Source: Pleurocapsa sp. PCC 7327 (GTDB lineage: Bacteria > Cyanobacteriota > Cyanobacteriia > Cyanobacteriales > Microcystaceae). Taken from it: DNA of 64,000 bases. The notes under the pieces were generated by a model. That model saw only the letters and a list, made by a program, of their open reading frames with translations. It searched no databases and was not told the DNA's origin. Position 1 is the stretch's first letter, and the number at the start of each line of letters is the position of its first letter. Both the position numbers and the translations under genes were made by a program. Location of the stretch: the NCBI RefSeq assembly GCF_000317025.1, contig NC_019689.1, positions 1,067,501-1,131,500 of the forward strand. Direction: 5' to 3'. Positions 1 to 64,000 of this stretch are shown piece after piece.

Positions 1-1726
1 TAGCAGCAGGATTCTCAAAAAATAATTTATCGGCTAATTCTGGACGAACTCTTCTTGCTAACTCCATAAACACTTCCCATTCCGGACGTGCTTCTCCGAT
101 TCTCCGTCCGGGGATTTCTGGACTAAAAATTACTCGTCTTTCGGTGCTGGTTTCTGTTACGCCGCCTGGGATTTCATAACGAGTTGTTGCAGGGAGCAAA
201 ATAACAGTCTCTGTGGGTTCTAAAAGCATTTGTTTAGAACAAACAATATCCATATGAACTCGCAGAGGGATGTTTAATAAAGCCGATTCGACATAATTAG
301 GATCTGGTAAAACGTCTAAAAAATTACCGCCAACTAAGAATAAAACATCTAACTTACTTTCTGCCGCTGCATTTATCATATCTGAGGCGATTAATCCTTT
401 GGTCTGAGGGACTTCAAACCCCCAAAGTTTGCTCATTTCTTTGGCAGTTTCCGGAGAAATTTTTCTTCCTCCTGGAAAGACGGTGGAATAACATCCCATT
501 TCTGCACCGCCTTGGACTCCAGAATGTCCGCGAATTGGCATTAAACCGCAGCCTTCTCGTCCGACAAAACCTTTTGTTAGAGCTAAATTAATAATGGCTT
601 TGACATTCTCTTCGCCGCATTCGTGTTGGGTAATTCCCATACTCCACACAAAGATGGCTTTATTTGCTTCGCCAACCATTTTGGCAAAGGCATACATTTC
701 TTCGCGAGACGCCCCAGAAAGTGACTCTAATTCCTCCCAAGATTGAGTGTCTAAAGTTGCTTTTAATTCCTCAAAATGGTTAGTGTAATTATCAATAAAT
801 TGACTGTCGAGCCAATTGTTGATCATCATATGTTTGATGGTACCATTGAGGAATGGTATGTCTCCGCCCACGTTCACTAGAAAGAAATCTTCGGCGAATT
901 TGGTGCCAAATAACGCACTTTCAGGAATAGAAGGCACCCAGTAACGTTCCATTCCGGGTTCGCGGTAGGTGTTGATAACGACGATGCGAGTACCTGCTTT
1001 TTTTGCCCAGTGCAGATATTTCACCGTGACGGGTTGGTTGTTGGCAACGTTGGAACCGATAAAGACTAATAAATCAGTGCCTATCCAGTCTTTGTAAGAG
1101 CAAGTTGTCGCTGCTACTCCCAGAGTTGCTTTCAATGCACCAGTGCTGGGAGAATGGCAAATTCTGGCAGCATTATCAACATTGTTGCTACCCATTGCCC
1201 TAACTGCCTTCTGGATGGCGTAGTAAGTCTCGTTAACCGTACCTCGGCTAGTAACATAATAGGCAGTGCGTTCGGGTGTTGTGGCGCGAATGCGACTGGC
1301 AATAATCTCTAATGCTTTATCCCAGCTAATGCGACGAAAACCTTTATCCCCTTTATCTCGCCTCATCGGATAGGGAAGTCGTCCCATATCTCGCAATTCG
1401 GCACCGCTTTTTGTGTACAATTGTTCGCAATTTTCGAGAATTGTATGGTCAAAAGCTGGCATAGTATTGAGGCGCAACAGGCGCAACCTGACATTGCAGA
1501 CATGGATGCCATCGACTGTCCAGTCTTTCATGCCCGTGGTGCCTAAAGAGCAACCATCGCAAACACCTTTATTGAGAATCTCCCAGGCATAGGGCAATTC
1601 ATCAAAGTTGACTAAGACTGCCCGAATGACTTCCCAATAGTTGTTAGGGTATTGTTCGCCGATTCCAAATGGTTTCCAGCTTGCCCAAATGGAAGGATTC
1701 CAAGCTTTTTTGGGTTTGCGTAACAT
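1..1726 (-). CDS. FdhF/YdeP-family molybdopterin oxidoreductase (C terminus off window)
   Basis: I translated this strand by hand: 575 residues are visible and the gene continues past the left edge, while relatives are roughly 730-770 residues. An N-terminal cluster-type motif CDGC lies near residues 56-59 with a further Cys at 77. ARICHSPS near residues 188-193 puts Cys190 where formate dehydrogenase H carries the selenocysteine Mo ligand. The ATG at 1726 has AGGAG about 9 bases upstream, so the start is firm. The family is annotated as formate-dehydrogenase-like, bis-MGD, probably cytoplasmic; the true substrate is unknown for most members. It is divergent from a Rieske protein gene 319 bases away, which may be a redox partner (inference). 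Confidence 0.9.
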   Translation of the reverse strand, partial: MLRKPKKAWNPSIWASWKPFGIGEQYPNNYWEVIRAVLVNFDELPYAWEILNKGVCDGCSLGTTGMKDWTVDGIHVCNVRLRLLRLNTMPAFDHTILENCEQLYTKSGAELRDMGRLPYPMRRDKGDKGFRRISWDKALEIIASRIRATTPERTAYYVTSRGTVNETYYAIQKAVRAMGSNNVDNAARICHSPSTGALKATLGVAATTCSYKDWIGTDLLVFIGSNVANNQPVTVKYLHWAKKAGTRIVVINTYREPGMERYWVPSIPESALFGTKFAEDFFLVNVGGDIPFLNGTIKHMMINNWLDSQFIDNYTNHFEELKATLDTQSWEELESLSGASREEMYAFAKMVGEANKAIFVWSMGITQHECGEENVKAIINLALTKGFVGREGCGLMPIRGHSGVQGGAEMGCYSTVFPGGRKISPETAKEMSKLWGFEVPQTKGLIASDMINAAAESKLDVLFLVGGNFLDVLPDPNYVESALLNIPLRVHMDIVCSKQMLLEPTETVILLPATTRYEIPGGVTETSTERRVIFSPEIPGRRIGEARPEWEVFMELARRVRPELADKLFFENPAA

Positions 1727-2045
1727 GATGAGTTGCTCCTGTAAAAAAGAGAGATTATTTTATCTCACGCAAAGACGCAAAGATGAGCCAAAGACAACGG
1801 TACGATTGCCGTATACTAATACTCTATTTTGTAACTGTAGACGGATGGCTCTTGCTAAAACAACTCTTTCTAAATCTTTACCTTGCCGTTGACCAAGAAT
1901 TTTTACACCTCTTTCGCAGGCTCATTTTGGCAAAATTAAGATAAAGCAAACCATAGAAAATTCTGAAAATTTTATAAAGATACTTTCTGTTGACTCGACG
2001 CGGACTTCTATTAGTTACAAACTTAAGTAATGACTGAAAAATCCA
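1727..2045. other. divergent intergenic region, FdhF-like / Rieske
   Basis: This gap of about 320 bases separates two outward-facing genes, so it must hold both promoters. A short degenerate repeat built on ACGCAAAG occurs near 1765-1782, and a related ACGCCAAGACGCAAAGG copy lies near 39173. No convincing ORF, RNA or terminator was seen. Confidence 0.4.
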
Positions 2046-2603
2046 ATGAAAAACTCTACCTTTCCAAAAAATCGACGACAATTTCTCATATACATGGTGG
2101 CAGGTACAGCTGGAACTGTAGCACTTGGATGGCTTTTTCCTAATCTTGCGGAAAGTCAAGAAACAGAGTTAGAAACTCTGTGCTCTTTATTCCCTTATAA
2201 TTCTCGGTGTAAAAACTATCTGCCTGGTGTTAGAGCTATTGACAGCAAAGGAAACCCAATCGATCCGCCATCGCTTTTAGCTAAGGCAGTGCCAGGAATT
2301 CCCGTAGAAGTAGAAGGTTTATCAAAACCTACTTATCTCATAATTACTGAAAAACACCAAATTGCTCCCTATGGGATTCGTCCTGTTTGTACCCACTTAG
2401 GCTGCACGGTGGACTGGAAGTCAGAACGAAATCGTTTTGTTTGTCCTTGTCATGGTTCTGAGTACGATGCGATGGGACGAGTGGAAAAGGGTCCGGCAAA
2501 ACGTCCTTTACCGTTGGTAACGGTGGTGGTTAAGCAAAATCAAATTCGTTTAGTAGACCGACAACCAGGAGTCGATCCTCGTGGGTCTCGTTCCTCAAAC
2601 TAG
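2046..2603 (+). CDS. Tat-exported Rieske [2Fe-2S] protein, PetC-like
   Basis: A 185-residue protein with a twin-arginine start (NRRQFL at 9-14), then a hydrophobic stretch (about 15-32) that could act as signal or anchor. The Rieske domain has both ligand boxes, CTHLGC at 115-120 and CPCHGS at 133-138. It is related to the cytochrome b6f Rieske subunit but lacks the usual PetC tail. It also carries an insert with Cys46 and Cys55 ([11 protein letters not shown]) that PetC does not have. It is more likely an alternative PetC-like protein than the main PetC1. It probably sits at the outer face of a membrane and passes electrons. The neighbouring divergent molybdopterin oxidoreductase is a possible partner; this is inference from context. 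Confidence 0.85.
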
Positions 2604-2669
2604 CGTTAAGATCGACTGAGTTTTTGATTGAAGAAGTTGTAAAAGTTTTAAAGTTAAAGCGACGCATTT

Positions 2670-3275
2670 TTAATCGCTTGCTTCCCTATTCGACCTCTCA
2701 TCTACTTCAAATTTTATTTTGTTATAAATATCTCTCAAAGAAATTTGTAACTCTACTGAACTTAGAGAAATCCTCTCATCTTCTTCATCATATTCATACA
2801 ACGTCCACTGTTTTTTAGCAGTCTTAGAATACTGTTCTATATAGATCCGATTTTGGTCGATTAAAATATATTCTTGAAACGTAGCGATCGTTCGATAAGC
2901 ATCAAATTTTTCTCCCTTATCATAGCTTTGGGTGGATTTTGAAAGTACTTCTATAATGACCGAGGGATTAGTAATTGTATCTGTGCGATTGTTGAAATAT
3001 TCTGGTTCGCCCGTTACTACCATTACATCAGGATAGGTAAAGATGCGTTTCTGAGGTATCCACAGGCGTACATCACCCATAAAAACTCGATAATCGAGCC
3101 TTTTAAAGGCAAAGTTTAACTCAGTACTGAAGTTGAGAGCTATCTGATTATGATTTATCGATCCGCCCGCCACAGGAATTATTTGACCGTCGATATACTC
3201 ACTTTTATACTCTGCTGCTTCTTCTAGAGTCAAATATTCTTCTACAGAGAAGTATTTTTGTTGCGTAGCTTGCAT
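2670..3275 (-). CDS. Uma2-family (DUF820) putative endonuclease
   Basis: A 201-residue protein of the Uma2 family, a PD-(D/E)xK-fold group vastly expanded in cyanobacteria. Typical landmarks are visible: FSVEEYLTLEE near 9-19, YIDGQII near 27-33, YPDVMVV (Asp83) and the IEVLSKST box (Glu109). These match the expected catalytic core. The in vivo role of the family is unknown; many copies sit next to or inside mobile DNA. It is a single gene here, with a palindrome-rich upstream region (3292-3346). The start at 3275 gives the normal N terminus of the family, although no clear Shine-Dalgarno sequence precedes it. Confidence 0.9.
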   Translation of the reverse strand: MQATQQKYFSVEEYLTLEEAAEYKSEYIDGQIIPVAGGSINHNQIALNFSTELNFAFKRLDYRVFMGDVRLWIPQKRIFTYPDVMVVTGEPEYFNNRTDTITNPSVIIEVLSKSTQSYDKGEKFDAYRTIATFQEYILIDQNRIYIEQYSKTAKKQWTLYEYDEEDERISLSSVELQISLRDIYNKIKFEVDERSNREASD

Positions 3276-3291
3276 GGTTTAAAAAAAGAAA

Positions 3292-3346
3292 GTTGAGTAG
3301 TTGTATACATGTAAGGCATACAGTAACAGTATACGTATACCTCAAC
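3292..3346. promoter_or_regulatory. nested palindromes upstream of the Uma2 gene
   Basis: GTTGAG (3292-3297) and CTCAAC (3341-3346) form outer arms. Inside are GTATAC (3303-3308) and the perfect 12-base palindrome GTATACGTATAC (3329-3340). The arrangement looks like an operator, but no known regulator is recognised. It lies just upstream of the Uma2 start and about 95 bases before the P450 remnant. Confidence 0.35.
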
Positions 3347-3439
3347 AGTGTAACGCGATCGCAACGATGACAATTCCTCCCCTTTAAAGAAAAATTAATA
3401 AAATATAAAGCGAGTAAGGTTCGGATCTAGAAAATTCTT

Positions 3440-3786
3440 ATGCAAAATGCACTGGAGAAAAAGCCATCTCTGCCTTTACCGCCTGGTAGTTTTGGATTGC
3501 CGCTCATAGGAGAGACGATAAGTTTTTTGCGCGATCGCAATTTTGCAGACAAGCGACAAAAAAGTATGGGTCAGTTTTCAAGACCAATATTTTTGGTCGT
3601 CCCACTATTTATATCTGTGGTGCGGAAGCGAATCGCTTTATCTTTTCTAAAGAGAATAAATATTTTGTTGCTACTTGGCCCAAAAGTACGAAAATTCTTC
3701 TAGGTTCTAATTCTCTTGCCACGAATACGGGAAGCTTTCACACCTCGCGTCGTAAGTTGATGTACCAAGTATTCCAAAAACTCACG
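3440..3786 (+). pseudogene. truncated, frameshifted cytochrome P450 (CYP120-like)
   Basis: The first about 40 codons read as a P450 N terminus (LPLPPGSFGLPLIGETISFL), closely resembling cyanobacterial CYP120A1. At the A-run 3558-3563 one A is missing. Adding one restores a long in-frame match (KKYG.VFKTNIFGRPTIYICGAEANRF, then KILLGSNSLATNTG and the SRRKLMYQVFQ region). Homology stops abruptly around 3786, leaving about 115 of the roughly 440 residues expected; the haem-binding Cys region is gone. Unrelated sequence ending in a dispersed repeat (3971-4002) follows, so a rearrangement probably removed the rest. CYP120A1 is known to act on retinoids; this copy cannot be functional. Confidence 0.8.
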
Positions 3787-3970
3787 ATTTGGGTTTCTGT
3801 TTCTTTCCCTTACGGGTTTTTCGCAACTGCCCTAATTACTCACTCGTCGCTCACCCCGTCGCCTGTTGTTGCGAAGCCAACAATTCGGCTCAGGGGTGAA
3901 TCTCCTCGCTCGTCCCCATTCCTCTCACCGCCTCTCCTTCGTTGTGGCGGGAGTCTCCTGGGGGTGTTAG

Positions 3971-4002
3971 ATGACATTCTATACTTTTGGGACAACCTGT
4001 AA
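3971..4002. repeat. dispersed repeat, copy 1
   Basis: ATGACATT-CT-ATACTTTT-GG-GACAACCTGTAA recurs, with small changes, at 33565-33600. It marks the end of the segment that replaced the 3' part of the P450 gene and may be one end of a mobile or MITE-like element. Confidence 0.5.
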
Positions 4003-4043
4003 GGCATGCTTTCCTCCTACTGATAACTAAAAACTGATAGCTG

Positions 4044-4721
4044 ATGACCGTTAAATATCCTCCTGTTCCCTGGTATCTTCAAGGACGCGCTATCCAAATC
4101 TTGAACTTAGTTAATATTGAAAATTCGCGTCCTTTTGTGCCTCCAGAATTAGAAATTGTCTCCCTCTTCCCTGGAAAAACATTAGGAGGCACATACATCT
4201 CTACTTACGAATCCGGTTCGATCCTAGAATACAATGAATTAATTGTTGTTGCAGCTTTAGTACGCTATCAAGGAAAAATCGGCGCGTGGATTTCTCATAT
4301 TTACGTCGATAATGAGGACTCCGTTGCTGGGGGTCGAGAAATTTGGGGACTGCCCAAAGAAATGGCAGAATTTACATGGGAAAAAGATAGCGTCAGCGTT
4401 CGTCAACAAGAGCGACAATTGTGCCGAGTTCGCTACAAAAAAGAATGGTTTAGTTTTGCGACTTGGTGGCAACAACCTTTTAGTGGCAATGTGTTTGGTG
4501 GCTTGGAGTCGGAATTACTTTTATTCAAAAGTGAATTGAAATCGCAACTTGGAATAGTAAGCGGCAATCTGGAAATTCCTCAAGAAAGTTCTTTTGCTCG
4601 ATTAAATTTAGGTCAACCTTGGTTGATACTCAATTGCCAAAATTTAGAGTTAGTTGCAGGCATACCCAAAGTTGTAGGAACCAAATTTTTTCAAGAAAAT
4701 CCTAGGGGAGTTTCATTCTGA
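4044..4721 (+). CDS. acetoacetate decarboxylase-family protein
   Basis: A 225-residue member of the acetoacetate decarboxylase (ADC) superfamily. The signature GGREIWGLPKEMAEF at about 96-110 includes Lys105, the expected Schiff-base lysine. In true ADC this lysine is followed by a second lysine that lowers its pKa; here that position is Glu (PKE). Activity on acetoacetate is therefore doubtful, and many ADC-like proteins in bacteria have other or unknown substrates. It stands alone after the P450 remnant and is convergent with murG, 27 bases from the murG stop. The ATG at 4044 gives the standard N terminus (YPPVPWYLQGRAIQ). Confidence 0.85.
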   Translation: MTVKYPPVPWYLQGRAIQILNLVNIENSRPFVPPELEIVSLFPGKTLGGTYISTYESGSILEYNELIVVAALVRYQGKIGAWISHIYVDNEDSVAGGREIWGLPKEMAEFTWEKDSVSVRQQERQLCRVRYKKEWFSFATWWQQPFSGNVFGGLESELLLFKSELKSQLGIVSGNLEIPQESSFARLNLGQPWLILNCQNLELVAGIPKVVGTKFFQENPRGVSF

Positions 4722-4748
4722 CTCGATTTCGCTAAGAAATTTATTTCA

Positions 4749-5819
4749 TTATCGCTTTTCTCCAACGGTTTGACGCACTAAATTAGCTAGTCGTTCTGCA
4801 CTATCGAGTAATGTCAGATTTGCTATTTTTTCTGACATTTGTTGCAGTTTTTCAGGCGATTTTAACAAGTCTAAAACCTGCTTTTCCAAAAGCTCGGCAG
4901 TTAATTCCCCTTGACGGTACATAAATGCCGCCCCTGCATCGGCAAATACCTTAGCATTATAGGCTTGATGGTCCTCTGCCGCGTAGGGATAGGGAATTAA
5001 AATTGCAGGCGTTTTTGTAACGGCTAATTCCGTTAGCGTTCCTGCACCCGCACGGCTAATTGCCAAATTAGCTCTCTGTAACAACCCAGCCATATTTTGA
5101 TAGAAAGGCAAAGAAAAATAGCGGGGATGTTTGAGGATTTCTGCTTCTGGATCTTTCTCTCCCGTCAAATGGACGATAACGGCTCCCTCTTGTAACCAAG
5201 CTGGGACGCACCGACGCACCATTTGATTGACTGCAACGGCTCCTTGAGAACCGCCGACGACAACGATTAAAGGGGCATCGTCAGGAATGGGTAAATCCAA
5301 AGGTTGTGGCGCGAGAAACTGAGAGCGGACAGGCGTACTAACCCAGCAAGTTTGGGCACCGGGAAGATATTGAGACGATCCTTCAAAACCAAGCGCGACA
5401 GTGCTGCACCAATGACTGAACCAACGGGTCACCTTGCCGGGGAGAAAATTGGATTCGTGGAGAATGACGGGGATTCCTTGCAAGCGAGCAGCTACTATGG
5501 CAGGAGCGGCGATATAGCCTCCCGTTGTAAAGATAAGCTCGATTTGGTGCTTTTTAATTAGCTGTCGTACCTGCACAATAGAAGAGACAAGACGCAGCCC
5601 TACCTGAAGCGTCTTGATGCCCAAGCGGGTTTGAAACCCTTCGACAGGAATGGTATGTAGAGTATAGTCAGAGGGGACTAGAGTTTTTTCGAGACGGTTA
5701 GGAACGCCCAACCACTCAATCTTGTATTCTTTAAGTTGCTCTGCCACCGCTAGGGCAGGAAATAGATGTCCGCCAGTACCGCTTGCTGCAATTAATAATC
5801 GCATTGGTGTTTGAGTCAC
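4749..5819 (-). CDS. murG: MurG, UDP-GlcNAc:lipid I N-acetylglucosaminyltransferase
   Basis: The last cytoplasmic step of peptidoglycan precursor synthesis: transfer of GlcNAc from UDP-GlcNAc to undecaprenyl-pyrophosphoryl-MurNAc-pentapeptide, giving lipid II at the inner face of the plasma membrane. The 356 residues match the normal length. Glycine-rich loop GTGGH at 14-18, HESNFLPGK near 122-130 and the GGSQGA nucleotide-binding loop near 190 are all present. A second Met at residue 6 is an alternative start. It is convergent with the ADC-like gene and divergent from the NTF2-like gene 70 bases away; no other mur/dcw gene is adjacent, as is usual in cyanobacteria. Confidence 0.97.
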   Translation of the reverse strand: MTQTPMRLLIAASGTGGHLFPALAVAEQLKEYKIEWLGVPNRLEKTLVPSDYTLHTIPVEGFQTRLGIKTLQVGLRLVSSIVQVRQLIKKHQIELIFTTGGYIAAPAIVAARLQGIPVILHESNFLPGKVTRWFSHWCSTVALGFEGSSQYLPGAQTCWVSTPVRSQFLAPQPLDLPIPDDAPLIVVVGGSQGAVAVNQMVRRCVPAWLQEGAVIVHLTGEKDPEAEILKHPRYFSLPFYQNMAGLLQRANLAISRAGAGTLTELAVTKTPAILIPYPYAAEDHQAYNAKVFADAGAAFMYRQGELTAELLEKQVLDLLKSPEKLQQMSEKIANLTLLDSAERLANLVRQTVGEKR

Positions 5820-5889
5820 AACTGTTATTGGTGAAAGTTTAAGACTTACAATAAATAAGAGTTACTAACAATTATTCAACCTATCACTG

Positions 5890-6696
5890 ATGCGCAATTG
5901 TAAAATGTTCGGTTTTCCCTTTTGTTCCAAACAGTCTCGCTGGTCGATTTCTTTTCTGCTGGGTCTTGGCTTGACGATTGGCAGCGGAATGGCTGGTTGG
6001 GCAGAAAGTCGGGAAACTGCGCCACCTGAGTTGAAAATGTCGATGGCACAGATAGAAGCTGCTGCCAATCAGAAAGATCTCAAACAGGTGATGGAATTTT
6101 ACAGTCCTGATTTCAAGAACTCGGATGGGTTGAATTATACCTCTCTACAACAATCTCTCGATCGCTTTTGGAAACGCTTCAACAACGTACAATACAAGAC
6201 AGAACTCCAGTCTTGGGAAAATACCAAGGAAGGGTTAATGGCACAAACGCTTACCACGGTTACGGGAACTAGCGAGCAGAAAGGAAGAACGATTCAACTT
6301 CAGTCAACTATCCAATCTCGTCAGTATTTTCGCGACCAAAAGCTCGTTCGTCAGGAAATCTTGACAGAAAAAACGGAAGTTACTTCTGGCACCACTCCCC
6401 CCAAAGTCACAATTGTTTTGCCAGAAACCTTAAAAGTCGGTCAGGAATTTGAATTTGATGCAATCGTACAAGAACCATTGGAAAATGACTTGTTGGCAGG
6501 AACGGCAATAGACGAGCCAGTCGATAGCAAGCGCTATCTTACTCCAGGTGCAGTTGAGTTAGAATTGCTGTCGGCTGGCGGACTTTTTAAGCGAGCTAAA
6601 GCTCCCGACCAAGCAGGCCATCGCTGGCTTTCCGCTATTTTGGTGCGCAGCGATGGCATGACGATGGTAACGCAAAGAATCAAGGTAGAATCATAA
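5890..6696 (+). CDS. secreted NTF2/SnoaL-like protein, function unknown
   Basis: A 268-residue protein. A hydrophobic segment at about 19-36 followed by MAGWAES looks like a cleavable signal peptide, so the product is probably periplasmic or exported. Residues about 50-145 (MSMAQIEAAANQKDLKQVMEFYSPDF onward) resemble the NTF2-like/SnoaL fold, known for small-ligand binding or scaffolding. The C-terminal half is beta-rich and unrecognised (TPPKVTIVLPETLKVGQEFEFD). Met6 (5905) is an alternative start. It is divergent from murG; a role at the cell envelope is only inferred. Confidence 0.7.
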   Translation: MRNCKMFGFPFCSKQSRWSISFLLGLGLTIGSGMAGWAESRETAPPELKMSMAQIEAAANQKDLKQVMEFYSPDFKNSDGLNYTSLQQSLDRFWKRFNNVQYKTELQSWENTKEGLMAQTLTTVTGTSEQKGRTIQLQSTIQSRQYFRDQKLVRQEILTEKTEVTSGTTPPKVTIVLPETLKVGQEFEFDAIVQEPLENDLLAGTAIDEPVDSKRYLTPGAVELELLSAGGLFKRAKAPDQAGHRWLSAILVRSDGMTMVTQRIKVES

Positions 6697-6759
6697 GATT
6701 TGGCGACAAGCGATCGCAACTAAACGTTAGAATTTACCAGTTACACTCCCGAATGACTT

Positions 6760-6855
6760 ATGACTGCTAACGATCTATTGACCCTAGTGCTACTCTTAAG
6801 TCCCGGAATTTTACTATCTATCCTGGTAATGCTTGCTTTTGCAAAAGGAGGCTAG
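6760..6855 (+). CDS. 31-residue single-span membrane peptide
   Basis: ATG at 6760 to TAG at 6855 encodes a peptide starting MTANDLLTLVLLLSPG and ending MLAFAKGG: a short polar head, one uninterrupted hydrophobic helix and a basic-glycine tail. The layout is like the tiny subunits of cyanobacterial thylakoid complexes (PetN, PsaM, Psb30), but the sequence matches none that I can recall. There is no strong Shine-Dalgarno sequence. It lies 63 bases after the NTF2-like gene and could be cotranscribed. Probably real, but unproven. Confidence 0.45.
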   Translation: MTANDLLTLVLLLSPGILLSILVMLAFAKGG

Positions 6856-6878
6856 TAGTTGGTCGATTTTCAATTGAT

Positions 6879-7012
6879 GGGGAAAGAGGGAGAGTGGGGA
6901 GGGTGGGGAGACAAGGGGACAGGGGGGACTCCGAGACAAGGGAACGGGGAGACAATTAACGAATAACCACTAACCACTAACAAATGACCAATGACTAATG
7001 ACAAAGGACAAC
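6879..7012. repeat. composite G-rich / heptanucleotide repeat (copy 1)
   Basis: A G-rich block (GGGGAGAC and variants, about 6880-6955) is followed by seven tandem 7-base units at 6962-7010: AATAACC, ACTAACC, ACTAACA, AATGACC, AATGACT, AATGACA, AAGGACA. An inverted version with the same unit order lies at 21935-22030. Such short tandemly repeated repetitive elements are typical of cyanobacterial intergenic DNA. Confidence 0.75.
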
Positions 7013-7058
7013 TATCCATCCCCATCAACTTGACACAGCGCTAGTTAAGGTTAATTAA

Positions 7059-7724
7059 CTATAAATTTTCAAAATAGTCGATTGCCACCTTGCCTACGGC
7101 TTGAGTGGTCATCCAGTCAAGACCGCCGCCAATTACGGCTCCGAATGCCGGAGCAGCAATAACGCCAAGAGACTTTTGCAGCACTTTTTTGGCGATCTTT
7201 TTCCCAATTACCTGGGACAAGGCTTCAGCCAGTGCTTTCGTAGCAAATTTAGAGCCTTCTTTTACTGCTCTTTGAATCGCTGTTTTTTTCAGATGGTCGA
7301 AGGCACTAAGGGTGTGTTCGCTGACTACAATTGCAGCCTCCTGTCTAAGAAATTGTTTCAACTCCTCGATCGAGCCACTAGAAACTAACAGTAAGATGGC
7401 AGTTTTGAGATCGGTATTTTGCGGAGTATAGCCATAAACCTGGGCAATAGAGCGAATCATAAAACCCTGAATTTTCCAAGCTTTAATGATATCGATCGGA
7501 ATCATTATAGGTAGGCTAATTGCGCTTCCCAATCCGGTTAAAGCTCCGAATAATCCATTAGTAATGGATTGTTCGTCAACGATCTTTTGGGCAAGATCTC
7601 GCTGACTCAGTGAAGAATGCACCGAACGAATTTTTTCTACATACTGTGTTGATTCTTGAAGATCGACAGCCAAGATCCAATCAACAATATTTTCAAACGA
7701 TTGCTCGAAATTTGTAACGTGCAT
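7059..7724 (-). CDS. EcsC-family protein
   Basis: A 221-residue protein resembling the EcsC family: a helical N-terminal part, then Gly/Ala-rich hydrophobic stretches (GLFGALTGLGSAISLPIMIP at about 57-76; LGVIAAPAFGAVIGGGLDW at about 187-205) that may insert in a membrane. EcsC proteins are poorly understood; the name comes from the Bacillus ecs locus. AAAGGA lies about 8 bases before the ATG. It is divergent from the 8102 gene, which is also membrane-associated, across 377 bases. A shared role with the ATPase cluster is possible but not shown. Confidence 0.65.
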   Translation of the reverse strand: MHVTNFEQSFENIVDWILAVDLQESTQYVEKIRSVHSSLSQRDLAQKIVDEQSITNGLFGALTGLGSAISLPIMIPIDIIKAWKIQGFMIRSIAQVYGYTPQNTDLKTAILLLVSSGSIEELKQFLRQEAAIVVSEHTLSAFDHLKKTAIQRAVKEGSKFATKALAEALSQVIGKKIAKKVLQKSLGVIAAPAFGAVIGGGLDWMTTQAVGKVAIDYFENL

Positions 7725-8101
7725 TATCGATTTCCTTTAGCCTAAATCCGATCCATATCAAACACTTTATTTGTATGCGGTTAAATTAATTATTGTTATG
7801 CTTGAGTCGATCGATGTTAACTTTTCTAGAAAGTAAAGGAGTTATCTCGATCTTAGGTTGGTCGGCAAACCAATGAGGTTAATTCAAGGTTAAGTTTCAA
7901 GCAGCGAATTTTTCTTAAAACTATTTTAATAGTTCTTTATTCTAGAGCGCGATCGCCAAACTAGAAAATTAACCAGTCTCCACAAAATCTTCCTTTTCTT
8001 GCTATAAATAAATTTGTATCTACGACTTAAGAGCGATCTAAGCTAATATCCAATCTAATTATGCTTTTATATAGTCGTCTGCTTGCACAGGAGATTTTTC
8101 A
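7725..8101. other. divergent intergenic region before ATPase cluster
   Basis: This gap of 377 bases holds the promoters of the EcsC-like gene and of the 8102-12951 cluster. A two-unit direct repeat of period 11 (GTTAATTC 7878-7885, GTTAAGTT 7889-7896) is visible. AGGAG near 8089 is the ribosome-binding site for the 8102 gene. There is no ORF or RNA. Confidence 0.4.
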
Positions 8102-8620
8102 ATGGCATCTAGGTTTGACTGGGAAGAATTGAGAGTTCCCGAAATTATCGATGGGATGACCGCACTCTTGGTTGCGCCTGTCATTCTTACTGTTGCATCG
8201 GCTGTAAAACAGCCTGGAGTCCAATCGGCTATTAAAGAAGGAATCACCCTGGCTGAAAGATGCAAAGAAGCTTTGGCAGAAACAACAGAGACGATTGAAA
8301 ATTTAGCAGCAGAAGTCAATAGCGAATTAATTGCTCAAAAACAGGCGCAATCTAACTCTCAAAGTTATGTCCCAAGCAAACAATTCGATATCGGTGGAGA
8401 ATTAATGCATGCGCTCTCTGAAGCAAATTTAGAGATGAGACGATTGACCAATGGTTTGGTAGATTGGCGTTTGATAGTACCGTTGGGATTGGGTTCGCTT
8501 GCCATCCGACAATTACTCATTAAGGGATTGCAACTTGACGAAATTCCCTGGTATACGTTGGCTTGGTATGCGTTCGATTCCTTTGCCAAACTCAATGATA
8601 GTAGCGAATCGAGTTCGTGA
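8102..8620 (+). CDS. DUF5132-like membrane-associated protein
   Basis: A 172-residue protein preceded by AGGAG. The first 80 residues, with VPEIIDGMTALLVAPVILTV, then PGVQSAIKEGITLAERCKEAL and AETTETIENLAAEVNSEL, resemble the pattern of DUF5132. That family is often coded beside HMA-domain P-type ATPases. The C-terminal half (LVDWRLIVPLGLGSLAIRQLLIKG, about 120-143) contains a further hydrophobic segment. It lies 79 bases upstream of a P-type ATPase in the same direction, so it is probably an accessory or regulatory partner of that pump. The family assignment is by eye only. Confidence 0.6.
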   Translation: MASRFDWEELRVPEIIDGMTALLVAPVILTVASAVKQPGVQSAIKEGITLAERCKEALAETTETIENLAAEVNSELIAQKQAQSNSQSYVPSKQFDIGGELMHALSEANLEMRRLTNGLVDWRLIVPLGLGSLAIRQLLIKGLQLDEIPWYTLAWYAFDSFAKLNDSSESSS

Positions 8621-8699
8621 CGTATTCTATTCCAACACAAATTTAAATGTCTAAATTGGTGTCGGAACGGGGACGTATTAATTAACTGTCGGACATCTT

Positions 8700-11600
8700 T
8701 TGTCAGGGGCTAAAAATTCTGTGATTAAAGCTATTCATACGACTAAAGGGAGAGCCAGATATAAGATTCGAGAGCTTTACCGTTCAAAATCTCTCAAAAA
8801 CTATCTTGAAGAAATACTAGGACGTAAGCCAGAAATTAAGTATGTTTCAGCCAATCCTTTAACCAGTAATGTTCTTGTTATTTTTAATGAAGACAATAGT
8901 AGCGATCGCATTGCTTCTCTTCTCGAAGAAATTGTTTTAGATTACCAAAAGCACGGCGAAAAAGTTCGGGCAAAATCTTTCTCTAAAACCCCAAATGATG
9001 CTGTTGCCAATGCCCAAGTGCAAAGCACAAAAGACTGGCATCTGATGGAAGTCAATACTGTCCTGGATGTCTTGAATGCTTCAAAAACAGCGGGATTATC
9101 TAGCGAGTTGGCAGCAGAAAACCTGAATAAATATGGTCCGAATCTCCTATCTGAAGCAGAAACCCGATCTCAATTGAGTATTTTAATAGACCAATTCAAA
9201 TCTTTACCCGTTGCTTTACTGGGAGTGGCTGCTGGGGTCTCCATTTTCACTGGTGGGCTGGTCGATGCGCTAGTAATATTGGGCGTTATTGGTCTCAATG
9301 CCGCGATCGGTTATACAACAGAAAGCCAGTCAGAAAAAATTATTAATTCTCTCGCCAGTCGCGAGCAAACCTCGACTTGGGTTATAAGAGACGGCAAGCA
9401 GATAGAAATCCCCACACAAGAGGTTGTTTTAGGAGATATTTTAGTTCTAAAAAGCGGCAACTATGTCGCAGCAGATGGGCGATTAATCGAGGCAGAGAAC
9501 TTGAGCGTCGATGAGTCTGCCCTTACTGGCGAGAGCATCCCCGTTACTAAAACAACGGCATCCCTGACAGATGAAGATGTTTATGTTTCCCTAGCCGATC
9601 GCACCAACATGGTTTATAAAGGAACGTTGGTCACTGGCGGTCAAGGGATCGCTGTGGTAGTGGCGACGGGGAAATCGACGGAAATGGGCAAAATCCAACA
9701 AATGGTTGGCGAGGCAAATGCGATGGAAACCCCTTTGTCGAGACAACTAGACGAGGTTGGATCTCAACTCGTCGCGATTGGGATGGTCATTTGTGGCGGT
9801 GTCTTTGGCATTGGCGTGCTGCGGGGATACGGTTTGGTGCAAATGCTCCAATCGTCCATCTCCCTGGCGGTTGCTGCGGTTCCCGAAGGATTGCCCACTA
9901 TCGCCACGACAACCCTTGCCCTGGGCATCCAAGATATGAGGAAGCATAACGTCCTCGTCCGCAGTCTCAGCGCGGTAGAAGCTTTGGGTTCGGTACAGAC
10001 TATCTGCATGGATAAAACCGGAACCATCACCGAAAACCGAATGTCAGTGGTCGAGATACACACAGGCAGCCGCTACATTAAGGTGTCTGATGGCGAATTT
10101 ATCGCAGGGGAGGAGAAGATTAATCCCTATGCCGGCGAGGAACTGCTCAAGCTGATTCACGTATCGGTTCTGTGCAACGAAAGCGAAGTCAGCCAACAGC
10201 AAGATGGCGAGTATGCGGTCAAGGGTTCGGCAACCGAGAATGCCCTGATTTATATGGCGATTAGTGCTGGTACGAACGTTATCGAACTTCGGCAAAAGTA
10301 TCCGCTGCTGCAAACCAACCCGCGATCGGAAAATCGCAATATTATGAGTACGGTTCATAGCGATCGCGATAATCATAAGTTGGTTGCGGTCAAGGGCAGT
10401 CCGGCAGAGGTGGTACGGATCTGCAAATATTGGCTGAAAAACGGTCGCGCGGTACCCTTAGAAGAAGAAGACAGGCAGGCGATCGAACTCGAAAACGATC
10501 GCATGGCAGGAAAAGCGCTGAGGGTGCTTGGGGTCGCTTATCGCCAGATCGATGAGGTCGATAATGGGAATGGGAATAACTACGAGTCAGACTTGACATG
10601 GCTGGGTCTTGTCGGTATGGCAGATCCCGTGAGAAAGGGAGTTAAAGAATTAATCGATGATTTCCATAAAGCGGGCATCGATCCGGTAATGATTACCGGG
10701 GATCAAAGCCCAACCGCCTACGCGATCGCAAAGGAGTTAGGGTTAACTAGAAGAGAGCAACTAGAAATCCTCGATTCAACTAACCTCAACAATCTCACTC
10801 CAGAGGCACTGACAGCACTTGCCGATAAAGTCGATGTCTTTGCCCGCATCAGTCCAAGTAATAAATTGCAAATCGTCCAAGCTTTGCAGGCAGCCGGAAA
10901 AGTGGTTGCTATGACCGGAGATGGCATTAACGACGCGCCCGCGCTCAAAGCCGCTCAAGTCGGCGTGGCAATGGGTAAAGGCGGTACCGACGCTGCGCGA
11001 GAGGTGGCAGACATTATCCTAGAAGATGACAGGCTCGAAACGATGATTATTGCCATCAGTCGAGGACGGACGATCTATAACAATATCAGAAAAGCGGTGC
11101 ATTTTCTGCTAGCAACAAACCTGAGCGAAATCATGGTAATGACGACCGCAACCGCAGTCGGTCTGGGCGAACCTTTGAATGCGATTCAACTCCTTTGGCT
11201 CAATTTAGTTAGTGACATCTTCCCGGGTCTTGCCCTTGCCCTAGAACCGCCAGAGCCAGATATTTTAAGTCAGCCGCCCCGCAGCCCTGACGAACCGATT
11301 ATCAAGGAATCCGACTTCGGGAGAATTGCCTTTGAGTCGGCAACGCTGACGGTAGGGACTTTATCGGCTTATGGGTATGGCATCCTCAGATATGGGATCG
11401 GTTCGCAGGCAAGTACGATGGCGTTTATGAGTCTGACGGCAGGGCAACTGCTGCATACTATTAGCTGCCGCTCCCAAGAACACAGTATTTTTAGTCGAGA
11501 AAAATTGCCAAATAATCCCTACTTAAATGCTGCCATAGCAGGCTCTTTTGCCATACAGCTCCTCGCGATCGCGATTCCCCCGCTCAGAAGCCTTTTGAAA

Positions 11601-11732
11601 ATTACGCCCATCGATCTTGTCGATGGTGCCGTCATTAGCGGTAGTGCTGCGTTGCCCCTGCTAGTCAATGAAAGCACGAAGCGCGATCGCAAGATAGCAA
11701 GCGATAAAGATCGTGGGCAGGAGATTGAATAG
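8700..11732 (+). CDS. cation-transporting P-type ATPase with HMA-like N terminus
   Basis: A 1010-residue P-type ATPase. In order: an N-terminal HMA-like ferredoxin-fold region (about 8-85, with no CxxC metal site), a CtpF/Ca2+-ATPase-like N-terminal cation ATPase segment (about 115-150), the actuator motif TGES (276-279), PEGLP in M4 (395-399), the phosphorylation site DKTGT (Asp438), and TGDGINDAPALK near 738-749. PEGLP with NLVSDIFPGLALALEPPE in M6 points to the P2-like (Ca2+/Mn2+ or similar) group rather than a CPx heavy-metal pump. The ion is unknown. The start is TTG at 8700 (a stop lies at 8679); GTG at 8718 is an alternative. It lies 79 bases after the DUF5132-like gene and 34 before the metK-like gene, so this is probably an operon. 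Confidence 0.9.
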   Translation: MSGAKNSVIKAIHTTKGRARYKIRELYRSKSLKNYLEEILGRKPEIKYVSANPLTSNVLVIFNEDNSSDRIASLLEEIVLDYQKHGEKVRAKSFSKTPNDAVANAQVQSTKDWHLMEVNTVLDVLNASKTAGLSSELAAENLNKYGPNLLSEAETRSQLSILIDQFKSLPVALLGVAAGVSIFTGGLVDALVILGVIGLNAAIGYTTESQSEKIINSLASREQTSTWVIRDGKQIEIPTQEVVLGDILVLKSGNYVAADGRLIEAENLSVDESALTGESIPVTKTTASLTDEDVYVSLADRTNMVYKGTLVTGGQGIAVVVATGKSTEMGKIQQMVGEANAMETPLSRQLDEVGSQLVAIGMVICGGVFGIGVLRGYGLVQMLQSSISLAVAAVPEGLPTIATTTLALGIQDMRKHNVLVRSLSAVEALGSVQTICMDKTGTITENRMSVVEIHTGSRYIKVSDGEFIAGEEKINPYAGEELLKLIHVSVLCNESEVSQQQDGEYAVKGSATENALIYMAISAGTNVIELRQKYPLLQTNPRSENRNIMSTVHSDRDNHKLVAVKGSPAEVVRICKYWLKNGRAVPLEEEDRQAIELENDRMAGKALRVLGVAYRQIDEVDNGNGNNYESDLTWLGLVGMADPVRKGVKELIDDFHKAGIDPVMITGDQSPTAYAIAKELGLTRREQLEILDSTNLNNLTPEALTALADKVDVFARISPSNKLQIVQALQAAGKVVAMTGDGINDAPALKAAQVGVAMGKGGTDAAREVADIILEDDRLETMIIAISRGRTIYNNIRKAVHFLLATNLSEIMVMTTATAVGLGEPLNAIQLLWLNLVSDIFPGLALALEPPEPDILSQPPRSPDEPIIKESDFGRIAFESATLTVGTLSAYGYGILRYGIGSQASTMAFMSLTAGQLLHTISCRSQEHSIFSREKLPNNPYLNAAIAGSFAIQLLAIAIPPLRSLLKITPIDLVDGAVISGSAALPLLVNESTKRDRKIASDKDRGQEIE

Positions 11733-11766
11733 CGATCCAAACTTACGTCGATTGAGGTGAAAAACG

Positions 11767-12951
11767 ATGAAAAAAGACTTTATGTTCACATCTGAGTCCG
11801 TCACCGAAGGACATCCCGATAAACTTTGCGACCAGATTAGCGATGCTATCGTCGACCGTTTTCTCCAGCAAGATCCCTATGCCAGGATCGTTACAGAATG
11901 TGCTGTAGCGACGGGCATTGTTTTCATAGCCGCCAGATTTGAACCCAATGCCAATGTGGATTTTCCCAACGTTGCCAGACAAGTTATCGACCAGGTTGGC
12001 TACGCGCAAAAGGATTTTAATGCTAAGACCTGTAGCATTCTAACCAGCCTTACCGAATTTAAGCGAGAGCAAGACCGATTTTTTGACGAAAAAAATCTCT
12101 CTGACGAAGAAATAGAGCGAATTCCCGTCAAAAACCAAGCGACGGTATTTGGTTTTGCTTGCAATCAAACTCCCGTGTTGATGCCGTTGCCGATTTGGTT
12201 AGCTCACAAACTGGCAAGACAACTCAGCGAGGTGAGAAAGCAAAATCTACTCTCCTATCTCACCCCTGACGGCAAAACCCAAGTTGGCGTGGAATATAGA
12301 AATCGCAGACCTTATAGAATTCACAGCATTACAGTCATTGCCAGCCAAAATAAAAAATCAAAACCCGATTTCGAGCAACTCCAGGACGATATTCGCGAGA
12401 CGGTCATTAAACCCATCTTTGAAGATGAAGATATCAGACCAGATCCACAAACCAGAATATTTGTCAACCCCGATGGACCGTTTGTTAAAGGAGGACCTGC
12501 CGTTCATTCGGGGCTAACGGGAAGAAAAAACGCGATCGATACCTATGGCGAGTACGCACAGCATAGCGGTTCGGCTTTGAGCGGCAAAGACCCAGTTAGA
12601 ATCGATCGAGTGGGAGCCTATGCTGCTCGTTATGCTGCGAAAAATGTCGTGGCAGCAGGACTTGCCGATGAATGTGAGGTACAGCTTAGTTATTCTATCG
12701 GACTTGCAAGACCTGTCAGCATTCAGGTGGAAACGTTTGGCACCGGAAAAGTTTCCGAGGAAGAGATTGCCATCCTGCTTGAGAAGCATTTTGATTTCCG
12801 TCTGGCAGGAATCATTAAGCAGTTCGATTTGAGATACTTGCCCTCGCTCCATAAAGGCACGTTCTATAGAAAATTAGCAGTCTACGGTCATGTAGGCAGG
12901 ATGGATATCGAACTGCCCTGGGAGAAAACAGATAAGGCGGCTGTTTTTTAA
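11767..12951 (+). CDS. divergent S-adenosylmethionine synthetase-like protein (MetK paralogue)
   Basis: A 394-residue protein clearly in the MetK family: GHPDK at 15-19, the [20 protein letters not shown] helix, GLTGRK near 248-253, [10 protein letters not shown] and [18 protein letters not shown]. Two active-site signatures are altered. The usual GDQG is KNQA (about 122-125), and the GDxGLTGRK motif reads VHSGLTGRK, so two metal/ATP-site aspartates are replaced. MetK normally makes SAM from Met and ATP; this protein may be a paralogue with changed chemistry, and a normal metK probably lies elsewhere (inference). GAGGTG precedes the ATG. Its stop codon overlaps the clpX stop on the other strand. 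Confidence 0.85.
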
Positions 12952-14291
12952 GCCGATTCCGGCGTTGGCAGAGAAGAAGGATGCATCAGTAGCTCTGCGG
13001 TAGAGCGCTTCTCCACCATCTCCCGCGTAATCAAACAGCGTTGAACATCCTTGCGGGATGGCAGTTCGTACATTACGTCCAGCATCAGTTCTTCGACGAT
13101 TCCCCGCAAAGCTCTAGCGCCAGTTTTGCGACGATAAGCTTCCTGTGCGATCGCCCTCACCGCATCATGTCTAAATTCTAGTTGCACGTTGTCCATCTTC
13201 AAGAGTTTTTGATATTGCTTGACGAGGGCGTTGCGAGGTTGAGTCAAAATGGCGACTAACGTTTCTTCATCGAGCGGATCGAGGGATGCCATGACCGGAA
13301 TGCGACCGACAAATTCGGGGATCATGCCATACTTAACTAGGTCGTCCGGTTCGAGCTGTTTGAGTAAATCTGCCGTTCGTTTCTCTTTAGAAGTCCCTTC
13401 TCCCGGACGCACAAAGCCCATCGACTTTTTGCCAAGTCGCTGTTCGACCATTTTGTCGAGTCCGACAAAAGCACCGCCGCAGATGAAGAGAATGTTACTG
13501 GTATCGATTTGGATGCAGTCTTGATAGGGATGTTTTCGTCCTCCCTGGGGCGGTACGTTGGCGACCGTTCCCTCCAGCATTTTCAGGAGTGCTTGCTGTA
13601 CGCCTTCTCCAGATACGTCGCGAGTGATTGAGGGATTTTCGCTTTTGCGGGCAATTTTATCGATTTCGTCGATGTAGATAATTCCCCGTTGCGCTTCTTC
13701 TACATCTAAATCTGCTACCTGTAGCAGACGCAGTAGAATATTTTCTACATCTTCTCCCACGTATCCCGCTTCGGTGAGGGTAGTGGCATCTGCAACCGCA
13801 AAGGGAACGTCGAGAATTTTCGCCAGCGTTTGCGCGAGTAAAGTTTTGCCCGAACCCGTCGGTCCGATGAGCAGGATATTCGATTTTTGTAGCTCTACGG
13901 GGTCGTCTATAATGCCGCTTTTTCTGGCTTGAGAGACGCTGAGACGCTTGTAATGGTTGTAAACGGCGACCGAGAGAATTTTTTTGGCGTCGTCTTGTCC
14001 GATAACGTATTCGTCTAGGTATTTTTTGATTTCTCTCGGTTTGGGAATGCGATCGAAGTTGAGACGATCTCGATTGGCGCGTCGTTTGGCAGGATTCTCC
14101 TCCGACCGAGGCACGGACGAGGAAACCGAATTGGAAGCGTCCACCAGTTCCTCGTCTAAAATTTCGTTACATAACTCAACGCATTCGTCGCAGATGTAGA
14201 CTCCCGGTCCGGCAATGAGTTTGCGTACCTGTTCCTGGGATTTTCCGCAGAACGAACATTTTAAATGGGAGTCGTATTTAGACATATTCAT
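12948..14291 (-). CDS. clpX: ClpX, ATPase subunit of ClpXP protease
   Basis: A 447-residue AAA+ unfoldase that feeds substrates to ClpP in the cytoplasm. The N-terminal zinc-binding domain has Cys12, Cys15, Cys34 and Cys37; Walker A GPTGSGKT is at 143-150; DEIDKIA (Walker B) and the C-terminal small domain with [16 protein letters not shown] follow. Its ATG overlaps the clpP stop (ATGA), implying translational coupling. Its TAA overlaps the metK-like stop on the opposite strand, leaving no space for an intergenic terminator. The order tig-clpP-clpX is conserved in many bacteria. Confidence 0.98.
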
Positions 14292-15106
14292 TTTAGTGAT
14301 GTAACGGGAATGGTTGGATCGGAAAGGGTCGGGCGAGAGATAACGCGATCGATCAGACCGTATTCTTGGGCTTCTTGAGCGGACATGTAGAAATCGCGTT
14401 CGGTATCGGTAGCAATTTTCTCGTATGGCTGACCTGTGTGGATAGCAAGAAGTTCGTTTAGCCTTTGTTTCATGTAGAGAATTTCTCTAGCCTGAATTTC
14501 GATTTCTACGGCTTGTCCTTGGGCGCCGCCGATAGGCTGATGGATCATCAACCTCGCACTGGGCAAAGCCATGCGCTTTCCTTTGGCACCGCCCGATAGC
14601 AAAAACGCGCCCATACTAGCAGCTAATCCGAAACAAATGGTAACGACATCCGGGCGAACTTGCTGCATGGCATCGTAGATGGCAAAGCCTGCGTACACCG
14701 ATCCTCCAGGGGAGTTGATGTATAGCTGGATGTCTTTTTCTGGATCTTCGGCATCTAAATATAACAACTGTGCCACGATCGAATCGGCAACCTTGTCGTC
14801 AATTGGGGTTCCCAGAAAAACAATCCGCTCTCTGAGCAGTCGCGAGTAGATATCAAAGGCTCTCTCTCCCAATCCAGACTGTTCCACGACCATGGGAATA
14901 ACGTTCTCAATGTCGTTGGGACTTTGAGAGTAGATATCCCAAGAACAATAGCTGGTGATTGAAGATTGGTGCGATCGCGATTGAACCATAAACTTAGGAG
15001 CTAAGCTCGAAGCAAAAATTTGTATCTTAACTAAAGGTGATTGACTTAGTGCCTCTGGTTTTTTAGATAAGAAGACCGAACTAACCAATTTACCTTCTGA
15101 CAACAT
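14288..15106 (-). CDS. clpP: ClpP, proteolytic subunit
   Basis: A serine protease subunit. The catalytic Ser164 is in GLAASMGAF and His189 in LMIHQP, with the usual Asp in the [11 protein letters not shown] region. As drawn from 15106 the protein has 272 residues, about 65 more than a typical ClpP, whose N terminus matches here from about residue 71 ([22 protein letters not shown]). AAGG stands 5-8 bases before the ATG at 15106; Met40 (14989) and Met72 (14893) are alternative starts without a good Shine-Dalgarno sequence. So there is either a real N-terminal extension or a shorter true protein. The overlap with clpX is 4 bases. Confidence 0.9.
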
Positions 15107-15302
15107 TATGCCTTAAGCGATCGCGAATTGGGTATAACCGGAAAGGATGAAGGAGATAGGAAGGATGTACGAACCCAACACGTCGCGGAGGCGCGCAGGC
15201 GGGAAGGAATTCTCCTGCGTCCGCTCTTGAAGCGCCGTTCTCTACTCCTAACCGATCCATCTTTTATATCCTTCATTTCAATTCCTTTTTTTATTCTTCT
15301 TT

Positions 15303-16688
15303 TTATTCTTCCTCTGTCTGGGTTGAGGCTGCTTCAGTTCCCTCTTCTTCGGATTTTGCTGCTTCTTCAAGCGTTCCTTTGGGAACTAATTCTACTGTTG
15401 TTTTTTCTTCAAGCCAATCGAGGGTTTTTTCGACGAGCAAGTCTTCTTGTACCATGTCTCGCAAACGCTCTAGATCGATCTCGCGATCGCTAAATTTTTC
15501 TCTGAGTTCTTTAATCTTGGCTTCTACTGCTTCTGCTTCCGATTCGATCGATTCGACTTTGGCAATTTCTTTAAGGATTAGGGTTTGTTTGAGGCGCTCT
15601 ATAGCTTCAGGACGAGAATTTTCCCGCATCCGAGGAATGCTCTGTGCATTGAATAGCTGCTTGATATCAACGCCAAGCTGCTGCATCTGCATTGCCGTCT
15701 GAGTCAGAATCGCGTTAACTTCTTCCTGAATCATCGTATCCGGCAGATCGACCGTGCAGTTTTTGAGCAATTCTGCTATGATTGCCGAACGGATGCTGTT
15801 TTTCGTTTCTTGTTTGGCTTTTTCTCGATATTGTTTCTCCAGAGATTCCCTTAGCTGTGCCATCGTCTCGAATTCGCTTACCTCTTGGGCAAAGTCATCG
15901 TCTAACTCTGGCAGTTCTTTTGCTTTGAGTTCTTTGAGGGTAATGCTAAAGATGACGGCTTTTCCGGCTAAATCTTCTCGCGGATAATCTTCTGGGAAAG
16001 TTACGGAAATTTCCTTAGTTTCCTCCGGCTTCATGCCGACAATTCCTTCGACCATTCCCTCGATGAAGCGTCCTTGCTCCATTTCGACTTTTAAATCCGT
16101 TCCTTGAACGCCTGGAATGGGTTCGCCTGCTTCTCCTGACTCTGTAACTGTGCGTCCTTGATAGTCAACAATTGCTACGTCTCCCATTTGTGCCCCACGT
16201 TCTTCGACGGGAACTAGAGTCGCTTGCTGGATGCGGCGTTGTTCTAGCCAATCCTCGATTTCTTTGGGATCGTAAACGCTCTCTTCTGCTTTCACTGTCA
16301 GACCTTGATACTGTCCCAGTTCTACTGTTGGCGGTACGTCAACGGAGGCAGAGAAAGTCAATGGTTCTCCAGGTTCGTATTTTTGAATTAATTCGTCAAA
16401 ATTTGAGCGTAATTTGTAATTTCCTAGCGATTCAATCGATTCTTGCTTTATTGCTTCTTCTAAGGCTTTTTGAACAATCTCTTCTAAGGCTGCTGCCTTG
16501 ATTTGCTTCGAGCCGATTCTTTGCAGCAGCACTTGACGAGGAACTTTTCCCTTGCGAAACCCAGGAATGTTCGAAGAGCGAGCAAGGTTTTGTATCACTT
16601 TTTCGTAGGTATTTTTCGAGGTTTCAGCCGAAATTTCGATTTCCAAGCCAATTTGACTGTCAGGAAGTTTTTCCTGGGTTACTTTCAT
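15303..16688 (-). CDS. tig: trigger factor, ribosome-bound chaperone / prolyl isomerase
   Basis: A 461-residue trigger factor. The ribosome-binding signature GFRKGKVP is at 43-50; an FKBP-type PPIase domain lies at about 165-245 (VAIVDYQGRTVTESGE onward); the rest is the long helical chaperone domain, ending in an acidic low-complexity tail (about 435-461). It binds near the nascent chain exit tunnel and helps folding. It is first of tig-clpP-clpX on this strand, about 195 bases before clpP, so chaperone and protease are co-expressed. The 413-base region upstream carries a strong inverted repeat. Confidence 0.97.
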   Translation of the reverse strand: MKVTQEKLPDSQIGLEIEISAETSKNTYEKVIQNLARSSNIPGFRKGKVPRQVLLQRIGSKQIKAAALEEIVQKALEEAIKQESIESLGNYKLRSNFDELIQKYEPGEPLTFSASVDVPPTVELGQYQGLTVKAEESVYDPKEIEDWLEQRRIQQATLVPVEERGAQMGDVAIVDYQGRTVTESGEAGEPIPGVQGTDLKVEMEQGRFIEGMVEGIVGMKPEETKEISVTFPEDYPREDLAGKAVIFSITLKELKAKELPELDDDFAQEVSEFETMAQLRESLEKQYREKAKQETKNSIRSAIIAELLKNCTVDLPDTMIQEEVNAILTQTAMQMQQLGVDIKQLFNAQSIPRMRENSRPEAIERLKQTLILKEIAKVESIESEAEAVEAKIKELREKFSDREIDLERLRDMVQEDLLVEKTLDWLEEKTTVELVPKGTLEEAAKSEEEGTEAASTQTEEE

Positions 16689-16800
16689 CGACGTTCCTAA
16701 ATTTAGACAACTACAATAACTGTTTCGGAATTGACGAGCGGCGATCGCGTTAACGAATTAAATAAACAAACACCGCTCGTGATATCCTAGTGAGGCAACT

Positions 16801-16854
16801 ATCCATCAAACAAGGCAGGAAAGTCGCATTGGCGTTTAGCCTTGCCTGATGGAT
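16801..16854. promoter_or_regulatory. long inverted repeat in the tig / asd divergent region
   Basis: ATCCATCA-AA-CAAGGC (16801-16816) pairs with GCCTTG-CC-TGATGGAT (16839-16854): 14 of 16 positions pair, around a 22-base loop. No T-run follows on either strand, so it is not a simple terminator. It sits about 113 bases upstream of tig and about 250 upstream of asd. It could be a leader structure, a small RNA or an operator. The rest of the 413-base gap (16689-17101) shows only AT-rich promoter-like sequence. Confidence 0.5.
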
Positions 16855-17101
16855 TTCTTGTGTCGCTCTATTCACCTATTTGATAATAGTACACTCAAAG
16901 ATATCTCATTGTGGCTAGATTAAAGTTTTCTAGATTGTTAAGATAGCGAAGATCGGTTGGCAAGAACAGAGAAACTTTGAGGCAAAATGAAAACAGCTAT
17001 CTCAAGCGACCCCGACTTAAAAAAAATTAATTAAATTTTTTTAAGAAAGACCCTCTCTAGAGATTGAAGAAAATTAAAGCATTAAAATCCGACTACAAGA
17101 G

Positions 17102-18175
17102 ATGCGATCGCTAACAAGTGGAGAAAAAAATTTGTCACACAGAGTCAATGTCGCCATTCTTGGCGCAACGGGAGCAGTTGGTACAGAATTACTCGAACTT
17201 TTAGAAAGTCGTCAGTTCCCAGTTGCCAACCTAAAACTTCTTGCTTCGCCTCGTTCGGCGGGAACAACTCTACCGTTTAGGGGAGAGAATCTTCCCGTCG
17301 AGGCAGTAAGCGAGGATTCCTTCCAAGGCGTAGATATCGTATTAGCCTCTGCGGGCGCTTCCACCTCCAAAGCTTGGGCAAAAACGATTGTTGAATCAGG
17401 GGCAGTAATTATTGATAACTCCAGCGCTTTTCGCATGGATTCCCAGGTGCCTTTAATCGTTCCAGAAATTAACCCAGAAGCTGCCGCCCAGCATCAAGGC
17501 ATCATTGCCAATCCCAACTGTACGACAATCTTAATGGGAATGGCAATATTTCCCCTCCACCAAGTCCAGCCAATCAAACGTATCGTAGTATCTACCTACC
17601 AATCGGCTAGCGGTGCGGGTGCGAGAGCGATGGAAGAGTTAAAAGCCCAAGCGAAAGCGATTCTAGAAAACCAGACTCCCTCGACGCAAGCTTTTCCTTA
17701 TCCTTTAGCATTTAATTTATTTCCTCACAATTCTCCCCTCAACGAAGAAGGTTATTGCGAGGAAGAGATGAAAATGATTCGAGAAACTCGCAAGATTTTC
17801 AACGTACCTCAGTTGCTAATTACGGCAACTTGCGTTCGGGTTCCCGTACTCCGCGCCCACTCAGAAGCGGTTAATCTAGAATTTAGTCGTCCATTTGCGC
17901 CACAGCAAGCCAGAGAAATTCTCGCTTCGGCACCGGGAGTAAAACTGGTAGAAGAGTGGCAGGCAAATTACTTTCCGATGCCGATTGATGCAACGGGCAA
18001 AGATGAAGTGTTCGTGGGTCGAATTCGTCAAGATTTATCTCATCCTTGTGGGTTAGAATTGTGGCTCTGCGGCGATCAAATTCGCAAGGGAGCAGCCTTA
18101 AATGCGGTGCAGATTGCCGAATTATTGATCGAAAAAAATCTTCTCAAATCATCGACTTCAGCAGTTTCTGTTTAG
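17102..18175 (+). CDS. asd: aspartate-semialdehyde dehydrogenase
   Basis: This enzyme makes aspartate semialdehyde from aspartyl phosphate with NADPH, the branch point to lysine/DAP, threonine and methionine. Seen here: the Rossmann motif GATGAVG at 21-27; NPNCTT with the active-site Cys140; and LRAHSEAV with the acid/base His near 255. The 357 residues include about 11 before the conserved core, so a TTG at 17132 (residue 11) could also be the start. It is first in an asd-dapA-rnj cluster, 12 bases before the dapA TTG, which is conserved in cyanobacteria. Confidence 0.96.
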   Translation: MRSLTSGEKNLSHRVNVAILGATGAVGTELLELLESRQFPVANLKLLASPRSAGTTLPFRGENLPVEAVSEDSFQGVDIVLASAGASTSKAWAKTIVESGAVIIDNSSAFRMDSQVPLIVPEINPEAAAQHQGIIANPNCTTILMGMAIFPLHQVQPIKRIVVSTYQSASGAGARAMEELKAQAKAILENQTPSTQAFPYPLAFNLFPHNSPLNEEGYCEEEMKMIRETRKIFNVPQLLITATCVRVPVLRAHSEAVNLEFSRPFAPQQAREILASAPGVKLVEEWQANYFPMPIDATGKDEVFVGRIRQDLSHPCGLELWLCGDQIRKGAALNAVQIAELLIEKNLLKSSTSAVSV

Positions 18176-18223
18176 CCAGAAAGTTTATTGACTACTATTA
18201 ATCAACCCAAAATTCAAAATCGA

Positions 18224-19114
18224 ATGAACGATCGCAACTTTGGACGAGTAATCACCGCGATGGTGACTCCTTTTGACGAACGGGGCAATGTCAATTATGA
18301 AGTCGCCGAAAGATTAGCCGATTATTTAGCGACTCATGGCAGTGATGGATTGGTCGTCTGCGGGACGACTGGCGAATCGCCAACACTGACATGGGAGGAA
18401 GAATATCAACTCTTTCAAGTAGTCAAAAAAGCCGTTGGCGACAGGGCAAAAATCATTGCCGGAACGGGATCGAACTCGACCAAGGAAGCAATTGAAGCTA
18501 CTAAAAAAGCAGCCGAATTGGGTTTGGACGGTTCCTTGCAGGTCGTGCCATACTATAATAAACCTCCCCAAGAAGGATTATACGAGCATTTCCGGGCGAT
18601 CGCGCGGGCTTGCCCCGACCTACCTTTGATGCTCTACAATATTCCGAGTCGCACGGGACAAAATCTTTTGCCAGAGACAATTGCTAAATTGGCAGAGATA
18701 GAGAATATTGTCGCTGTCAAAGAAGCAAGCGGGAATCTAGAGCAAGCCTGTCAGATTCATCGCCTGACCCCTCCCTCATTTGCTATTTACTCAGGCGATG
18801 ATTTTCTTACCCTTCCCCTACTCACCGTAGGAGGAGTCGGCGTAGTCAGCGTGGCGAGCCATTTGGTAGGCGAGCAACTGCAAAAGATGATACAAGCCTT
18901 TGAAACGGGCAATGCAACGCTTGCAAAAGAGATTAACATCAAGCTCTTTCCTTTATTTAAAGTGCTTTTTTGTACGACTAATCCCATTCCTGTCAAAGCC
19001 GCGTTAAACTTAAAAGGCTGGCAAGTTGGAGGGCTACGACTGCCTCTTTGCGAAATATCACCTAATTTAAAACAAAATTTAGAAGGCGTTTTACAAAGTT
19101 TGTCTCTAATCTAA
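18224..19114 (+). CDS. dapA: 4-hydroxy-tetrahydrodipicolinate synthase
   Basis: This enzyme condenses aspartate semialdehyde with pyruvate, the first committed step to meso-DAP and lysine. A TIM-barrel aldolase: GTTGESPTL near 47-55, Tyr138 (LYNIPSRTG) and Schiff-base Lys166 (VKEASG), numbered from the ATG at 18224. I prefer this ATG because the family N terminus starts a few residues before [12 protein letters not shown]. An upstream in-frame TTG at 18188 would add 12 residues. It follows asd and precedes rnj; asd supplies its substrate. Confidence 0.96.
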
Positions 19115-19335
19115 TCATGTTTTCTCAGATTCTGCTCTCAAGTTCTCTGGAAAAACAATTAAATATAAAGCAATTTTTTAAGTAAAAGTAGAAGATATTT
19201 TTATAAAAGTGATTGGATTCTTTTAGATTCTGATATTTATAATTTATCTGGGTTTGTCAAACAATATTTAATAAGTCTTATTGACAAAAAATTCCTATTC
19301 TTCAACTCAATATTGGCACACTATTAAGGAGGAAA

Positions 19336-21123
19336 ATGAATCAAAACGGAAATCAACCCAATCTAAAAATTATCCCCCTCGGAGGACTGCACGAAATTGG
19401 AAAAAATACCTGCATATTTGAGTATGACGATGAAATTCTGCTATTAGACGCAGGAATCGCCTTTCCGACAGAGGATATGCACGGGGTCAATATCGTTCTG
19501 CCCGACATGACCTACCTGAGAGAAAATCGCCACAAAATTAAAGGGATGATTGTCACTCATGGGCATGAAGATCACATTGGTGGAATTGCCTATCACCTCA
19601 AGCAATTTGACATTCCAATTATCTATGGTCCTCGCCTAGCCATGGCTTTATTGCAGGACAAATTAGAAGAGGCAGGGGTAGCCAATCGCACGACGCTGAA
19701 AACCGTTCGACCTCGCGAAATAGTCAGAGTCGGACGCTCGTTCGTTGTAGAATTTATCCGCAATACGCACTCGATCGCCGATAGCTTTAGCGTCGCCATT
19801 CATACGCCTATCGGAGTCATCATTCACACAGGGGATTTCAAGATCGACCATACCCCCGTCGATGGCGAGTTTTTCGACCTGCAAAAATTAGCCGAACACG
19901 GAGAAAAAGGCGTATTATGCCTCCTAAGCGATTCGACAAACGCCGAAGTCCCCGGAAATACCCCCTCGGAGCAATCGGTCTATCCCAATCTCGATCGCGT
20001 CTTCGCCCAAGCGTCCGGACGGTTAATGATTACGACCTTTGCTTCTTCGGTTCATCGCATCAACATCATTCTCCAACTGGCGCAGAAACACAATCGCAAA
20101 GTGGCAGTAGTGGGGCGATCGATGCTTAACGTGATTGCCCATGCTCGCAATTTGGGCTACATTAAATGTCCCGACGATATCTTTGAACCCCTAAAAGCAG
20201 TTCGCAATTTGCCCGACGAGAAAGTCTTGATTCTGACAACGGGATCTCAAGGAGAACCTTTAGCAGCAATGACGCGCATCTCCAAAGGGGAACATCCTCA
20301 AATCAAAATCCGTCAGGGAGACACGGTAGTCTTTTCTGCCAATCCGATCCCAGGCAATACGATTGCGGTAGTTAATACGATCGACCGCTTGATGATGCTG
20401 GGAGCCAATGTCATTTACGGACGCGACAAAGGCATTCACGTATCGGGTCACGGCGCTCAAGAAGAACAAAAACTGATGCTGGCGCTGACGAAACCCAAGT
20501 TCTTTATGCCAGTCCACGGAGAGCATCGCATGCTGGTCAAACACGCCCAGATGGCTCAAAGCATGGGCATTCCGCCAGAAAATACAGTCATTGTCAGGAA
20601 CGGGGATATAGTCGAGTTAGGAGCCAATCGCATTGCCATTGTCGGTCAAGTGCCTTCCGGACTGCAACTGGTTGATAGCGCTGGCGTGGTTCACGACAAT
20701 ATCATGCAAGAGCGGCAGCAGTTGGCAGAAGATGGCGTGGTGACAGTAGCTGCTGCCGTCGATTGGGACGGCAAACTCATGGCACAGCCAGAAGTTCATC
20801 TCCGGGGGGTGGTCACAACCGTCGAGCGATCGCTCCTACAACAACTCATCGCCAAGACGATCGAGCGAATTTTAAGCGAGCGTTGGAACGAATTATTCAG
20901 CCAAAACGCCAACGGAGAAGCAATCGAGGTCGATTGGACGGCTTTTCGAGAAGAAATTGAGAATAACCTGCAACGACTCGTCCGACGAGAACTGCAAAGC
21001 AGCCCGTTAGTAGTATTCCTACTACAAACACCAGATCCTACGCCAACGAGAACTTATCGACGACGGCGATCGACCGCATCTGTAGTTTCGCCAGAGCAAT
21101 CTCTATCTCCAATTAATAATTGA
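19336..21123 (+). CDS. rnj: ribonuclease J
   Basis: A 595-residue metallo-beta-lactamase/beta-CASP ribonuclease with 5'-3' exo- and endonuclease activity in mRNA and rRNA maturation. The zinc motif THGHEDHIGG starts at residue 74, HTGDFKID is near 168, and GSQGEP with the beta-CASP region GHGAQEE lies further on. A basic C-terminal tail (YRRRRSTASVV) ends the protein. GGAGG stands just before the ATG. It is separated from dapA by 221 AT-rich bases, so it may have its own promoter as well as read-through from asd-dapA. Confidence 0.97.
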   Translation: MNQNGNQPNLKIIPLGGLHEIGKNTCIFEYDDEILLLDAGIAFPTEDMHGVNIVLPDMTYLRENRHKIKGMIVTHGHEDHIGGIAYHLKQFDIPIIYGPRLAMALLQDKLEEAGVANRTTLKTVRPREIVRVGRSFVVEFIRNTHSIADSFSVAIHTPIGVIIHTGDFKIDHTPVDGEFFDLQKLAEHGEKGVLCLLSDSTNAEVPGNTPSEQSVYPNLDRVFAQASGRLMITTFASSVHRINIILQLAQKHNRKVAVVGRSMLNVIAHARNLGYIKCPDDIFEPLKAVRNLPDEKVLILTTGSQGEPLAAMTRISKGEHPQIKIRQGDTVVFSANPIPGNTIAVVNTIDRLMMLGANVIYGRDKGIHVSGHGAQEEQKLMLALTKPKFFMPVHGEHRMLVKHAQMAQSMGIPPENTVIVRNGDIVELGANRIAIVGQVPSGLQLVDSAGVVHDNIMQERQQLAEDGVVTVAAAVDWDGKLMAQPEVHLRGVVTTVERSLLQQLIAKTIERILSERWNELFSQNANGEAIEVDWTAFREEIENNLQRLVRRELQSSPLVVFLLQTPDPTPTRTYRRRRSTASVVSPEQSLSPINN

Positions 21124-21144
21124 GCCGATTGTTTCTAGAACATT

Positions 21145-21906
21145 ATGATATCTCCATCACAACCCAATTTCGACGGTCACTCCTCAACTCAGATCCGAGA
21201 AATTCAGGAACTCGCCCTGACTATTTCTGCCAAAAACCTCAACCCCGCCATGTTAAGCGAGGATTTTCTCAAATTTAGCGGCATCGTTCCCAACGACTGG
21301 GAATTAGGAAAACAGCCGATTTTGTCTCCAAACTTCTCTCAAGTCAGCTTTCAAAATGGCATTAGCGTTGTTTCTCAAACCCGGACTGTTAGTTTTGCAC
21401 AGACTATTGACACGCGAGGGGCACAAGAGCCTAGAGTGCCTCAAATCGCCCGTAAATATATCGATAAACTGCCCCACGCTGAATACCAAACCCTTAGCAT
21501 CAGCACGAAAAGCATCGTCCCTTTTTCCGGCGGTCAAGATGCAGCTAGAAAATATATTACCGGGACGCTTCTGGCTGCCGGCCCTTGGCTAGACTTGGGT
21601 CAAGCTCCCGTACAAGCAGGAATTAACTTGTCGTACCAGTTAGAGGGCTGTCAATTTAGCCTGGGCGTTAATGAAGCTAGAGTACACATAGGCGAGCAAG
21701 TTGCAATTCCCGCGATCTTGTTTGCTGGCAGCTTTAATTACGCGATCGCTAGCGAACTCGAACGACTCAAGCAATTAACCCAATGCATTGACAAATGGCG
21801 ATCGGATTGGGAGATGTTTAACGAAATCATTCGTCAATGGTTTTTTAAACAAGGCAAACAGAAATTCGGACAAATGGAGCAAGAAAGCTTATTTCCTGGT
21901 AATTAA
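21145..21906 (+). CDS. conserved hypothetical protein downstream of rnj
   Basis: A 253-residue soluble protein without a signal peptide or clear motif. It starts 21 bases after rnj, so it is probably cotranscribed. The N terminus is polar; a middle region (ISVVSQTRTVSFAQTIDTRG, ARKYIDKLPHAEYQTLSISTKSIVPF) looks beta-rich, and the C-terminal about 45 residues are helical (ELERLKQLTQCIDKWRSDWEMFNEIIRQWF). I do not recognise its family. Position beside rnj hints at RNA processing but proves nothing. A heptanucleotide repeat follows its stop codon directly. Confidence 0.7.
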   Translation: MISPSQPNFDGHSSTQIREIQELALTISAKNLNPAMLSEDFLKFSGIVPNDWELGKQPILSPNFSQVSFQNGISVVSQTRTVSFAQTIDTRGAQEPRVPQIARKYIDKLPHAEYQTLSISTKSIVPFSGGQDAARKYITGTLLAAGPWLDLGQAPVQAGINLSYQLEGCQFSLGVNEARVHIGEQVAIPAILFAGSFNYAIASELERLKQLTQCIDKWRSDWEMFNEIIRQWFFKQGKQKFGQMEQESLFPGN

Positions 21907-21934
21907 AGGGAATTGGGGATTGTTCATTTGTCCC

Positions 21935-22030
21935 TTGTCATTAGTCATTGGTCATTGGTCTTTTGTTAGTGGTTAGTGGTTAGTTGTTAGTAGTTAATTG
22001 TCTCCCAGTCTCAAAAGTCTCCCCGTTCCC
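21935..22030. repeat. composite G-rich / heptanucleotide repeat (copy 2, inverted)
   Basis: Nine 7-base units at 21935-21997 (TTGTCAT, TAGTCAT, TGGTCAT, TGGTCTT, TTGTTAG, TGGTTAG twice, TTGTTAG, TAGTTAA) are followed by a C-rich block with GTCTCCC. On the minus strand this has the same order as 6879-7012: G-rich block, AATTAAC, ACTAACC units, then AATGACC units. Confidence 0.75.
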
Positions 22031-22037
22031 CCGTCTC

Positions 22038-23783
22038 CTACTTCTTAATCTTCCATCTTGCCTTACTCTTTTGCTTCCACCGAGCGATCGCCTTTTGGGC
22101 ATCTTGATATAAATGGGTGTCTGAAGGGATAAATTGGGCTGTTTCGATCGCCTGCCTCAGATTGCCTTCGGCAGCATGGGAAATAGCCAGGAAGTAAATC
22201 TTTTGGCTCCAGTTATTCATAAACTGACGAGCTTCCATATAGCCCGGTTGTTCGGGTGGAATTTGGCGCAGGAGGGCGATCGCTCGGCTATAAGTGGCGG
22301 CTTGGGAAGGATTAATTAGTTTTCTGGCTGTCTCGATTGCGGCTTTGGTGGCTTGTTGTTGCTTTTGTAAGGTTTCCCAGAGCCGAATTTTCTGTCGAGC
22401 CGTTTGAGAAAGACTTGCGCGATCGCGGGGAACCAGTTCTGCCGCCGCGATCGCCCTTTGAAAATCTCCCGTTCGCGCCCGTCCTTCGGCAATGTCGAGT
22501 ATAATTTGACTCCAGCGATCGATGTCAGCTCGCGCCTGTTGATAAAAAGGCTCGCCCGGTTTTAATTGGCGAACCGAGCCAATGGCTCGATTAAAATCTG
22601 AGGCTTGGTTAGCTTTCAGGAAAATTGTGGCACGATTTAAGATTTCTTGCTCGCTTTTAGATCCTGCTTGGATAGGAGTCTCGGTTTCTAAAATCTCTAC
22701 TGCTCGCTCGGATATAGAGGTTGGCTGTCTCATTTGGAGCAGTTGAAAAACGACGACGATCGTCAGCAGCGACGGAAGTAGGCTAGATGCCAATCCCAAG
22801 AAAAACCATTTAAATTGGCTTATTTTACTAATAATTGGCAATAAATCTATTTTTATGTTGATATTTGCTCGTTTGTCGTCGCTGGGAAGATTGATGTTTA
22901 ATGGAGAATAAAAGGCAGGGCGATCGGGCAGTTTTGGGAGGGCGATCGCAGCGACTTTAGTGGTTATCGGCGAGTCGGCAGTCGCCCTCTTAAGTGATAT
23001 AGGCTGTGAGAAAAGAGTCCTACTAGAGGAAAAAGTCGTCATCCGCATGCGATCGCGCTCCTCGATCGGTTTTGCTTTTTCCAGGAGAGGATAATGGCTA
23101 GCTTCTGGGCTAGGACTGATAACAACAGGAGTTTGAGTAGGTTGCCAGAGATCGAGGCTAAATTCTGGCAGGCGATCGCGTAGATATTGCTCTAACTTTG
23201 CTAAGGTAATATTTTGGCGATAGTGACGGAGTGCTTCTACAAGGGCAGTGGCCAACATTCCCCGACCCAAACTCGCCGATTTATCGCCATGGGAAGATAC
23301 AATCAGAGAGATTTTCATTTGTTTTGCCAAAGCGATCGCCTGTTGCCCCACCATCGCGTCTCCCATTCCCCTGAGATCGAGTACGACTAAAATTCTAGCT
23401 GTCCCTTGTTGAATGAGAGATTCAAACAGCGATCGCATGGCGATTCCTGTCCCCGGAATATCCTTGAGATTGCCATCGATAGGCATAAGGTAATCTTCTC
23501 CTTGGTAACTTATTCCATAGCCACTGAAAAAGAACCAGAGAGGGGAAGATGAGGGAGAGTTTCTAATTTCTAACCAACTGATTAGATTCTCTCGATTGGG
23601 ATAGGTAGAGCGATCGAGAAACCGAGGAGATGCGTCTGTTAATAGCAGGGCTTGTCGAACTGAAATTTTTGCCTCTTCGACCAAACATTGATAGAGGATT
23701 CGCGCGCTAGCTTCAGCAGAATTTAGGGGGGGAAAAAAATGATAGCGATCGATACCGATAGCGATACATTGATAATTTTCCAT
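22038..23783 (-). CDS. caspase-fold (peptidase C14-like) pseudoenzyme with membrane anchor and TPR-like repeats
   Basis: A 581-residue protein. Residues about 1-215 have the caspase p20 layout: AIGIDRYHFFPPLNSAEASA at 8-27, FFFSGYG at 84-90, LVVLDLRGMGD at 132-142 and VSSHGDKSASLGRGMLATALVEAL. Orthocaspases normally show SGHG and DxCxSG; here the catalytic His is Tyr89 and the catalytic Cys is Arg138, so protease activity is very unlikely. One transmembrane helix follows (about 325-350), then helical repeats of TPR-like type (about 380-575) with a basic end. The topology suggests a cytoplasmic caspase-like sensor or scaffold anchored to a membrane. It stands alone, with a repeat at its 3' end. 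Confidence 0.8.
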   Translation of the reverse strand: MENYQCIAIGIDRYHFFPPLNSAEASARILYQCLVEEAKISVRQALLLTDASPRFLDRSTYPNRENLISWLEIRNSPSSSPLWFFFSGYGISYQGEDYLMPIDGNLKDIPGTGIAMRSLFESLIQQGTARILVVLDLRGMGDAMVGQQAIALAKQMKISLIVSSHGDKSASLGRGMLATALVEALRHYRQNITLAKLEQYLRDRLPEFSLDLWQPTQTPVVISPSPEASHYPLLEKAKPIEERDRMRMTTFSSSRTLFSQPISLKRATADSPITTKVAAIALPKLPDRPAFYSPLNINLPSDDKRANINIKIDLLPIISKISQFKWFFLGLASSLLPSLLTIVVVFQLLQMRQPTSISERAVEILETETPIQAGSKSEQEILNRATIFLKANQASDFNRAIGSVRQLKPGEPFYQQARADIDRWSQIILDIAEGRARTGDFQRAIAAAELVPRDRASLSQTARQKIRLWETLQKQQQATKAAIETARKLINPSQAATYSRAIALLRQIPPEQPGYMEARQFMNNWSQKIYFLAISHAAEGNLRQAIETAQFIPSDTHLYQDAQKAIARWKQKSKARWKIKK

Positions 23784-23849
23784 CTGACAAATCGACTCCT
23801 CAACGCCTAAAATAAGAAAGCTGTCGATTGAAAAATATAAGTAGTAACT

Positions 23850-24026
23850 ATGGCTGTTCCTAAGAAGAAAACCTCAAAATCCAAACGCGACCAGCGCAGA
23901 GCACACTGGAGACGACAAGCCGCCCTACAGGCTCAAAAAGCCCTTTCTCTAGGCAAATCGGTTCTCACCGGACGTTCCAGTTTTGTTTATCCTCAAGATG
24001 AAGATGAGGAAGAGGAGAACGAGTAA
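23850..24026 (+). CDS. rpmF: 50S ribosomal protein L32
   Basis: A 58-residue protein starting [20 protein letters not shown], the standard bacterial/plastid L32 N terminus, with the cyanobacterial acidic tail (DEDEEEENE). It is a structural protein of the large subunit. The ATG is at 23850 and the TAA ends at 24026. It lacks the zinc-binding Cys pairs found in some L32 proteins. It is divergent from the caspase-like gene. Confidence 0.95.
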
Positions 24027-24145
24027 GCATAGTTAGGAGTTCAAGGTTCGGAGTGATTATTTTTCAATTCCGAATCCCGAACTCCAGTACTTGATTTTCA
24101 TGACCCCAAAGAAGTTTCGTTGTTCCATCAACCGCTTTGCAAGGT

Positions 24146-24748
24146 ATGTTAGGGAATTTTTTTAAAAAACCAGAAGCAGCAGATGCAGATAGCGATCGCG
24201 TTCCACCCGGTCAATATTTGACCAATGGCTTTCCCGTTCTTACCTATGGAGATACGCCTCACATTAGTACCAATGAGTGGCAATTTCGCGTCTTTGGCTC
24301 AGCTGAACCCAAAACCTTTACTTGGTCTGATTTTATGAGCTTACCCCAACACGAATTTACTAAAGATTTTCACTGCGTCACTCGTTGGTCAAAGTTGGAC
24401 GTGCAATGGACAGGGATCAAAGTTACTGACTTCATGAAACTCGTAGAACTCGATCCCAAAGCCACTCATGTCATGCAGCATTGCTACGGGGGATATACGA
24501 CTAACCTACCCCTAGAAGATTTTTTGCGCCAAGAAAATTTCTTCGCTCACAAATTGTTCGGAGAACCCCTACCCGCCGACCACGGAGGTCCTATGCGCCT
24601 GGTCGTTCCCCATCTCTATGCTTGGAAAAGTGCCAAGTGGATTAACGGATTGGAGTTTCTCGACCATGACGAATTAGGATTTTGGGAACGCAACGGATAT
24701 CACCGACGGGGAGATCCCTGGAAGGAAGAACGGTACGGAGGCATTTGA
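24146..24748 (+). CDS. sulfite oxidase-like molybdopterin-dependent oxidoreductase
   Basis: A 200-residue protein with only the MoCo-binding domain of the sulfite oxidase family: FHCVTRWS with Cys77 as the expected Mo ligand, HCYGGYTTNLP, GGPMRLVVPHLYAWKSAKW and the conserved YHRRGDPWKEERYGG end. There is no haem or dimerisation domain and no Tat signal, so it is probably cytoplasmic. The substrate is unknown; such proteins are common in cyanobacteria. I choose ATG 24146 because relatives begin MLG.FFKKP; an in-frame TTG at 24137 adds three residues. Confidence 0.9.
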   Translation: MLGNFFKKPEAADADSDRVPPGQYLTNGFPVLTYGDTPHISTNEWQFRVFGSAEPKTFTWSDFMSLPQHEFTKDFHCVTRWSKLDVQWTGIKVTDFMKLVELDPKATHVMQHCYGGYTTNLPLEDFLRQENFFAHKLFGEPLPADHGGPMRLVVPHLYAWKSAKWINGLEFLDHDELGFWERNGYHRRGDPWKEERYGGI

Positions 24749-24816
24749 GCTGTCGGGCCTCTCGAATGCTCATTGAGGTGACATGTCGCTTCTAGGAGAC
24801 GAGAAGCCAGCGTGCT

Positions 24817-24846
24817 TTGCCTTAAGCCAACCGAAAATAGTATAAT
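24817..24846 (+). promoter_or_regulatory. sigma70-type promoter of rplI
   Basis: TTGCCT (24817-24822) and a perfect TATAAT (24841-24846) are 18 bases apart. Transcription from here would give a leader of about 50 bases to the rplI ATG at 24902, which has TAGGAGA just upstream. Confidence 0.6.
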
Positions 24847-24901
24847 TAGAAGTCCTGGGTTATTTTAAATATTTCTAAAATCTAGCTCATTAGGAGAGAC
24901 G

Positions 24902-25360
24902 ATGGCAAAACGAGTGCAAATCGTGTTGAATCAAAATGTCAGCAAGCTCGGTAAAACCGGAGATTTAGTAGAAGTTGCCCCTGGCTATGCTCGTAACTAC
25001 TTGCTGCCAAGAGGCATAGGCGTTATTGCCACCCAAAGCATTCTCAAACAAGTCGAGCAAAGAAAAGAGAAAGAAAGACAGCGCCTGATTGCAGAAAAAC
25101 AAGAGGCAGAAGCTCGCAAAACGGCCTTACAGACTATTGGACGCTTTGTTATCAAAAAGCAAGTAGGTGAAAAAGAGGCAATTTTTGGGACGGTAACCGC
25201 CCAAGAAGTAGCAGATGCAATTAAAGAAAATACGGGTCAAGAAGTAGACCGTCGCGGCATTACCCTGCCAGAGATCGGCAAAACTGGCTTCTACAAAGCT
25301 ACCGTCAAACTTCACCCCGAAGTGACTGCCGAGATCGAAATTCAAGTAGCTCCTTTATAA
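24902..25360 (+). CDS. rplI: 50S ribosomal protein L9
   Basis: A 152-residue L9 with the N-terminal rRNA-binding domain ([21 protein letters not shown] at about 20-40), a long connecting helix (about 42-80) and the C-terminal domain ([20 protein letters not shown] onward). Its length is normal. It has its own promoter and a good ribosome-binding site (AGGAG). It is convergent with cysH; an inverted repeat GCGATCGG/CCGATCGC at 25378-25411 lies between the two stops, without a T-run. Confidence 0.98.
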
Positions 25361-25414
25361 ACAATTATCAGTTATCAGCGATCGGTAAGCCAGCAACTGG
25401 TCGCCGATCGCCGA

Positions 25415-26275
25415 TTAAAGTGTACTCGAATCAAGACTTTTGGCTTCTCCTGGCGTGAGAGGCAAGTGCAAGCCGCATTCTTGTTTGAGACCATTAAAAC
25501 GGGTATCTCGTTCGTTGGTATCGTCAGCCGTTAACGGACGGCTGGAATGCCAATCGCCTACCGAGACATACCCCAGATCGAAGAAGGGGTGATAGGGAAG
25601 ATTGTAGGCGGTCAGGTATTCGTATATATCTTTAGCACTCCAATAAAGAATCGGCAGAATCTTATACCGCTCTCCTTGCATGCCTACCCGTTGTAAAGTC
25701 TTGCGATGGTCGGTTTGTTCGCTTCTCAAACCAGCCAACCAAGCAGTTGCCTTCAGTTCTCTCAAAGCGCGTTGCATCGGTTCGACTTTGCGGATTTGGT
25801 CGTAGCGGTTGAGCGACTCGACATCATTTTGCGCCCAGAGTCTGCCGTAGAGCGCTTCCATGCGAGCGGGACTGATGGGAGATTGATAAACTTTCAGGTT
25901 TAGCTTTAAGCGTTCGGTTAATTGTTCGGCAAATTGATAGGTTTCGGCTGGTAAATAACCCGTATCTACCCAGATAATCGGAATATCGGGCACGATTTGA
26001 GTCACCAGATGAAGCATGACGGCAGCTTGAATGCCAAAGCTAGTACTCATTACCAAACCATTTCCAAAGGTATCTGCCGCCCACTCAATAACTTGCTCGG
26101 CTGTAGCGTCGGCGAGCTGCCGATTGATGGCTTCTAAATCTAGATTGGGCTTTTCCTTTGGCGATGGCTCCGAGCTTTGGTTGTTTGGTTCGCTACCTTG
26201 AAGCGTACTGGGAACCCAAGTCATTCCAGCTTTAGCCGGTTGTGGGTGGGAGTCAATCGGGTTCAAATGTGGCAT
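25415..26275 (-). CDS. cysH: phosphoadenosine phosphosulfate (PAPS) reductase
   Basis: This enzyme reduces PAPS to sulfite with thioredoxin in assimilatory sulfate reduction. The 286 residues include a core of about 240. Seen here: the nucleotide-binding [35 protein letters not shown]; and the C-terminal catalytic ECGLH with Cys267. The two Cys pairs of [4Fe-4S] APS reductases are absent, so PAPS rather than APS is the expected substrate. The first about 45 residues (Pro/Ser-rich) are not part of the usual enzyme; Met18 is an alternative start. It is a single gene. Confidence 0.94.
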
Positions 26276-26405
26276 GCTTGCTATTTTTTCCCCTTATTGT
26301 AGACTGTGGTGGCGCAATCTTAAATTTTGTAGCTTTTGGTTCGTTTTTGCAAGTCTGAGGATTCTGACTCTATCTTTATATTGTAGTGCGATGGATGAAG
26401 AACCC

Positions 26406-28094
26406 CTAATTGTTTAGATTGAATTTAGCCAATGCTCGTACGATCTCAGTGGCTGATGCAGAATCTACTAGATAAAGCTTGAAAGTATTTTCGCGACTCA
26501 AGTAGGCTGCATAGGAAGATTGGAGATAAGGGCTATAGTTAGCGTCATCGGCGACGTAGACCTCGAAGAAGGCTAGACCCATCGCGTCGGCATAGTTATC
26601 GATGAGGATGGGATCGGGGAAAGTTAGATTGGGCAAAGAATTAAGCAGTTGGCTAGCGCCAGCATCCAATTGAGAAAAATCGACGTGTGCCTGTCCTTCT
26701 GCTACAGCAAGATATTTGTTGGGCGCACTCAGCCAAGGAAAAGAACGAATCTGCTCGAAAACGGCTGGCGTAGCGGGATCGTAACTGCCTGCCACGACCA
26801 AAACCGGAATTTGAATTTGACTTAACCCTTGGGGTCCGAAGATGCTGCTGTTGACTGGGTTGACGGCAATGACTGCTTTAACTCGCGGATCTTTGAAATT
26901 ATAGTTTCTTCTCGGTAATGCTAGGGCGCGGCACTGAAGTAGCAGGGATAAATTAGGATCCCAGTCGGGAGCATCGCAGGATTTTTTTAAATTGTCAAAA
27001 TCAATTTGGGCGCCCGCCACGGCCAACGCCGTATAACCGCCAAAGGAATGCCCCAAGACTCCTACCTCTTCTAAATTTAGCCTTCTTGCAAATTCGGTGC
27101 GATCGCGCTTCTGGAGTTCATCGATGATAAAACTAATATCGAGCGGGCGATCGATAAATTCATCGAGACTAAAAATGTCTCGATAATAGCCCGCCAAGGT
27201 TTCCTGAAATCGGGTAAAGTCGCTGCCAGGGTGCTGGGGCAGAGCAACGAAATAGCCATGGGACGCTAAATGTTCGGCGCGGGCGCTAAAGTCTTTGGGT
27301 CTGGAGCCTAATCCATGGGACATAATAACGACAGGAGTTTTTTCGGGTCGCCATCGTTGAGGTTTGTAGAGATAGACGGTTAACGTGCGATCGCGGTTTT
27401 CATCTCTAAGCGTCAGAACTTGTTTTTCGACCCCATAGGAACCGCGAACTCTCAGGTCGGGCAAAGCGGCAAAGTTTACGGGCTGCTCTTTTCTGGCTTT
27501 TCCGTCCGACAACTGGCTGACTTCTTCGACCAGCGCTGCCGTCACCTCGACTGCCCGTTGCACTTTTTCGGCAACCGCGAAAATCTCATCGGTGTCGAGT
27601 TGTATGTCGGTCGGAAACTTGCGCAGAAAGTTAAGAAGCGTCAGCCCTTCAGAATCGCTTGCCGCTTGAAAAAGTGCCCCTCGCAGGGGGTATTTCCCAT
27701 TGCGCCCGCCTGGCGTTCTAATCAACTGACCGATGCCCTCAAGAATATCTTCTCCGATTGAAGTCTTGAAAAAGCGATACAATTGGACGGGATTGAGTTC
27801 GGAGCGTTGTAGCAGAGCTTCGCGAAATTGCTGGCGTTGTTCGGGGTTAACGTCTCCCAAATAAAAGGCTAATTCTTGATTAATCGTGCCATCCCTGGCA
27901 AATTGTTCGAGGGAATCAACCCGAATCGACAATCTGAGCGGTCCGTAGTTAAAATGAATACGCTCGGCTGCCTCTAGGGGAATCGCGATCGCACAAATCG
28001 CCCCTAAAAGTAGGGAACCTATCCAAGGTAACGGAGAAAATAACCTGCCTGGCTTGGCGCTATGCTTCGATCGATAGCTTGAGGGATTTTTCAC
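26406..28094 (-). CDS. secreted alpha/beta hydrolase with DUF1400 domain
   Basis: A 562-residue protein. A basic N terminus and hydrophobic segment (about 24-43, ending LEAAE) form a signal peptide or anchor. DUF1400, a cyanobacterial domain of unknown role, covers about 45-170 (IHFNYGPLRLSIRVDSLEQFARDG). The catalytic alpha/beta hydrolase domain follows, with the oxyanion HGLGSRP, the nucleophile elbow GHSFGG (near residue 347) and a late Asp/His pair (VVAGSYDPATP; GQAHVDF). It resembles dienelactone/platelet-activating-factor-acetylhydrolase-type lipases. The substrate is unknown; it is probably periplasmic or envelope-bound. Confidence 0.88.
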   Translation of the reverse strand: MKNPSSYRSKHSAKPGRLFSPLPWIGSLLLGAICAIAIPLEAAERIHFNYGPLRLSIRVDSLEQFARDGTINQELAFYLGDVNPEQRQQFREALLQRSELNPVQLYRFFKTSIGEDILEGIGQLIRTPGGRNGKYPLRGALFQAASDSEGLTLLNFLRKFPTDIQLDTDEIFAVAEKVQRAVEVTAALVEEVSQLSDGKARKEQPVNFAALPDLRVRGSYGVEKQVLTLRDENRDRTLTVYLYKPQRWRPEKTPVVIMSHGLGSRPKDFSARAEHLASHGYFVALPQHPGSDFTRFQETLAGYYRDIFSLDEFIDRPLDISFIIDELQKRDRTEFARRLNLEEVGVLGHSFGGYTALAVAGAQIDFDNLKKSCDAPDWDPNLSLLLQCRALALPRRNYNFKDPRVKAVIAVNPVNSSIFGPQGLSQIQIPVLVVAGSYDPATPAVFEQIRSFPWLSAPNKYLAVAEGQAHVDFSQLDAGASQLLNSLPNLTFPDPILIDNYADAMGLAFFEVYVADDANYSPYLQSSYAAYLSRENTFKLYLVDSASATEIVRALAKFNLNN

Positions 28095-28241
28095 GCAGTT
28101 AGCTTCAGATTGGGTAAGTTGCTACTCGAAAAAGTATAGATAACGATTGAGCGATCGCGATGCATCTCAAGACCCAATCTTATCGATGCGATCCTCGCGC
28201 TGCCCCAGTTCGGTTCGATCGCTGAGTTTAATCTCGATGGC

Positions 28242-28724
28242 TTATCCCGCCAACCGTTGTTCTGCGGCTTGAGCTAATTCTGAAGCGACGCGATCCGAAT
28301 AGGGTTTAATCCACAACCACACCAACGGAGATAGCCAACCTTTTAGGGTAACCGAATAGGAGATATAGGTTCCGCACAGTGTCGATTCTATCTGGTAAGT
28401 AATTTTTTGTTCCATGCCTGGAATGGCTAAAACGCGAAGGCTCAATAACTCTCCCGGACGAACGTTTTCGACAAATAGCCTGATGGGAATCGGCGTTAGA
28501 CGAGTCACCACCTGATAGATTAAACCGGGTTTGGCGATCGAGCCATTGGGCGCATTAGTGCTCGAAAAAAGCGGATGCCAGGAAACGTCGGCAATATTAA
28601 TTAATTTTTGCCACAAAACGTCGATTGGAGCCGTACTGACAACGCGGTAGGTCTTAAATAAAGAAAACTTACAGAATAGTCTTCCTTTAGCAGCAACGAG
28701 TTTGAAAGAAAAGTTAAGAATCAC
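28242..28724 (-). CDS. SRPBCC-fold (polyketide cyclase/START-like) protein
   Basis: A protein of about 160 residues with the beta-rich SRPBCC ligand-binding pattern: YRVVSTAPIDVLWQKLINIADVSWHPLF, then VRPGELLSLRVLAIPGMEQKITYQIE and a long C-terminal helix (RVASELAQAAEQRL). GTG at 28724 is preferred because GGGAGG lies six bases before it; an upstream TTG at 28754 has no such site. The ligand is unknown; the family binds hydrophobic molecules. It is divergent from hemF, 185 bases away. Confidence 0.8.
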   Translation of the reverse strand: MILNFSFKLVAAKGRLFCKFSLFKTYRVVSTAPIDVLWQKLINIADVSWHPLFSSTNAPNGSIAKPGLIYQVVTRLTPIPIRLFVENVRPGELLSLRVLAIPGMEQKITYQIESTLCGTYISYSVTLKGWLSPLVWLWIKPYSDRVASELAQAAEQRLAG

Positions 28725-28909
28725 GTTAAGCCTCCCGCAATTATGCCTGGGCAAATTATTTATTTTAGAAGATTTAGAAGATCGAGATAGCAGTAAGTAT
28801 GCTTTTATTAAGATAGTTTAGTAATGTCTAGTTTAACTATCACACAAGCCGTAAATTTATTAAGAGCGACCAGGCGATCGCTGAGAATAGATAACCGATA
28901 ACAGATATT

Positions 28910-29944
28910 ATGACCGCGATAACAACAGACGCAACAACCTCTCCTGACGCTTCAATTCCTCCGGCTGATGCGAAAACAAGAGTCAGCCAATTTATGAAAG
29001 CACTACAAGATGAGATCTGCAATGCCCTCGAAAACCTCGATGGCGCGAGCCAATTTCGCGAAGATAGTTGGGAAAGAGAAGAAGGAGGCGGCGGGCGATC
29101 GAGAGTTCTCCGAGAAGGCGGCGTATTCGAGCAAGCGGGAGTAAATTTCTCTGAGGTTTGGGGAAAGCAACTACCGCCTTCTATCTTAAAACAACGACCC
29201 GAAGCCGCAGGACATGGATTTTATGCTACGGGAACCTCTATGGTTCTGCATCCTCGCAATCCTTACGTTCCTACCGTACACCTCAATTATCGCTACTTTG
29301 AGGCGGGTCCGGTTTGGTGGTTTGGCGGAGGGGCAGATTTAACGCCCTATTACCCTTTTGCTGAAGATGCAGCCCATTTTCACCGCACGCTCAAGCAAGC
29401 TTGCGATAAACACCATCCCGAATATTATCCCGTGTTTAAGCGCTGGTGCGATGAATATTTCTACCTCAATCATCGCCAAGAAATGCGAGGGATTGGCGGA
29501 ATTTTTTTCGATTATCAAGACGGTCGAGATCCCCTCTATCGGGGCCCTCACCCAGAGAAAGCTGCCGCAATTTACAGCGCTCAATTGCCTTCCCAACAAC
29601 CCTGCACTTGGGAGCAATTGTTTGCCTTTGTAAGCGATTGCGGACGGGCATTTCTGCCCGCCTACGTGCCGATTGTAGAGAAACGGCGAGGAATGGAATA
29701 TGGCGATCGCGAACGTCAATTTCAACTCTATCGTCGCGGACGCTATGTAGAATTTAACCTCGTTTACGACCGAGGCACGATTTTTGGGTTGCAAACGAAT
29801 GGACGCACGGAATCAATTTTGATGTCTCTACCGCCGCTAGTGCGTTGGGAATACTGTTACCAACCCGAACCGAATACACTGGAAGCCGAGTTATACGAAA
29901 TATTCCTTAAACCCCAAGACTGGGCGAATTGGCAGTCGTCTTAG
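28910..29944 (+). CDS. hemF: oxygen-dependent coproporphyrinogen III oxidase
   Basis: This enzyme oxidatively decarboxylates coproporphyrinogen III to protoporphyrinogen IX, needed for haem, chlorophyll and bilins under oxic conditions. The 344 residues show all signatures: [60 protein letters not shown]-like [35 protein letters not shown] and LPPLVRWEY. The N-terminal about 25 residues are variable. It is a single gene followed directly by a MITE. Confidence 0.98.
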
Positions 29945-29956
29945 GAATCCCTTGAT

Positions 29957-30130
29957 GTTGCAGAGCTGATTGACTGACAAATCTTTGTCCCCCTCATCCC
30001 TAAATCCCTTCTCCCACAAGGGGTGAAGGGACTTCAGGCCAAAGTCTTAGGTTGAAAGCTTCTCTCCCTCTCCCAGAGAGGGGTTGGGGTGAGGGCGATT
30101 TGAGTTTTGTCAGTCAACCAGGTTGCAGAG
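29957..30130. mobile_element. MITE with 16-base terminal inverted repeats and 9-base target duplication
   Basis: The element spans 29966-30121 (156 bases). Its ends are CTGATTGACTGACAAA (29966-29981) and, at 30106-30121, the reverse complement of CTGGTTGACTGACAAA: 15 of 16 positions match. GTTGCAGAG is duplicated exactly on both sides (29957-29965 and 30122-30130), as expected from transposition. The interior has C- and G-rich palindromic text (CCCTCTCCCAGAGAGGGG) and no ORF. It is probably mobilised by a transposase coded elsewhere; a 9-base duplication does not identify the family. Confidence 0.85.
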
Positions 30131-30156
30131 ACGTTCCCTGGAACGTTTCTATCAGT

Positions 30157-30828
30157 TTATTGGCGCACGTCGGCGGACTTGGTTCCTGACGTCAGCAGGC
30201 GTTTCCGTCCTTCCATATCGCTTTGCTCCGAGGAGTTAGATAGATAGATTTTTGGCGATCGCTCGTATAGAATTTGAGCGACGTAGACGGTGGCGATCGT
30301 TTGAACGATTCCCATGACGATAAACAAAGAATTAAACGAAAAGGAACTGACAATTAGTCCGCCTAACAATACGCCAATTCCTGTTACGATCTCCGATTGT
30401 CCGTCGGCAAGCGCCCAAACGCATCCAGAAGATTTTTTCTTACGTCCATGATTTTCATAACGTTCGTACTTTGCATATAAAGCATTCCAGGTTGGAGTAG
30501 ACAAAGCCGATGCAACTCCTACACCAATTTGTACGACTAATAATTCACTTTGAGAGGAGACCAATAGGTAAGCAAAAGTAAAAATTGCATTTAAGGCATA
30601 GCCTATAGTCATCAGTTTTTCTTTACTAATAACTTTGTCGGCAATCTTACCAACAAAAACAGTAAAGATACCGGAGGCAATGAGATAAGCTGCCCAAACC
30701 CCAGAGATCTCAAGAATATCGCCGCCAACTTTTTTAGCAAATACGGCAAAAAGTGGGGCAAACATTCCTTCCCCCAGATACCAAATATTGCTACTGTAGA
30801 GCAAAATTTTGAGTTGTCTGTTTAACAT
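30157..30828 (-). CDS. half-size MFS transporter (six-helix)
   Basis: A 223-residue protein with about six membrane helices, matching the N-terminal half of a major facilitator: YLGEGMFAPLFAVFAKKVGG near 17-36, VWAAYLIASGIFTVFVGKIADK (the MFS loop 2-3 motif) and LLVVQIGVGVASALSTPTW. Full MFS proteins have about 400 residues and 12 helices. A hydrophilic tail (about 190-223) ends it. It may work as a dimer or be a truncated gene. Its ATG overlaps the stop of the decayed SET copy (sequence ATGTTAA), so it once formed the last gene of the SET operon. The substrate is unknown. Confidence 0.75.
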   Translation of the reverse strand: MLNRQLKILLYSSNIWYLGEGMFAPLFAVFAKKVGGDILEISGVWAAYLIASGIFTVFVGKIADKVISKEKLMTIGYALNAIFTFAYLLVSSQSELLVVQIGVGVASALSTPTWNALYAKYERYENHGRKKKSSGCVWALADGQSEIVTGIGVLLGGLIVSSFSFNSLFIVMGIVQTIATVYVAQILYERSPKIYLSNSSEQSDMEGRKRLLTSGTKSADVRQ

Positions 30829-31134
30829 GAAACTCTCTTCAACTCTTTAAAACGCTTGGAACGGTTGTAATAACAAGTTAATACCGAGTCTGTGGCGGCT
30901 TTTTCCTCTGCAATAGCATTAACTTTCGCCATCGCGCCAGCTATATTTTCGGATTTTTTCCTGGTGCAATGGATCGAGGGAATTTATATAAAATTCATTG
31001 AGTTTTCGCTCGAGTTCGTCTAAGACCCAAATAATCGTTCCTTTAGGGATAAATTGGGTGGCAAAAACACCATTACCTATTTTCTCACTGACAAAACCTA
31101 GTCGGGTATGAGGATGCATCATAAAGTTAATCAA
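30822..31134 (-). pseudogene. decayed SET-domain gene, copy 4 (internal deletion)
   Basis: The first about 68 residues (MMHPHTRLGFVSEKIGNGVF from residue 5) match the three intact neighbours up to YSWRD. The catalytic core with NHS and GEELTDDY is then missing. The sequence resumes out of frame in the C-terminal helix region: in the shifted frame it reads AKVNAIAEEKAATDSVLTCYYNRSKRFKELKR and stops at 30822. The junction lies at about 30923-30930, where GAAAG/GACAAAG-like microhomology could explain the deletion. The stop overlaps the start of the MFS gene. The N-terminal piece alone (stop at 30919) would be a non-catalytic peptide of 71 residues. Confidence 0.8.
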
Positions 31135-31313
31135 AGCTAAATAATTTATCCGATTGATTGAGATAAGGCATCAAGATATTACGATGATTTCATGGATCGT
31201 ACTTGACTTTTGTCAGACCAAAATTCTCTGTTTTCGTTGCTAGATTTAGCCTAGTAACGAAGGTTAGAGATAGCGCTAAAAACATAACTTTAACTACCTT
31301 AAAGAAGGCGGTT

Positions 31314-31928
31314 CTAATTTAAACTGAGGTTAAGCTTTTTATATCTATCGTAGTAAGTAACCAATACCGAATCTAAGGATTCTCTTCCCTCTGCAACAGC
31401 ATTAACTTTGTCAATATATTTTTTATCGATTAGATGCTTTAAAGGCTGTTCTACCTTATTAAAATAAGGCATGGCTTCTAGAACTAGCCGATCCCACTCT
31501 TGGTGATAGTGTAATAAATCGTCTGGCGTAACCTTAGTTCTCAAAACGCCCTCTTCTGGGGGAAAATCAAATGACTTATCTAGATTCAGACAGCCATAGT
31601 CATCTCTTAATTCTTCTCCAGGATGTATGTCCCTGACAGCAATTTCAAAATCATAGGCAGTGGCAATGCAATTTGCGTTAAAACTGTGATTGACAAAGCG
31701 ACCGATATCCCAACATAGTATGTACTTACCTTCACTATCGCGAAAGGTGTATTTTCGGACTTGTTTTTGTCGCAATGGATCGAGAGATTTTACATAAGCT
31801 TCGTCGAGTTTATAATCGAGATCGTCTAAGACCCAAACAATCGTTCCTTTAGGGATAAATTGAGTGGCAAATACGCCGTAGCCTATTTCTTCATTAACAA
31901 AACCCAAGCAGGTATGAGGGTGCATCAT
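31314..31928 (-). CDS. SET-domain protein methyltransferase, array copy 3
   Basis: A 204-residue protein. SET landmarks: GYGVFATQFIPKGTIVW at 16-32, RFVNHSFNANC at 77-87 and DIHPGEELRDDYGCLN at 100-115, where the usual T of ELTDDY is Arg. A helical domain of about 80 residues follows (FNKVEQPLKHLIDKKYIDKVNAVAEGRESLDS). SET enzymes transfer methyl from SAM to lysine side chains of proteins; the substrate here is unknown. There is no post-SET Cys cluster. It is one of four tandem paralogues; copy 2 ends 30 bases upstream. Confidence 0.88.
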   Translation of the reverse strand: MMHPHTCLGFVNEEIGYGVFATQFIPKGTIVWVLDDLDYKLDEAYVKSLDPLRQKQVRKYTFRDSEGKYILCWDIGRFVNHSFNANCIATAYDFEIAVRDIHPGEELRDDYGCLNLDKSFDFPPEEGVLRTKVTPDDLLHYHQEWDRLVLEAMPYFNKVEQPLKHLIDKKYIDKVNAVAEGRESLDSVLVTYYDRYKKLNLSLN

Positions 31929-31958
31929 AATTAGAGATTCTCAACATTAATAAGTTAG

Positions 31959-32609
31959 TCAGTTTGTAGCGCGCGAAAATTTTTTAGAGTTTTTCTGATA
32001 ACACTCAATGAGAGAATCCATTGGTTCTTTTCCTTCTGCTATGGCATTTAGCTTATCGAGATATTTTTGTTTTACTAAAGATTTTAGAGGTTGTTCTACC
32101 CGATTGAAATACCGAAATGCTTCTTCTGCCTGTCGCTCTAAATCTTGGTAACAATCAAAAATATCATCTGCCTTAACTTTTCCAATCGTACCATCTTTTG
32201 AAGAGTAATCAAATGAATAATTAACATCAAACCATCGATAGTCATCTGTTAGTTCCTCGCCCGGATAAATATCTTTTGAAGCTAGAGTAAATTCATAGGG
32301 AGTAGGAACGCAATTAGCCTCAGAACTGTGATTCATAAATTGACCGGCATCCCAACAGATGATATATCTATCTTGACTATCTATAAAAGCAGTATCTCGG
32401 AAAGAATAGGCTATTACTCGTTCTTTGAGAATTTCTTCTAGGGAGTCAATATAGGATTTCTCTAACTTAAGATCGAGATCGTCTAAAATCCAAGTAATCG
32501 TTCCCTTGGGAATCAATTGAGTGGCAAATAAGCCATAGCCTATTTCTTCGTTAACGAAACCTAATTGAGTATGAGGATGTATCATAATATTTTTCAGTCC
32601 ACTAATCAA
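31959..32609 (-). CDS. SET-domain protein methyltransferase, array copy 2
   Basis: A 216-residue paralogue. Alignment with its neighbours begins at Met9 (MIHPHTQLGFVNEEIGYGLF), so the true start may be 32585. FMNHSSEANC at about 91-100 and DIYPGEELTDDYR at about 113-125 carry the SAM-binding Asn-His and the catalytic Tyr. The C-terminal helices (VEQPLKSLVKQKYLDKLNAIAEGKEPMDS) are shared with copies 1 and 3. It is only 16 bases from copy 1, clearly one transcription unit. Copies 1 and 2 share a longer central loop (SFRDTAFIDSQDRY / GFRDTIYLDSKGKY) than copy 3. Confidence 0.88.
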   Translation of the reverse strand: MISGLKNIMIHPHTQLGFVNEEIGYGLFATQLIPKGTITWILDDLDLKLEKSYIDSLEEILKERVIAYSFRDTAFIDSQDRYIICWDAGQFMNHSSEANCVPTPYEFTLASKDIYPGEELTDDYRWFDVNYSFDYSSKDGTIGKVKADDIFDCYQDLERQAEEAFRYFNRVEQPLKSLVKQKYLDKLNAIAEGKEPMDSLIECYQKNSKKFSRATN

Positions 32610-32625
32610 GTCAATGTGAAATCTT

Positions 32626-33279
32626 TCAACTATTTCGAGTATTCGATCGAGTTGATAAAGTCTTAAAAATTTCTTTTCTAGAGTTTTCGTAATAACATCT
32701 TAGGAGTGAATCCATTGGTTCTTTTCCTTCTGCTATGGCTTCAATTTTATCTAAGTATTTCTTCTTTAATAGAGATCTTAAAGGTTGTTCTACTTTATTA
32801 ATACAACGCATTGCTTCTTCGGCTTGACTTTCTAAGATCTTGTAACAATCGAAAAGATCGTCAGCTTTAACTCGTCTGGCTGTACCGTCTTCTAATAGAT
32901 AATCAAATGCATGGTCGATATTATACCAGCGGTAGTCATCTGTTAATTCTTCTCCCGCATAGATATCTCGCGAAGCTATGGAAAATTCATAGGGAGTAGG
33001 AAGACAGGTTGGTTGAGAACTGTGGTTGACAAATTGACCGATATCCCAACAGAGTAGATATTTTCCTTTACTATCTAGATAAATAGTATCGCGAAAACCA
33101 TATATTCTGACTCGTTCTTGAAGTAATAGATCGAGGGAATTAATTTGTGCTTCGTCTAATTTAGGATCTAGTTCATCTAACACCCAAATGATAGTTCCTT
33201 TAGGAATAAAATTTGTGACAAATACACCATATCCTATGGTTTCGTTAACAAAACCCAGTCGTGTATGAGGATGCATCAT
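32626..33279 (-). CDS. SET-domain protein methyltransferase, array copy 1
   Basis: The first gene of the array, 217 residues. GYGVFVTNFIPKGTIIW at 16-32, FVNHSSQPTC at 83-92 and DIYAGEELTDDYRWYN at 105-120 are complete SET motifs; the helical C-terminal part ends in an Arg/Ser/Thr tail. No signal peptide is visible, so it acts in the cytoplasm. The array reads copies 1, 2, 3 and (decayed) 4, then the MFS half-transporter, all on this strand. Its 476-base upstream region carries repeats. The array looks AT-richer than the surrounding housekeeping genes by eye, which may indicate transfer. Confidence 0.88.
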   Translation of the reverse strand: MMHPHTRLGFVNETIGYGVFVTNFIPKGTIIWVLDELDPKLDEAQINSLDLLLQERVRIYGFRDTIYLDSKGKYLLCWDIGQFVNHSSQPTCLPTPYEFSIASRDIYAGEELTDDYRWYNIDHAFDYLLEDGTARRVKADDLFDCYKILESQAEEAMRCINKVEQPLRSLLKKKYLDKIEAIAEGKEPMDSLLRCYYENSRKEIFKTLSTRSNTRNS

Positions 33280-33564
33280 AAACTTTAAAAATAGTTTTTA
33301 CTGACAAAAATTTTGGTTGATAATTCTAAACACTCGCTCTTGAACCCAGAAGACATTTGAAAAGTCCATTCTGTCATTCTGAGTGCAGTAGAACATAACG
33401 AAGAATCTCTGTTTGGAGTTGGTATGCTAAATAGATTTTCGAGTTAGTAGAATACAGGATTTTTTCCCTTTTTCCTTTTTCTTTTCTCCCAATCGACCAA
33501 TTTTATTTCTCATCTAACTGAAAAGCGTTATAAGATGTTTTGCTTCGCGATCGCAAAGCTCAAC

Positions 33565-33600
33565 ATGACATTTTATTTATACTTTTAAGACAACCTGTAA
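33565..33600. repeat. dispersed repeat, copy 2
   Basis: ATGACATT-TTATTT-ATACTTTT-AA-GACAACCTGTAA matches the 3971-4002 sequence apart from short differences in the spacers. Confidence 0.5.
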
Positions 33601-33688
33601 AAGAAGAACTTGTGCCTCGTATAACGACCTTACTATAAAGCTCGCCCAAACAAGTTTAAAAATCCTGATAATTAATATATATAGTCAT

Positions 33689-33726
33689 AAAAAAGCAAAA
33701 TAAGCAGTTAAAGAAGCTTATTTTGC
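33689..33726 (-). terminator. Rho-independent terminator of ugd
   Basis: GCAAAATAAGC (33695-33705) and GCTTATTTTGC (33716-33726) form a perfect 11-base stem with a 10-base loop. On the minus strand it is followed by six T (complement of 33689-33694), 30 bases after the ugd stop. Confidence 0.85.
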
Positions 33727-33755
33727 CTTTCGATCGATTGATGCTCGTTTACGCT

Positions 33756-35144
33756 TTAACGACCGATGCCAACGTAGCGGAAACCGGCTTTTTCTAAAGC
33801 TTCCCGGTCGAGGAAATTACGACCGTCAATCATCACTGGATTGGTCATCAGCTTTGCCATTTTTTCGTAGTCGAGTTTGAGAAATTCTCGCCAATCGGTA
33901 ACTAATACCAAAGCATCGCAACCATCGGCGAGCATTTCAGGATTGGTTTCAATAATGACCCCAGATAATCCATGACTCAAACCCGATTGAGAAACGATCG
34001 GGTCGTAAGCCTTTACTCTAGCACCGAGACGATTGAGTTGTTCGATGAGAATTAGTGCGGGGGCATCTCGCATGTCGTCGGTATCTGGCTTAAAGGTTAG
34101 ACCCAACAAACCGACAGTTTTGCCCTTGAGGATTTTCAGTTCCTGCTGGAGTTTTTCGATCGCGATCGAACGCTGACGCTTGTTAACATTGACCGCCGAT
34201 TTGAGTAATTCGGCTTCGTAGCCGTAGTCTTCAGCCGTATGAATCAATGCCGAGACATCTTTGGGAAAACAAGATCCGCCCCAGCCGATGCCAGCTTGTA
34301 AGAATTTATCTCCGATGCGGGAGTCTAAGCCAATTCCTTTGGCGACTTGCGTGACATCGGCACCGACGCGATCGCAAATATTGGCTACTTCATTAATAAA
34401 ACTAATCTTAGTTGCCAAGAAGGCATTAGCGGCATATTTAATCATTTCCGCAGAACTCAAGTCCGTCACCACCACGGGAACGGGAGGCAAGGACTGGTCT
34501 TGGGCGAATTTGCGTTCTACCAGGGGAGCATAAAGTTCCTGCATCATCGCGATCGCTTTTTGGCTGTTGCTTCCTAATACGATGCGATCGGGATTGAAGG
34601 TATCATAAACGGCAGACCCCTCCCGCAAAAATTCGGGATTGCTGACGACATCGAAGTTAGCCATCATCTCTTTAGTCGGTTCGCTGCTTCCGCCTGCGGT
34701 CACTAAAGATTTTAGGCGTTCGGCTACGCCATCGAGGACGATCATTCTTACCCAGTCTCCGGAACCAATGGGAACGGTGGACTTATTAACGATGACCTTA
34801 TAAGTGCTACTATCGAGATGGGCGCCGATCCCGCGAGCAACCGCTTCCACATAGCGCGTATCGCTTTCGCCAGTCGGTAATGCCGGCGTGCCAACGGCAA
34901 TAAACAAAATCTCTCCGTGTTTTACTCCAGCCGCGAGATCGGAGGTAAACTCCAAACGTCCCGATTGGGCAGAAGACTGCATCAGTTCCGACAATCCCGG
35001 TTCGTAAATAGGCGATTGTCCCGATTTCATCAATTTGACTTTTTCTTCGTTGTTATCAACGCAGATGACGTGGTGTCCGATGTGAGCGAGGCAAACCCCT
35101 GTAACTAAGCCAACATATCCAGTGCCGATCACACAAACGCGCAT
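33756..35144 (-). CDS. ugd: UDP-glucose 6-dehydrogenase
   Basis: This enzyme oxidises UDP-glucose to UDP-glucuronate with two NAD+. A 462-residue protein with the Rossmann GTGYVGLVTG at 7-16, VGTPALPTGESD, NPEFLREGSAVYDT, the catalytic Cys near residue 292 in GWGGSCFPKD and the C-terminal TFKPDTDDMRDAP. It lies downstream of uxs on the same strand, with 108 bases between. The pair makes UDP-glucuronate and then UDP-xylose for polysaccharides, even though the transcription order is uxs first. A strong terminator follows its stop codon. Confidence 0.97.
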   Translation of the reverse strand: MRVCVIGTGYVGLVTGVCLAHIGHHVICVDNNEEKVKLMKSGQSPIYEPGLSELMQSSAQSGRLEFTSDLAAGVKHGEILFIAVGTPALPTGESDTRYVEAVARGIGAHLDSSTYKVIVNKSTVPIGSGDWVRMIVLDGVAERLKSLVTAGGSSEPTKEMMANFDVVSNPEFLREGSAVYDTFNPDRIVLGSNSQKAIAMMQELYAPLVERKFAQDQSLPPVPVVVTDLSSAEMIKYAANAFLATKISFINEVANICDRVGADVTQVAKGIGLDSRIGDKFLQAGIGWGGSCFPKDVSALIHTAEDYGYEAELLKSAVNVNKRQRSIAIEKLQQELKILKGKTVGLLGLTFKPDTDDMRDAPALILIEQLNRLGARVKAYDPIVSQSGLSHGLSGVIIETNPEMLADGCDALVLVTDWREFLKLDYEKMAKLMTNPVMIDGRNFLDREALEKAGFRYVGIGR

Positions 35145-35252
35145 ACAGTTCGATCCTTTTTGTGATTTTTGACGTTTTACTTGTGACTTTTATACGCAAA
35201 ATATCGCGTCTCTACCATACGGGCGAATAGATCTGCACCCGTACTTCTGACT

Positions 35253-36179
35253 TTAAGAAAGACGTTCCCGAAAATCTTCGATCGTCAGTTTTAAGCCCTC
35301 TCTTAGGGAAATAGTCGGTTCCCAATCTAGGTATGTTTTAGCACGGGTAATATCCGGCTGTCGCTGTTTGGGGTCGTCTTGCGGCAAGGGTTTGAATACT
35401 AATTCTGCATCGGGATTAATCATATTTTGAATGACCTGAGCTAATTCTAGAATGGTATATTCTCCGGGGTTGCCCAAGTTAACGGGACCGATATAATCGC
35501 TGTTCATCAGGCGGATAAACCCTTCTACTAAGTCAGAGACATAGCAAAAACTGCGAGTTTGAGAACCATCGCCATAAACGGTTAAAGGTTCGCCTCGCAA
35601 GGCTTGAACGATGAAATTACTGACGACGCGACCGTCATTTTCTAGCATCCGAGGACCGTAGGTGTTGAAGATGCGCGCTACTCGAATATCTACTTTGTTT
35701 TGTCGGTGGTAGTCGAAGGCTAGGGTTTCAGCCACGCGCTTGCCTTCATCGTAGCAAGACCGGATCCCCGTGCAGTTGACATTGCCGCGATAGTCTTCGG
35801 GTTGGGGATGCACTTCTGGGTCGCCATATACTTCTGAAGTAGAAGCTAGGAAAAATCTCGCTTTGATCCGCTTGGCTAACCCCAGCATATTTAACGTTCC
35901 GATGACATTGGTTTTGATGGTTTTGACGGGGTTATATTGATAGTGAACTGGAGATGCGGGACAAGCGAGGTGGTAGATTTGGTCTACCTCTAGGCGAATG
36001 GGTTCGGTAATATCATGACGAATTAGTTCAAAATAGGGATGATCTAACCACTTAAGGACATTGCGTTTATGTCCTGTATAAAAGTTATCGAGGCAGAGAA
36101 CTTCATGCCCCGCTTCCATTAAGCGATCGATGAGATGGGAACCTATAAAACCGGCACCACCCGTAACTAAAATTCTCAT
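35253..36179 (-). CDS. UDP-glucuronate decarboxylase (UDP-xylose synthase)
   Basis: A 308-residue extended short-chain dehydrogenase: GGAGFIGSH at 7-15, SEVYGDP near 115-121, Tyr143/Lys147 (CYDEGKR) and the UXS-type [10 protein letters not shown], with [12 protein letters not shown] in the C-terminal sugar-binding part. The close match to plant and bacterial UXS, including the [10 protein letters not shown] loop at about 72-81, supports decarboxylation of UDP-glucuronate to UDP-xylose. Ugd, coded next, would supply its substrate. The product goes into capsule, exopolysaccharide or glycan; the target is unknown. Confidence 0.93.
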
Positions 36180-36436
36180 GCAACTGACCGTTCAAAATAT
36201 AAAGTTAATCTTAAACTAAATCTTGTCCTGGATTTTTGCCATGCTTTCGCCAGCGGCGATCGCATTTATGTAATTTTCCTTACAATCTCATAATTATCTA
36301 ATGTCATTATTTTTTTCTTACAATAAATCGTCAATATCATTCAGTCAACTTCACTAAATCTTTAAAGGTTTCATGAATTTCCCTCTAGAAATTTCCTCAA
36401 TTTTTCAATTCTTTCCCCTATCAAGCCGAGTTGTAG

Positions 36437-36928
36437 ATGAGCGAGTCCCTTAAAGAAGTTACGATATATACTGATGGAGCCTGTCTGGGCAATCCTGGCG
36501 CGGGCGGTTATGGCGTTGTTCTTATCTACGGACAACATAGAAAAGAACTATCGGGCGGGTTTCGCTTAACCACCAATAACCGCATGGAAATTCTGGCTGC
36601 TATTGTGGGATTGATGGCGCTCAAAACTAAATGTGCCGTTACCTTGTATACCGATTCTCAATATCTGGTTAATGCCATAACCAAGGGCTGGGCGCGGCAA
36701 TGGCAGCAAAATGGCTGGAAGCGCAACAAAAAGGAAAAGGCGAAAAATTCCGATTTGTGGGAGCAATTGTTGAATTTATGCGCGCAACATGAAGTTAAAT
36801 TTATTTGGGTAAAAGGTCACGCAGGCGATGCAGAGAATGAATATTGCGATCGCTTAGCTGTCAGCGCGGCACTACAAAAAGATTTACCGCCAGATACAGC
36901 ATATGAAAATTGCAGGAAATCCAAATGA
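36437..36928 (+). CDS. rnhA: ribonuclease HI
   Basis: This enzyme degrades RNA in RNA/DNA hybrids. The 163 residues contain the DEDD core: Asp13 ([11 protein letters not shown]), Glu51 (NRMEILA), Asp73 (YTDSQYL) and a late Asp in EYCDRLA, as well as the basic handle region ([21 protein letters not shown]) that E. coli RNase HI has. It is 22 bases upstream of yjbQ and probably cotranscribed. The 257-base region upstream, divergent from uxs, shows nothing beyond AT-rich sequence. Confidence 0.96.
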
Positions 36929-36950
36929 TAATTTATAAAGACACTTTAAT

Positions 36951-37397
36951 ATGCCCATGCAAATTGTTAATGAAATTCTCGATCTAGAAACCGATAGCAG
37001 GATTGGAATTTATAACGTTACTCCTCTTATTGAAAAAATTCTGCTCGAAACCTCGATTAAAAGCGGGCAGGTTTTAATCTTTTCTCGACATACAACAACG
37101 GCAATAACGATTAATGAATATGAAGAAAGACTGCTAGAAGACCTCAAAAGTTACTTGAGAAAATTAGCGCCTCAATCAGAAAAATATCTCCACAATGACC
37201 TTCATTTGCGCTCAAATATTCCGCTCGACGAGCCAATGAACGCTCACTCTCACCTGATGGCGATGACGCTAAGTACTAGCGAAGTCATTCCCATTGTCGA
37301 TGGCAAATTGGGCTTGGGAACTTGGCAATCGGTGTTATTTTGCGAACTGGACGGCCCTCGCAAGAGAACCTTATTAATTCAAGTCTGCGGGCAGTAA
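36951..37397 (+). CDS. YjbQ-family (UPF0047) protein
   Basis: A 148-residue protein of the YjbQ/UPF0047 family: FSRHTTTAITINEYE at about 45-59, SNIPLDEPMNAHSHL and the C-terminal GTWQSVLFCELDGPRKRTLLIQV. The conserved His residues are arranged around a small cavity in known structures. Some members have been linked to thiamine-phosphate synthesis in suppression assays, but the physiological role is not settled. Met3 is an alternative start. It is cotranscribed with rnhA and convergent with a Rieske oxygenase gene 12 bases away. Confidence 0.9.
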   Translation: MPMQIVNEILDLETDSRIGIYNVTPLIEKILLETSIKSGQVLIFSRHTTTAITINEYEERLLEDLKSYLRKLAPQSEKYLHNDLHLRSNIPLDEPMNAHSHLMAMTLSTSEVIPIVDGKLGLGTWQSVLFCELDGPRKRTLLIQVCGQ

Positions 37398-37409
37398 ATC
37401 TTACATTCA

Positions 37410-38480
37410 TCATTCATAATTTCCCATCGCTGCTTGTTGACGAATTAATTTTTGTACGCTTGCGATCGCGGGATTTAATTCGTAAGTCCGACGGCGAGGA
37501 TCGTTAAGATACGCCTGCTGTTCTTGTTCTATCATCTCTACATCCTGACGAACCAAACCGTCTAATAATTTTTGCGCCGAAGCAAACAAACTATCTTTAA
37601 CAAAACGACGAAACCAGATAGGTAATTTATGCAAGCGCCAAAAGGCATTGAGAGAAGTAAAATGAATTAAATAAGCGCGAGTATTAGTTTCATTAACCGG
37701 ACAAAATAAACAATAAATTTTAAAATCTTTTCCTAACGTAGATACCCAATGGGGATACACATAACTCACATCTAAAGGTTCGGGATGGAGACGACGTAAA
37801 GCAGGGAAAAATAATTGCGAAATCGACCAAATTTTATCGATTTTATAATAACTTTGGGCTTCATAATAAGCATTTACTCGTTTGTTATCTATATTTAAAT
37901 CTTTTAAAACTGCTGATGCCCAGGCTTGATAGTCATCGTGTAGATGCCCGTGATACATATCCATTAGGTTTTCTATTAAAAAAGAATAGTGTCCCTTACA
38001 CTCAATAATGGATACGGTAGCAATGTAATTAAGATGATTCCATTCGGGAACTCCCATCGGTTGTATGGAGTTCCGATCTAATTTGTCTAAATCTCCAGGA
38101 AATAGCCAAATAAATCCATCTAATTCTCGTACTGGATAGCGACGAATTTTGCAATTAGGTAACTTTTGATTTGAGGCAAGATAGGGAACAGCAACGCAAT
38201 TTCCCTCCCAATTAAAGCGCCATCCATGATAAGCACATTCGAGTTCATTGCCAATCACTTTCCCGTGACTGAGTTTAACCTGTCGATGGGGACAGCGATC
38301 TTCTAGTGCATGAACTTTTCCAGTCTTATCTCGATAGAGAACAATTGCTTGATGCCATAGCGTCACGCCGATGGGTTCATCTCTGACTTCGGTACTACGT
38401 GCGACGACATACCAATGATTTGGGTTAATTCCACAGGTGCGAACGTCAACAAACTGGTTTGTTTGGGGAGAAACTTGCAT
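37410..38480 (-). CDS. Rieske-type aromatic ring-hydroxylating oxygenase alpha subunit
   Basis: An oxygenase of about 356 residues (375 if an upstream in-frame ATG at 38537 is used). The Rieske ligands CPHR and CAYHGW (Cys63, His65, Cys82, His85 from this start) are followed by a mononuclear iron site region (ENLMDMYHGHLHDD) and a C-terminal helix. It resembles the VanA/PaO-like group that uses an external reductase; no reductase gene is adjacent. The substrate is unknown. The Met at 38480 is preferred because conserved sequence (NQFVDVRTCGINPNHWYVVA) begins soon after it. Confidence 0.88.
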   Translation of the reverse strand: MQVSPQTNQFVDVRTCGINPNHWYVVARSTEVRDEPIGVTLWHQAIVLYRDKTGKVHALEDRCPHRQVKLSHGKVIGNELECAYHGWRFNWEGNCVAVPYLASNQKLPNCKIRRYPVRELDGFIWLFPGDLDKLDRNSIQPMGVPEWNHLNYIATVSIIECKGHYSFLIENLMDMYHGHLHDDYQAWASAVLKDLNIDNKRVNAYYEAQSYYKIDKIWSISQLFFPALRRLHPEPLDVSYVYPHWVSTLGKDFKIYCLFCPVNETNTRAYLIHFTSLNAFWRLHKLPIWFRRFVKDSLFASAQKLLDGLVRQDVEMIEQEQQAYLNDPRRRTYELNPAIASVQKLIRQQAAMGNYE

Positions 38481-38562
38481 TGTTGTGAAGTGCGATCGCT
38501 CTCTTGTCTGAGTTGATTTTGATATAGAATATCGCAAAACTCAAAAAATTCGTGCAGCAATA

Positions 38563-39021
38563 ATGCAGAGTCAGTGGATAATAATTGATGGAATAATTAA
38601 GCAGGGACACCAAGTAGCCTCTGGCATGGCTGAGAACAGTCCTTATCCGGGAAGCACAATAGAAATGCAGACACCTTTTTTCCAAAAACTGGGACTGGAT
38701 TTGACCCCATTCTTTCCAGCTACATTAAATGTATCAATTAGTCCTTATACTTTCACTGTCAAACAGCCAGAATATACGTTCCAAAAGGTTGAGTGGACTT
38801 CCAAACATCCTCCCGAAGATTTCTTGTTTTCTCGCTGTCGAGTTGTCTATAATAACACTCGATATGATGCCTTAATTTACTATCCCAATCCAGAAACCAA
38901 AACTACTCACTTTCAAGACAATTCTACTCTTGAAATTCTGGCTCCATTAATTTCTAATCTTCAATATGGAGATAGCCTTCAAGTTGAAATTAATTCATTG
39001 GAGATAGTAGTTAGTTGTTAG
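38563..39021 (+). CDS. DUF120-like (archaeal riboflavin kinase fold) small protein
   Basis: A 152-residue protein. By eye it follows the DUF120/RibK pattern: an N-terminal G.I..G..VASG.AE..PYPGS stretch, KLGLDLTPFFPATLNVSIS (compare the family LGF.PYPGTLNV), then a middle barrel region, and DNSTLEILAPLISNLQYGDSLQVEI (compare LEIIAP..LR..L.L.DGD.V.V). In archaea this fold is a CTP-dependent riboflavin kinase. Cyanobacteria have RibF, so this bacterial homologue may have another small-molecule role. It is divergent from the Rieske oxygenase. The family assignment is not verified by search. Confidence 0.6.
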   Translation: MQSQWIIIDGIIKQGHQVASGMAENSPYPGSTIEMQTPFFQKLGLDLTPFFPATLNVSISPYTFTVKQPEYTFQKVEWTSKHPPEDFLFSRCRVVYNNTRYDALIYYPNPETKTTHFQDNSTLEILAPLISNLQYGDSLQVEINSLEIVVSC

Positions 39022-39447
39022 TCTCTTAGTAGAGACTGTTTGTAAAATACATCCTTCTACAACAGAAACATTAAATTTGACTACGATTTTGCTCGCGCGA
39101 GCAAGATGCTCGCACTACAATTTTTCATAAATAATTCAGCGTCTCTTGCACAAGTATTTTTTGACCTCACGCCAAGACGCAAAGGGCGCCAAGAAGTTTT
39201 TTAAGACAAAGATTTTTACAAAAATTCTATCTAGGATAGTTTTCTTCATCATATCAAAGTCAGCTTTTGTATTATTCCCAGTCATAAAGCTTCGCTAACA
39301 CCTCAAAGGGAGATAGAGTAGAGCAAGTTTTGTTTTAGATAGCTAGTAGTAGTAAACTAAGAGCTGATACCATTCTCTCTGCACCTTTGCAAGAGATAAT
39401 ATTACTGTTTGAAAACAGTATCAAAATTAAATTCTCCCCGTCTCCCT
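39022..39447. other. intergenic region with dispersed palindromic repeats
   Basis: A palindromic repeat with GCTCGCGCGAGCAAGATGCT (39091-39110) and CGCACTAC is related to one at 47995-48053. A degenerate ACGCCAAGACGCAAAGG element follows near 39173. The rest is AT-rich without an ORF. An in-frame TTG at 39409 would extend the helicase gene into this region. Confidence 0.5.
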
Positions 39448-40962
39448 ATGACTCGTATTCCCAAACTAAAATACGATCGGGGCACTTTGATACTACATCC
39501 ACCGCCAAAAGGAAAAGAGTGGATCGACTTTGCTACTTGGGACGATCGCGTTGAAAAATTTCGCATTCCTGCCATTAATTATCGTCTCCTAGTAGAAACG
39601 CTACAGGCGACGGGAATAGATTTTATCGACGAAGCAAAGGAATTTATTCCCCTCGAACTGACTCCCAGCTTTGAGAGAGAACCTTATCCCCATCAAGAAG
39701 AAGCATTGCAAGCTTGGAAACAAGCAGGCAGAAAAGGCGTTGTCGTTTTGCCTACGGCAGCGGGAAAGACATATTTGGCACAACTTGCCATGCAAGCGAC
39801 TCCTCGCACGACTCTCATTCTCGTGCCTACGTTAGATTTAATGCATCAATGGTATGCCCAGATGGAAGCGGCATTTCCCGATGTGGAAGTGGGGTTGTTG
39901 GGAGGAGGAGCGCGCGATCGCACTCCGATTCTTATTGCAACTTACAACAGTGCGGCGATTCATTCGGAAGCTTTGGGCGATCGATATGCACTCTTGATTT
40001 TTGACGAATGCCATCATTTACCAACAGACTTCTTTCGTAAAATTGCTGAGGATGCGATCGCGCCCTATCGTTTGGGACTTACTGCAACTCCAGATCGAAC
40101 CGACGGTACTCATCGGGAGTTGGATGCTCTTATTGGTCCGGTCGTCTATCGCAAAACCCCTGAAGAACTTTCTGGAGGGGCGCTAGCAGAACATAAAATC
40201 GTCCAAATTAAGGTTAAATTATCGCAAAAAGAGCGCGAAAGATACGAGAAAGCAATAAAAATTCGCAACGATTTTTTGCGTCAGTCGAACATTTCTTTAG
40301 GGAGTTTAAATGGTTGGCAACTCTTCGTCCAAGCAAGTGCGCGATCGAATGCGGGACGGCGTGCCATGCTTGCCCACCGAGAAGCGAAAGAAATCGCTGC
40401 TGGAACTGATGCAAAATTGCGGGTTCTCATCGAGTTAATTTGCGAACATTATCCAGAATCCATTCTCATTTTTACCAACGATAATGCAACTGTCTACCGC
40501 ATCTCGCAAGAGTTTTTGATTCCTGCCATAACTTACCAAACACCAGTCAAAGAACGACACGAGATTCTAACTCGCTTTCGAGAAGGAGACTACAAAACCC
40601 TGGTGACTTCTCACGTTCTTAACGAAGGGGTTGACGTACCCGATGCTCGCATTGCCATTATTCTATCGGGGACGGGTTCGACGCGGGAATACGTACAGCG
40701 ACTCGGTAGGGTGTTGAGAAAAGGAAGCGATCGCAATAAATTAGCAGTACTATACGAAGTTATAACAGAAGATACCAGCGACGAAAGAACTTCACAACGC
40801 AGGCGAAGGACAGAAGATAATCCGAATCAACATCGACAATTATCGCTCGTTTACTCTCAATCTGCCAATAACGCAGATCCTCTAAAAACTCTGAAAGCAG
40901 CAGAGTCATCCGTTCAGTGGAAACCAAAAAATTCAAAAGACAATCTGACCCTCGATTTCTAA
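39448..40962 (+). CDS. XPB/Rad25-like superfamily 2 DNA helicase
   Basis: A helicase of about 504 residues: an N-terminal damage-recognition-like region (about 1-75), the Q-motif-like YPHQEEAL, Walker A PTAAGKT at 102-108, DECHH at 186-190, LTATPDR, then the second RecA domain with VLNEGVDVPDA and the QRLGRVLRKG motif VI. Bacterial XPB proteins unwind DNA with 3'-5' polarity and usually sit next to a DUF790 nuclease gene (the XPB-Bax1 pair); none is adjacent here. The ATG at 39448 gives the standard N terminus MTRIPKLKYDRGTL. The last about 40 residues are polar and variable. Confidence 0.9.
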   Translation: MTRIPKLKYDRGTLILHPPPKGKEWIDFATWDDRVEKFRIPAINYRLLVETLQATGIDFIDEAKEFIPLELTPSFEREPYPHQEEALQAWKQAGRKGVVVLPTAAGKTYLAQLAMQATPRTTLILVPTLDLMHQWYAQMEAAFPDVEVGLLGGGARDRTPILIATYNSAAIHSEALGDRYALLIFDECHHLPTDFFRKIAEDAIAPYRLGLTATPDRTDGTHRELDALIGPVVYRKTPEELSGGALAEHKIVQIKVKLSQKERERYEKAIKIRNDFLRQSNISLGSLNGWQLFVQASARSNAGRRAMLAHREAKEIAAGTDAKLRVLIELICEHYPESILIFTNDNATVYRISQEFLIPAITYQTPVKERHEILTRFREGDYKTLVTSHVLNEGVDVPDARIAIILSGTGSTREYVQRLGRVLRKGSDRNKLAVLYEVITEDTSDERTSQRRRRTEDNPNQHRQLSLVYSQSANNADPLKTLKAAESSVQWKPKNSKDNLTLDF

Positions 40963-41030
40963 AATTCGATCCGATCTTTATCAACAAGCATAAAGATGCA
41001 GTGTTAAGTATTAAAAACTGGCGATCGCTG

Positions 41031-41168
41031 TTAAATCCACCCAAGAAAATTAGCGATCGCCAAACCAATAATAACTCCCGTGGCGCCGCTTAAGGTCGTA
41101 GGAATAAAGTACCAGTCAGATTTGTTGAGTTTGGATTGATAAGATACATTGCTTCGAGTTAGTTGCAT
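41031..41168 (-). CDS. 45-residue single-span membrane protein
   Basis: ATG at 41168 to TAA at 41031 encodes a polar N terminus (MQLTRSNVSYQSKLNKSDWY) and one C-terminal hydrophobic helix (SGATGVIIGLAIANFLGWI). GGAG lies about 13 bases before the ATG. The GATG(V/I)IIG(L/A) core has the look of small thylakoid proteins, but I do not recognise it. It stands alone between the helicase and the ABC permease. Confidence 0.5.
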   Translation of the reverse strand: MQLTRSNVSYQSKLNKSDWYFIPTTLSGATGVIIGLAIANFLGWI

Positions 41169-41372
41169 AGTTTCTTTTCTCCTACAATCTAGAAATTATA
41201 TTTAGGCTTGCTATAGCCCTAAGATATAAAACTAGAGCGTTTGCTCGCATCGAATAAATGTCATATTCACACCCTTACATTTGTCATGATTAATAAGGGC
41301 AACCAGATGTCAGGCGATGAAAATAACTTCATACCGTTTTACACCGTTTTACAAGCAAGTAGATGGGGGATC

Positions 41373-42398
41373 TCAATAACGAATGCGAGGATCGATATAA
41401 GCATTGATTAAATCGATTAAAATGCTGGCAAAGACCACAATTGCCCCAAAAAAGACCATAATTCCCTGAACAGTTGGATAATCGCGCAAGGAAATGGCTT
41501 CATATAGCCGATTTCCCAAACCGGGCCACGAAAACGTTACTTCTGTTAAAACCGCACCGCCTAACAAGGATGCAAATGTCAGTCCTAAAACTGTAATAAC
41601 CGGAATCAGGGCATTTTTTAAGGCGTGAGCGAGAAGAATTTGTCGTTCGGGAATGCCTCTAGCTCTGGCAGCTTCTACATAATCTGCCTGCAACGTTTGT
41701 TTTAAGTTCACCCGCACGATTCGTTCAAAAATCCCGCTCAAAAGAACTCCTAGCGTCAGACTAGGCATAGCCAAATAATGTAAAGCGGTAAAAAATTGAG
41801 CGAAATTCCCTGTTAGCAGACTATCAATCGTATATATTCCCGTGATTGCTGCGGGTGGGGTTTCGCTCAGCGGAAAACGAGTTCCGAGGGGAAACCAACC
41901 AAGCTGGACAGAAAAAATCAATTGCCCGAGCATACCAACCCAGAAAATGGGTAAGGCATAGGTAACGATTCCAAATAGTCTTCCACCGACATCTATCGCG
42001 CTTCCAGGACGAGAGGCAGAAAAAATTCCAATGCCAATACCAACGACTAGAGCGACGACTATACTATAAAACGCCAATTCTAGCGTAGCCGGAAAATGCT
42101 CTCGAATGACCTCCCAAACAGCAATTCCCTTGCTGGTAATCGAGTTTCCTAAATCCAAACGCAGCAAATCCCATAGATAATTTAAATACTGAAGCCAAAG
42201 GGGCTGGTTTAGCCCTAATTCTTCTCTTAACTTTAACTTAGCGGCTTCGGGAGCGCGATTGCCCAGAATCGCGTCTGCCGTGTCTCCCGGTGTCGCCCGC
42301 ATCAGCAAAAAGACGATTGTAATAATCGTCCATAACATGAGTGGAGCTAGCAGTAAGCGAGCTAGAATGTAATACTGTAGGGCTTTAGAACGAGACAT
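41373..42398 (-). CDS. oligopeptide/nickel-type ABC transporter permease (DppB/OppB family)
   Basis: A 341-residue inner-membrane permease with about six helices. The N terminus (RLLLAPLMLWTIITIVFLLMRATPGD) and the EAA loop (EAARARGIPERQILLAHALKNALIPV, about 242-267), ending in IDPRIRY, are typical of DppB/OppB. It would pair with a DppC-like permease, ATPases and a binding protein, none of which are in this window; cyanobacterial peptide transporter subunits are often scattered. The substrate is probably peptides or nickel, not decidable here. Confidence 0.93.
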   Translation of the reverse strand: MSRSKALQYYILARLLLAPLMLWTIITIVFLLMRATPGDTADAILGNRAPEAAKLKLREELGLNQPLWLQYLNYLWDLLRLDLGNSITSKGIAVWEVIREHFPATLELAFYSIVVALVVGIGIGIFSASRPGSAIDVGGRLFGIVTYALPIFWVGMLGQLIFSVQLGWFPLGTRFPLSETPPAAITGIYTIDSLLTGNFAQFFTALHYLAMPSLTLGVLLSGIFERIVRVNLKQTLQADYVEAARARGIPERQILLAHALKNALIPVITVLGLTFASLLGGAVLTEVTFSWPGLGNRLYEAISLRDYPTVQGIMVFFGAIVVFASILIDLINAYIDPRIRY

Positions 42399-42477
42399 CT
42401 ATTGAGTTACCAGTTGTCAGTTATCAGTTTATAGCCTATTGCCGATAACTGGGTCGCTGGTTACTAAGTCGCGATCG

Positions 42478-42786
42478 CTATTCGTTTTTATTTTCCTTAT
42501 CATCGCTACCGCCAGCAAAAGGATTTTCCCCAATCCCTAGTTGCTTTTTGCTTTGTCTGAGTTCTTTCCAAAGCGCCTTAATTTGCTCGTAAGCTTCTTC
42601 GGGAGCGATCTTGCCGCCAGTTTCTAAATTACAGATATAGCTGACTCGTTGGGCAAATTCTTGTAAATTGGCGTTGAAGACCAGATTTTCTGGCTTAACT
42701 TTACCCCGATAGGGACTACGAGGATAGAGGAAGTCTTCTTTGTCTCTGTTAGCTGCCATTGCTATCTCCCTGAGTGAATTATCCAT
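42478..42786 (-). CDS. small conserved cyanobacterial protein, function unknown
   Basis: A protein of 102 residues, or 93 if it starts at Met10 (42759, MAANRDKEDFLYPRSPYRG). It is soluble, charged and largely helical; YRGKVKPENLVFNANLQEFAQRVSYICNLETGGKI looks strongly conserved and the tail is Asp/Lys/Asn-rich. I do not recognise a function. It is divergent from purC with the Pho-box-like array between them. Confidence 0.75.
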   Translation of the reverse strand: MDNSLREIAMAANRDKEDFLYPRSPYRGKVKPENLVFNANLQEFAQRVSYICNLETGGKIAPEEAYEQIKALWKELRQSKKQLGIGENPFAGGSDDKENKNE

Positions 42787-42835
42787 ATTTTATGGAGATC
42801 GAACGCTATTCGTGTTTAAGTTGACTTAGTCTTTT

Positions 42836-42876
42836 ATTAACTCATTATTAACCTAAGCTTAATTTAAATTTAACAG
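42836..42876 (+). promoter_or_regulatory. Pho-box-like array, four direct repeats of period 11
   Basis: ATTAACTC (42836-42843), ATTAACCT (42847-42854), CTTAATTT (42858-42865) and TTTAACAG (42869-42876) are each eight bases with three-base AT-rich spacers. This fits the cyanobacterial SphR/PhoB box (YTTAAYYW units, 3-base spacers) with some mismatches. It lies about 100 bases upstream of purC and 50-77 bases upstream of the divergent small gene. Confidence 0.5.
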
Positions 42877-42978
42877 AAGAACTCGAACTATGCTATAGCG
42901 CCAGTTTACATAGCAGTGAAAGTTTTACAATTGTCGTAGTCTCAGCGCGATCGCTATATCGATTCTTTAGTATTAAAA

Positions 42979-43728
42979 ATGGAAGGCTCTATGGTAGAAA
43001 AACTTTATGAAGGAAAAGCAAAGATTCTGTACCCTACAGAAGACGAAGAAATCCTCCTGACCTATTTTAAAGATGATGCAACTGCGTTTAACGCTCAAAA
43101 ACGAGGACAAATTCAGGGAAAAGGCGAAATCAACTGTACGATTTCGGCGGCTTTATTTGAATGGTTAGAATCTCTGGGAATTCCTACTCACTATATCGAT
43201 CGCCCCGAACGCGATCGCATGCGCGTCAAAGCCGTCAAAATTCTTCCCATAGAAGTTGTCGTCAGAAATATCGCGGCTGGCAGTCTTTGCAAACAGACAG
43301 GTTTGCCTGAGGGAAAAATCTTACCATATCCTCTAGTAGAATTTTATCTAAAAAATGATGCCCTTGGAGATCCCCTGCTCACCCGCGATCGCCTGGCCAT
43401 TTTAGAGCTAGCCACACCGCAACAGCTAGAGCAAATAGAAGCAACGGCACTCAAAATCAATCAACATTTGAGCGAGTTTTTCGATCGCTGCGGAATTACT
43501 CTAGTAGACTTCAAACTAGAATTTGGGCTAGATTCTGGGGGGCAGTTGCTCTTAGCCGATGAAATCAGTCCCGATACTTGTCGTTTGTGGGATAAAGCCG
43601 AAACCGACCCCAAAGCAAGAGTCATGGATAAAGACCGATTTCGTCGAGATTTGGGAGACATAGAATCTGCTTATCAGCGAGTCCAGCAACGGGTTTTAGA
43701 ACAAATTGCCCAGTTGCGCAACCAATGA
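42979..43728 (+). CDS. purC: SAICAR synthetase
   Basis: This enzyme ligates CAIR with aspartate using ATP in purine biosynthesis. The 249 residues contain LYEGKAKILYPTEDEE near 9-24, DDATAFNAQKRGQI, the RPERDRMRVKAVKILPIEVVVRN region and LLADEISPDTCRLWD with the metal/ATP-site acidic residues. Met5 is an alternative start (family members usually begin just before KLYEGKAK). It is a single pur gene, as is usual in cyanobacteria. The upstream Pho-box-like array could link it to phosphate status. Confidence 0.97.
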   Translation: MEGSMVEKLYEGKAKILYPTEDEEILLTYFKDDATAFNAQKRGQIQGKGEINCTISAALFEWLESLGIPTHYIDRPERDRMRVKAVKILPIEVVVRNIAAGSLCKQTGLPEGKILPYPLVEFYLKNDALGDPLLTRDRLAILELATPQQLEQIEATALKINQHLSEFFDRCGITLVDFKLEFGLDSGGQLLLADEISPDTCRLWDKAETDPKARVMDKDRFRRDLGDIESAYQRVQQRVLEQIAQLRNQ

Positions 43729-43805
43729 GAGAGCGATCGGAACATTGCAGGCTGGATACAGTCTCTATCTTCGGTTACTAATCTTCTCTGTGCTATGTTA
43801 GTAAC

Positions 43806-46247
43806 TTGTTGCCAGTCGTTTGGTCAATATTAAACAGTAGACCAAAATTGACAATACTTACTTTTTGGTGGTATGTGGACGTGCTCGACGAAATCATAAA
43901 TGTGAAGCTGTCTCCTCTTGTTTTTTCTCTAGTTATTGCGACAGCAGTGCTCAACTTAGCTAGTTCGGCTAGGGGAGAAACCACCGACCCAATTCTCTCC
44001 TTGGCAGAAACCGCTTGGTTCAAGGAAAAAGCCAACCCTTCCGACAGACAAAAGAGCGAGCTTCAGACTGCTTTTGTGCAAGAGCTGCAAAATCGTCTTT
44101 TTCTAGAAACGACGATAGTTGCGCAAGTAGATGAGCCGTCAATCTTAGCCGATGCGATCGCGCCTTCAACTCTTCGTGCTTCCGACTCCAAGTCTCAGGA
44201 GGTTTTCATGCCTGTAGGTTCTCCGGCTCCAGCGAAACCTACCTCGCGATCGCACGAAACGCTGACTTCACAAACACCACCCTTTGAAACGCCAGAAGAA
44301 AATCCTACTCTGCAAATCCCCGATTCCAAATCGCAGGAGGCTCCCGCTCCTCAAGTCCCCGCGCCCGAAACTCCCCCAACTCCAGCTCCAGAAATCCCAG
44401 CACCTGAAGATGGAGCAGAATCTCCTGAAGCAGCACCTGCCGAAGAAGCGCGAGTGCTCGTCTCAGAAGTACTCGTTAGCGGTGCTCCTCCGGAATTGAC
44501 CGATCTGGTCTACAACACCATTCGCACTCGTCCGGGACGAATTGCCACCCGCTCTCAACTACAAGAAGACATCAATGCTATCTACGCTACGGGTTTCTTT
44601 GCCAACGTCAGAGTCACCCCAGAAGATACTCCCCTAGGCGTTCGCGTCACTTTTGCCGTCGATCCCAATCCAGTGCTACAGCGCGTAGAAATCCAAACCG
44701 TCCCTCCCACAGAAAAACCCCGCGTTTTGCCCGACCAAGTGATAGAGGAGACATTTAAGGAACAGTATGGTAGGATTCTCAATTTGCGCGACTTGCAACA
44801 GGGGATTAAAAAAATCAATGAGTGGTATTCCCAAAATGGTTACGATTTGGCACAGGTAATCGAATCTCCTAAAGTTTCCGAAGATGGAACCGTTACCTTG
44901 GTAATTGCAGAAGGGGTTATCGAAGATATCCAGGTCAGATTTTTCGACGAAGAAGACGAGCCAAAAGAAGGAGACACGCGACCGTTTATCGTCACGCGAG
45001 AACTAGAGTTAAAGCCGGGAGATGTCTTCAACCGCAATATAGCGCAAAGGGATCTTCAGCGCGTCTTTGGGTTGGGGATCTTTGAGGATGCAAGGCTGTC
45101 ATTTTCCCCCGGAAAAGACCCGCGTCAAGTCATTGTTAATGTCGATGTGGTCGAAGGCAATACTGCCTCACTGGCGGCAGGTGCAGGGATTAGCTCCAAT
45201 AGCGGTTTATTTGGAACGGTGAGCTATCAAGAGCAGAATCTAGGCGGCAATAACCAAACCTTGGGAGCAGAATTGCAGATCGGGGAACGAGAATTCCTGT
45301 TTGACGTGAGCTTTACCGATCCCTGGATTGGCGGCGATCCTTACCGCACTTCTTATACGGTTAATGCCTTCCGCCGTCGGTCGATTTCCTTGGTATTTGA
45401 CGGGGACGATACGCGCTTGACCACGGAGAATGGGGACGATAGTCCCCGCGTCGTTCGTACCGGAGGCGGCATCACCTTTGTGCGTCCGATCGCTGAAAAT
45501 CCCTATACGAAACCGGATTGGCGACTCTCGGCTGGATTTACTTACCAGCGCGTTCAGATCGAGAACGGAGACGGCGATATCGCGCCCAGATCCTCGCGCG
45601 ATGACGGATTGCGAGACTTAGCCTTTAGTCCTAGCGGTAAAGATGACTTGTTTGTCTTCAGTTTTGGTGCGACTCAGGATTACCGCAATAATACCTTACA
45701 ACCAACTAGCGGTTCCTTGCTGCGTTTGGGCTTGGAGCAAAGCGTCCCTATCGGCTCCGGTAATATTCTCTTGAGTCGTCTCAGAGCGAGTTACAGTTAC
45801 TATATTCCGGTTAACTATATTGACTTTGGCTTTGCTGAAGATTCAGAAAAGCTACCCCAGACGATTGCGTTTAACGTTCAGGCAGGAACTGTCCTCGGAG
45901 ATTTACCGCCCTATGAAGCTTTTGTTATCGGTGGTAGTAACTCGGTACGCGGTTATGGGGAAGGAGAAGTTGGCGTTGGTCGCAGCTATTTTCAGGCAAC
46001 TGCTGAATATCGTTTTCCAATTCTTGATTTTATCGGGGCTGCTGTCTTTCTCGACTACGGCACGACGTTGGGTTCTAGCGGTGGCGTTCCCGGCGCTCCT
46101 GGCGACGTTCGGAACTTACCGGGCAGCGGTTTGGGCTACGGTCTTGGCGTTCGGGTTCAATCCCCCGTCGGTCCAATTCGGATAGACTATGGATGGAACG
46201 ACCAAGGAGAATCTCAGCTTCATTTTGGCATTGGAGAAAGGTTTTAA
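43806..46247 (+). CDS. bamA: BamA/Omp85-type outer membrane assembly factor
   Basis: A protein of up to 813 residues. A hydrophobic signal (KLSPLVFSLVIATAVLNLASSARG, about 34-57) precedes a variable Pro/Glu/Ala-rich spacer (about 120-205). POTRA domains follow (about 215-450; VSGAPPELTDLVYNTIRTRPG) and then a C-terminal beta-barrel with the Omp85 motif VRGYGEGEVG near residue 712 and a terminal phenylalanine. It folds outer membrane proteins. The start is uncertain: TTG at 43806, or GTG at 43875 or 43902, the last giving a compact signal peptide. It is followed by lpxC and fabZ, as in other cyanobacteria. Confidence 0.94.
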   Translation: MLPVVWSILNSRPKLTILTFWWYVDVLDEIINVKLSPLVFSLVIATAVLNLASSARGETTDPILSLAETAWFKEKANPSDRQKSELQTAFVQELQNRLFLETTIVAQVDEPSILADAIAPSTLRASDSKSQEVFMPVGSPAPAKPTSRSHETLTSQTPPFETPEENPTLQIPDSKSQEAPAPQVPAPETPPTPAPEIPAPEDGAESPEAAPAEEARVLVSEVLVSGAPPELTDLVYNTIRTRPGRIATRSQLQEDINAIYATGFFANVRVTPEDTPLGVRVTFAVDPNPVLQRVEIQTVPPTEKPRVLPDQVIEETFKEQYGRILNLRDLQQGIKKINEWYSQNGYDLAQVIESPKVSEDGTVTLVIAEGVIEDIQVRFFDEEDEPKEGDTRPFIVTRELELKPGDVFNRNIAQRDLQRVFGLGIFEDARLSFSPGKDPRQVIVNVDVVEGNTASLAAGAGISSNSGLFGTVSYQEQNLGGNNQTLGAELQIGEREFLFDVSFTDPWIGGDPYRTSYTVNAFRRRSISLVFDGDDTRLTTENGDDSPRVVRTGGGITFVRPIAENPYTKPDWRLSAGFTYQRVQIENGDGDIAPRSSRDDGLRDLAFSPSGKDDLFVFSFGATQDYRNNTLQPTSGSLLRLGLEQSVPIGSGNILLSRLRASYSYYIPVNYIDFGFAEDSEKLPQTIAFNVQAGTVLGDLPPYEAFVIGGSNSVRGYGEGEVGVGRSYFQATAEYRFPILDFIGAAVFLDYGTTLGSSGGVPGAPGDVRNLPGSGLGYGLGVRVQSPVGPIRIDYGWNDQGESQLHFGIGERF

Positions 46248-46345
46248 ATAGTTATTAGTAGGGGCGGGTTTAATTGTAAAAATGAGCGTTTTGTTACATA
46301 GCCACAGACCAAACTCGTCCGTACAGTTATCAGCGACTAAATTCA

Positions 46346-47179
46346 ATGGAAACGACAATCGAGCGATCGTTTGAAATTTCAGGCATAGGACTGCATTCTG
46401 GGACAACGACTTGCGTGCGAGTGTTGCCAGCTAAGGCAGGGGAGGGGCGCTATTTTGTTCGAGTCGATTTGCTCGAATGTCCCTCGATTCCAGCACGGGT
46501 GGAAGCAGTTCGTCAGACCGCGTTGTCTACAGAACTCGCAACCGCAGCAGGTGCAGTCGGCACGGTGGAGCATCTTCTCGCGGCATTGGCTGGCAGTGGC
46601 GTAGATAATGCCAGGATTGAAATTGATGGGGCAGAAGTGCCGCTGCTAGATGGTTCGGCAAAGGTTTGGACGGACGCGATCGCCCAAGTCGGTATTATTC
46701 CCCTATCTCAGACGCGACGGGTTGCATCTCTACATGCTCCCATCTGGATACAAGAAGGAGATAGCTTCGTCGCCGCCTTACCCGCCCCAGAAATTCGCTT
46801 TACCTACGGAATCGATTTTCCCTACCAGGCAATTGGCAATCAATGGCACAGTTGGAGTCCCGTTTCAGAAAGCTTCGTCGAAGCGATCGCTCCCGCACGA
46901 ACTTTCGGTTTTGCCGACCAAATCGAGCAACTGCGACAAGCTGGGTTGATTAAAGGAGGAAGTTTAGAGAATGCCCTCGTCTGCGATCGCTGTGGTTGGC
47001 TAAATCCACCCTTGAGGTTTGCAAATGAGCCAGTTCGTCATAAACTTTTAGACTTAGTAGGGGATTTAAGTTTACTAGGAACGATTCCTGTCGCTCATTT
47101 CCTTGCCTACAAAGCCAGCCATAAGTTACACGTTCAACTGGCAAAAGCTCTTTGCACGTTAGCGCTTAGTAGTTCATAG
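46346..47179 (+). CDS. lpxC: UDP-3-O-acyl-N-acetylglucosamine deacetylase
   Basis: The committed step of lipid A synthesis, a zinc-dependent deacetylase. The 277 residues include GIGLHSG at 13-19, the zinc ligand His76 in [23 protein letters not shown] and [16 protein letters not shown] with the second His and Asp ligands. It lies 98 bases after bamA and 80 before fabZ, a conserved outer membrane cluster. Confidence 0.96.
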
Positions 47180-47193
47180 TTAGTAGCCTAAAG

Positions 47194-47242
47194 CTACCAA
47201 CTACTGACTACCAACTACCAACTACTAACTACCAACTACTAA
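47194..47242. repeat. heptanucleotide tandem repeat between lpxC and fabZ
   Basis: Seven 7-base units, CTACCAA/CTACTAA (one CTACTGA), run without a break from 47194 to 47242. It is the same kind of repeat as at 6962 and 21935 but with a different unit. Confidence 0.85.
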
Positions 47243-47259
47243 CTGATATCTAATTACCC

Positions 47260-47754
47260 ATGTCTTCCACTATTGATGCCAATACTGTCGATCGCCAACA
47301 ACAGCAAACCTCGCCTGAAAAAACGACTTTTACTGTAGAAGAAATTCAAGCGCTCCTGCCCCATCGCTATCCCTTTGCGCTAGTCGATCGCATTATCAAT
47401 TACGTTCCTGGAAAACGTGCAGTCGGCATCAAAAATTTCACCATCAACGAACCTTTTTTTCCCGGACACATTCCCGGTCGTCCGATCGTGCCGGGAGTGC
47501 TGCTAGCAGAATCTATGGCACAAGTCGGCGGCATTGTGTTAACCCTTCTTCCGGGCATGAAAGGGAAATTTTTTGCCTATGCGGGGATTGATAAGATGCG
47601 TTTTCGCCGTCCGGTCATTCCTGGCGATCGCTTGGTCATGGAAGTGGAACTGCTCTCGTTTAAGCTCAATCGAATTGCCAAAATGCACGGGAAGGCAACG
47701 GTTGACGACCAATTAGCGGTAGAGGGAGAGATGTTATTTTCTCTGTTTGAGTGA
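47260..47754 (+). CDS. fabZ: 3-hydroxyacyl-[acyl-carrier-protein] dehydratase
   Basis: This enzyme dehydrates 3-hydroxyacyl-ACP in fatty acid elongation, with a hot-dog fold. The 164 residues show [13 protein letters not shown] (catalytic His near 36), [23 protein letters not shown] with the catalytic Glu, and [14 protein letters not shown]. The first about 25 residues are a variable extension. In many cyanobacteria lpxA and lpxB follow; here the next 578 bases hold repeats and then an unrelated gene. Confidence 0.97.
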
Positions 47755-47777
47755 AAAATCGAGTTTAACTGAGAGCT

Positions 47778-47931
47778 TGCACCAGTCTCAATAGTCCACC
47801 CCTCGATGTTCTATCGCTGCCTCATATTTAGAGTCGTCTTTAGACGAGTGCATAAGTGTTTGAGTCGATTTTAATCGACTTAGTGTATGAGACGGGGAAT
47901 TAATTCCCTGGCGATTGTTGAGACTGGTATA
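47778..47931. repeat. MITE-like element with 11-base perfect inverted ends
   Basis: ACCAGTCTCAA (47781-47791) and TTGAGACTGGT (47918-47928) are perfect inverted ends. AGAGCT is repeated on both outer sides (47772-47777 and 47932-47937), a possible target duplication. Inside are the palindromes TCGTC-TTTA-GACGA and AGTCGATT-TT-AATCGACT, and GGGGAATTAATTCCC. There is no ORF. Confidence 0.6.
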
Positions 47932-47994
47932 AGAGCTGAGTTTTAATGGATTTGGTATATGATATTAAACCTGTTTGTATCGGAATCATACTTA

Positions 47995-48053
47995 GTGCGA
48001 GCAAGATGCTCGCGCTTTTCGGGACTAGATGCGAGCGGGACACTCGCACTACT
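47995..48053. repeat. GCGAGC palindromic dispersed repeat
   Basis: AGTGCGAGCAAGATGCTCGC, then GCGAGCGGGACACTCGCACT, two nested palindromes. A shorter relative is at 39089-39120. Confidence 0.6.
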
Positions 48054-48332
48054 ATGTATATACAATTCCAACGTTAACGGAATTGATATGAGACGCTTAA
48101 TTTATACCCCGGCGGTTGATGCAACTGCTGCAAGCTCTTAGGTTTAATAAATTTCTCTAATTCGGAACTCCGAACTTAACTTTAGGGGAGGGTTTAGTAG
48201 GGGTAGGTGTGGAAACCCGTCCCTACTAAAATTTGTGTATCTTTTCGGGATGGAAACTGCTGTCATAGTTGCAGTGTATCTGCTAAGCTAATTTTGATAT
48301 AAAACTTAACAATATATTTTTTACGGCGCTTA

Positions 48333-49028
48333 ATGCTAAGACTGATTACTGACTTCGACGGTCCTATTATGGACGTTTCAGAACGCTACTATCGCGTTTA
48401 CCAGTTTTGCTTAGAACAAACAAAACGTCCCGAACAACCCGTTCGCGAACTATCCAAATCGAAATTTTGGGAGCTGAAACGGGCAAAAGTTCCAGAACGA
48501 CGGATTGGCATTCTTTCGGGTCTAGACGAAGCTCAAGCACGAGAATTTGCTCGCTTGCGCCGTCAAACCGTTCATACGCTTCCCTATTTAGTCTATGATC
48601 GCCCCATTCCCAGTGCTGTAGAAACCTTAGAAAGACTACAAAAGCAAGGAATCGATCTGGTCGTCATGACCATGCGTCGAGTGCGAGAATTGGAAGCGGC
48701 GTTCGAGCAGTACGATCTCAGAAAATTTTTTCCCTCAGATCGCTGCTATTGTTTAAGCGACGATTATGTCAAAACGGCAGATGTAGAAGACAAACCCTTA
48801 TTAATGGAGAAAGCTCTCCGAGAATTACCTCTTGCTGTCGATACCTGGATGATAGGAGATACCGAAGCTGACATCATTGCCGCTAAAACCCATAATATCA
48901 AAGTAGTTGGCGTATTGTCTGGAATTCGCGATCGCGAGCGATTAGAGGAATATCAACCCGACTATATCGCTAAGAACCTCGGTGAAGCCGTCGATCTAGT
49001 AATGTCTGCTATCCATGCCATTTCCTAG
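48333..49028 (+). CDS. HAD-superfamily hydrolase
   Basis: A 231-residue HAD phosphatase-like protein: motif I DFDGPIMD at 7-14 with nucleophile Asp7 and acid Asp9, motif II VVMTMR in the middle, the conserved Lys region and motif IV IGDTEADIIAAK. A helical cap lies between motifs I and II (about 20-95). It is related to the phosphoglycolate-phosphatase/beta-phosphoglucomutase group; the substrate is not predictable. It is a single gene, convergent with the CPP1-like gene (4 bases between the stops). Confidence 0.88.
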   Translation: MLRLITDFDGPIMDVSERYYRVYQFCLEQTKRPEQPVRELSKSKFWELKRAKVPERRIGILSGLDEAQAREFARLRRQTVHTLPYLVYDRPIPSAVETLERLQKQGIDLVVMTMRRVRELEAAFEQYDLRKFFPSDRCYCLSDDYVKTADVEDKPLLMEKALRELPLAVDTWMIGDTEADIIAAKTHNIKVVGVLSGIRDRERLEEYQPDYIAKNLGEAVDLVMSAIHAIS

Positions 49029-49032
49029 AACC

Positions 49033-49659
49033 TCAACGCAGAAAACTACTAATCAGCCAGAACAAGCCAAACGTCACGAGGCAAGCCAACTGTTCGACAC
49101 TTAACGTAAATGAGCTATTGGGCAATCCTAGTAAAGTTGCCAAGCCACTTCCCAATCCAATTCCCAAGAGCAAACCCAGCACGGTGAACAATACAGCGCG
49201 TCCCAAACGTTGCTCTTTCCGATTGAGCAGATAGATATTGGCACAAACTCCTATCGCCATTAGCAAAGGAAGCACCGATTCGCTGTTATTTTGGGAAAAG
49301 ACCGTTAGAATCGACAAAATTAGGAAAACCGCGATCGACCAGAGAAGCTCTGACTGAGATGGGGTATCGATCGAGCGCTGCAACCAACTAGGAGATTTAG
49401 GCACCGAAACCGAGGAAGATGGAGGAGATACCTCAGCTAGCTTTTCAGGAAAGCGGATTCTATCTGGTACCTTGATTCTTCCTTCTTGGCGCATTCTCAG
49501 ACGATCCATGATAATGGCATCATAAGCTGCCTCAATGCTTTCAAGAACTTGACTGTCGTCTCGATACTGTTCGATCGAGCGCTGCTTCGCTGCTTGGATC
49601 TCCTCAAAGGAGGCATTTTCAGTGACTCCTAGCCTTTCATAGGGATTTTGCTCGCTCAT
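49033..49659 (-). CDS. CPP1-like (chaperone-like protein of POR1) membrane protein
   Basis: A 208-residue protein. The N terminus (NPYERLGVTENASFEEIQAAKQRSIEQY) is J-domain-like but lacks the HPD tripeptide. After a Pro/Ser linker come three or four membrane helices (about 108-205). This is the architecture of CPP1/CDF1, which in plants stabilises protochlorophyllide oxidoreductase. In cyanobacteria the role is probably in thylakoid biogenesis (inference). AGGAGG stands 6 bases before the ATG. Confidence 0.88.
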   Translation of the reverse strand: MSEQNPYERLGVTENASFEEIQAAKQRSIEQYRDDSQVLESIEAAYDAIIMDRLRMRQEGRIKVPDRIRFPEKLAEVSPPSSSVSVPKSPSWLQRSIDTPSQSELLWSIAVFLILSILTVFSQNNSESVLPLLMAIGVCANIYLLNRKEQRLGRAVLFTVLGLLLGIGLGSGLATLLGLPNSSFTLSVEQLACLVTFGLFWLISSFLR

Positions 49660-49871
49660 CTAAAACCTCCTTTGATATTGCCATGATGTTAAGTAACCGT
49701 GTGGGAAAGGGTAAACTAATTTTGAGAGCGGAAAGCTAAAGCGGATTGAGCGAACGGAATGAACCTTCGAGAAGTCTTGCTTCTTCAAAAAGATGCATTA
49801 CTTTTAGATTACATTTTCCCTCGATTTTCATTCCATCGAGCTTCTGCTTTTTTACGCTCCTAAAGTCACAA

Positions 49872-49913
49872 AAGGATATCAATATCCTTCCTCAAGCTAT
49901 AGTTTAGCTTGAG
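49872..49913. promoter_or_regulatory. two adjacent palindromes upstream of the response regulator
   Basis: AAGGATAT-CA-ATATCCTT (49872-49889) is followed at once by CTCAAGCTA-TAGTT-TAGCTTGAG (49891-49913), a 9-base stem with a 5-base loop. They lie in the 354-base divergent region 49660-50013, 100 bases before the response-regulator start. No T-run follows, so operator or leader structures are more likely than a terminator. Nothing else is visible in the gap. Confidence 0.5.
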
Positions 49914-50013
49914 AAACGAACACTAGATAAGGTAAGTATCTAGTTAAAAAAATCCCTCTTTACCTGACATCCTAGCAATTTAGCTTCTAATTTTTACCAG
50001 GAAAACAAGTGCC

Positions 50014-50718
50014 ATGGCTTCTGCCAAGATTCTAGTTGTAGACGACGACTCAGCAATTCGTAACTTGATCGTTCGCTTCCTGAGCCAGAAAACTTATCAG
50101 GTACAGGCAGCGGCGGATGGAAAGTCCGCTATTGATCTATTCAACAAGTTTAACCCCGACCTGGTAATTTTGGATGTCAATTTACCCGATGCGCTGGGGT
50201 ATAATCTGTGCGAGCAAATGCAGCGTAACACCAATGTCTTCATTCTCATGCTCACCAGTCGTACCGACGTCGAAGATAAAAAAGAGGGATTCTTAAAAGG
50301 AGCAGATGACTATATTACTAAACCCTTCGATCTGCAAGAACTAGAATTTCGAGTTAGAGCTATTTTAAAGCGTCGGCGAGTGATTATTCCCGAAGAAAAG
50401 GATTCGCTCGTCTTCGGGAATTTAACCATCGATCCAGAACGCCGAGAAGTGATGGTCAACGACCATCTTGTCACTTTAACTTCCTTAGAATTCGATTTGT
50501 TATACTGTCTAGCCAGTCAGCCCGGTCGAGTTTGGAGTCGTGCAGAACTCATTCATCGCGTTTGGGAGTATGACTATGTTGGCGATCAAAGAGTCGTCGA
50601 TGTCCATATCGGTCAAATTCGCAAAAAGATAGAAACCGATACTTCGCATCCAGCTTTGATTCAAACGGTTAGAGGAGTCGGATATAAATTTGAAGCAACC
50701 TCCGTCAAGCATGGGTGA
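50014..50718 (+). CDS. OmpR/PhoB-type response regulator
   Basis: A 234-residue two-domain regulator: a receiver with acidic Asp10-Asp12, phospho-acceptor Asp54 (VILDVNLP), MLTSRTD and ITKPFD (Lys), then a winged-helix DNA-binding domain (about 130-230) with RVWSRAELIHRVWEYDYVGDQRVVDVHIGQIRKKIE and TVRGVGYKF. It does not match RpaA or RpaB as I know them. No sensor kinase is adjacent, which is common in cyanobacteria. The target genes are unknown. It is convergent with tatA. Confidence 0.93.
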   Translation: MASAKILVVDDDSAIRNLIVRFLSQKTYQVQAAADGKSAIDLFNKFNPDLVILDVNLPDALGYNLCEQMQRNTNVFILMLTSRTDVEDKKEGFLKGADDYITKPFDLQELEFRVRAILKRRRVIIPEEKDSLVFGNLTIDPERREVMVNDHLVTLTSLEFDLLYCLASQPGRVWSRAELIHRVWEYDYVGDQRVVDVHIGQIRKKIETDTSHPALIQTVRGVGYKFEATSVKHG

Positions 50719-50744
50719 AGACTAAAAAGAATTTGTTCCATCCT

Positions 50745-51017
50745 TCACACTTGGGACTTTTGAGTATCGGTTTCTTCAGTCATAACAGGCTGTGATGGCT
50801 TGCCTTCCTCTAACTGAGCTTTCATTTTGACGGATTCTTCTAACTGTTGCGCTTCTCGCTTAAACTCATTCTCGAACTCTTTAGATGCTTCTTGAAAGCT
50901 ACGAATAGCTTTTCCCACGCTTCGACCGATTTCTGGCAACTTCTTAGGACCGAATATCAATAGGGCGATAACCATAATTAATATCATTTCCGGAAGCCCA
51001 ATTCCGAAGAAATTCAT
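50745..51017 (-). CDS. tatA: TatA/E-type twin-arginine translocase subunit
   Basis: A 90-residue protein: one N-terminal membrane helix (PEMILIMVIALLIFGPKKLPE), the FGP hinge, an amphipathic helix (IGRSVGKAIRSFQEASKEFENEF) and a charged tail. It forms the pore of the Tat pathway in plasma and thylakoid membranes, which exports folded proteins such as Rieske proteins. AGGAG lies 5 bases before its ATG. It lies downstream of psbH on the same strand, separated by a terminator. Confidence 0.93.
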   Translation of the reverse strand: MNFFGIGLPEMILIMVIALLIFGPKKLPEIGRSVGKAIRSFQEASKEFENEFKREAQQLEESVKMKAQLEEGKPSQPVMTEETDTQKSQV

Positions 51018-51056
51018 AGCAGTTCTCCTAGTTGGTTTTCTATTTGCATCGTACTG

Positions 51057-51079
51057 AAAAAAAACCCGGATAAACCGGG
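51057..51079 (-). terminator. Rho-independent terminator of psbH
   Basis: The minus strand reads CCCGG-TTTAT-CCGGG followed by eight T (plus strand 51057-51079). It separates psbH from tatA, 64 bases after the psbH stop. Confidence 0.8.
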
Positions 51080-51142
51080 AAAGATTTGTCTTTCTCTATC
51101 TGTTGCGAACTGCTAAGTGCTGACCGCCTGGACAATCGCCAT

Positions 51143-51346
51143 CTATTGACCGAGGCTTCTCCAGTCAACAGAGAACCCTTCAAGCAGCAGCGAAGAGTTG
51201 TAGATTTGCAGAATGATTAATAAAAAGACAAGGAATAAGAGCATGAAAACGCCCATGAGCGGCGTAGTTCCCCAACCAGGAACAACTTTACCGTACTCGG
51301 AATTTAAAGGTCTTAGAATGTCTCCCAAGCGAGTGCGTTGTGCCAT
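51143..51346 (-). CDS. psbH: photosystem II protein PsbH
   Basis: A 67-residue protein with the conserved [29 protein letters not shown] segment and one membrane helix ([18 protein letters not shown]). It is a small subunit beside CP47, important for QB-site stability and bicarbonate binding. The N-terminal phosphorylatable extension of plants is absent, as is normal for cyanobacteria. It is divergent from psbN and carries an HLR1-like site upstream. Confidence 0.97.
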
Positions 51347-51377
51347 AAGTCACCAAGATCGTATATCAATGATAATT

Positions 51378-51392
51378 TGTAATGTTCTGTAA
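51378..51392 (-). promoter_or_regulatory. HLR1-like RpaB site upstream of psbH
   Basis: The minus strand reads TTACA-GAACA-TTACA, the core spacing of the HLR1 element (two TTACA with five bases between). The flanking HLR1 positions are imperfect. It lies about 32-46 bases upstream of the psbH ATG. Confidence 0.4.
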
Positions 51393-51429
51393 TATTATAA
51401 AAGAATCAGCTTCACAATTAATTAAACCT

Positions 51430-51561
51430 ATGGATTCTGCAACAGTTCTTATCATCACGATTGGTGCAGTTGTAGTAGCTATCACCGGTGTAGCCATCTA
51501 TACTGCCTTTGGTCCGCCGTCTGCTCAGTTGGACGATCCATTTGAGGATCATGAGGATTAA
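51430..51561 (+). CDS. psbN: PsbN, photosystem II assembly protein
   Basis: A 43-residue single-span protein ending YTAFGPPSAQLDDPFEDHED, the hallmark of PsbN. It is needed for assembly of photosystem II, and is not a subunit of the mature complex. The ATG is at 51430 and the TAA ends at 51561. Opposite orientation to psbH is the usual arrangement. Confidence 0.96.
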   Translation: MDSATVLIITIGAVVVAITGVAIYTAFGPPSAQLDDPFEDHED

Positions 51562-51690
51562 CGATTAATCAATAGCGAATCAAGAACTCTTCGGAAACTT
51601 TGATGTGGAGGAGGTAGTTTACAATACCCAGTAAACCGCGACCAGCTTATAGAGAAGATCGGTAACTGATAATTGATAACCGAATAAAAA

Positions 51691-53205
51691 ATGAGCTTTA
51701 GTCAAGAGTTTGAATTACTGCTGAGAGCTTGCTATCCGCTGATTTACATTCCTACGCCAGAAGAAGAACGAGTCGAAGCCGCGATCGCAGCTTGTGCTAA
51801 GCGCCTTGGCAATCGTGTCGTCTATAGCTGGGATTTTGTCGATGGCTATCAAGACAACCCGAATAACGAAGGAGTCGGACGACGCAATCCCCTACAAGCC
51901 TTAGAATTTGCCGAACAATTGCCCTCAAATGCCGGAGCAATTTTTATTTTACGGGATTTTCATCGTTTTTTAGAAGATATCTCCATCTCTCGCAAACTTC
52001 GCAATTTAGCTAGAAAATTAAAATCTCAGCCCAAAAATATTATCATCGTCTCTCCACAGCTGGAGATTCCCGCAGAGTTAACCGAAGTTCTTACCGTCGT
52101 CGATTTTCCCCTGCCTACCGCAGCTGAAATCCGAGAAGAAACCCTACGTCTTCTCACTTCCATCGGACAGCCTCTCTCCGATAAACTGCTAGACGAGCTA
52201 GTTCGTTCTGCCCAAGGCTTATCTCTTGAGCGAATTCGCCGCGTCCTGACTCGATGCATTGCCAGTCATGGGAGCATTGAAGCAGAAGACGTAGAACTGA
52301 TCCTAGAAGAGAAGCGGCAATCGATCCGACAAACGCAAATTTTAGATTTCTATCCAGCCACCGAGCAAATCTCTGACATTGGCGGTTTGGATAACTTGAA
52401 AGATTGGCTGCTGCGACGAGGTGGGGCATTTAGCGACAGAGCAAGAAGCTATGGCTTGCCTCATCCGAGGGGACTACTATTGGTAGGCATTCAAGGCACT
52501 GGCAAATCGCTGACAGCTAAAGCCATCTCGCACCACTGGCACCTGCCCTTACTCCGCTTGGATGTGGGTCGTCTTTTTGGCGGACTGGTGGGAGAATCGG
52601 AATCTCGCACTAGGCAGATGATTGGTCTTGCAGAAGCTCTTGCCCCTTGCGTTCTCTGGATTGACGAAATTGATAAAGCCTTTGCTGGCGTTGATGGAAG
52701 AGGCGATGGCGGTACGACGAGTCGCGTTTTTGGTACATTTATCAACTGGTTAGCCGACAAGAAATCGCCCGTCTTCGTAGTGGCTACTGCCAATAATATT
52801 CAAGCTTTGCCTCCAGAAATGCTCCGCAAAGGACGCTTTGATGAAATCTTTTTTGTCGGTTTGCCCTCGCAAGAGGAACGAGAAGCCATTTTTACCGTCC
52901 ATTTATCTCGGTTGCGCCCCCACAATCTCAAAAATTACGATATCAAACGGCTTGCCTATGAAACGCCAGATTTCTCTGGCGCAGAAATCGAGCAAACGCT
53001 AATTGAAGCCATGCACATCGGTTTCAGTCAAAATCGGGACTTTACCACCGATGACATTCTAGAAGCTGCCAGCCAGATTATTCCCTTGGCGCGGACAGCA
53101 CAAGAACAAATCCAGTTCCTTCAAAACTGGGCAGATGCTGGCAAGGCTCGTCTTGCTTCTAGAGCTAGTCGTTTGAGCCATCGCATCCAGGGGCAACTCA
53201 ATTAA
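51691..53205 (+). CDS. Ycf46-like AAA+ ATPase
   Basis: A 504-residue protein. The N-terminal about 230 residues are specific to the Ycf46 family (FELLLRACYPLIYIPTPEEERVE, FILRDFHRFLED). The AAA+ module follows: GIQGTGKS (Walker A, near 267), LWIDEIDKAF (Walker B, near 322), the arginine-finger region RKGRFDEIFFVGLP and the sensor-2/lid. Ycf46 occurs in cyanobacteria and plastids and has been linked to inorganic carbon and photosynthesis; its biochemical role is open. Confidence 0.93.
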   Translation: MSFSQEFELLLRACYPLIYIPTPEEERVEAAIAACAKRLGNRVVYSWDFVDGYQDNPNNEGVGRRNPLQALEFAEQLPSNAGAIFILRDFHRFLEDISISRKLRNLARKLKSQPKNIIIVSPQLEIPAELTEVLTVVDFPLPTAAEIREETLRLLTSIGQPLSDKLLDELVRSAQGLSLERIRRVLTRCIASHGSIEAEDVELILEEKRQSIRQTQILDFYPATEQISDIGGLDNLKDWLLRRGGAFSDRARSYGLPHPRGLLLVGIQGTGKSLTAKAISHHWHLPLLRLDVGRLFGGLVGESESRTRQMIGLAEALAPCVLWIDEIDKAFAGVDGRGDGGTTSRVFGTFINWLADKKSPVFVVATANNIQALPPEMLRKGRFDEIFFVGLPSQEEREAIFTVHLSRLRPHNLKNYDIKRLAYETPDFSGAEIEQTLIEAMHIGFSQNRDFTTDDILEAASQIIPLARTAQEQIQFLQNWADAGKARLASRASRLSHRIQGQLN

Positions 53206-53235
53206 AAAGCCAAAACTAGACGGGAGTTAGCGATC

Positions 53236-53709
53236 GTGAGACATATAGCAAATATTTTCCAATTTCTGATCGGTTTCTTTCTAGGCATTCTCATCCTGGC
53301 AGGAGGAACGACTGCGGCTGCCTACGTTTTCTTCACTAAAATGAGCGCTAATCCTCCCAAACCTATCTTTGCTGAAGAGAAGCATGAAAACACTGCCGCA
53401 ACTCAACCCCAACAACCCACCGTTGCAGAAAGCTCCTCTCCAGACTCTTCCGACGATCGACAAGTCCAAGAAGGCCAGCAAGACGAGTTACCTCCTGGTG
53501 CTTACAAAGCGCGAGTTACTTGGTCTGAAGGATTGAGCTTGCGATCGGAACCCGGTCGCGAAGCAGAACGGGTTGGCGGAGTCGGTTATAATGCCGAACT
53601 GATCGTTCTTCAAGACAGCATCGATAAGCAATGGCAAAAAGTCCGCCTTTCCGATGGCACTCAAGAAGGTTGGGTCAAAGCTGGTAACGTGGAGAAAATA
53701 GCCGATTAA
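53236..53709 (+). CDS. membrane-anchored SH3-domain protein
   Basis: A 157-residue protein: an N-terminal membrane helix (about 8-34), a low-complexity Gln/Ser/Pro/Glu linker (about 45-88) and a bacterial SH3 domain (about 90-155, with LSLRSEPGREAERVGGVGYNAELIVLQ and WQKVRLSDGTQEGWVKAGNVE). Such domains often bind cell wall peptides, so a periplasmic role is likely. The start is GTG at 53236, with GGGAG upstream. It follows ycf46 by 30 bases in the same direction. Confidence 0.88.
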   Translation: MRHIANIFQFLIGFFLGILILAGGTTAAAYVFFTKMSANPPKPIFAEEKHENTAATQPQQPTVAESSSPDSSDDRQVQEGQQDELPPGAYKARVTWSEGLSLRSEPGREAERVGGVGYNAELIVLQDSIDKQWQKVRLSDGTQEGWVKAGNVEKIAD

Positions 53710-53804
53710 AGGACACTGTTGAAATCGCGCGCGTCGCTTGCCGCTTGCCGTTGATTGGAATTGGCATGGGCGATCGCCTTGGCTTGTCTTACCTTTTCTA
53801 TACG

Positions 53805-53830
53805 TCTACACAGTTGACGGATTGTGTAGA
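53805..53830. mobile_element. IS200/IS605-type end hairpin
   Basis: TCTACACA (53805-53812) and TGTGTAGA (53823-53830) form a perfect 8-base stem with a 10-base loop, 37 bases before the TnpB start. Subterminal hairpins of this kind are recognised by TnpA of IS200/IS605. No matching right end was seen. Confidence 0.6.
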
Positions 53831-53867
53831 AAACAATAAGATAGGGAAATTTCAGGGTCGAAACGTT

Positions 53868-54572
53868 ATGTTGACTTGGAATTATCAGTTCAAGCTAAAA
53901 CCAAATAAAAAGCAAGTTATAGAGATAGAAAATTACCTCGCCGCTTGTCGCAAAGCTTGGAATTATGCTTTAGCTGAGCGTAAAGATTGGAGCAATTCGC
54001 GCAAGAATAACATAGATAGATGTTCCTTAGAAAAAGAATACATGATTTCTGCTGATGCTCCTTATCCAAGTTATAAATCACGAGCAGCAGCTTTAGCAGA
54101 AGCCCGAAAAGTTTGTCCCGATTTAAAGGACATAAATGCTCAAGTTCTTCAACAAGTGTTACGTCAATTAGACCGAGCATTTGTTGAGATGAAGTCTTTA
54201 AATAAGGGATTTCCAAGGTTTAAGAATAAATCTCGAATGAAATCTTTTGTTTTCCCTCAATTTAAAACTAACCCGATTCTTGGTAGTTATATTAAACTAC
54301 CTAAGATTGGTTCAGCAAGAATGAGGTTATCAAGACCAATACCAGCTATGTTTATTCTTAAGCAAGCCAGAGTTATTAGAAAAGCTTCAGGATATTTCAT
54401 TAATCTGTGTTTTCAATCAGATGTTAAAGTTCTTGACTCGTCCCCTCATGGAAATTCATTAGGAATTGATATTGGACTGGATTATTTTGCTGCTACTTCT
54501 AACAATGAACTGATTAAACGTGATAGATTGAATAAATTCATGAAATACGCAACTGAGAAAAGATTATTGTAG
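53868..54572 (+). pseudogene. tnpB: truncated TnpB (IS605 OrfB), RNA-guided nuclease remnant
   Basis: It starts at MLTWNYQFKLKPNKKQ (53868), the usual TnpB N terminus, and shows the helical domain and the RuvC-I motif GIDIGLDYFAATSNN with the first catalytic Asp. It ends after about 234 residues, whereas TnpB has about 370-450: RuvC-II, the zinc-ribbon and RuvC-III are missing. No tnpA lies nearby, and the 3' region that would encode the reRNA/omegaRNA and the right end is lost. It cannot cut DNA. Confidence 0.85.
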
Positions 54573-54621
54573 TCTCAAACAACAAGATATCTTTACTATG
54601 ACAATCCAATCGCCCTAAATT

Positions 54622-55902
54622 ATGCTCCTGTCGGTTGAAATCATTCTACTAGCAATAGCGCTCGGACTTTTGATTCCTTGTACTTTTCTAGGACTTGAAT
54701 GCTTGGCAGCCTTGTTAAGCGAGCGCGCGCAACGCAGCACGCTTAAAACCGATCTCGCCGACCTTGGCAATAGCGCTGCCCCTGATGTTAAAACAGCCGT
54801 ATTAGTTCCCGCTCACAACGAAGCCGCAAGCATAGAGAAGACTTTAGAAACTCTCTTGCCTCAAGTTGCCGCCCCAGAAAGCATCGTTGTCATCGCCGAC
54901 AACTGCACTGACGATACGGCGGCGATCGCTCGACAATACGGCGTAACGGTAATTGAAAGACAAGATTCGCAGCGATGGGGGAAAGGCTATGCCCTCGATT
55001 ATGGCTTGCAGCACCTCGAAGCCAATCCTCCAGAGGTAGTTATCTTAGTCGATGCAGACTGTAGTGTTGCTCAAGGGACGATCGATCGAATTGCTCGGCT
55101 TGCTAAATTCTCCGACAGACCCATACAAGCGACCTACTTAATGGAGCAACCTGCTAATCCTGGCTCGAAGGAGATTATTTCCACCTTAGCAGTCACGGTC
55201 AAAAATCTCGTTCGTCCCTACGGGTTACTAAAATTGGGATTTCCCTGTTTGCTGACTGGATCGGGCATGGCATTTCCTTGGCAAGTGATTCGCCTAGTGT
55301 CTTTAGCCAATAGCAAGGCAACAGATGACATACAGCTAGGCATCGATTTAGCTCTAGCTGGTCATCCTCCCCTGTATTGTCCTCAAGGGCAAGTGATGGG
55401 ACGCTTGATGGGACAAGCATCTGCCAAGCGTCAGCGTTCTCGTTGGGAACACGTGCACTTAGAGACCTTATTAACTCAAACGCCGCGTCTGATTCGAGCT
55501 GCGATCGCTCAGAGGCGTTACGAATTGCTGGCGCTGACCTTGGAATTATGCATTCCGCCCTTATCTCTGTTGGTCGTGCTGTGGTTGGCAGCGACTGGCA
55601 GTGCATTGCTGACAACTTTTCTCGGCGCGTCATGGCTTCCTTTACTCATTTTAGGAGCAGCAGGACTGATAATTGCTGCCTCAATTCTTGGCGCTTGGGC
55701 TAAGTTTAGTCGAGCAGAGATACCAGCAACTGCCCTTCTGGCAATGCCATTTTATTTACTTTGGAAAATTCCCCTCTATTTCGCCTTTCTAATTCGCCCT
55801 CAAACAATGTGGCGGAAAACGGAACGCGATCCCGAACCAGACAAAGCTCAAACCGACGAGCGAGCGATCGTCGATACTGGAAGTCACTATTCAAAATCCT
55901 AA
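54622..55902 (+). CDS. membrane glycosyltransferase, family 2
   Basis: A 426-residue protein: an N-terminal helix (about 5-28), a GT-A domain with VLVPAHNEAASIEKTLETLL, VVIADNCTDDTA and DADCS (near 145; DxD-like), LMGQASAKRQRSRWE (the QxxRW-like motif) and three C-terminal helices (about 303-385). It is processive-type GT2 related to cellulose/hyaluronan synthases and probably makes a surface polysaccharide; sugar and acceptor are unknown. The C-terminal tail is charged. Confidence 0.88.
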   Translation: MLLSVEIILLAIALGLLIPCTFLGLECLAALLSERAQRSTLKTDLADLGNSAAPDVKTAVLVPAHNEAASIEKTLETLLPQVAAPESIVVIADNCTDDTAAIARQYGVTVIERQDSQRWGKGYALDYGLQHLEANPPEVVILVDADCSVAQGTIDRIARLAKFSDRPIQATYLMEQPANPGSKEIISTLAVTVKNLVRPYGLLKLGFPCLLTGSGMAFPWQVIRLVSLANSKATDDIQLGIDLALAGHPPLYCPQGQVMGRLMGQASAKRQRSRWEHVHLETLLTQTPRLIRAAIAQRRYELLALTLELCIPPLSLLVVLWLAATGSALLTTFLGASWLPLLILGAAGLIIAASILGAWAKFSRAEIPATALLAMPFYLLWKIPLYFAFLIRPQTMWRKTERDPEPDKAQTDERAIVDTGSHYSKS

Positions 55903-55905
55903 GCA

Positions 55906-56141
55906 CTAGTCGGTTTCAACGATGTCCGTCCAGTCCTCTCGGCTGGCTCTAACGACCACTATTTTGTTGTTAACGTCCCTCGACAGTCGCATCCACATTC
56001 TGTCGTGTTTTTCACAAAAAACTCTTCGAGCCAAGAATCGCGAAGGTAATATCTCGGACTTCCTAGATGCCATAATTGCTGCCGACACAAGGGACATTCC
56101 AACTTATAAGTCAGCCTCTTTATCCGTCTTTGATTAGGCAT
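55906..56141 (-). pseudogene. frameshifted small zinc-ribbon-like protein
   Basis: Two overlapping frames join into one protein if a single base is restored in the run 56016-56021. The first part reads RIKRLTYKLECPLCRQQLWHLGSPRYYLRDSWLEEFF, then continues in the other frame as CEKHDRMWMRLSRD and VVVRASREDWTDIVETD. The LECPLC pair and GSPRYY look like a conserved cyanobacterial family I recall only vaguely. As the sequence stands the gene is broken; a sequencing error is possible. Confidence 0.55.
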
Positions 56142-56208
56142 TATTAATCTTTAATTTCTGGTTAAGAGCGGGAAAAATCCTCAATTTTTCACCGCCTTTG
56201 CCCATAGT

Positions 56209-57006
56209 TTATTTAAAATTACTAAACTTCTTGCGGGGGGAGGTAAAGGATAGGCTAGGAATAATAGGTTTAGCCATGAATTTTTGCTTAATAATTAATG
56301 CAAAAAAGGGAATGCCTTCGAGCAGATACCTTTTCCACAAGCGTTTGGGTTCGCAGATCAATCGATAGAACCACTCCAATCCTACTTCGCTCATCCATTT
56401 GGGCGATCGCGGCTTGTAACCGGCTTCAAAGTCAATCGTTGCCCCAATCGCCAGAAAAATTTTAATGGTTTTTAGTTGCTCTCTATACTTAGTAATCCAC
56501 TTTTCCTGTTTGGGAGCGCCTAAACCAACGGCAACAACAGTTGCTCCCGATTTTCTAATCAATTCCAGAATTTTCTGGCACTCTTCTTCATTTTTCTCAA
56601 AACCGATTGAAGGCGAATAATAACCAACAATAATTTCTCGTCCGACTTTTTGATTAATTTTCTCTTTAGCTTGTTTGGCGATTCCTTCTCGAGCACCTAG
56701 CAAGAAGATCTTAATCTCTGGGTTGTGCTTATTGTATTCATAGAAAGCTGGAAAAAAATCGGAGCCAGAAATTTTTTCGCGAATGGGTTGACCCAAAAAG
56801 ATGGATGCGTATTGAATAATCTTACTATCGCAGACTCGAAAATCTGCCTTTTGATAGGCAACGCGCAGTTCGGGGTCTTTGCGCAGCTTCATCAAGTGAT
56901 CGACGTTGGGAGTAACAACAACGCCACCAGAGCGATTGAGTTTTTCTAAAAGCTCCAACTTCGATAAGTTATGAATGGATGTGTTAAGGATATTGACAGC
57001 TTTCAT
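56209..57006 (-). CDS. WecG/TagA/CpsF-family glycosyltransferase
   Basis: A 265-residue GT26 protein: VVTPNVDHLMKLRKDPELRVAYQKAD at about 29-54, SGSDFFP, ATVVAVGLGAPKQEKWI and GATIDFEAGYKPRSPKWMSEVGLEWFYRL with the C-terminal membrane-associating segment. Members transfer ManNAc(A)-type sugars to lipid-linked acceptors in polysaccharide synthesis. It stands alone, with another glycosyltransferase gene (54622) in the opposite direction. Confidence 0.92.
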   Translation of the reverse strand: MKAVNILNTSIHNLSKLELLEKLNRSGGVVVTPNVDHLMKLRKDPELRVAYQKADFRVCDSKIIQYASIFLGQPIREKISGSDFFPAFYEYNKHNPEIKIFLLGAREGIAKQAKEKINQKVGREIIVGYYSPSIGFEKNEEECQKILELIRKSGATVVAVGLGAPKQEKWITKYREQLKTIKIFLAIGATIDFEAGYKPRSPKWMSEVGLEWFYRLICEPKRLWKRYLLEGIPFFALIIKQKFMAKPIIPSLSFTSPRKKFSNFK

Positions 57007-57532
57007 CTACTCTCCACAATTTGTTTGTTCAACCCAAACTTATCTAAAAATTCTCAATTAATCGTCTGTCAGAAGTCAGTGAATTGCCTCCTATTATAAT
57101 TTCTTTTTTCGCTTTGTTAAGTTTTTTTACAAGTTTAGAATTTAGGATTCTATTGCGATTTCATCTTTCAATATGTATAAGTTAATCGCTCGGATTTTGT
57201 ATATCTTTTGTTTAGTTTGCTGACATAGAAATCATACGATCGCGGAGTGGACTTGACTTAGAGTAACGGCATTTATGGGAGCCGTTGCTGTCTTGGTGGA
57301 TGTTTTGATAAATACAAACAGTAATGTTAGGAAAATTCCGCTACATCCTACCATACTTGTGCAAGCGACAACAATTTCGCGATCGCTGCTACCTATGACC
57401 TAAAAGGCAATCGAGATTTTCAGGTTGTCCTCTCAATCTTTACTAAGCCCCAATTCCAGAACGGTTAGAAGATAATAAAATTCTGAGTACAATTTTTGCT
57501 AATCTATTGTAAAGTTAGATTAAAAGAAGAGA
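57007..57532. other. intergenic region upstream of the psb35-like gene
   Basis: This gap of 526 bases contains an AACGGC/GCCGTT hairpin (57265-57286), a short AGAAGTC repeat near 57070 and AT-rich sequence before 57533. No ORF or known RNA was recognised. Confidence 0.4.
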
Positions 57533-57742
57533 ATGATGTCCGTATTCATGCAAGCTGCTGCGGCTAGCGGCAAATTTCCCGTTTATTTTGTCGCCGTTTA
57601 CGTTATTGGTTTTATTGCTGCTGTTACTATCGGTTCGATTGCGTGGTACAATTCCAAGCGACCCGTGGGTTGGGAAGATGCGAAAAAACCCGATTACTTG
57701 CCAGAAATAAAAACGAACAAAGAGACAGATACTGATAAATAA
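57533..57742 (+). CDS. Psb35-like small photosystem II protein
   Basis: A 69-residue protein: a short N terminus, one membrane helix (about 16-39, FPVYFVAVYVIGFIAAVTIGSIAWYNS) and the conserved SKRPVGWEDAKKPDYLPE stretch. It matches my memory of Psb35 (Synechocystis Ssl2148), which binds near CP47 and stabilises photosystem II; this is not checked by search. Psb35 acts in the thylakoid membrane. Met2 is an alternative start. Confidence 0.65.
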   Translation: MMSVFMQAAAASGKFPVYFVAVYVIGFIAAVTIGSIAWYNSKRPVGWEDAKKPDYLPEIKTNKETDTDK

Positions 57743-57836
57743 AATTTATAGGACTGACAGTCAGAAATCAGAAGTCAACCAGCCAACTTCTGACAACTGA
57801 TGACTGGTAACTGTCACAATGTATGACTCGTTTGAG

Positions 57837-58424
57837 TTAACTGGTGGCTCTGAGGCGATTGGCATCGAGCATTTTTTCTAACATGGACTGGGAAACGCAA
57901 CGGCGTTCGGAACAATACGCCATCTGATTAACGCCATTCATCATCTTGACCGTCATGACGCGCACGCGAAAATCATCATTGACAAACCAGCATCGTTCCT
58001 GTCCCTGGTTTCTTTCGTATTCGGTGTTAATCGTCAAAACGCCATGCTCGTCAAAGTGATAAATGCCAACGACGGGAATTCCTTCCACATAGCCTCGGTT
58101 GCGCAAAAATTTTCCGTAGCGATTGTTTTCGGGATCGGGAAGATCGACTAAAATTGCCGCATAATCTGGATTGGGTTCGCGTTCGTCGATATTGCTCTGC
58201 CACGAAAAACTTGCGCCGCCAGCGATTAAGGCGGGATCGACATTTTGTTGCTTGCAGATAGCAATCGCTCTGGGATCGTCTTTTTCGAGAACCTCGACAA
58301 TTAAGTTCGATTCCCCCGACTCATCTTCCACTGAATCAAAGTGATGAACCGTTCGCTGGGAGAACCAAACTCCCTCGCTTTTGCGAAAAAAATCCATCAT
58401 GTTCGTGGGGTGTTTGAGCTGCAT
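57837..58424 (-). CDS. cpcS: CpcS/CpeS-type phycobilin lyase
   Basis: A 195-residue protein of the CpcS/CpeS family, a lipocalin-like bilin lyase: FFRKSEGVWFSQRTVHHF at about 12-29, the GASFSWQSN strand and a C-terminal SERRCVSQSMLEKMLDANRLR. It attaches phycocyanobilin to Cys84-type sites of phycobiliproteins. It shows that this organism makes phycobilisomes. Which subunit it serves cannot be told from sequence alone. Confidence 0.9.
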   Translation of the reverse strand: MQLKHPTNMMDFFRKSEGVWFSQRTVHHFDSVEDESGESNLIVEVLEKDDPRAIAICKQQNVDPALIAGGASFSWQSNIDEREPNPDYAAILVDLPDPENNRYGKFLRNRGYVEGIPVVGIYHFDEHGVLTINTEYERNQGQERCWFVNDDFRVRVMTVKMMNGVNQMAYCSERRCVSQSMLEKMLDANRLRATS

Positions 58425-58456
58425 GGATTGATTAACCTCGGTTTTGGTACAGTGAA

Positions 58457-58618
58457 ATGATTGATGTTCGTTCGGAACACGAATTTGCAGAAGATTGCAT
58501 TCCTGATTCTATTAATTTACCCGTTCTCAATAACCAAGAACGAGCAAAAGTTGGAACGATTTATAAGCAAGATTCTTCCTTTGAAGATCGCAAAAGGCGA
58601 TTGAAGATTAATAATTAG
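58457..58618 (+). pseudogene. remnant of mnmH/selU (tRNA 2-selenouridine synthase)
   Basis: A 53-codon fragment: MIDVRSEHEFAEDCIPDSIN is the rhodanese start of MnmH, followed by LPVLNNQERAKVGTIYKQ. MnmH has about 350 residues; the active-site Cys of its rhodanese domain and the whole P-loop domain are missing. It is divergent from cpcS. Recognition is by the distinctive VRSxxEFAED.IP..INLPVL pattern. Confidence 0.75.
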
Positions 58619-58707
58619 GAATTGGTCATTAAAGAGTTCTCGATTACCAATCACCTTCTCACTAATCCCCAACCGCCACTCAAACTAGATAAGCTATGCT
58701 AACTCTT

Positions 58708-58980
58708 CTATAGCACGCCTGCGTTTGCTAGTCCTAGGATTACCCCAACTCCCAAAATATGACCAAAGCTAGTAGTTCCTAGTAAAGCTCCTAAACCCAT
58801 TCCACCGAACATTGCTGGAGAAGGTAACTGAGGTCCTACGTTTTGATTTTTAATGGTGAATTTGCCAAAAGCGATCGCTAATATATTACAAACGATCATG
58901 ATAATGGCAACTTTCGGACTCCATTCTACAGTCTGAGGAACCGTAGATGCAGCAGCAAGCAATAAAGTAGAATACATCAA
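58708..58980 (-). CDS. psaK: photosystem I subunit PsaK
   Basis: A 90-residue protein with two helices and the conserved NVGPQLPSPAMFGGMGLGALLGTTSFGHILGVGVILGL. It is a peripheral subunit of photosystem I at the edge of PsaA. The N terminus (MMYSTLLLAAASTVPQTVEWSPKVA) fits the family; Met2 is an alternative start. An HLR1-like site lies about 100 bases upstream. Confidence 0.96.
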   Translation of the reverse strand: MMYSTLLLAAASTVPQTVEWSPKVAIIMIVCNILAIAFGKFTIKNQNVGPQLPSPAMFGGMGLGALLGTTSFGHILGVGVILGLANAGVL

Positions 58981-59078
58981 ATGATTTCTCCTGTGTTAAT
59001 CTTTAAAAGTCTTGATGTTATATATCTTTTACCAGGATCGGAAATCAATTTTGAATCGGTGTTGCAATACTTAGTAAT

Positions 59079-59096
59079 TTTATAAAGTTTTGTAAA
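59079..59096 (-). promoter_or_regulatory. HLR1-like RpaB site upstream of psaK
   Basis: The minus strand reads TTTACAAA-AC-TTTATAAA. It matches the HLR1 consensus (YTTACAWW-NN-YTTACAWW) with one mismatch in the second half, 99-116 bases upstream of the ATG. Confidence 0.55.
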
Positions 59097-59161
59097 AGTT
59101 ATCGAAAAACGATCGCGCGATCGAGGCGATTCAAATTTTTATAGATACTCTCTGAGATTAA

Positions 59162-62100
59162 TTATAATTTAATTCCCAAAACCTGAGTATAAGCTCCTCT
59201 CGCTTGCGTCACGCCAATAGTACGCTCTGAAGATTCAATCATCGGACGACGCAAACTAACAACAATAAACTGTGCTTGTTGCGCTTGATGTCGAATCATT
59301 TTCGATAATTTTTCTACATTCGCTCCATCTAAAAACATATCCACTTCATCAAAGGCATAAAATGGTGAGGGACGATATCTTTGGAGTGAAAAAATGAAGC
59401 TGAGAGCAGTTAAAGATTTCTCTCCCCCTGACATGGAACTCAATCTTTGTACGGGTTTTCCTTTGGGATGAGCAACGAGGTTTAATCCGCCATTAAAGGG
59501 ATTTTCTGGGTCATCTAATTGTAAATAACCATCTCCATCAGAGAGCGTAGCAAAAATATTTTTGAAGTTTTCATTGACGGCATCGAAGGCTTCTTTAAAG
59601 GAACGATATCGCAAAGTTGTAAAGTTTTCTATCCGTAATAATAATTCCGTTCTTTCTGCTTCCAAAGTGGATAATTTCTCTGATAATTCCTGCAATCTTT
59701 CCTGAGTTCGTTTGTGTTCTTCTAGCGCCAGCATATTAACAGGTTCCATTGCTTCGAGGCGCTTTTGGGCATTACGAATTTCTTGTTGGAGTTGTTCTAG
59801 TATCTGAGTGATTGTTTTCTTATCTTCGCCTTCTGCTAAATTTTCTAGAAGGGGAACTTCGGGTAAGGGATCGGGCAGTTCTGCTTGTTGTGTTTGAATT
59901 TGTACTTGTAAGCTTTCAAGAAAGGCTTGTCTTTCTTGTTGGGTTTCCTGAAGTTTTTGTAATTTCCAAGAGAGATTCTGTTGTCGATCTTGCAATTCTC
60001 TTAAAGCAGTTTCAGCGCGATCGCGTTCTATTTTAGTCTCTCCCAATCGCTCTGATAGTTGTTGTAATAACTCTTCAGTTTCAGCAATTTTTGCCTCAAT
60101 TGCTACAATCTCATTTTCAACTTCCGATTTCCGACTTCCGACTTCTGACTTCTGTTGTTGATACTCTTCTATCCGATGGTAAGATTCAGTAATTTTTTCT
60201 TCTATCCGTTGATATTTATTGTGAAAGTCTTTTAATTCACTTTCTGCATGGCGTAATGCTTGTTCTCTTTCTTGTACTCGAACTTCTTGGATTTTAATCG
60301 AATTCTGGATTTGTTGCCATTCGCTGTGAGTCTGCGACTGTTCTAATTCGTCTAAACGACGCTGTTGCTGTTGTAATTCTGCTTCCAGAACGGAGATTTC
60401 TGCCGATAAAATTTGTATACCATGGTAGACATTTTCAAGTTCCTGACGATTTTGCAGCACTTGCAGCGTTAATTCTTCTCGCTGGGCAGTTAAACGCTGA
60501 ATGTCTTTGTGCAACTGTTCTAGCCGTAGCTGCTGTTCTTTGGCTTTTTGTCGCGCTTCTGTTAATTCTTGTGTCAATTGCTTGAGGTGCGACGTGTTTT
60601 GCCAAGAAAGTTGTTCGGTGCGGGATAAAAGCTGTTCGATTTCTGCTAAACGTTGTCTGAGGACTTGGACTTCTTCTGACTCTCCACTGGTGGGCGTGCC
60701 AAAATGAATGGAAGATCGAGTTGGTTTGCTTCCTCCGGTCATTGCGCCGCTGGATTCGAGAAGATCTCCTTCCAGGGTGACTATACGATGTTTTCCTAAG
60801 TGAGGACGCGCGTCATTGAGGGTTTCAAAGACAACGGTACTTCCAAAAATATAGAGAAAAATATTGCGATAGCGAGAGTCGCACTCAACTAAATTGACGG
60901 CTAAGTCAATAAAGCCTCTGGCATACCGCATGGCTACAGTTTCATTAAAACGAGGGGGCTGAATTTTATTGAGAGGGAGAAAGGTGGCGCGTCCTGCCCG
61001 TTTTTGTTTGAGTAATTCGATTCCCGCTGCCGCTACGCTGTCATCCTCAACCACAACATACCCTAACCGTCCGCCTGCTGCAATTTCTAATGCCAATTGA
61101 TAGCGGGGATCGACTTGTCCGAGTTGGGCAACTAAACCGCAAACTCCAGCTAGGTCGGATTGTAAAATTATCTGAGTGGCATAGGTGCCTTGGATTTCTT
61201 GCTGGGCTTGTTTGGTTGCTTCTAATTTATCGAGTTGGCGTTGTTTTTCTCGTTGTTCTTTTAGCAAGCGGGTTTGGGTATCTTGCTGGATGCTGCGTTC
61301 TTGTTCGGCGGCGGCTAATTGTTGGGCTAGGGTTTGAATCTGTTGTTGTGAGTCGGTAACTTGAGTAGATAGGTTAGCAACATCTGCCTGTTTAGTAAAT
61401 AGTTCCTGTTCGGTGACTTGCAGGCGCTGGCTTTGTTCTTCTAGGGTTTTTTGTAGTCGATCGCAGCGTTCGCTTAGTTTGGCGTGTTCGGTGCGTTGGG
61501 GATTAAGTGTTTCTTGGATGGTACTGATTTTGCGGCTGAGGGAGGTTTGTTCCTGCACCCACGCTTCAGAAGCCTCTGCGATCGCGTTTGCCCGTTCTCG
61601 GCTTTTTTGCAAGGTTTCTCTGGCTTGGTTGTGTTGTTCGATCGCACAGGGAATGGTTTCTTCCTCTAGTTGGGTTTTTTCTTGGGTGAGGTGAGCTAAG
61701 GTTTGCCGATATTGTTCGATTTCGCTGCTGGTGCGATCGATGTTGGCTTGCGTCTGTTGCGCCTGCGTTTCTAATTCCTGCTGTCGCTGTTGGAGTTGAT
61801 GGCGTTTGGCTTTTTGCGTTGCCAGTTGGGAGGCGACGGAGAGTTGTTCGTCTTCTCCCAATGCTTTGACTTGGCTATTGAGGCGATCGAGTTCGCTTGC
61901 GGCTTGACTAATTTCGGTCGCCAATGCGTTAAGTTGTTCGCTAAGTTGGACTTTCTCCGTTTCTCCTGCGACAAGTTGCGCTTGTAATTGCCGTTCTTGT
62001 TCTTGTAGCGATCGCCAGATTAAAACCGTCTCCCACTGTTGTTTTTCCTGAATTGTCGCTTTTAATTTCTTGTATTTTTCTGCTTTGGTGCGATCGGCTG

Positions 62101-62848
62101 TTAAACGTTCGAGCGATCGCAACAATTCTTCTTCAATCAATCGATAGCGTTCTTCTCGTTCTCGAACCGATTCTAGGGTTTCTTTGGTTTTCTCGATTTT
62201 GCGATCGAATTCAGCAACTCCCGCCAGTTCGTCAATAATTTCTCGCCTCTCGCGCGAGTTCATGGTAATGATGCGGGTAACGTCTCCTTGCAGGACGACG
62301 TTGTAACCTTCGGGATAAATGCGCAGGCGATTCAGTTGTTCGTGAAGTTCGCTAACGCTACAGGGTTCGCCATTGATATAAAAGGTAGAAGCATAAGTTC
62401 CTCCCTTGGCGACTCGCAAGCGTCTGGTAACGATCCATTCATTATTCGTAAGTGGTTGGTGGTTGTTGGTTAGTAGGTATCCGTTGTGATTTTCTCGTGC
62501 TTCTTGTACGGACGCGCGACCGTTTGTTTCTACTCTTGAATTCTGTAGGGGCGTTTCGCGATCCCTCTCTACATCTAAGAGATCCGATACATCGAAGGTA
62601 ACGGAGACGCTAGTTTCAGCCGTGTTGCGATTGTTGCTGTGGTTGTGATTGACTAGATCGGGGAGGCGTTCCGCACGCATTCCTTTTGATGTAGCCAAAC
62701 CCAAACAAAATAGTAGCGCGTCTAGGATATTCGATTTACCGGAACCGTTGGGACCGGAAATAACAGTGAATCCAGGCAGTAAAGGAACCGAGGTCGTCCC
62801 GCCAAAAGATTTAAAGTGGGACAGTTCCACGCGCTTGATATGAACCAT
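59162..62848 (-). CDS. smc: SMC chromosome segregation ATPase
   Basis: A 1228-residue SMC: Walker A GPNGSGKSN at 32-40, coiled coil, hinge near 540-690, second coil, signature LSSMSGGEKSLTAL and Walker B YAFDEVDMFLD near the end. It holds chromosome arms together as a dimer with ScpA/ScpB. Two stretches of short DNA repeats lie inside the reading frame: GACTTCC-type heptamers (60118-60152) in the second coiled coil, giving KSEVGSR/KSEVENE, and a 4-unit heptamer array (62450-62477) plus repeat-like text in a variable loop (residues about 92-136). The gene stays open throughout. Confidence 0.96.
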   Translation of the reverse strand: MVHIKRVELSHFKSFGGTTSVPLLPGFTVISGPNGSGKSNILDALLFCLGLATSKGMRAERLPDLVNHNHSNNRNTAETSVSVTFDVSDLLDVERDRETPLQNSRVETNGRASVQEARENHNGYLLTNNHQPLTNNEWIVTRRLRVAKGGTYASTFYINGEPCSVSELHEQLNRLRIYPEGYNVVLQGDVTRIITMNSRERREIIDELAGVAEFDRKIEKTKETLESVREREERYRLIEEELLRSLERLTADRTKAEKYKKLKATIQEKQQWETVLIWRSLQEQERQLQAQLVAGETEKVQLSEQLNALATEISQAASELDRLNSQVKALGEDEQLSVASQLATQKAKRHQLQQRQQELETQAQQTQANIDRTSSEIEQYRQTLAHLTQEKTQLEEETIPCAIEQHNQARETLQKSRERANAIAEASEAWVQEQTSLSRKISTIQETLNPQRTEHAKLSERCDRLQKTLEEQSQRLQVTEQELFTKQADVANLSTQVTDSQQQIQTLAQQLAAAEQERSIQQDTQTRLLKEQREKQRQLDKLEATKQAQQEIQGTYATQIILQSDLAGVCGLVAQLGQVDPRYQLALEIAAGGRLGYVVVEDDSVAAAGIELLKQKRAGRATFLPLNKIQPPRFNETVAMRYARGFIDLAVNLVECDSRYRNIFLYIFGSTVVFETLNDARPHLGKHRIVTLEGDLLESSGAMTGGSKPTRSSIHFGTPTSGESEEVQVLRQRLAEIEQLLSRTEQLSWQNTSHLKQLTQELTEARQKAKEQQLRLEQLHKDIQRLTAQREELTLQVLQNRQELENVYHGIQILSAEISVLEAELQQQQRRLDELEQSQTHSEWQQIQNSIKIQEVRVQEREQALRHAESELKDFHNKYQRIEEKITESYHRIEEYQQQKSEVGSRKSEVENEIVAIEAKIAETEELLQQLSERLGETKIERDRAETALRELQDRQQNLSWKLQKLQETQQERQAFLESLQVQIQTQQAELPDPLPEVPLLENLAEGEDKKTITQILEQLQQEIRNAQKRLEAMEPVNMLALEEHKRTQERLQELSEKLSTLEAERTELLLRIENFTTLRYRSFKEAFDAVNENFKNIFATLSDGDGYLQLDDPENPFNGGLNLVAHPKGKPVQRLSSMSGGEKSLTALSFIFSLQRYRPSPFYAFDEVDMFLDGANVEKLSKMIRHQAQQAQFIVVSLRRPMIESSERTIGVTQARGAYTQVLGIKL
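60118..60152. repeat. heptanucleotide repeat inside smc coding sequence (coil)
   Basis: Five 7-base units: AACTTCC, GATTTCC, GACTTCC, GACTTCT, GACTTCT. Three units are 21 bases, so the DNA repeat encodes a seven-residue protein repeat. Confidence 0.85.
62450..62477. repeat. heptanucleotide repeat inside smc coding sequence (N-terminal loop)
   Basis: Four 7-base units: AAGTGGT, TGGTGGT, TGTTGGT, TAGTAGG. They resemble the intergenic TGGTTAG units at 21935 and encode the LLTNNHQPLTNN stretch. Confidence 0.8.
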
Positions 62849-63173
62849 GCAGTCTGGCGTGCTATGTGCTGAGAGGAGTGGATACGTTTTGTATCAGTTT
62901 AACAATAGGAGACAGTTTAAGATGCTTAAAAGTTCCAAAATATGGCGATCGCTAATAATTGTTTACCTATTGACTATTATTCTAGGGCAATAAGACAAAT
63001 CTATAGTTATTTCATCATTTTTACTGTTTCTAGTGCCATTCTTCTTTTGCTTCCCTACCGCTTTCAGATAATTTTTCTAGAAGAAATAGCGTCAAGCCAG
63101 TTAATTTTAAAAGTAAAGGTGAGCATATTACATACTCACCTTACCTGTTTGACAAAGGCAACTGGCCTCAATC
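62849..63173. other. intergenic region between groEL and smc
   Basis: It contains the groEL terminator-like hairpin (63116-63142). A possible 23-codon reading frame at 62921 (MLKSSKIWRSLIIVYLL) is too short to support. Nothing else was seen. Confidence 0.4.
63116..63142 (-). terminator. terminator-like hairpin after groEL
   Basis: AAGGTGAG (63116-63123) and CTCACCTT (63135-63142) form a perfect 8-base stem. On the minus strand it is followed by a T-rich tract (TTACTTTTAAAA), 32 bases after the groEL stop. Confidence 0.6.
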
Positions 63174-64000
63174 TTACATCATGCCCATGCCACCCATGCC
63201 GCCCATACCACCCATGCCACCCATATCGGGCATAGCAGGCGCGGCTTTTTCAGGTTTTTCGACCACAAGCGCTTCGGTGGTTAGAACCATTCCGGCAATA
63301 GAAGCTGCATTCTGCACGGCAGAACGCACTACCTTAGCCGGATCGACGATCCCAGCCGCGATCATGTCTTCAAACTTCCCCGTGAGGGCGTTGTAACCGA
63401 TGTTGAACTCGGTTTCCCGGACTCGTTCGACAATCACCGAACCTTCTGCCCCAGCGTTATCGGCAAGTTGGCGCACGGGGGCTTCTAAGGCTTTGGCGAC
63501 GATATCGGCAGCAACTTTTTCTTCGTCGTCAGTGAGATTGTTTTTAAACTCAGCAACTTTTTTCGCTAAATGAATTAGCGTCGTGCCGCCGCCAGGGACG
63601 ATTCCTTCTGCAACCGCAGCTTTGGTTGCATTGAGCGCATCTTCGATCCGCAGTTTTCTGTCTTTGAGTTCGGTTTCGGTAGCAGCCCCGACTTTAATGA
63701 CGGCAACGCCCCCTGCTAGCTTAGCAATTCGTTCTTGCAGTTTTTCTCTATCGTATTCGGAGTCGGTTGCTTCTAGTTCTTTACGGAGTTGGGCAATCCG
63801 TTTTTGCACGTCTGCCTTATGTTCTCCACCGGCGACGATGGTGGTGTTATCCTTCTCGATCGTGACTTTGATGGCTTTGCCTAGCATATCTATAGAGACG
63901 GTATCCAGGCTTAATCCGATTTCCTCGGAAATGAGACGACCGCCCGTTAGAATAGCAATATCTTGTAGCATGGCTTTGCGACGATCGCCAAAACTGGGAG
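63174..64000 (-). CDS. groL: chaperonin GroEL, C-terminal part (start off window)
   Basis: About 275 residues of the 60-kDa chaperonin are visible; the N terminus lies beyond the right edge. [68 protein letters not shown] and the [15 protein letters not shown] tail are diagnostic. The Gly-Met tail is typical of the main GroEL (usually GroEL1 with groES). It refolds proteins inside its double ring; whether groES is upstream cannot be seen. Confidence 0.97.

Follow-up and report, generated by a model that had tools for sequence, protein, structure and literature searches.

A young tandem array of SET-domain genes in a cyanobacterial genus without the sensor kinase that usually accompanies them

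Introduction

To our knowledge, few targets are known for the bacterial SET-domain proteins that act inside the cell. A review of bacterial SET proteins (PMC3980110) covers proteins from Chlamydia, Legionella, Bacillus and other bacteria, puts the number of SET genes in a genome at one to four and describes examples from pathogens that act on host chromatin; the string 'cyanobact' does not occur in its main text. A second point of comparison is BurB, a small bacterial SET-domain enzyme reported to methylate free methionine (PMC12542666). Among the titles found in the openly licensed literature, none dealt with SET arrays in cyanobacteria or with a module of SET and kinase.

Here we analysed a stretch of 64,000 nucleotides from Pleurocapsa sp. 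PCC 7327 (hereafter the window), in which SET-domain genes stand in tandem beside a gene for a half-size protein of the major facilitator superfamily (MFS). The encoded SET proteins are bacterial SET proteins like those of the review, whose pathogen examples, with their action on host chromatin, are a point of difference.

Results

Three intact SET genes, a remnant and a half-size MFS gene

A preliminary description of this DNA had reported three intact and one decayed SET paralogue on one strand followed by a half-size MFS protein, and both the open reading frames and the Pfam matches bear this out. All five lie on the minus strand. SET1 (positions 32626 to 33279, 217 aa) is intact by its open reading frame, its Pfam SET match and its motifs; SET2 (31959 to 32585, 208 aa counted from ATG) and SET3 (31314 to 31928, 204 aa) are also intact, and SET3 is the copy nearest to the subfamily consensus. 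The remnant of a fourth copy (SET4, 30822 to 31122) comprises an N-terminal third, an internal deletion and then a C-terminal tail in another frame, and is followed by the gene for the 223-aa MFS protein (30157 to 30828). The array is flanked upstream by a UDP-glucose dehydrogenase-like gene and downstream, on the other strand, by a coproporphyrinogen oxidase-like gene (both named from their translations). No further SET match above the family cut-off was found elsewhere in the window genome (4.99 Mb, one contig).

Two details of the earlier layout deserve comment. Copies 1 to 3 had been given as 16 to 30 bases apart; the 30 bases between SET2 and SET3 stand, while the gap between SET1 and SET2 becomes 40 bases rather than 16, because the likeliest start of SET2 is the ATG at 32585 (MIHPHT, a start conserved across the subfamily) rather than the upstream TTG at 32609, which would give a protein of 216 aa. 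The ATGTTAA overlap of the MFS start with the stop of copy 4 is real and is present in both the window genome and that of Hydrococcus rivularis. The stop codon is that of the C-terminal tail of copy 4, which is out of frame, and since copy 4 is dead, the overlap couples the MFS gene to no working SET gene.

SET1, SET2 and SET3 score 44.8, 46.6 and 48.9 bits against the Pfam SET family (PF00856, cut-off 22.4), and the SET4 remnant scores 17.6, below the cut-off. The three intact proteins are about 52-65% identical to each other, far beyond chance, and all three keep NHS and GEEL(T/R)DDY, as had been noted. These motifs (NHS and GEEL..DY, the active-site tyrosine included) hold what we take to be the catalytic residues, by analogy with the SET family. 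SET3, the only copy modelled, gave a predicted structure that recovers the SET fold (pLDDT 81.7), with the SET domains of SETD8, ASH1L (Z 9.3, rmsd 2.9 over 129 residues) and MLL as its best structural matches. The window copies share with the SET family the score above cut-off, the motifs and, for the SET3 model, the fold; the window subfamily differs in its MxHPHT start and in a C-terminal helical region that extends beyond most of the structural matches. The post-SET cysteines of Bacteroidota relatives are missing from the window copies and from most cyanobacterial ones. The intact copies are predicted to be catalytic, and each most likely uses SAM in the canonical SET cleft to methylate a lysine of some protein in the cell.

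Among the cyanobacteria sampled, the array is confined to one genus

Bacterial SET genes had been said to be usually single, which holds here: the Pfam SET profile (E 1e-5) matched 69 of 376 cyanobacterial genomes, 60 of the 69 with one match and nine with two or three. Neighbouring copies were found only in the window genome among the 376; in the other eight multi-copy genomes, some of which are drafts, the SETs lie on different contigs or more than 1 Mb apart. With a 14-row profile, the subfamily was matched in 26 of 388 genomes of the cyanobacterial class, as a single copy in 25 and in four copies in the window genome, and a three-copy profile matched six of 58 relatives, the window genome among them.

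The nearest named relative of the window genome is Hydrococcus rivularis NIES-593. One congener (G002, taken as H. rivularis) carries the array, with a SET1 98% identical to its counterpart in the window; another (G003) has one frameshifted SET gene at the same place without the MFS gene, its assembly being a draft in which the frameshift may be an error; in the third (G001), SET was not matched at E 1e-10. Among the sampled cyanobacteria that have this enzyme, copies stand beside each other in this genus alone and are single outside it, which points to a young local duplication. The array is a young tandem duplication within one cyanobacterial genus and not a conserved SET-MFS system.

A tree of 47 rows, from which Scytolyngbya L020 was left out as a repeat of G072, unites the eight Hydrococcus rows (85/82). 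SET1 and SET2 are sisters (100/100), and SET3 clusters with the dead copy 4 and the G003 gene (86/93, drawn open). Support is moderate at several nodes, and a number of rows are long, with long branches meeting, so that the deeper order is unsure. The position of the G003 gene beside SET3 requires the loss of copies 1 and 2 in that genome, or attraction. In H. rivularis, copy 4 has lost its N-terminal part, retains the middle and carries an internal stop. These lesions differ from those in the window, which makes it probable that the fourth copy was still intact in the common ancestor of the two species.

The MFS gene is probably just a local neighbour

The preliminary description had suggested that the transporter may export or sense a product linked to the SET array; a SET-transporter system is not supported by the distribution of the MFS gene. 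The 223-aa protein matches MFS_1 (PF07690) with 68.7 bits (cut-off 33.4) over profile positions 9-187 of 347. It corresponds to the N-terminal half, with an antiseptic resistance protein and NorA as the nearest solved sequences, and has about six helices rather than the roughly twelve of MFS_1 transporters, one half being present instead of two; no second half was found in the 200 bases downstream of the gene. MFS proteins of a short, six-helix kind are known from candidate-phyla bacteria, a possible lead to the origin of this gene. The H. rivularis homologue, which also adjoins the array, is 94% identical and also short, its tail diverging after about residue 192. A predicted model of the MFS protein, built from two sequences, reached a pLDDT of 36.9.

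Beside SETs, the MFS gene was found in H. rivularis as the one other genome. No match was detected in the congeners G001 and G003 at E 1e-7, in the 290 other genomes of a class sample of 291 at E 1e-15, or, in a search run without a positive control, in the eight genomes behind eight of 12 SET-relative loci at E 1e-6, and no close relative was found on plasmids at E 1e-8. Apart from H. rivularis, matches in the 58 relatives (E 1e-7) amount to seven proteins of 22-27% identity over about 200 residues, all open frames of 415-449 aa. With no match in the congeners G001 and G003, the rest of the class sample and the eight SET-relative genomes at these thresholds, a conserved SET-MFS system was rejected. 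Most likely, the gene was gained or truncated within the genus, and it is probably just a neighbour of the array, outside any conserved system.

A dCache sensor kinase accompanies the single-copy SET gene

Outside the window's genus, cyanobacterial genes of this SET subfamily have a histidine kinase gene as their conserved neighbour. The dCache and HATPase matches of the kinase exceed the Pfam cut-off, and its HisKA match falls slightly short of it. On the assumption that the SET and kinase counts cover the same 388 genomes, 22 genomes have both genes, four only SET (the window genome, G050, G084 and G310), one only the kinase (G316, where it is in pieces with a stop) and 361 neither. The pair is adjacent in 17 of the 22 genomes and on different contigs in the other five. 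The co-occurrence is significant (Fisher p 8e-31, a figure inflated by shared ancestry), and within a single family of 12 genomes (f41) seven have both, five neither and none is mixed (p 0.0013, the five genomes with neither, G090, G103, G116, G148 and G168, being presumed to lie within the 388-genome samples).

At 26 cyanobacterial SET loci outside Hydrococcus, some of which end at contig ends, the kinase lies just downstream on the same strand in 17, PRC-barrel and smc genes lie upstream in 15, all three genes are present in 11 and at least one side in 21. A link of SET to smc and PRC-barrel was considered and rejected. Among 30 PRC loci (the best-scoring of the 126 genomes with PRC among 145), smc is upstream in 28 and SET is found in four; the smc-PRC pair stands with or without SET, and only the kinase link was therefore kept. 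Across 42 neighbourhood loci, the gene clusters present in more than six are SET, the kinase, smc and PRC-barrel only; a lysine-rich small protein, suggested earlier as a neighbour to look for, was not recurrent among the open reading frames of at least 60 aa at these loci.

The window genome has no kinase orthologue at E 1e-120, its best matches being partial and 36-37% identical, and across the window genome and G001-G003 kinase matches are partial only (34-37% identical). The usual companion of the SET enzyme in the sampled cyanobacteria is thus a dCache sensor kinase that is absent in the window's genus.

The copies diverged under constraint

Comparing the window genome with H. rivularis, dN/dS is 0.265 for SET1, 0.138 for SET2, 0.197 for SET3 and 0.264 for the MFS gene (Fisher p against equal rates 0.025, 9e-6, 0.001 and 2e-5, respectively, from rounded site counts). 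For SET1 the ratio is weakly bounded, the copies of the two species differing at no more than about 11 sites. Purifying selection on the copies, which had been proposed as a check, is therefore seen for SET1, SET2 and SET3, each with a ratio significantly below 1. For the same species pair, the flanking genes CPO, UGD and UXS give 0.09, 0.020 and 0.033. Constraint on the three SETs is present yet weaker than in these flanking genes, and selection on the SETs may accordingly be partially relaxed.

Departures were counted over 97 positions that reach at least 90% conservation among 23 single-copy genes from cyanobacteria, a reference set without G048, G084 and G310, which are divergent, and without G003, which is broken. 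SET1 departs at 22 of these positions, SET2 at 31, SET3 at 10 and the G003 gene at 15, against 0-14 for the 23 single-copy genes themselves (leave-one-out). The single-copy genes of G050, G066 and G072 themselves reach 13-14 departures, and divergence by itself is therefore not unique to the array. SET1 and SET2 have 11 identical departures in common, two of which (I11V and A76G) are also found in SET3; the 11 include F83S, G112R, Y113W, W145L and D146E (SET3 numbering), positions 112 and 113 coming straight after the GEEL..DY motif. Of the earlier proposal that the array diversified to act on several substrates, divergence under constraint is upheld by these common changes and by the dN/dS values. 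The part that concerns substrates is retained in weaker form: SET1 and SET2 have changed next to the catalytic tyrosine and towards the C-terminus, and their substrate is probably another one, or one more, than before.

Discussion

We favour, with a probability of about 0.6, a lineage-specific tandem expansion and divergence of a small SAM-dependent SET methyltransferase without its usual kinase, the MFS gene being a recent neighbour. The ancestral state would be that of most cyanobacterial carriers, a single SET gene accompanied by the dCache histidine kinase. In the window's genus the kinase would have been lost, rather than never present; the SETs sit at another place, between the UDP-glucose dehydrogenase-like and coproporphyrinogen oxidase-like genes, and the SET gene without kinase would have been duplicated in tandem. 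Copy 3 would have retained most of the ancestral features of the sequence, and copies 1 and 2 would stem from one altered duplicate, with changes to the residues that come straight after the catalytic tyrosine and to the C-terminal part. Copy 4 died through different deletions in the two sister species. A more ambitious and rather improbable extension is that the cyanobacterial SET and dCache kinase form a signalling module of two genes, in which SET would methylate the kinase or its target as a lysine counterpart of chemotaxis receptor methylation; the window array would then be the same enzyme freed from the kinase, with paralogues that have new targets.

The SET substrate is probably a protein lysine and possibly a small molecule. 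We consider it unlikely that the copies are small-molecule methyltransferases like BurB that differ in their small substrate, with the MFS protein exporting the product. The SET3 model matches the BurB structures at Z 8.6-8.8, within one Z unit of the best match and tied with the best protein methyltransferases, so that the fold alone cannot separate protein from small-molecule substrates, and in Bacteroidota the SET gene lies near genes for an ATP-grasp protein, an AstE/AspA-type hydrolase or a 2OG-Fe(II) oxygenase. However, a profile search at E 0.01 gave histone lysine methyltransferases only, and no BurB appeared at E up to 10 among the 60 of 128 matches listed. As a further difference from BurB, a methionine S-methyltransferase, no S-methylmethionine pathway genes were recognised near the window SETs or other cyanobacterial ones. 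None of the recurrent neighbours of the cyanobacterial SET is a pathway gene, and the MFS link is not conserved.

Even less probable is a single functional unit of SET array and half-size MFS protein, with copies that act on related substrates and a transporter for the export or sensing of a linked product. Gene order and the ATGTTAA overlap are alike in two species, and the constraint on the MFS gene itself (dN/dS 0.264, p 2e-5) means that it may work with the SETs in the window species and H. rivularis. Against such a unit, the overlap partner is dead in both species, the C-terminal half of the transporter is missing, and the MFS gene is absent from G001, from the other class-sample genomes and from G003, which has a SET gene without it. 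To a similarly slight degree we would credit the idea that the whole array is decaying, its tandem copies being functionless and en route to loss with copy 4 and the G003 gene further along. Copy 4 died twice, the G003 gene is frameshifted and altered at conserved motif positions, and the SET dN/dS exceeds that of the three flanking genes, but the frames and motifs of the other three copies are intact in both species, their ratios are each significantly below 1, and the G003 frameshift comes from a draft.

The three natural paralogues, one near the ancestral sequence and two altered, make up a compact system for studying what sets substrate choice. In the sample, the single-copy SET gene and one sensor kinase are nearly always found together, which names a candidate partner and makes the function of a bacterial SET protein directly testable in cyanobacteria.

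Beyond cyanobacteria, SET relatives were found in Bacteroidota, in an Oligoflexus and in a Rhodothermaceae MAG. Two of them occur in one Bacteroidetes MAG, on separate contigs, and a 486-513 aa neighbour in two Bacteroidota loci matched no Pfam family. On plasmids, eight of 72,556 records (seven Priestia and one Niallia) carry a SET relative with 54-57% identity to SET3, at two places on one of the Priestia plasmids. Four weak relatives (28-35% identity) lie on viral contigs.

Genomic context of related SET genes

In other cyanobacteria, a dCache histidine kinase is found downstream of a single-copy SET gene on the same strand (L070:7090-9993 and 16 more loci among L069-L092). Across the 388 genomes of the cyanobacterial class sampled, 22 encode both this kinase and the SET subfamily (small SET-domain methyltransferases related to the copies of the window's array), four encode the SET subfamily only and one the kinase only.

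The SET genes of two Bacteroidota loci (L023:6001-10918 and L024:6001-9350) neighbor genes for a protein of 486-513 aa, a glutathione-synthetase-like ATP-grasp protein and an AstE/AspA-type hydrolase, the latter two assigned via Pfam in L023 and via similarity in L024. The 486-513 aa protein matched no Pfam family in the search, which was run on L023. It is possible that these neighborhoods are peptide or metabolite modification clusters. In Phaeodactylibacter-like genomes, a 2OG-Fe(II) oxygenase gene lies immediately 5' of the SET gene (L025:5275-6621, L029:5353-6636 and L030:5353-6636, the last oxygenase recognized by similarity only).

Three Priestia megaterium plasmids (L036, L037 and L039) carry a SET gene whose product shares 55-57% identity with SET3, the third intact copy of the array. 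On each plasmid, genes for YjcZ sporulation proteins are close to it, and L037 also has a gene for a spore coat protein nearby.

One record (L022 / L096), corresponding to contig 246 of the congeneric genome G003, is publicly titled Candidatus Gracilibacteria SU_1_2, yet includes genes with 89-95% identity to those of the window. This title looks wrong, because the matching G003 contig is assigned to the window's genus.

Elsewhere in the window, an ORF at 53745-54572 resembles a transposon OrfB-type protein, as judged by eye.
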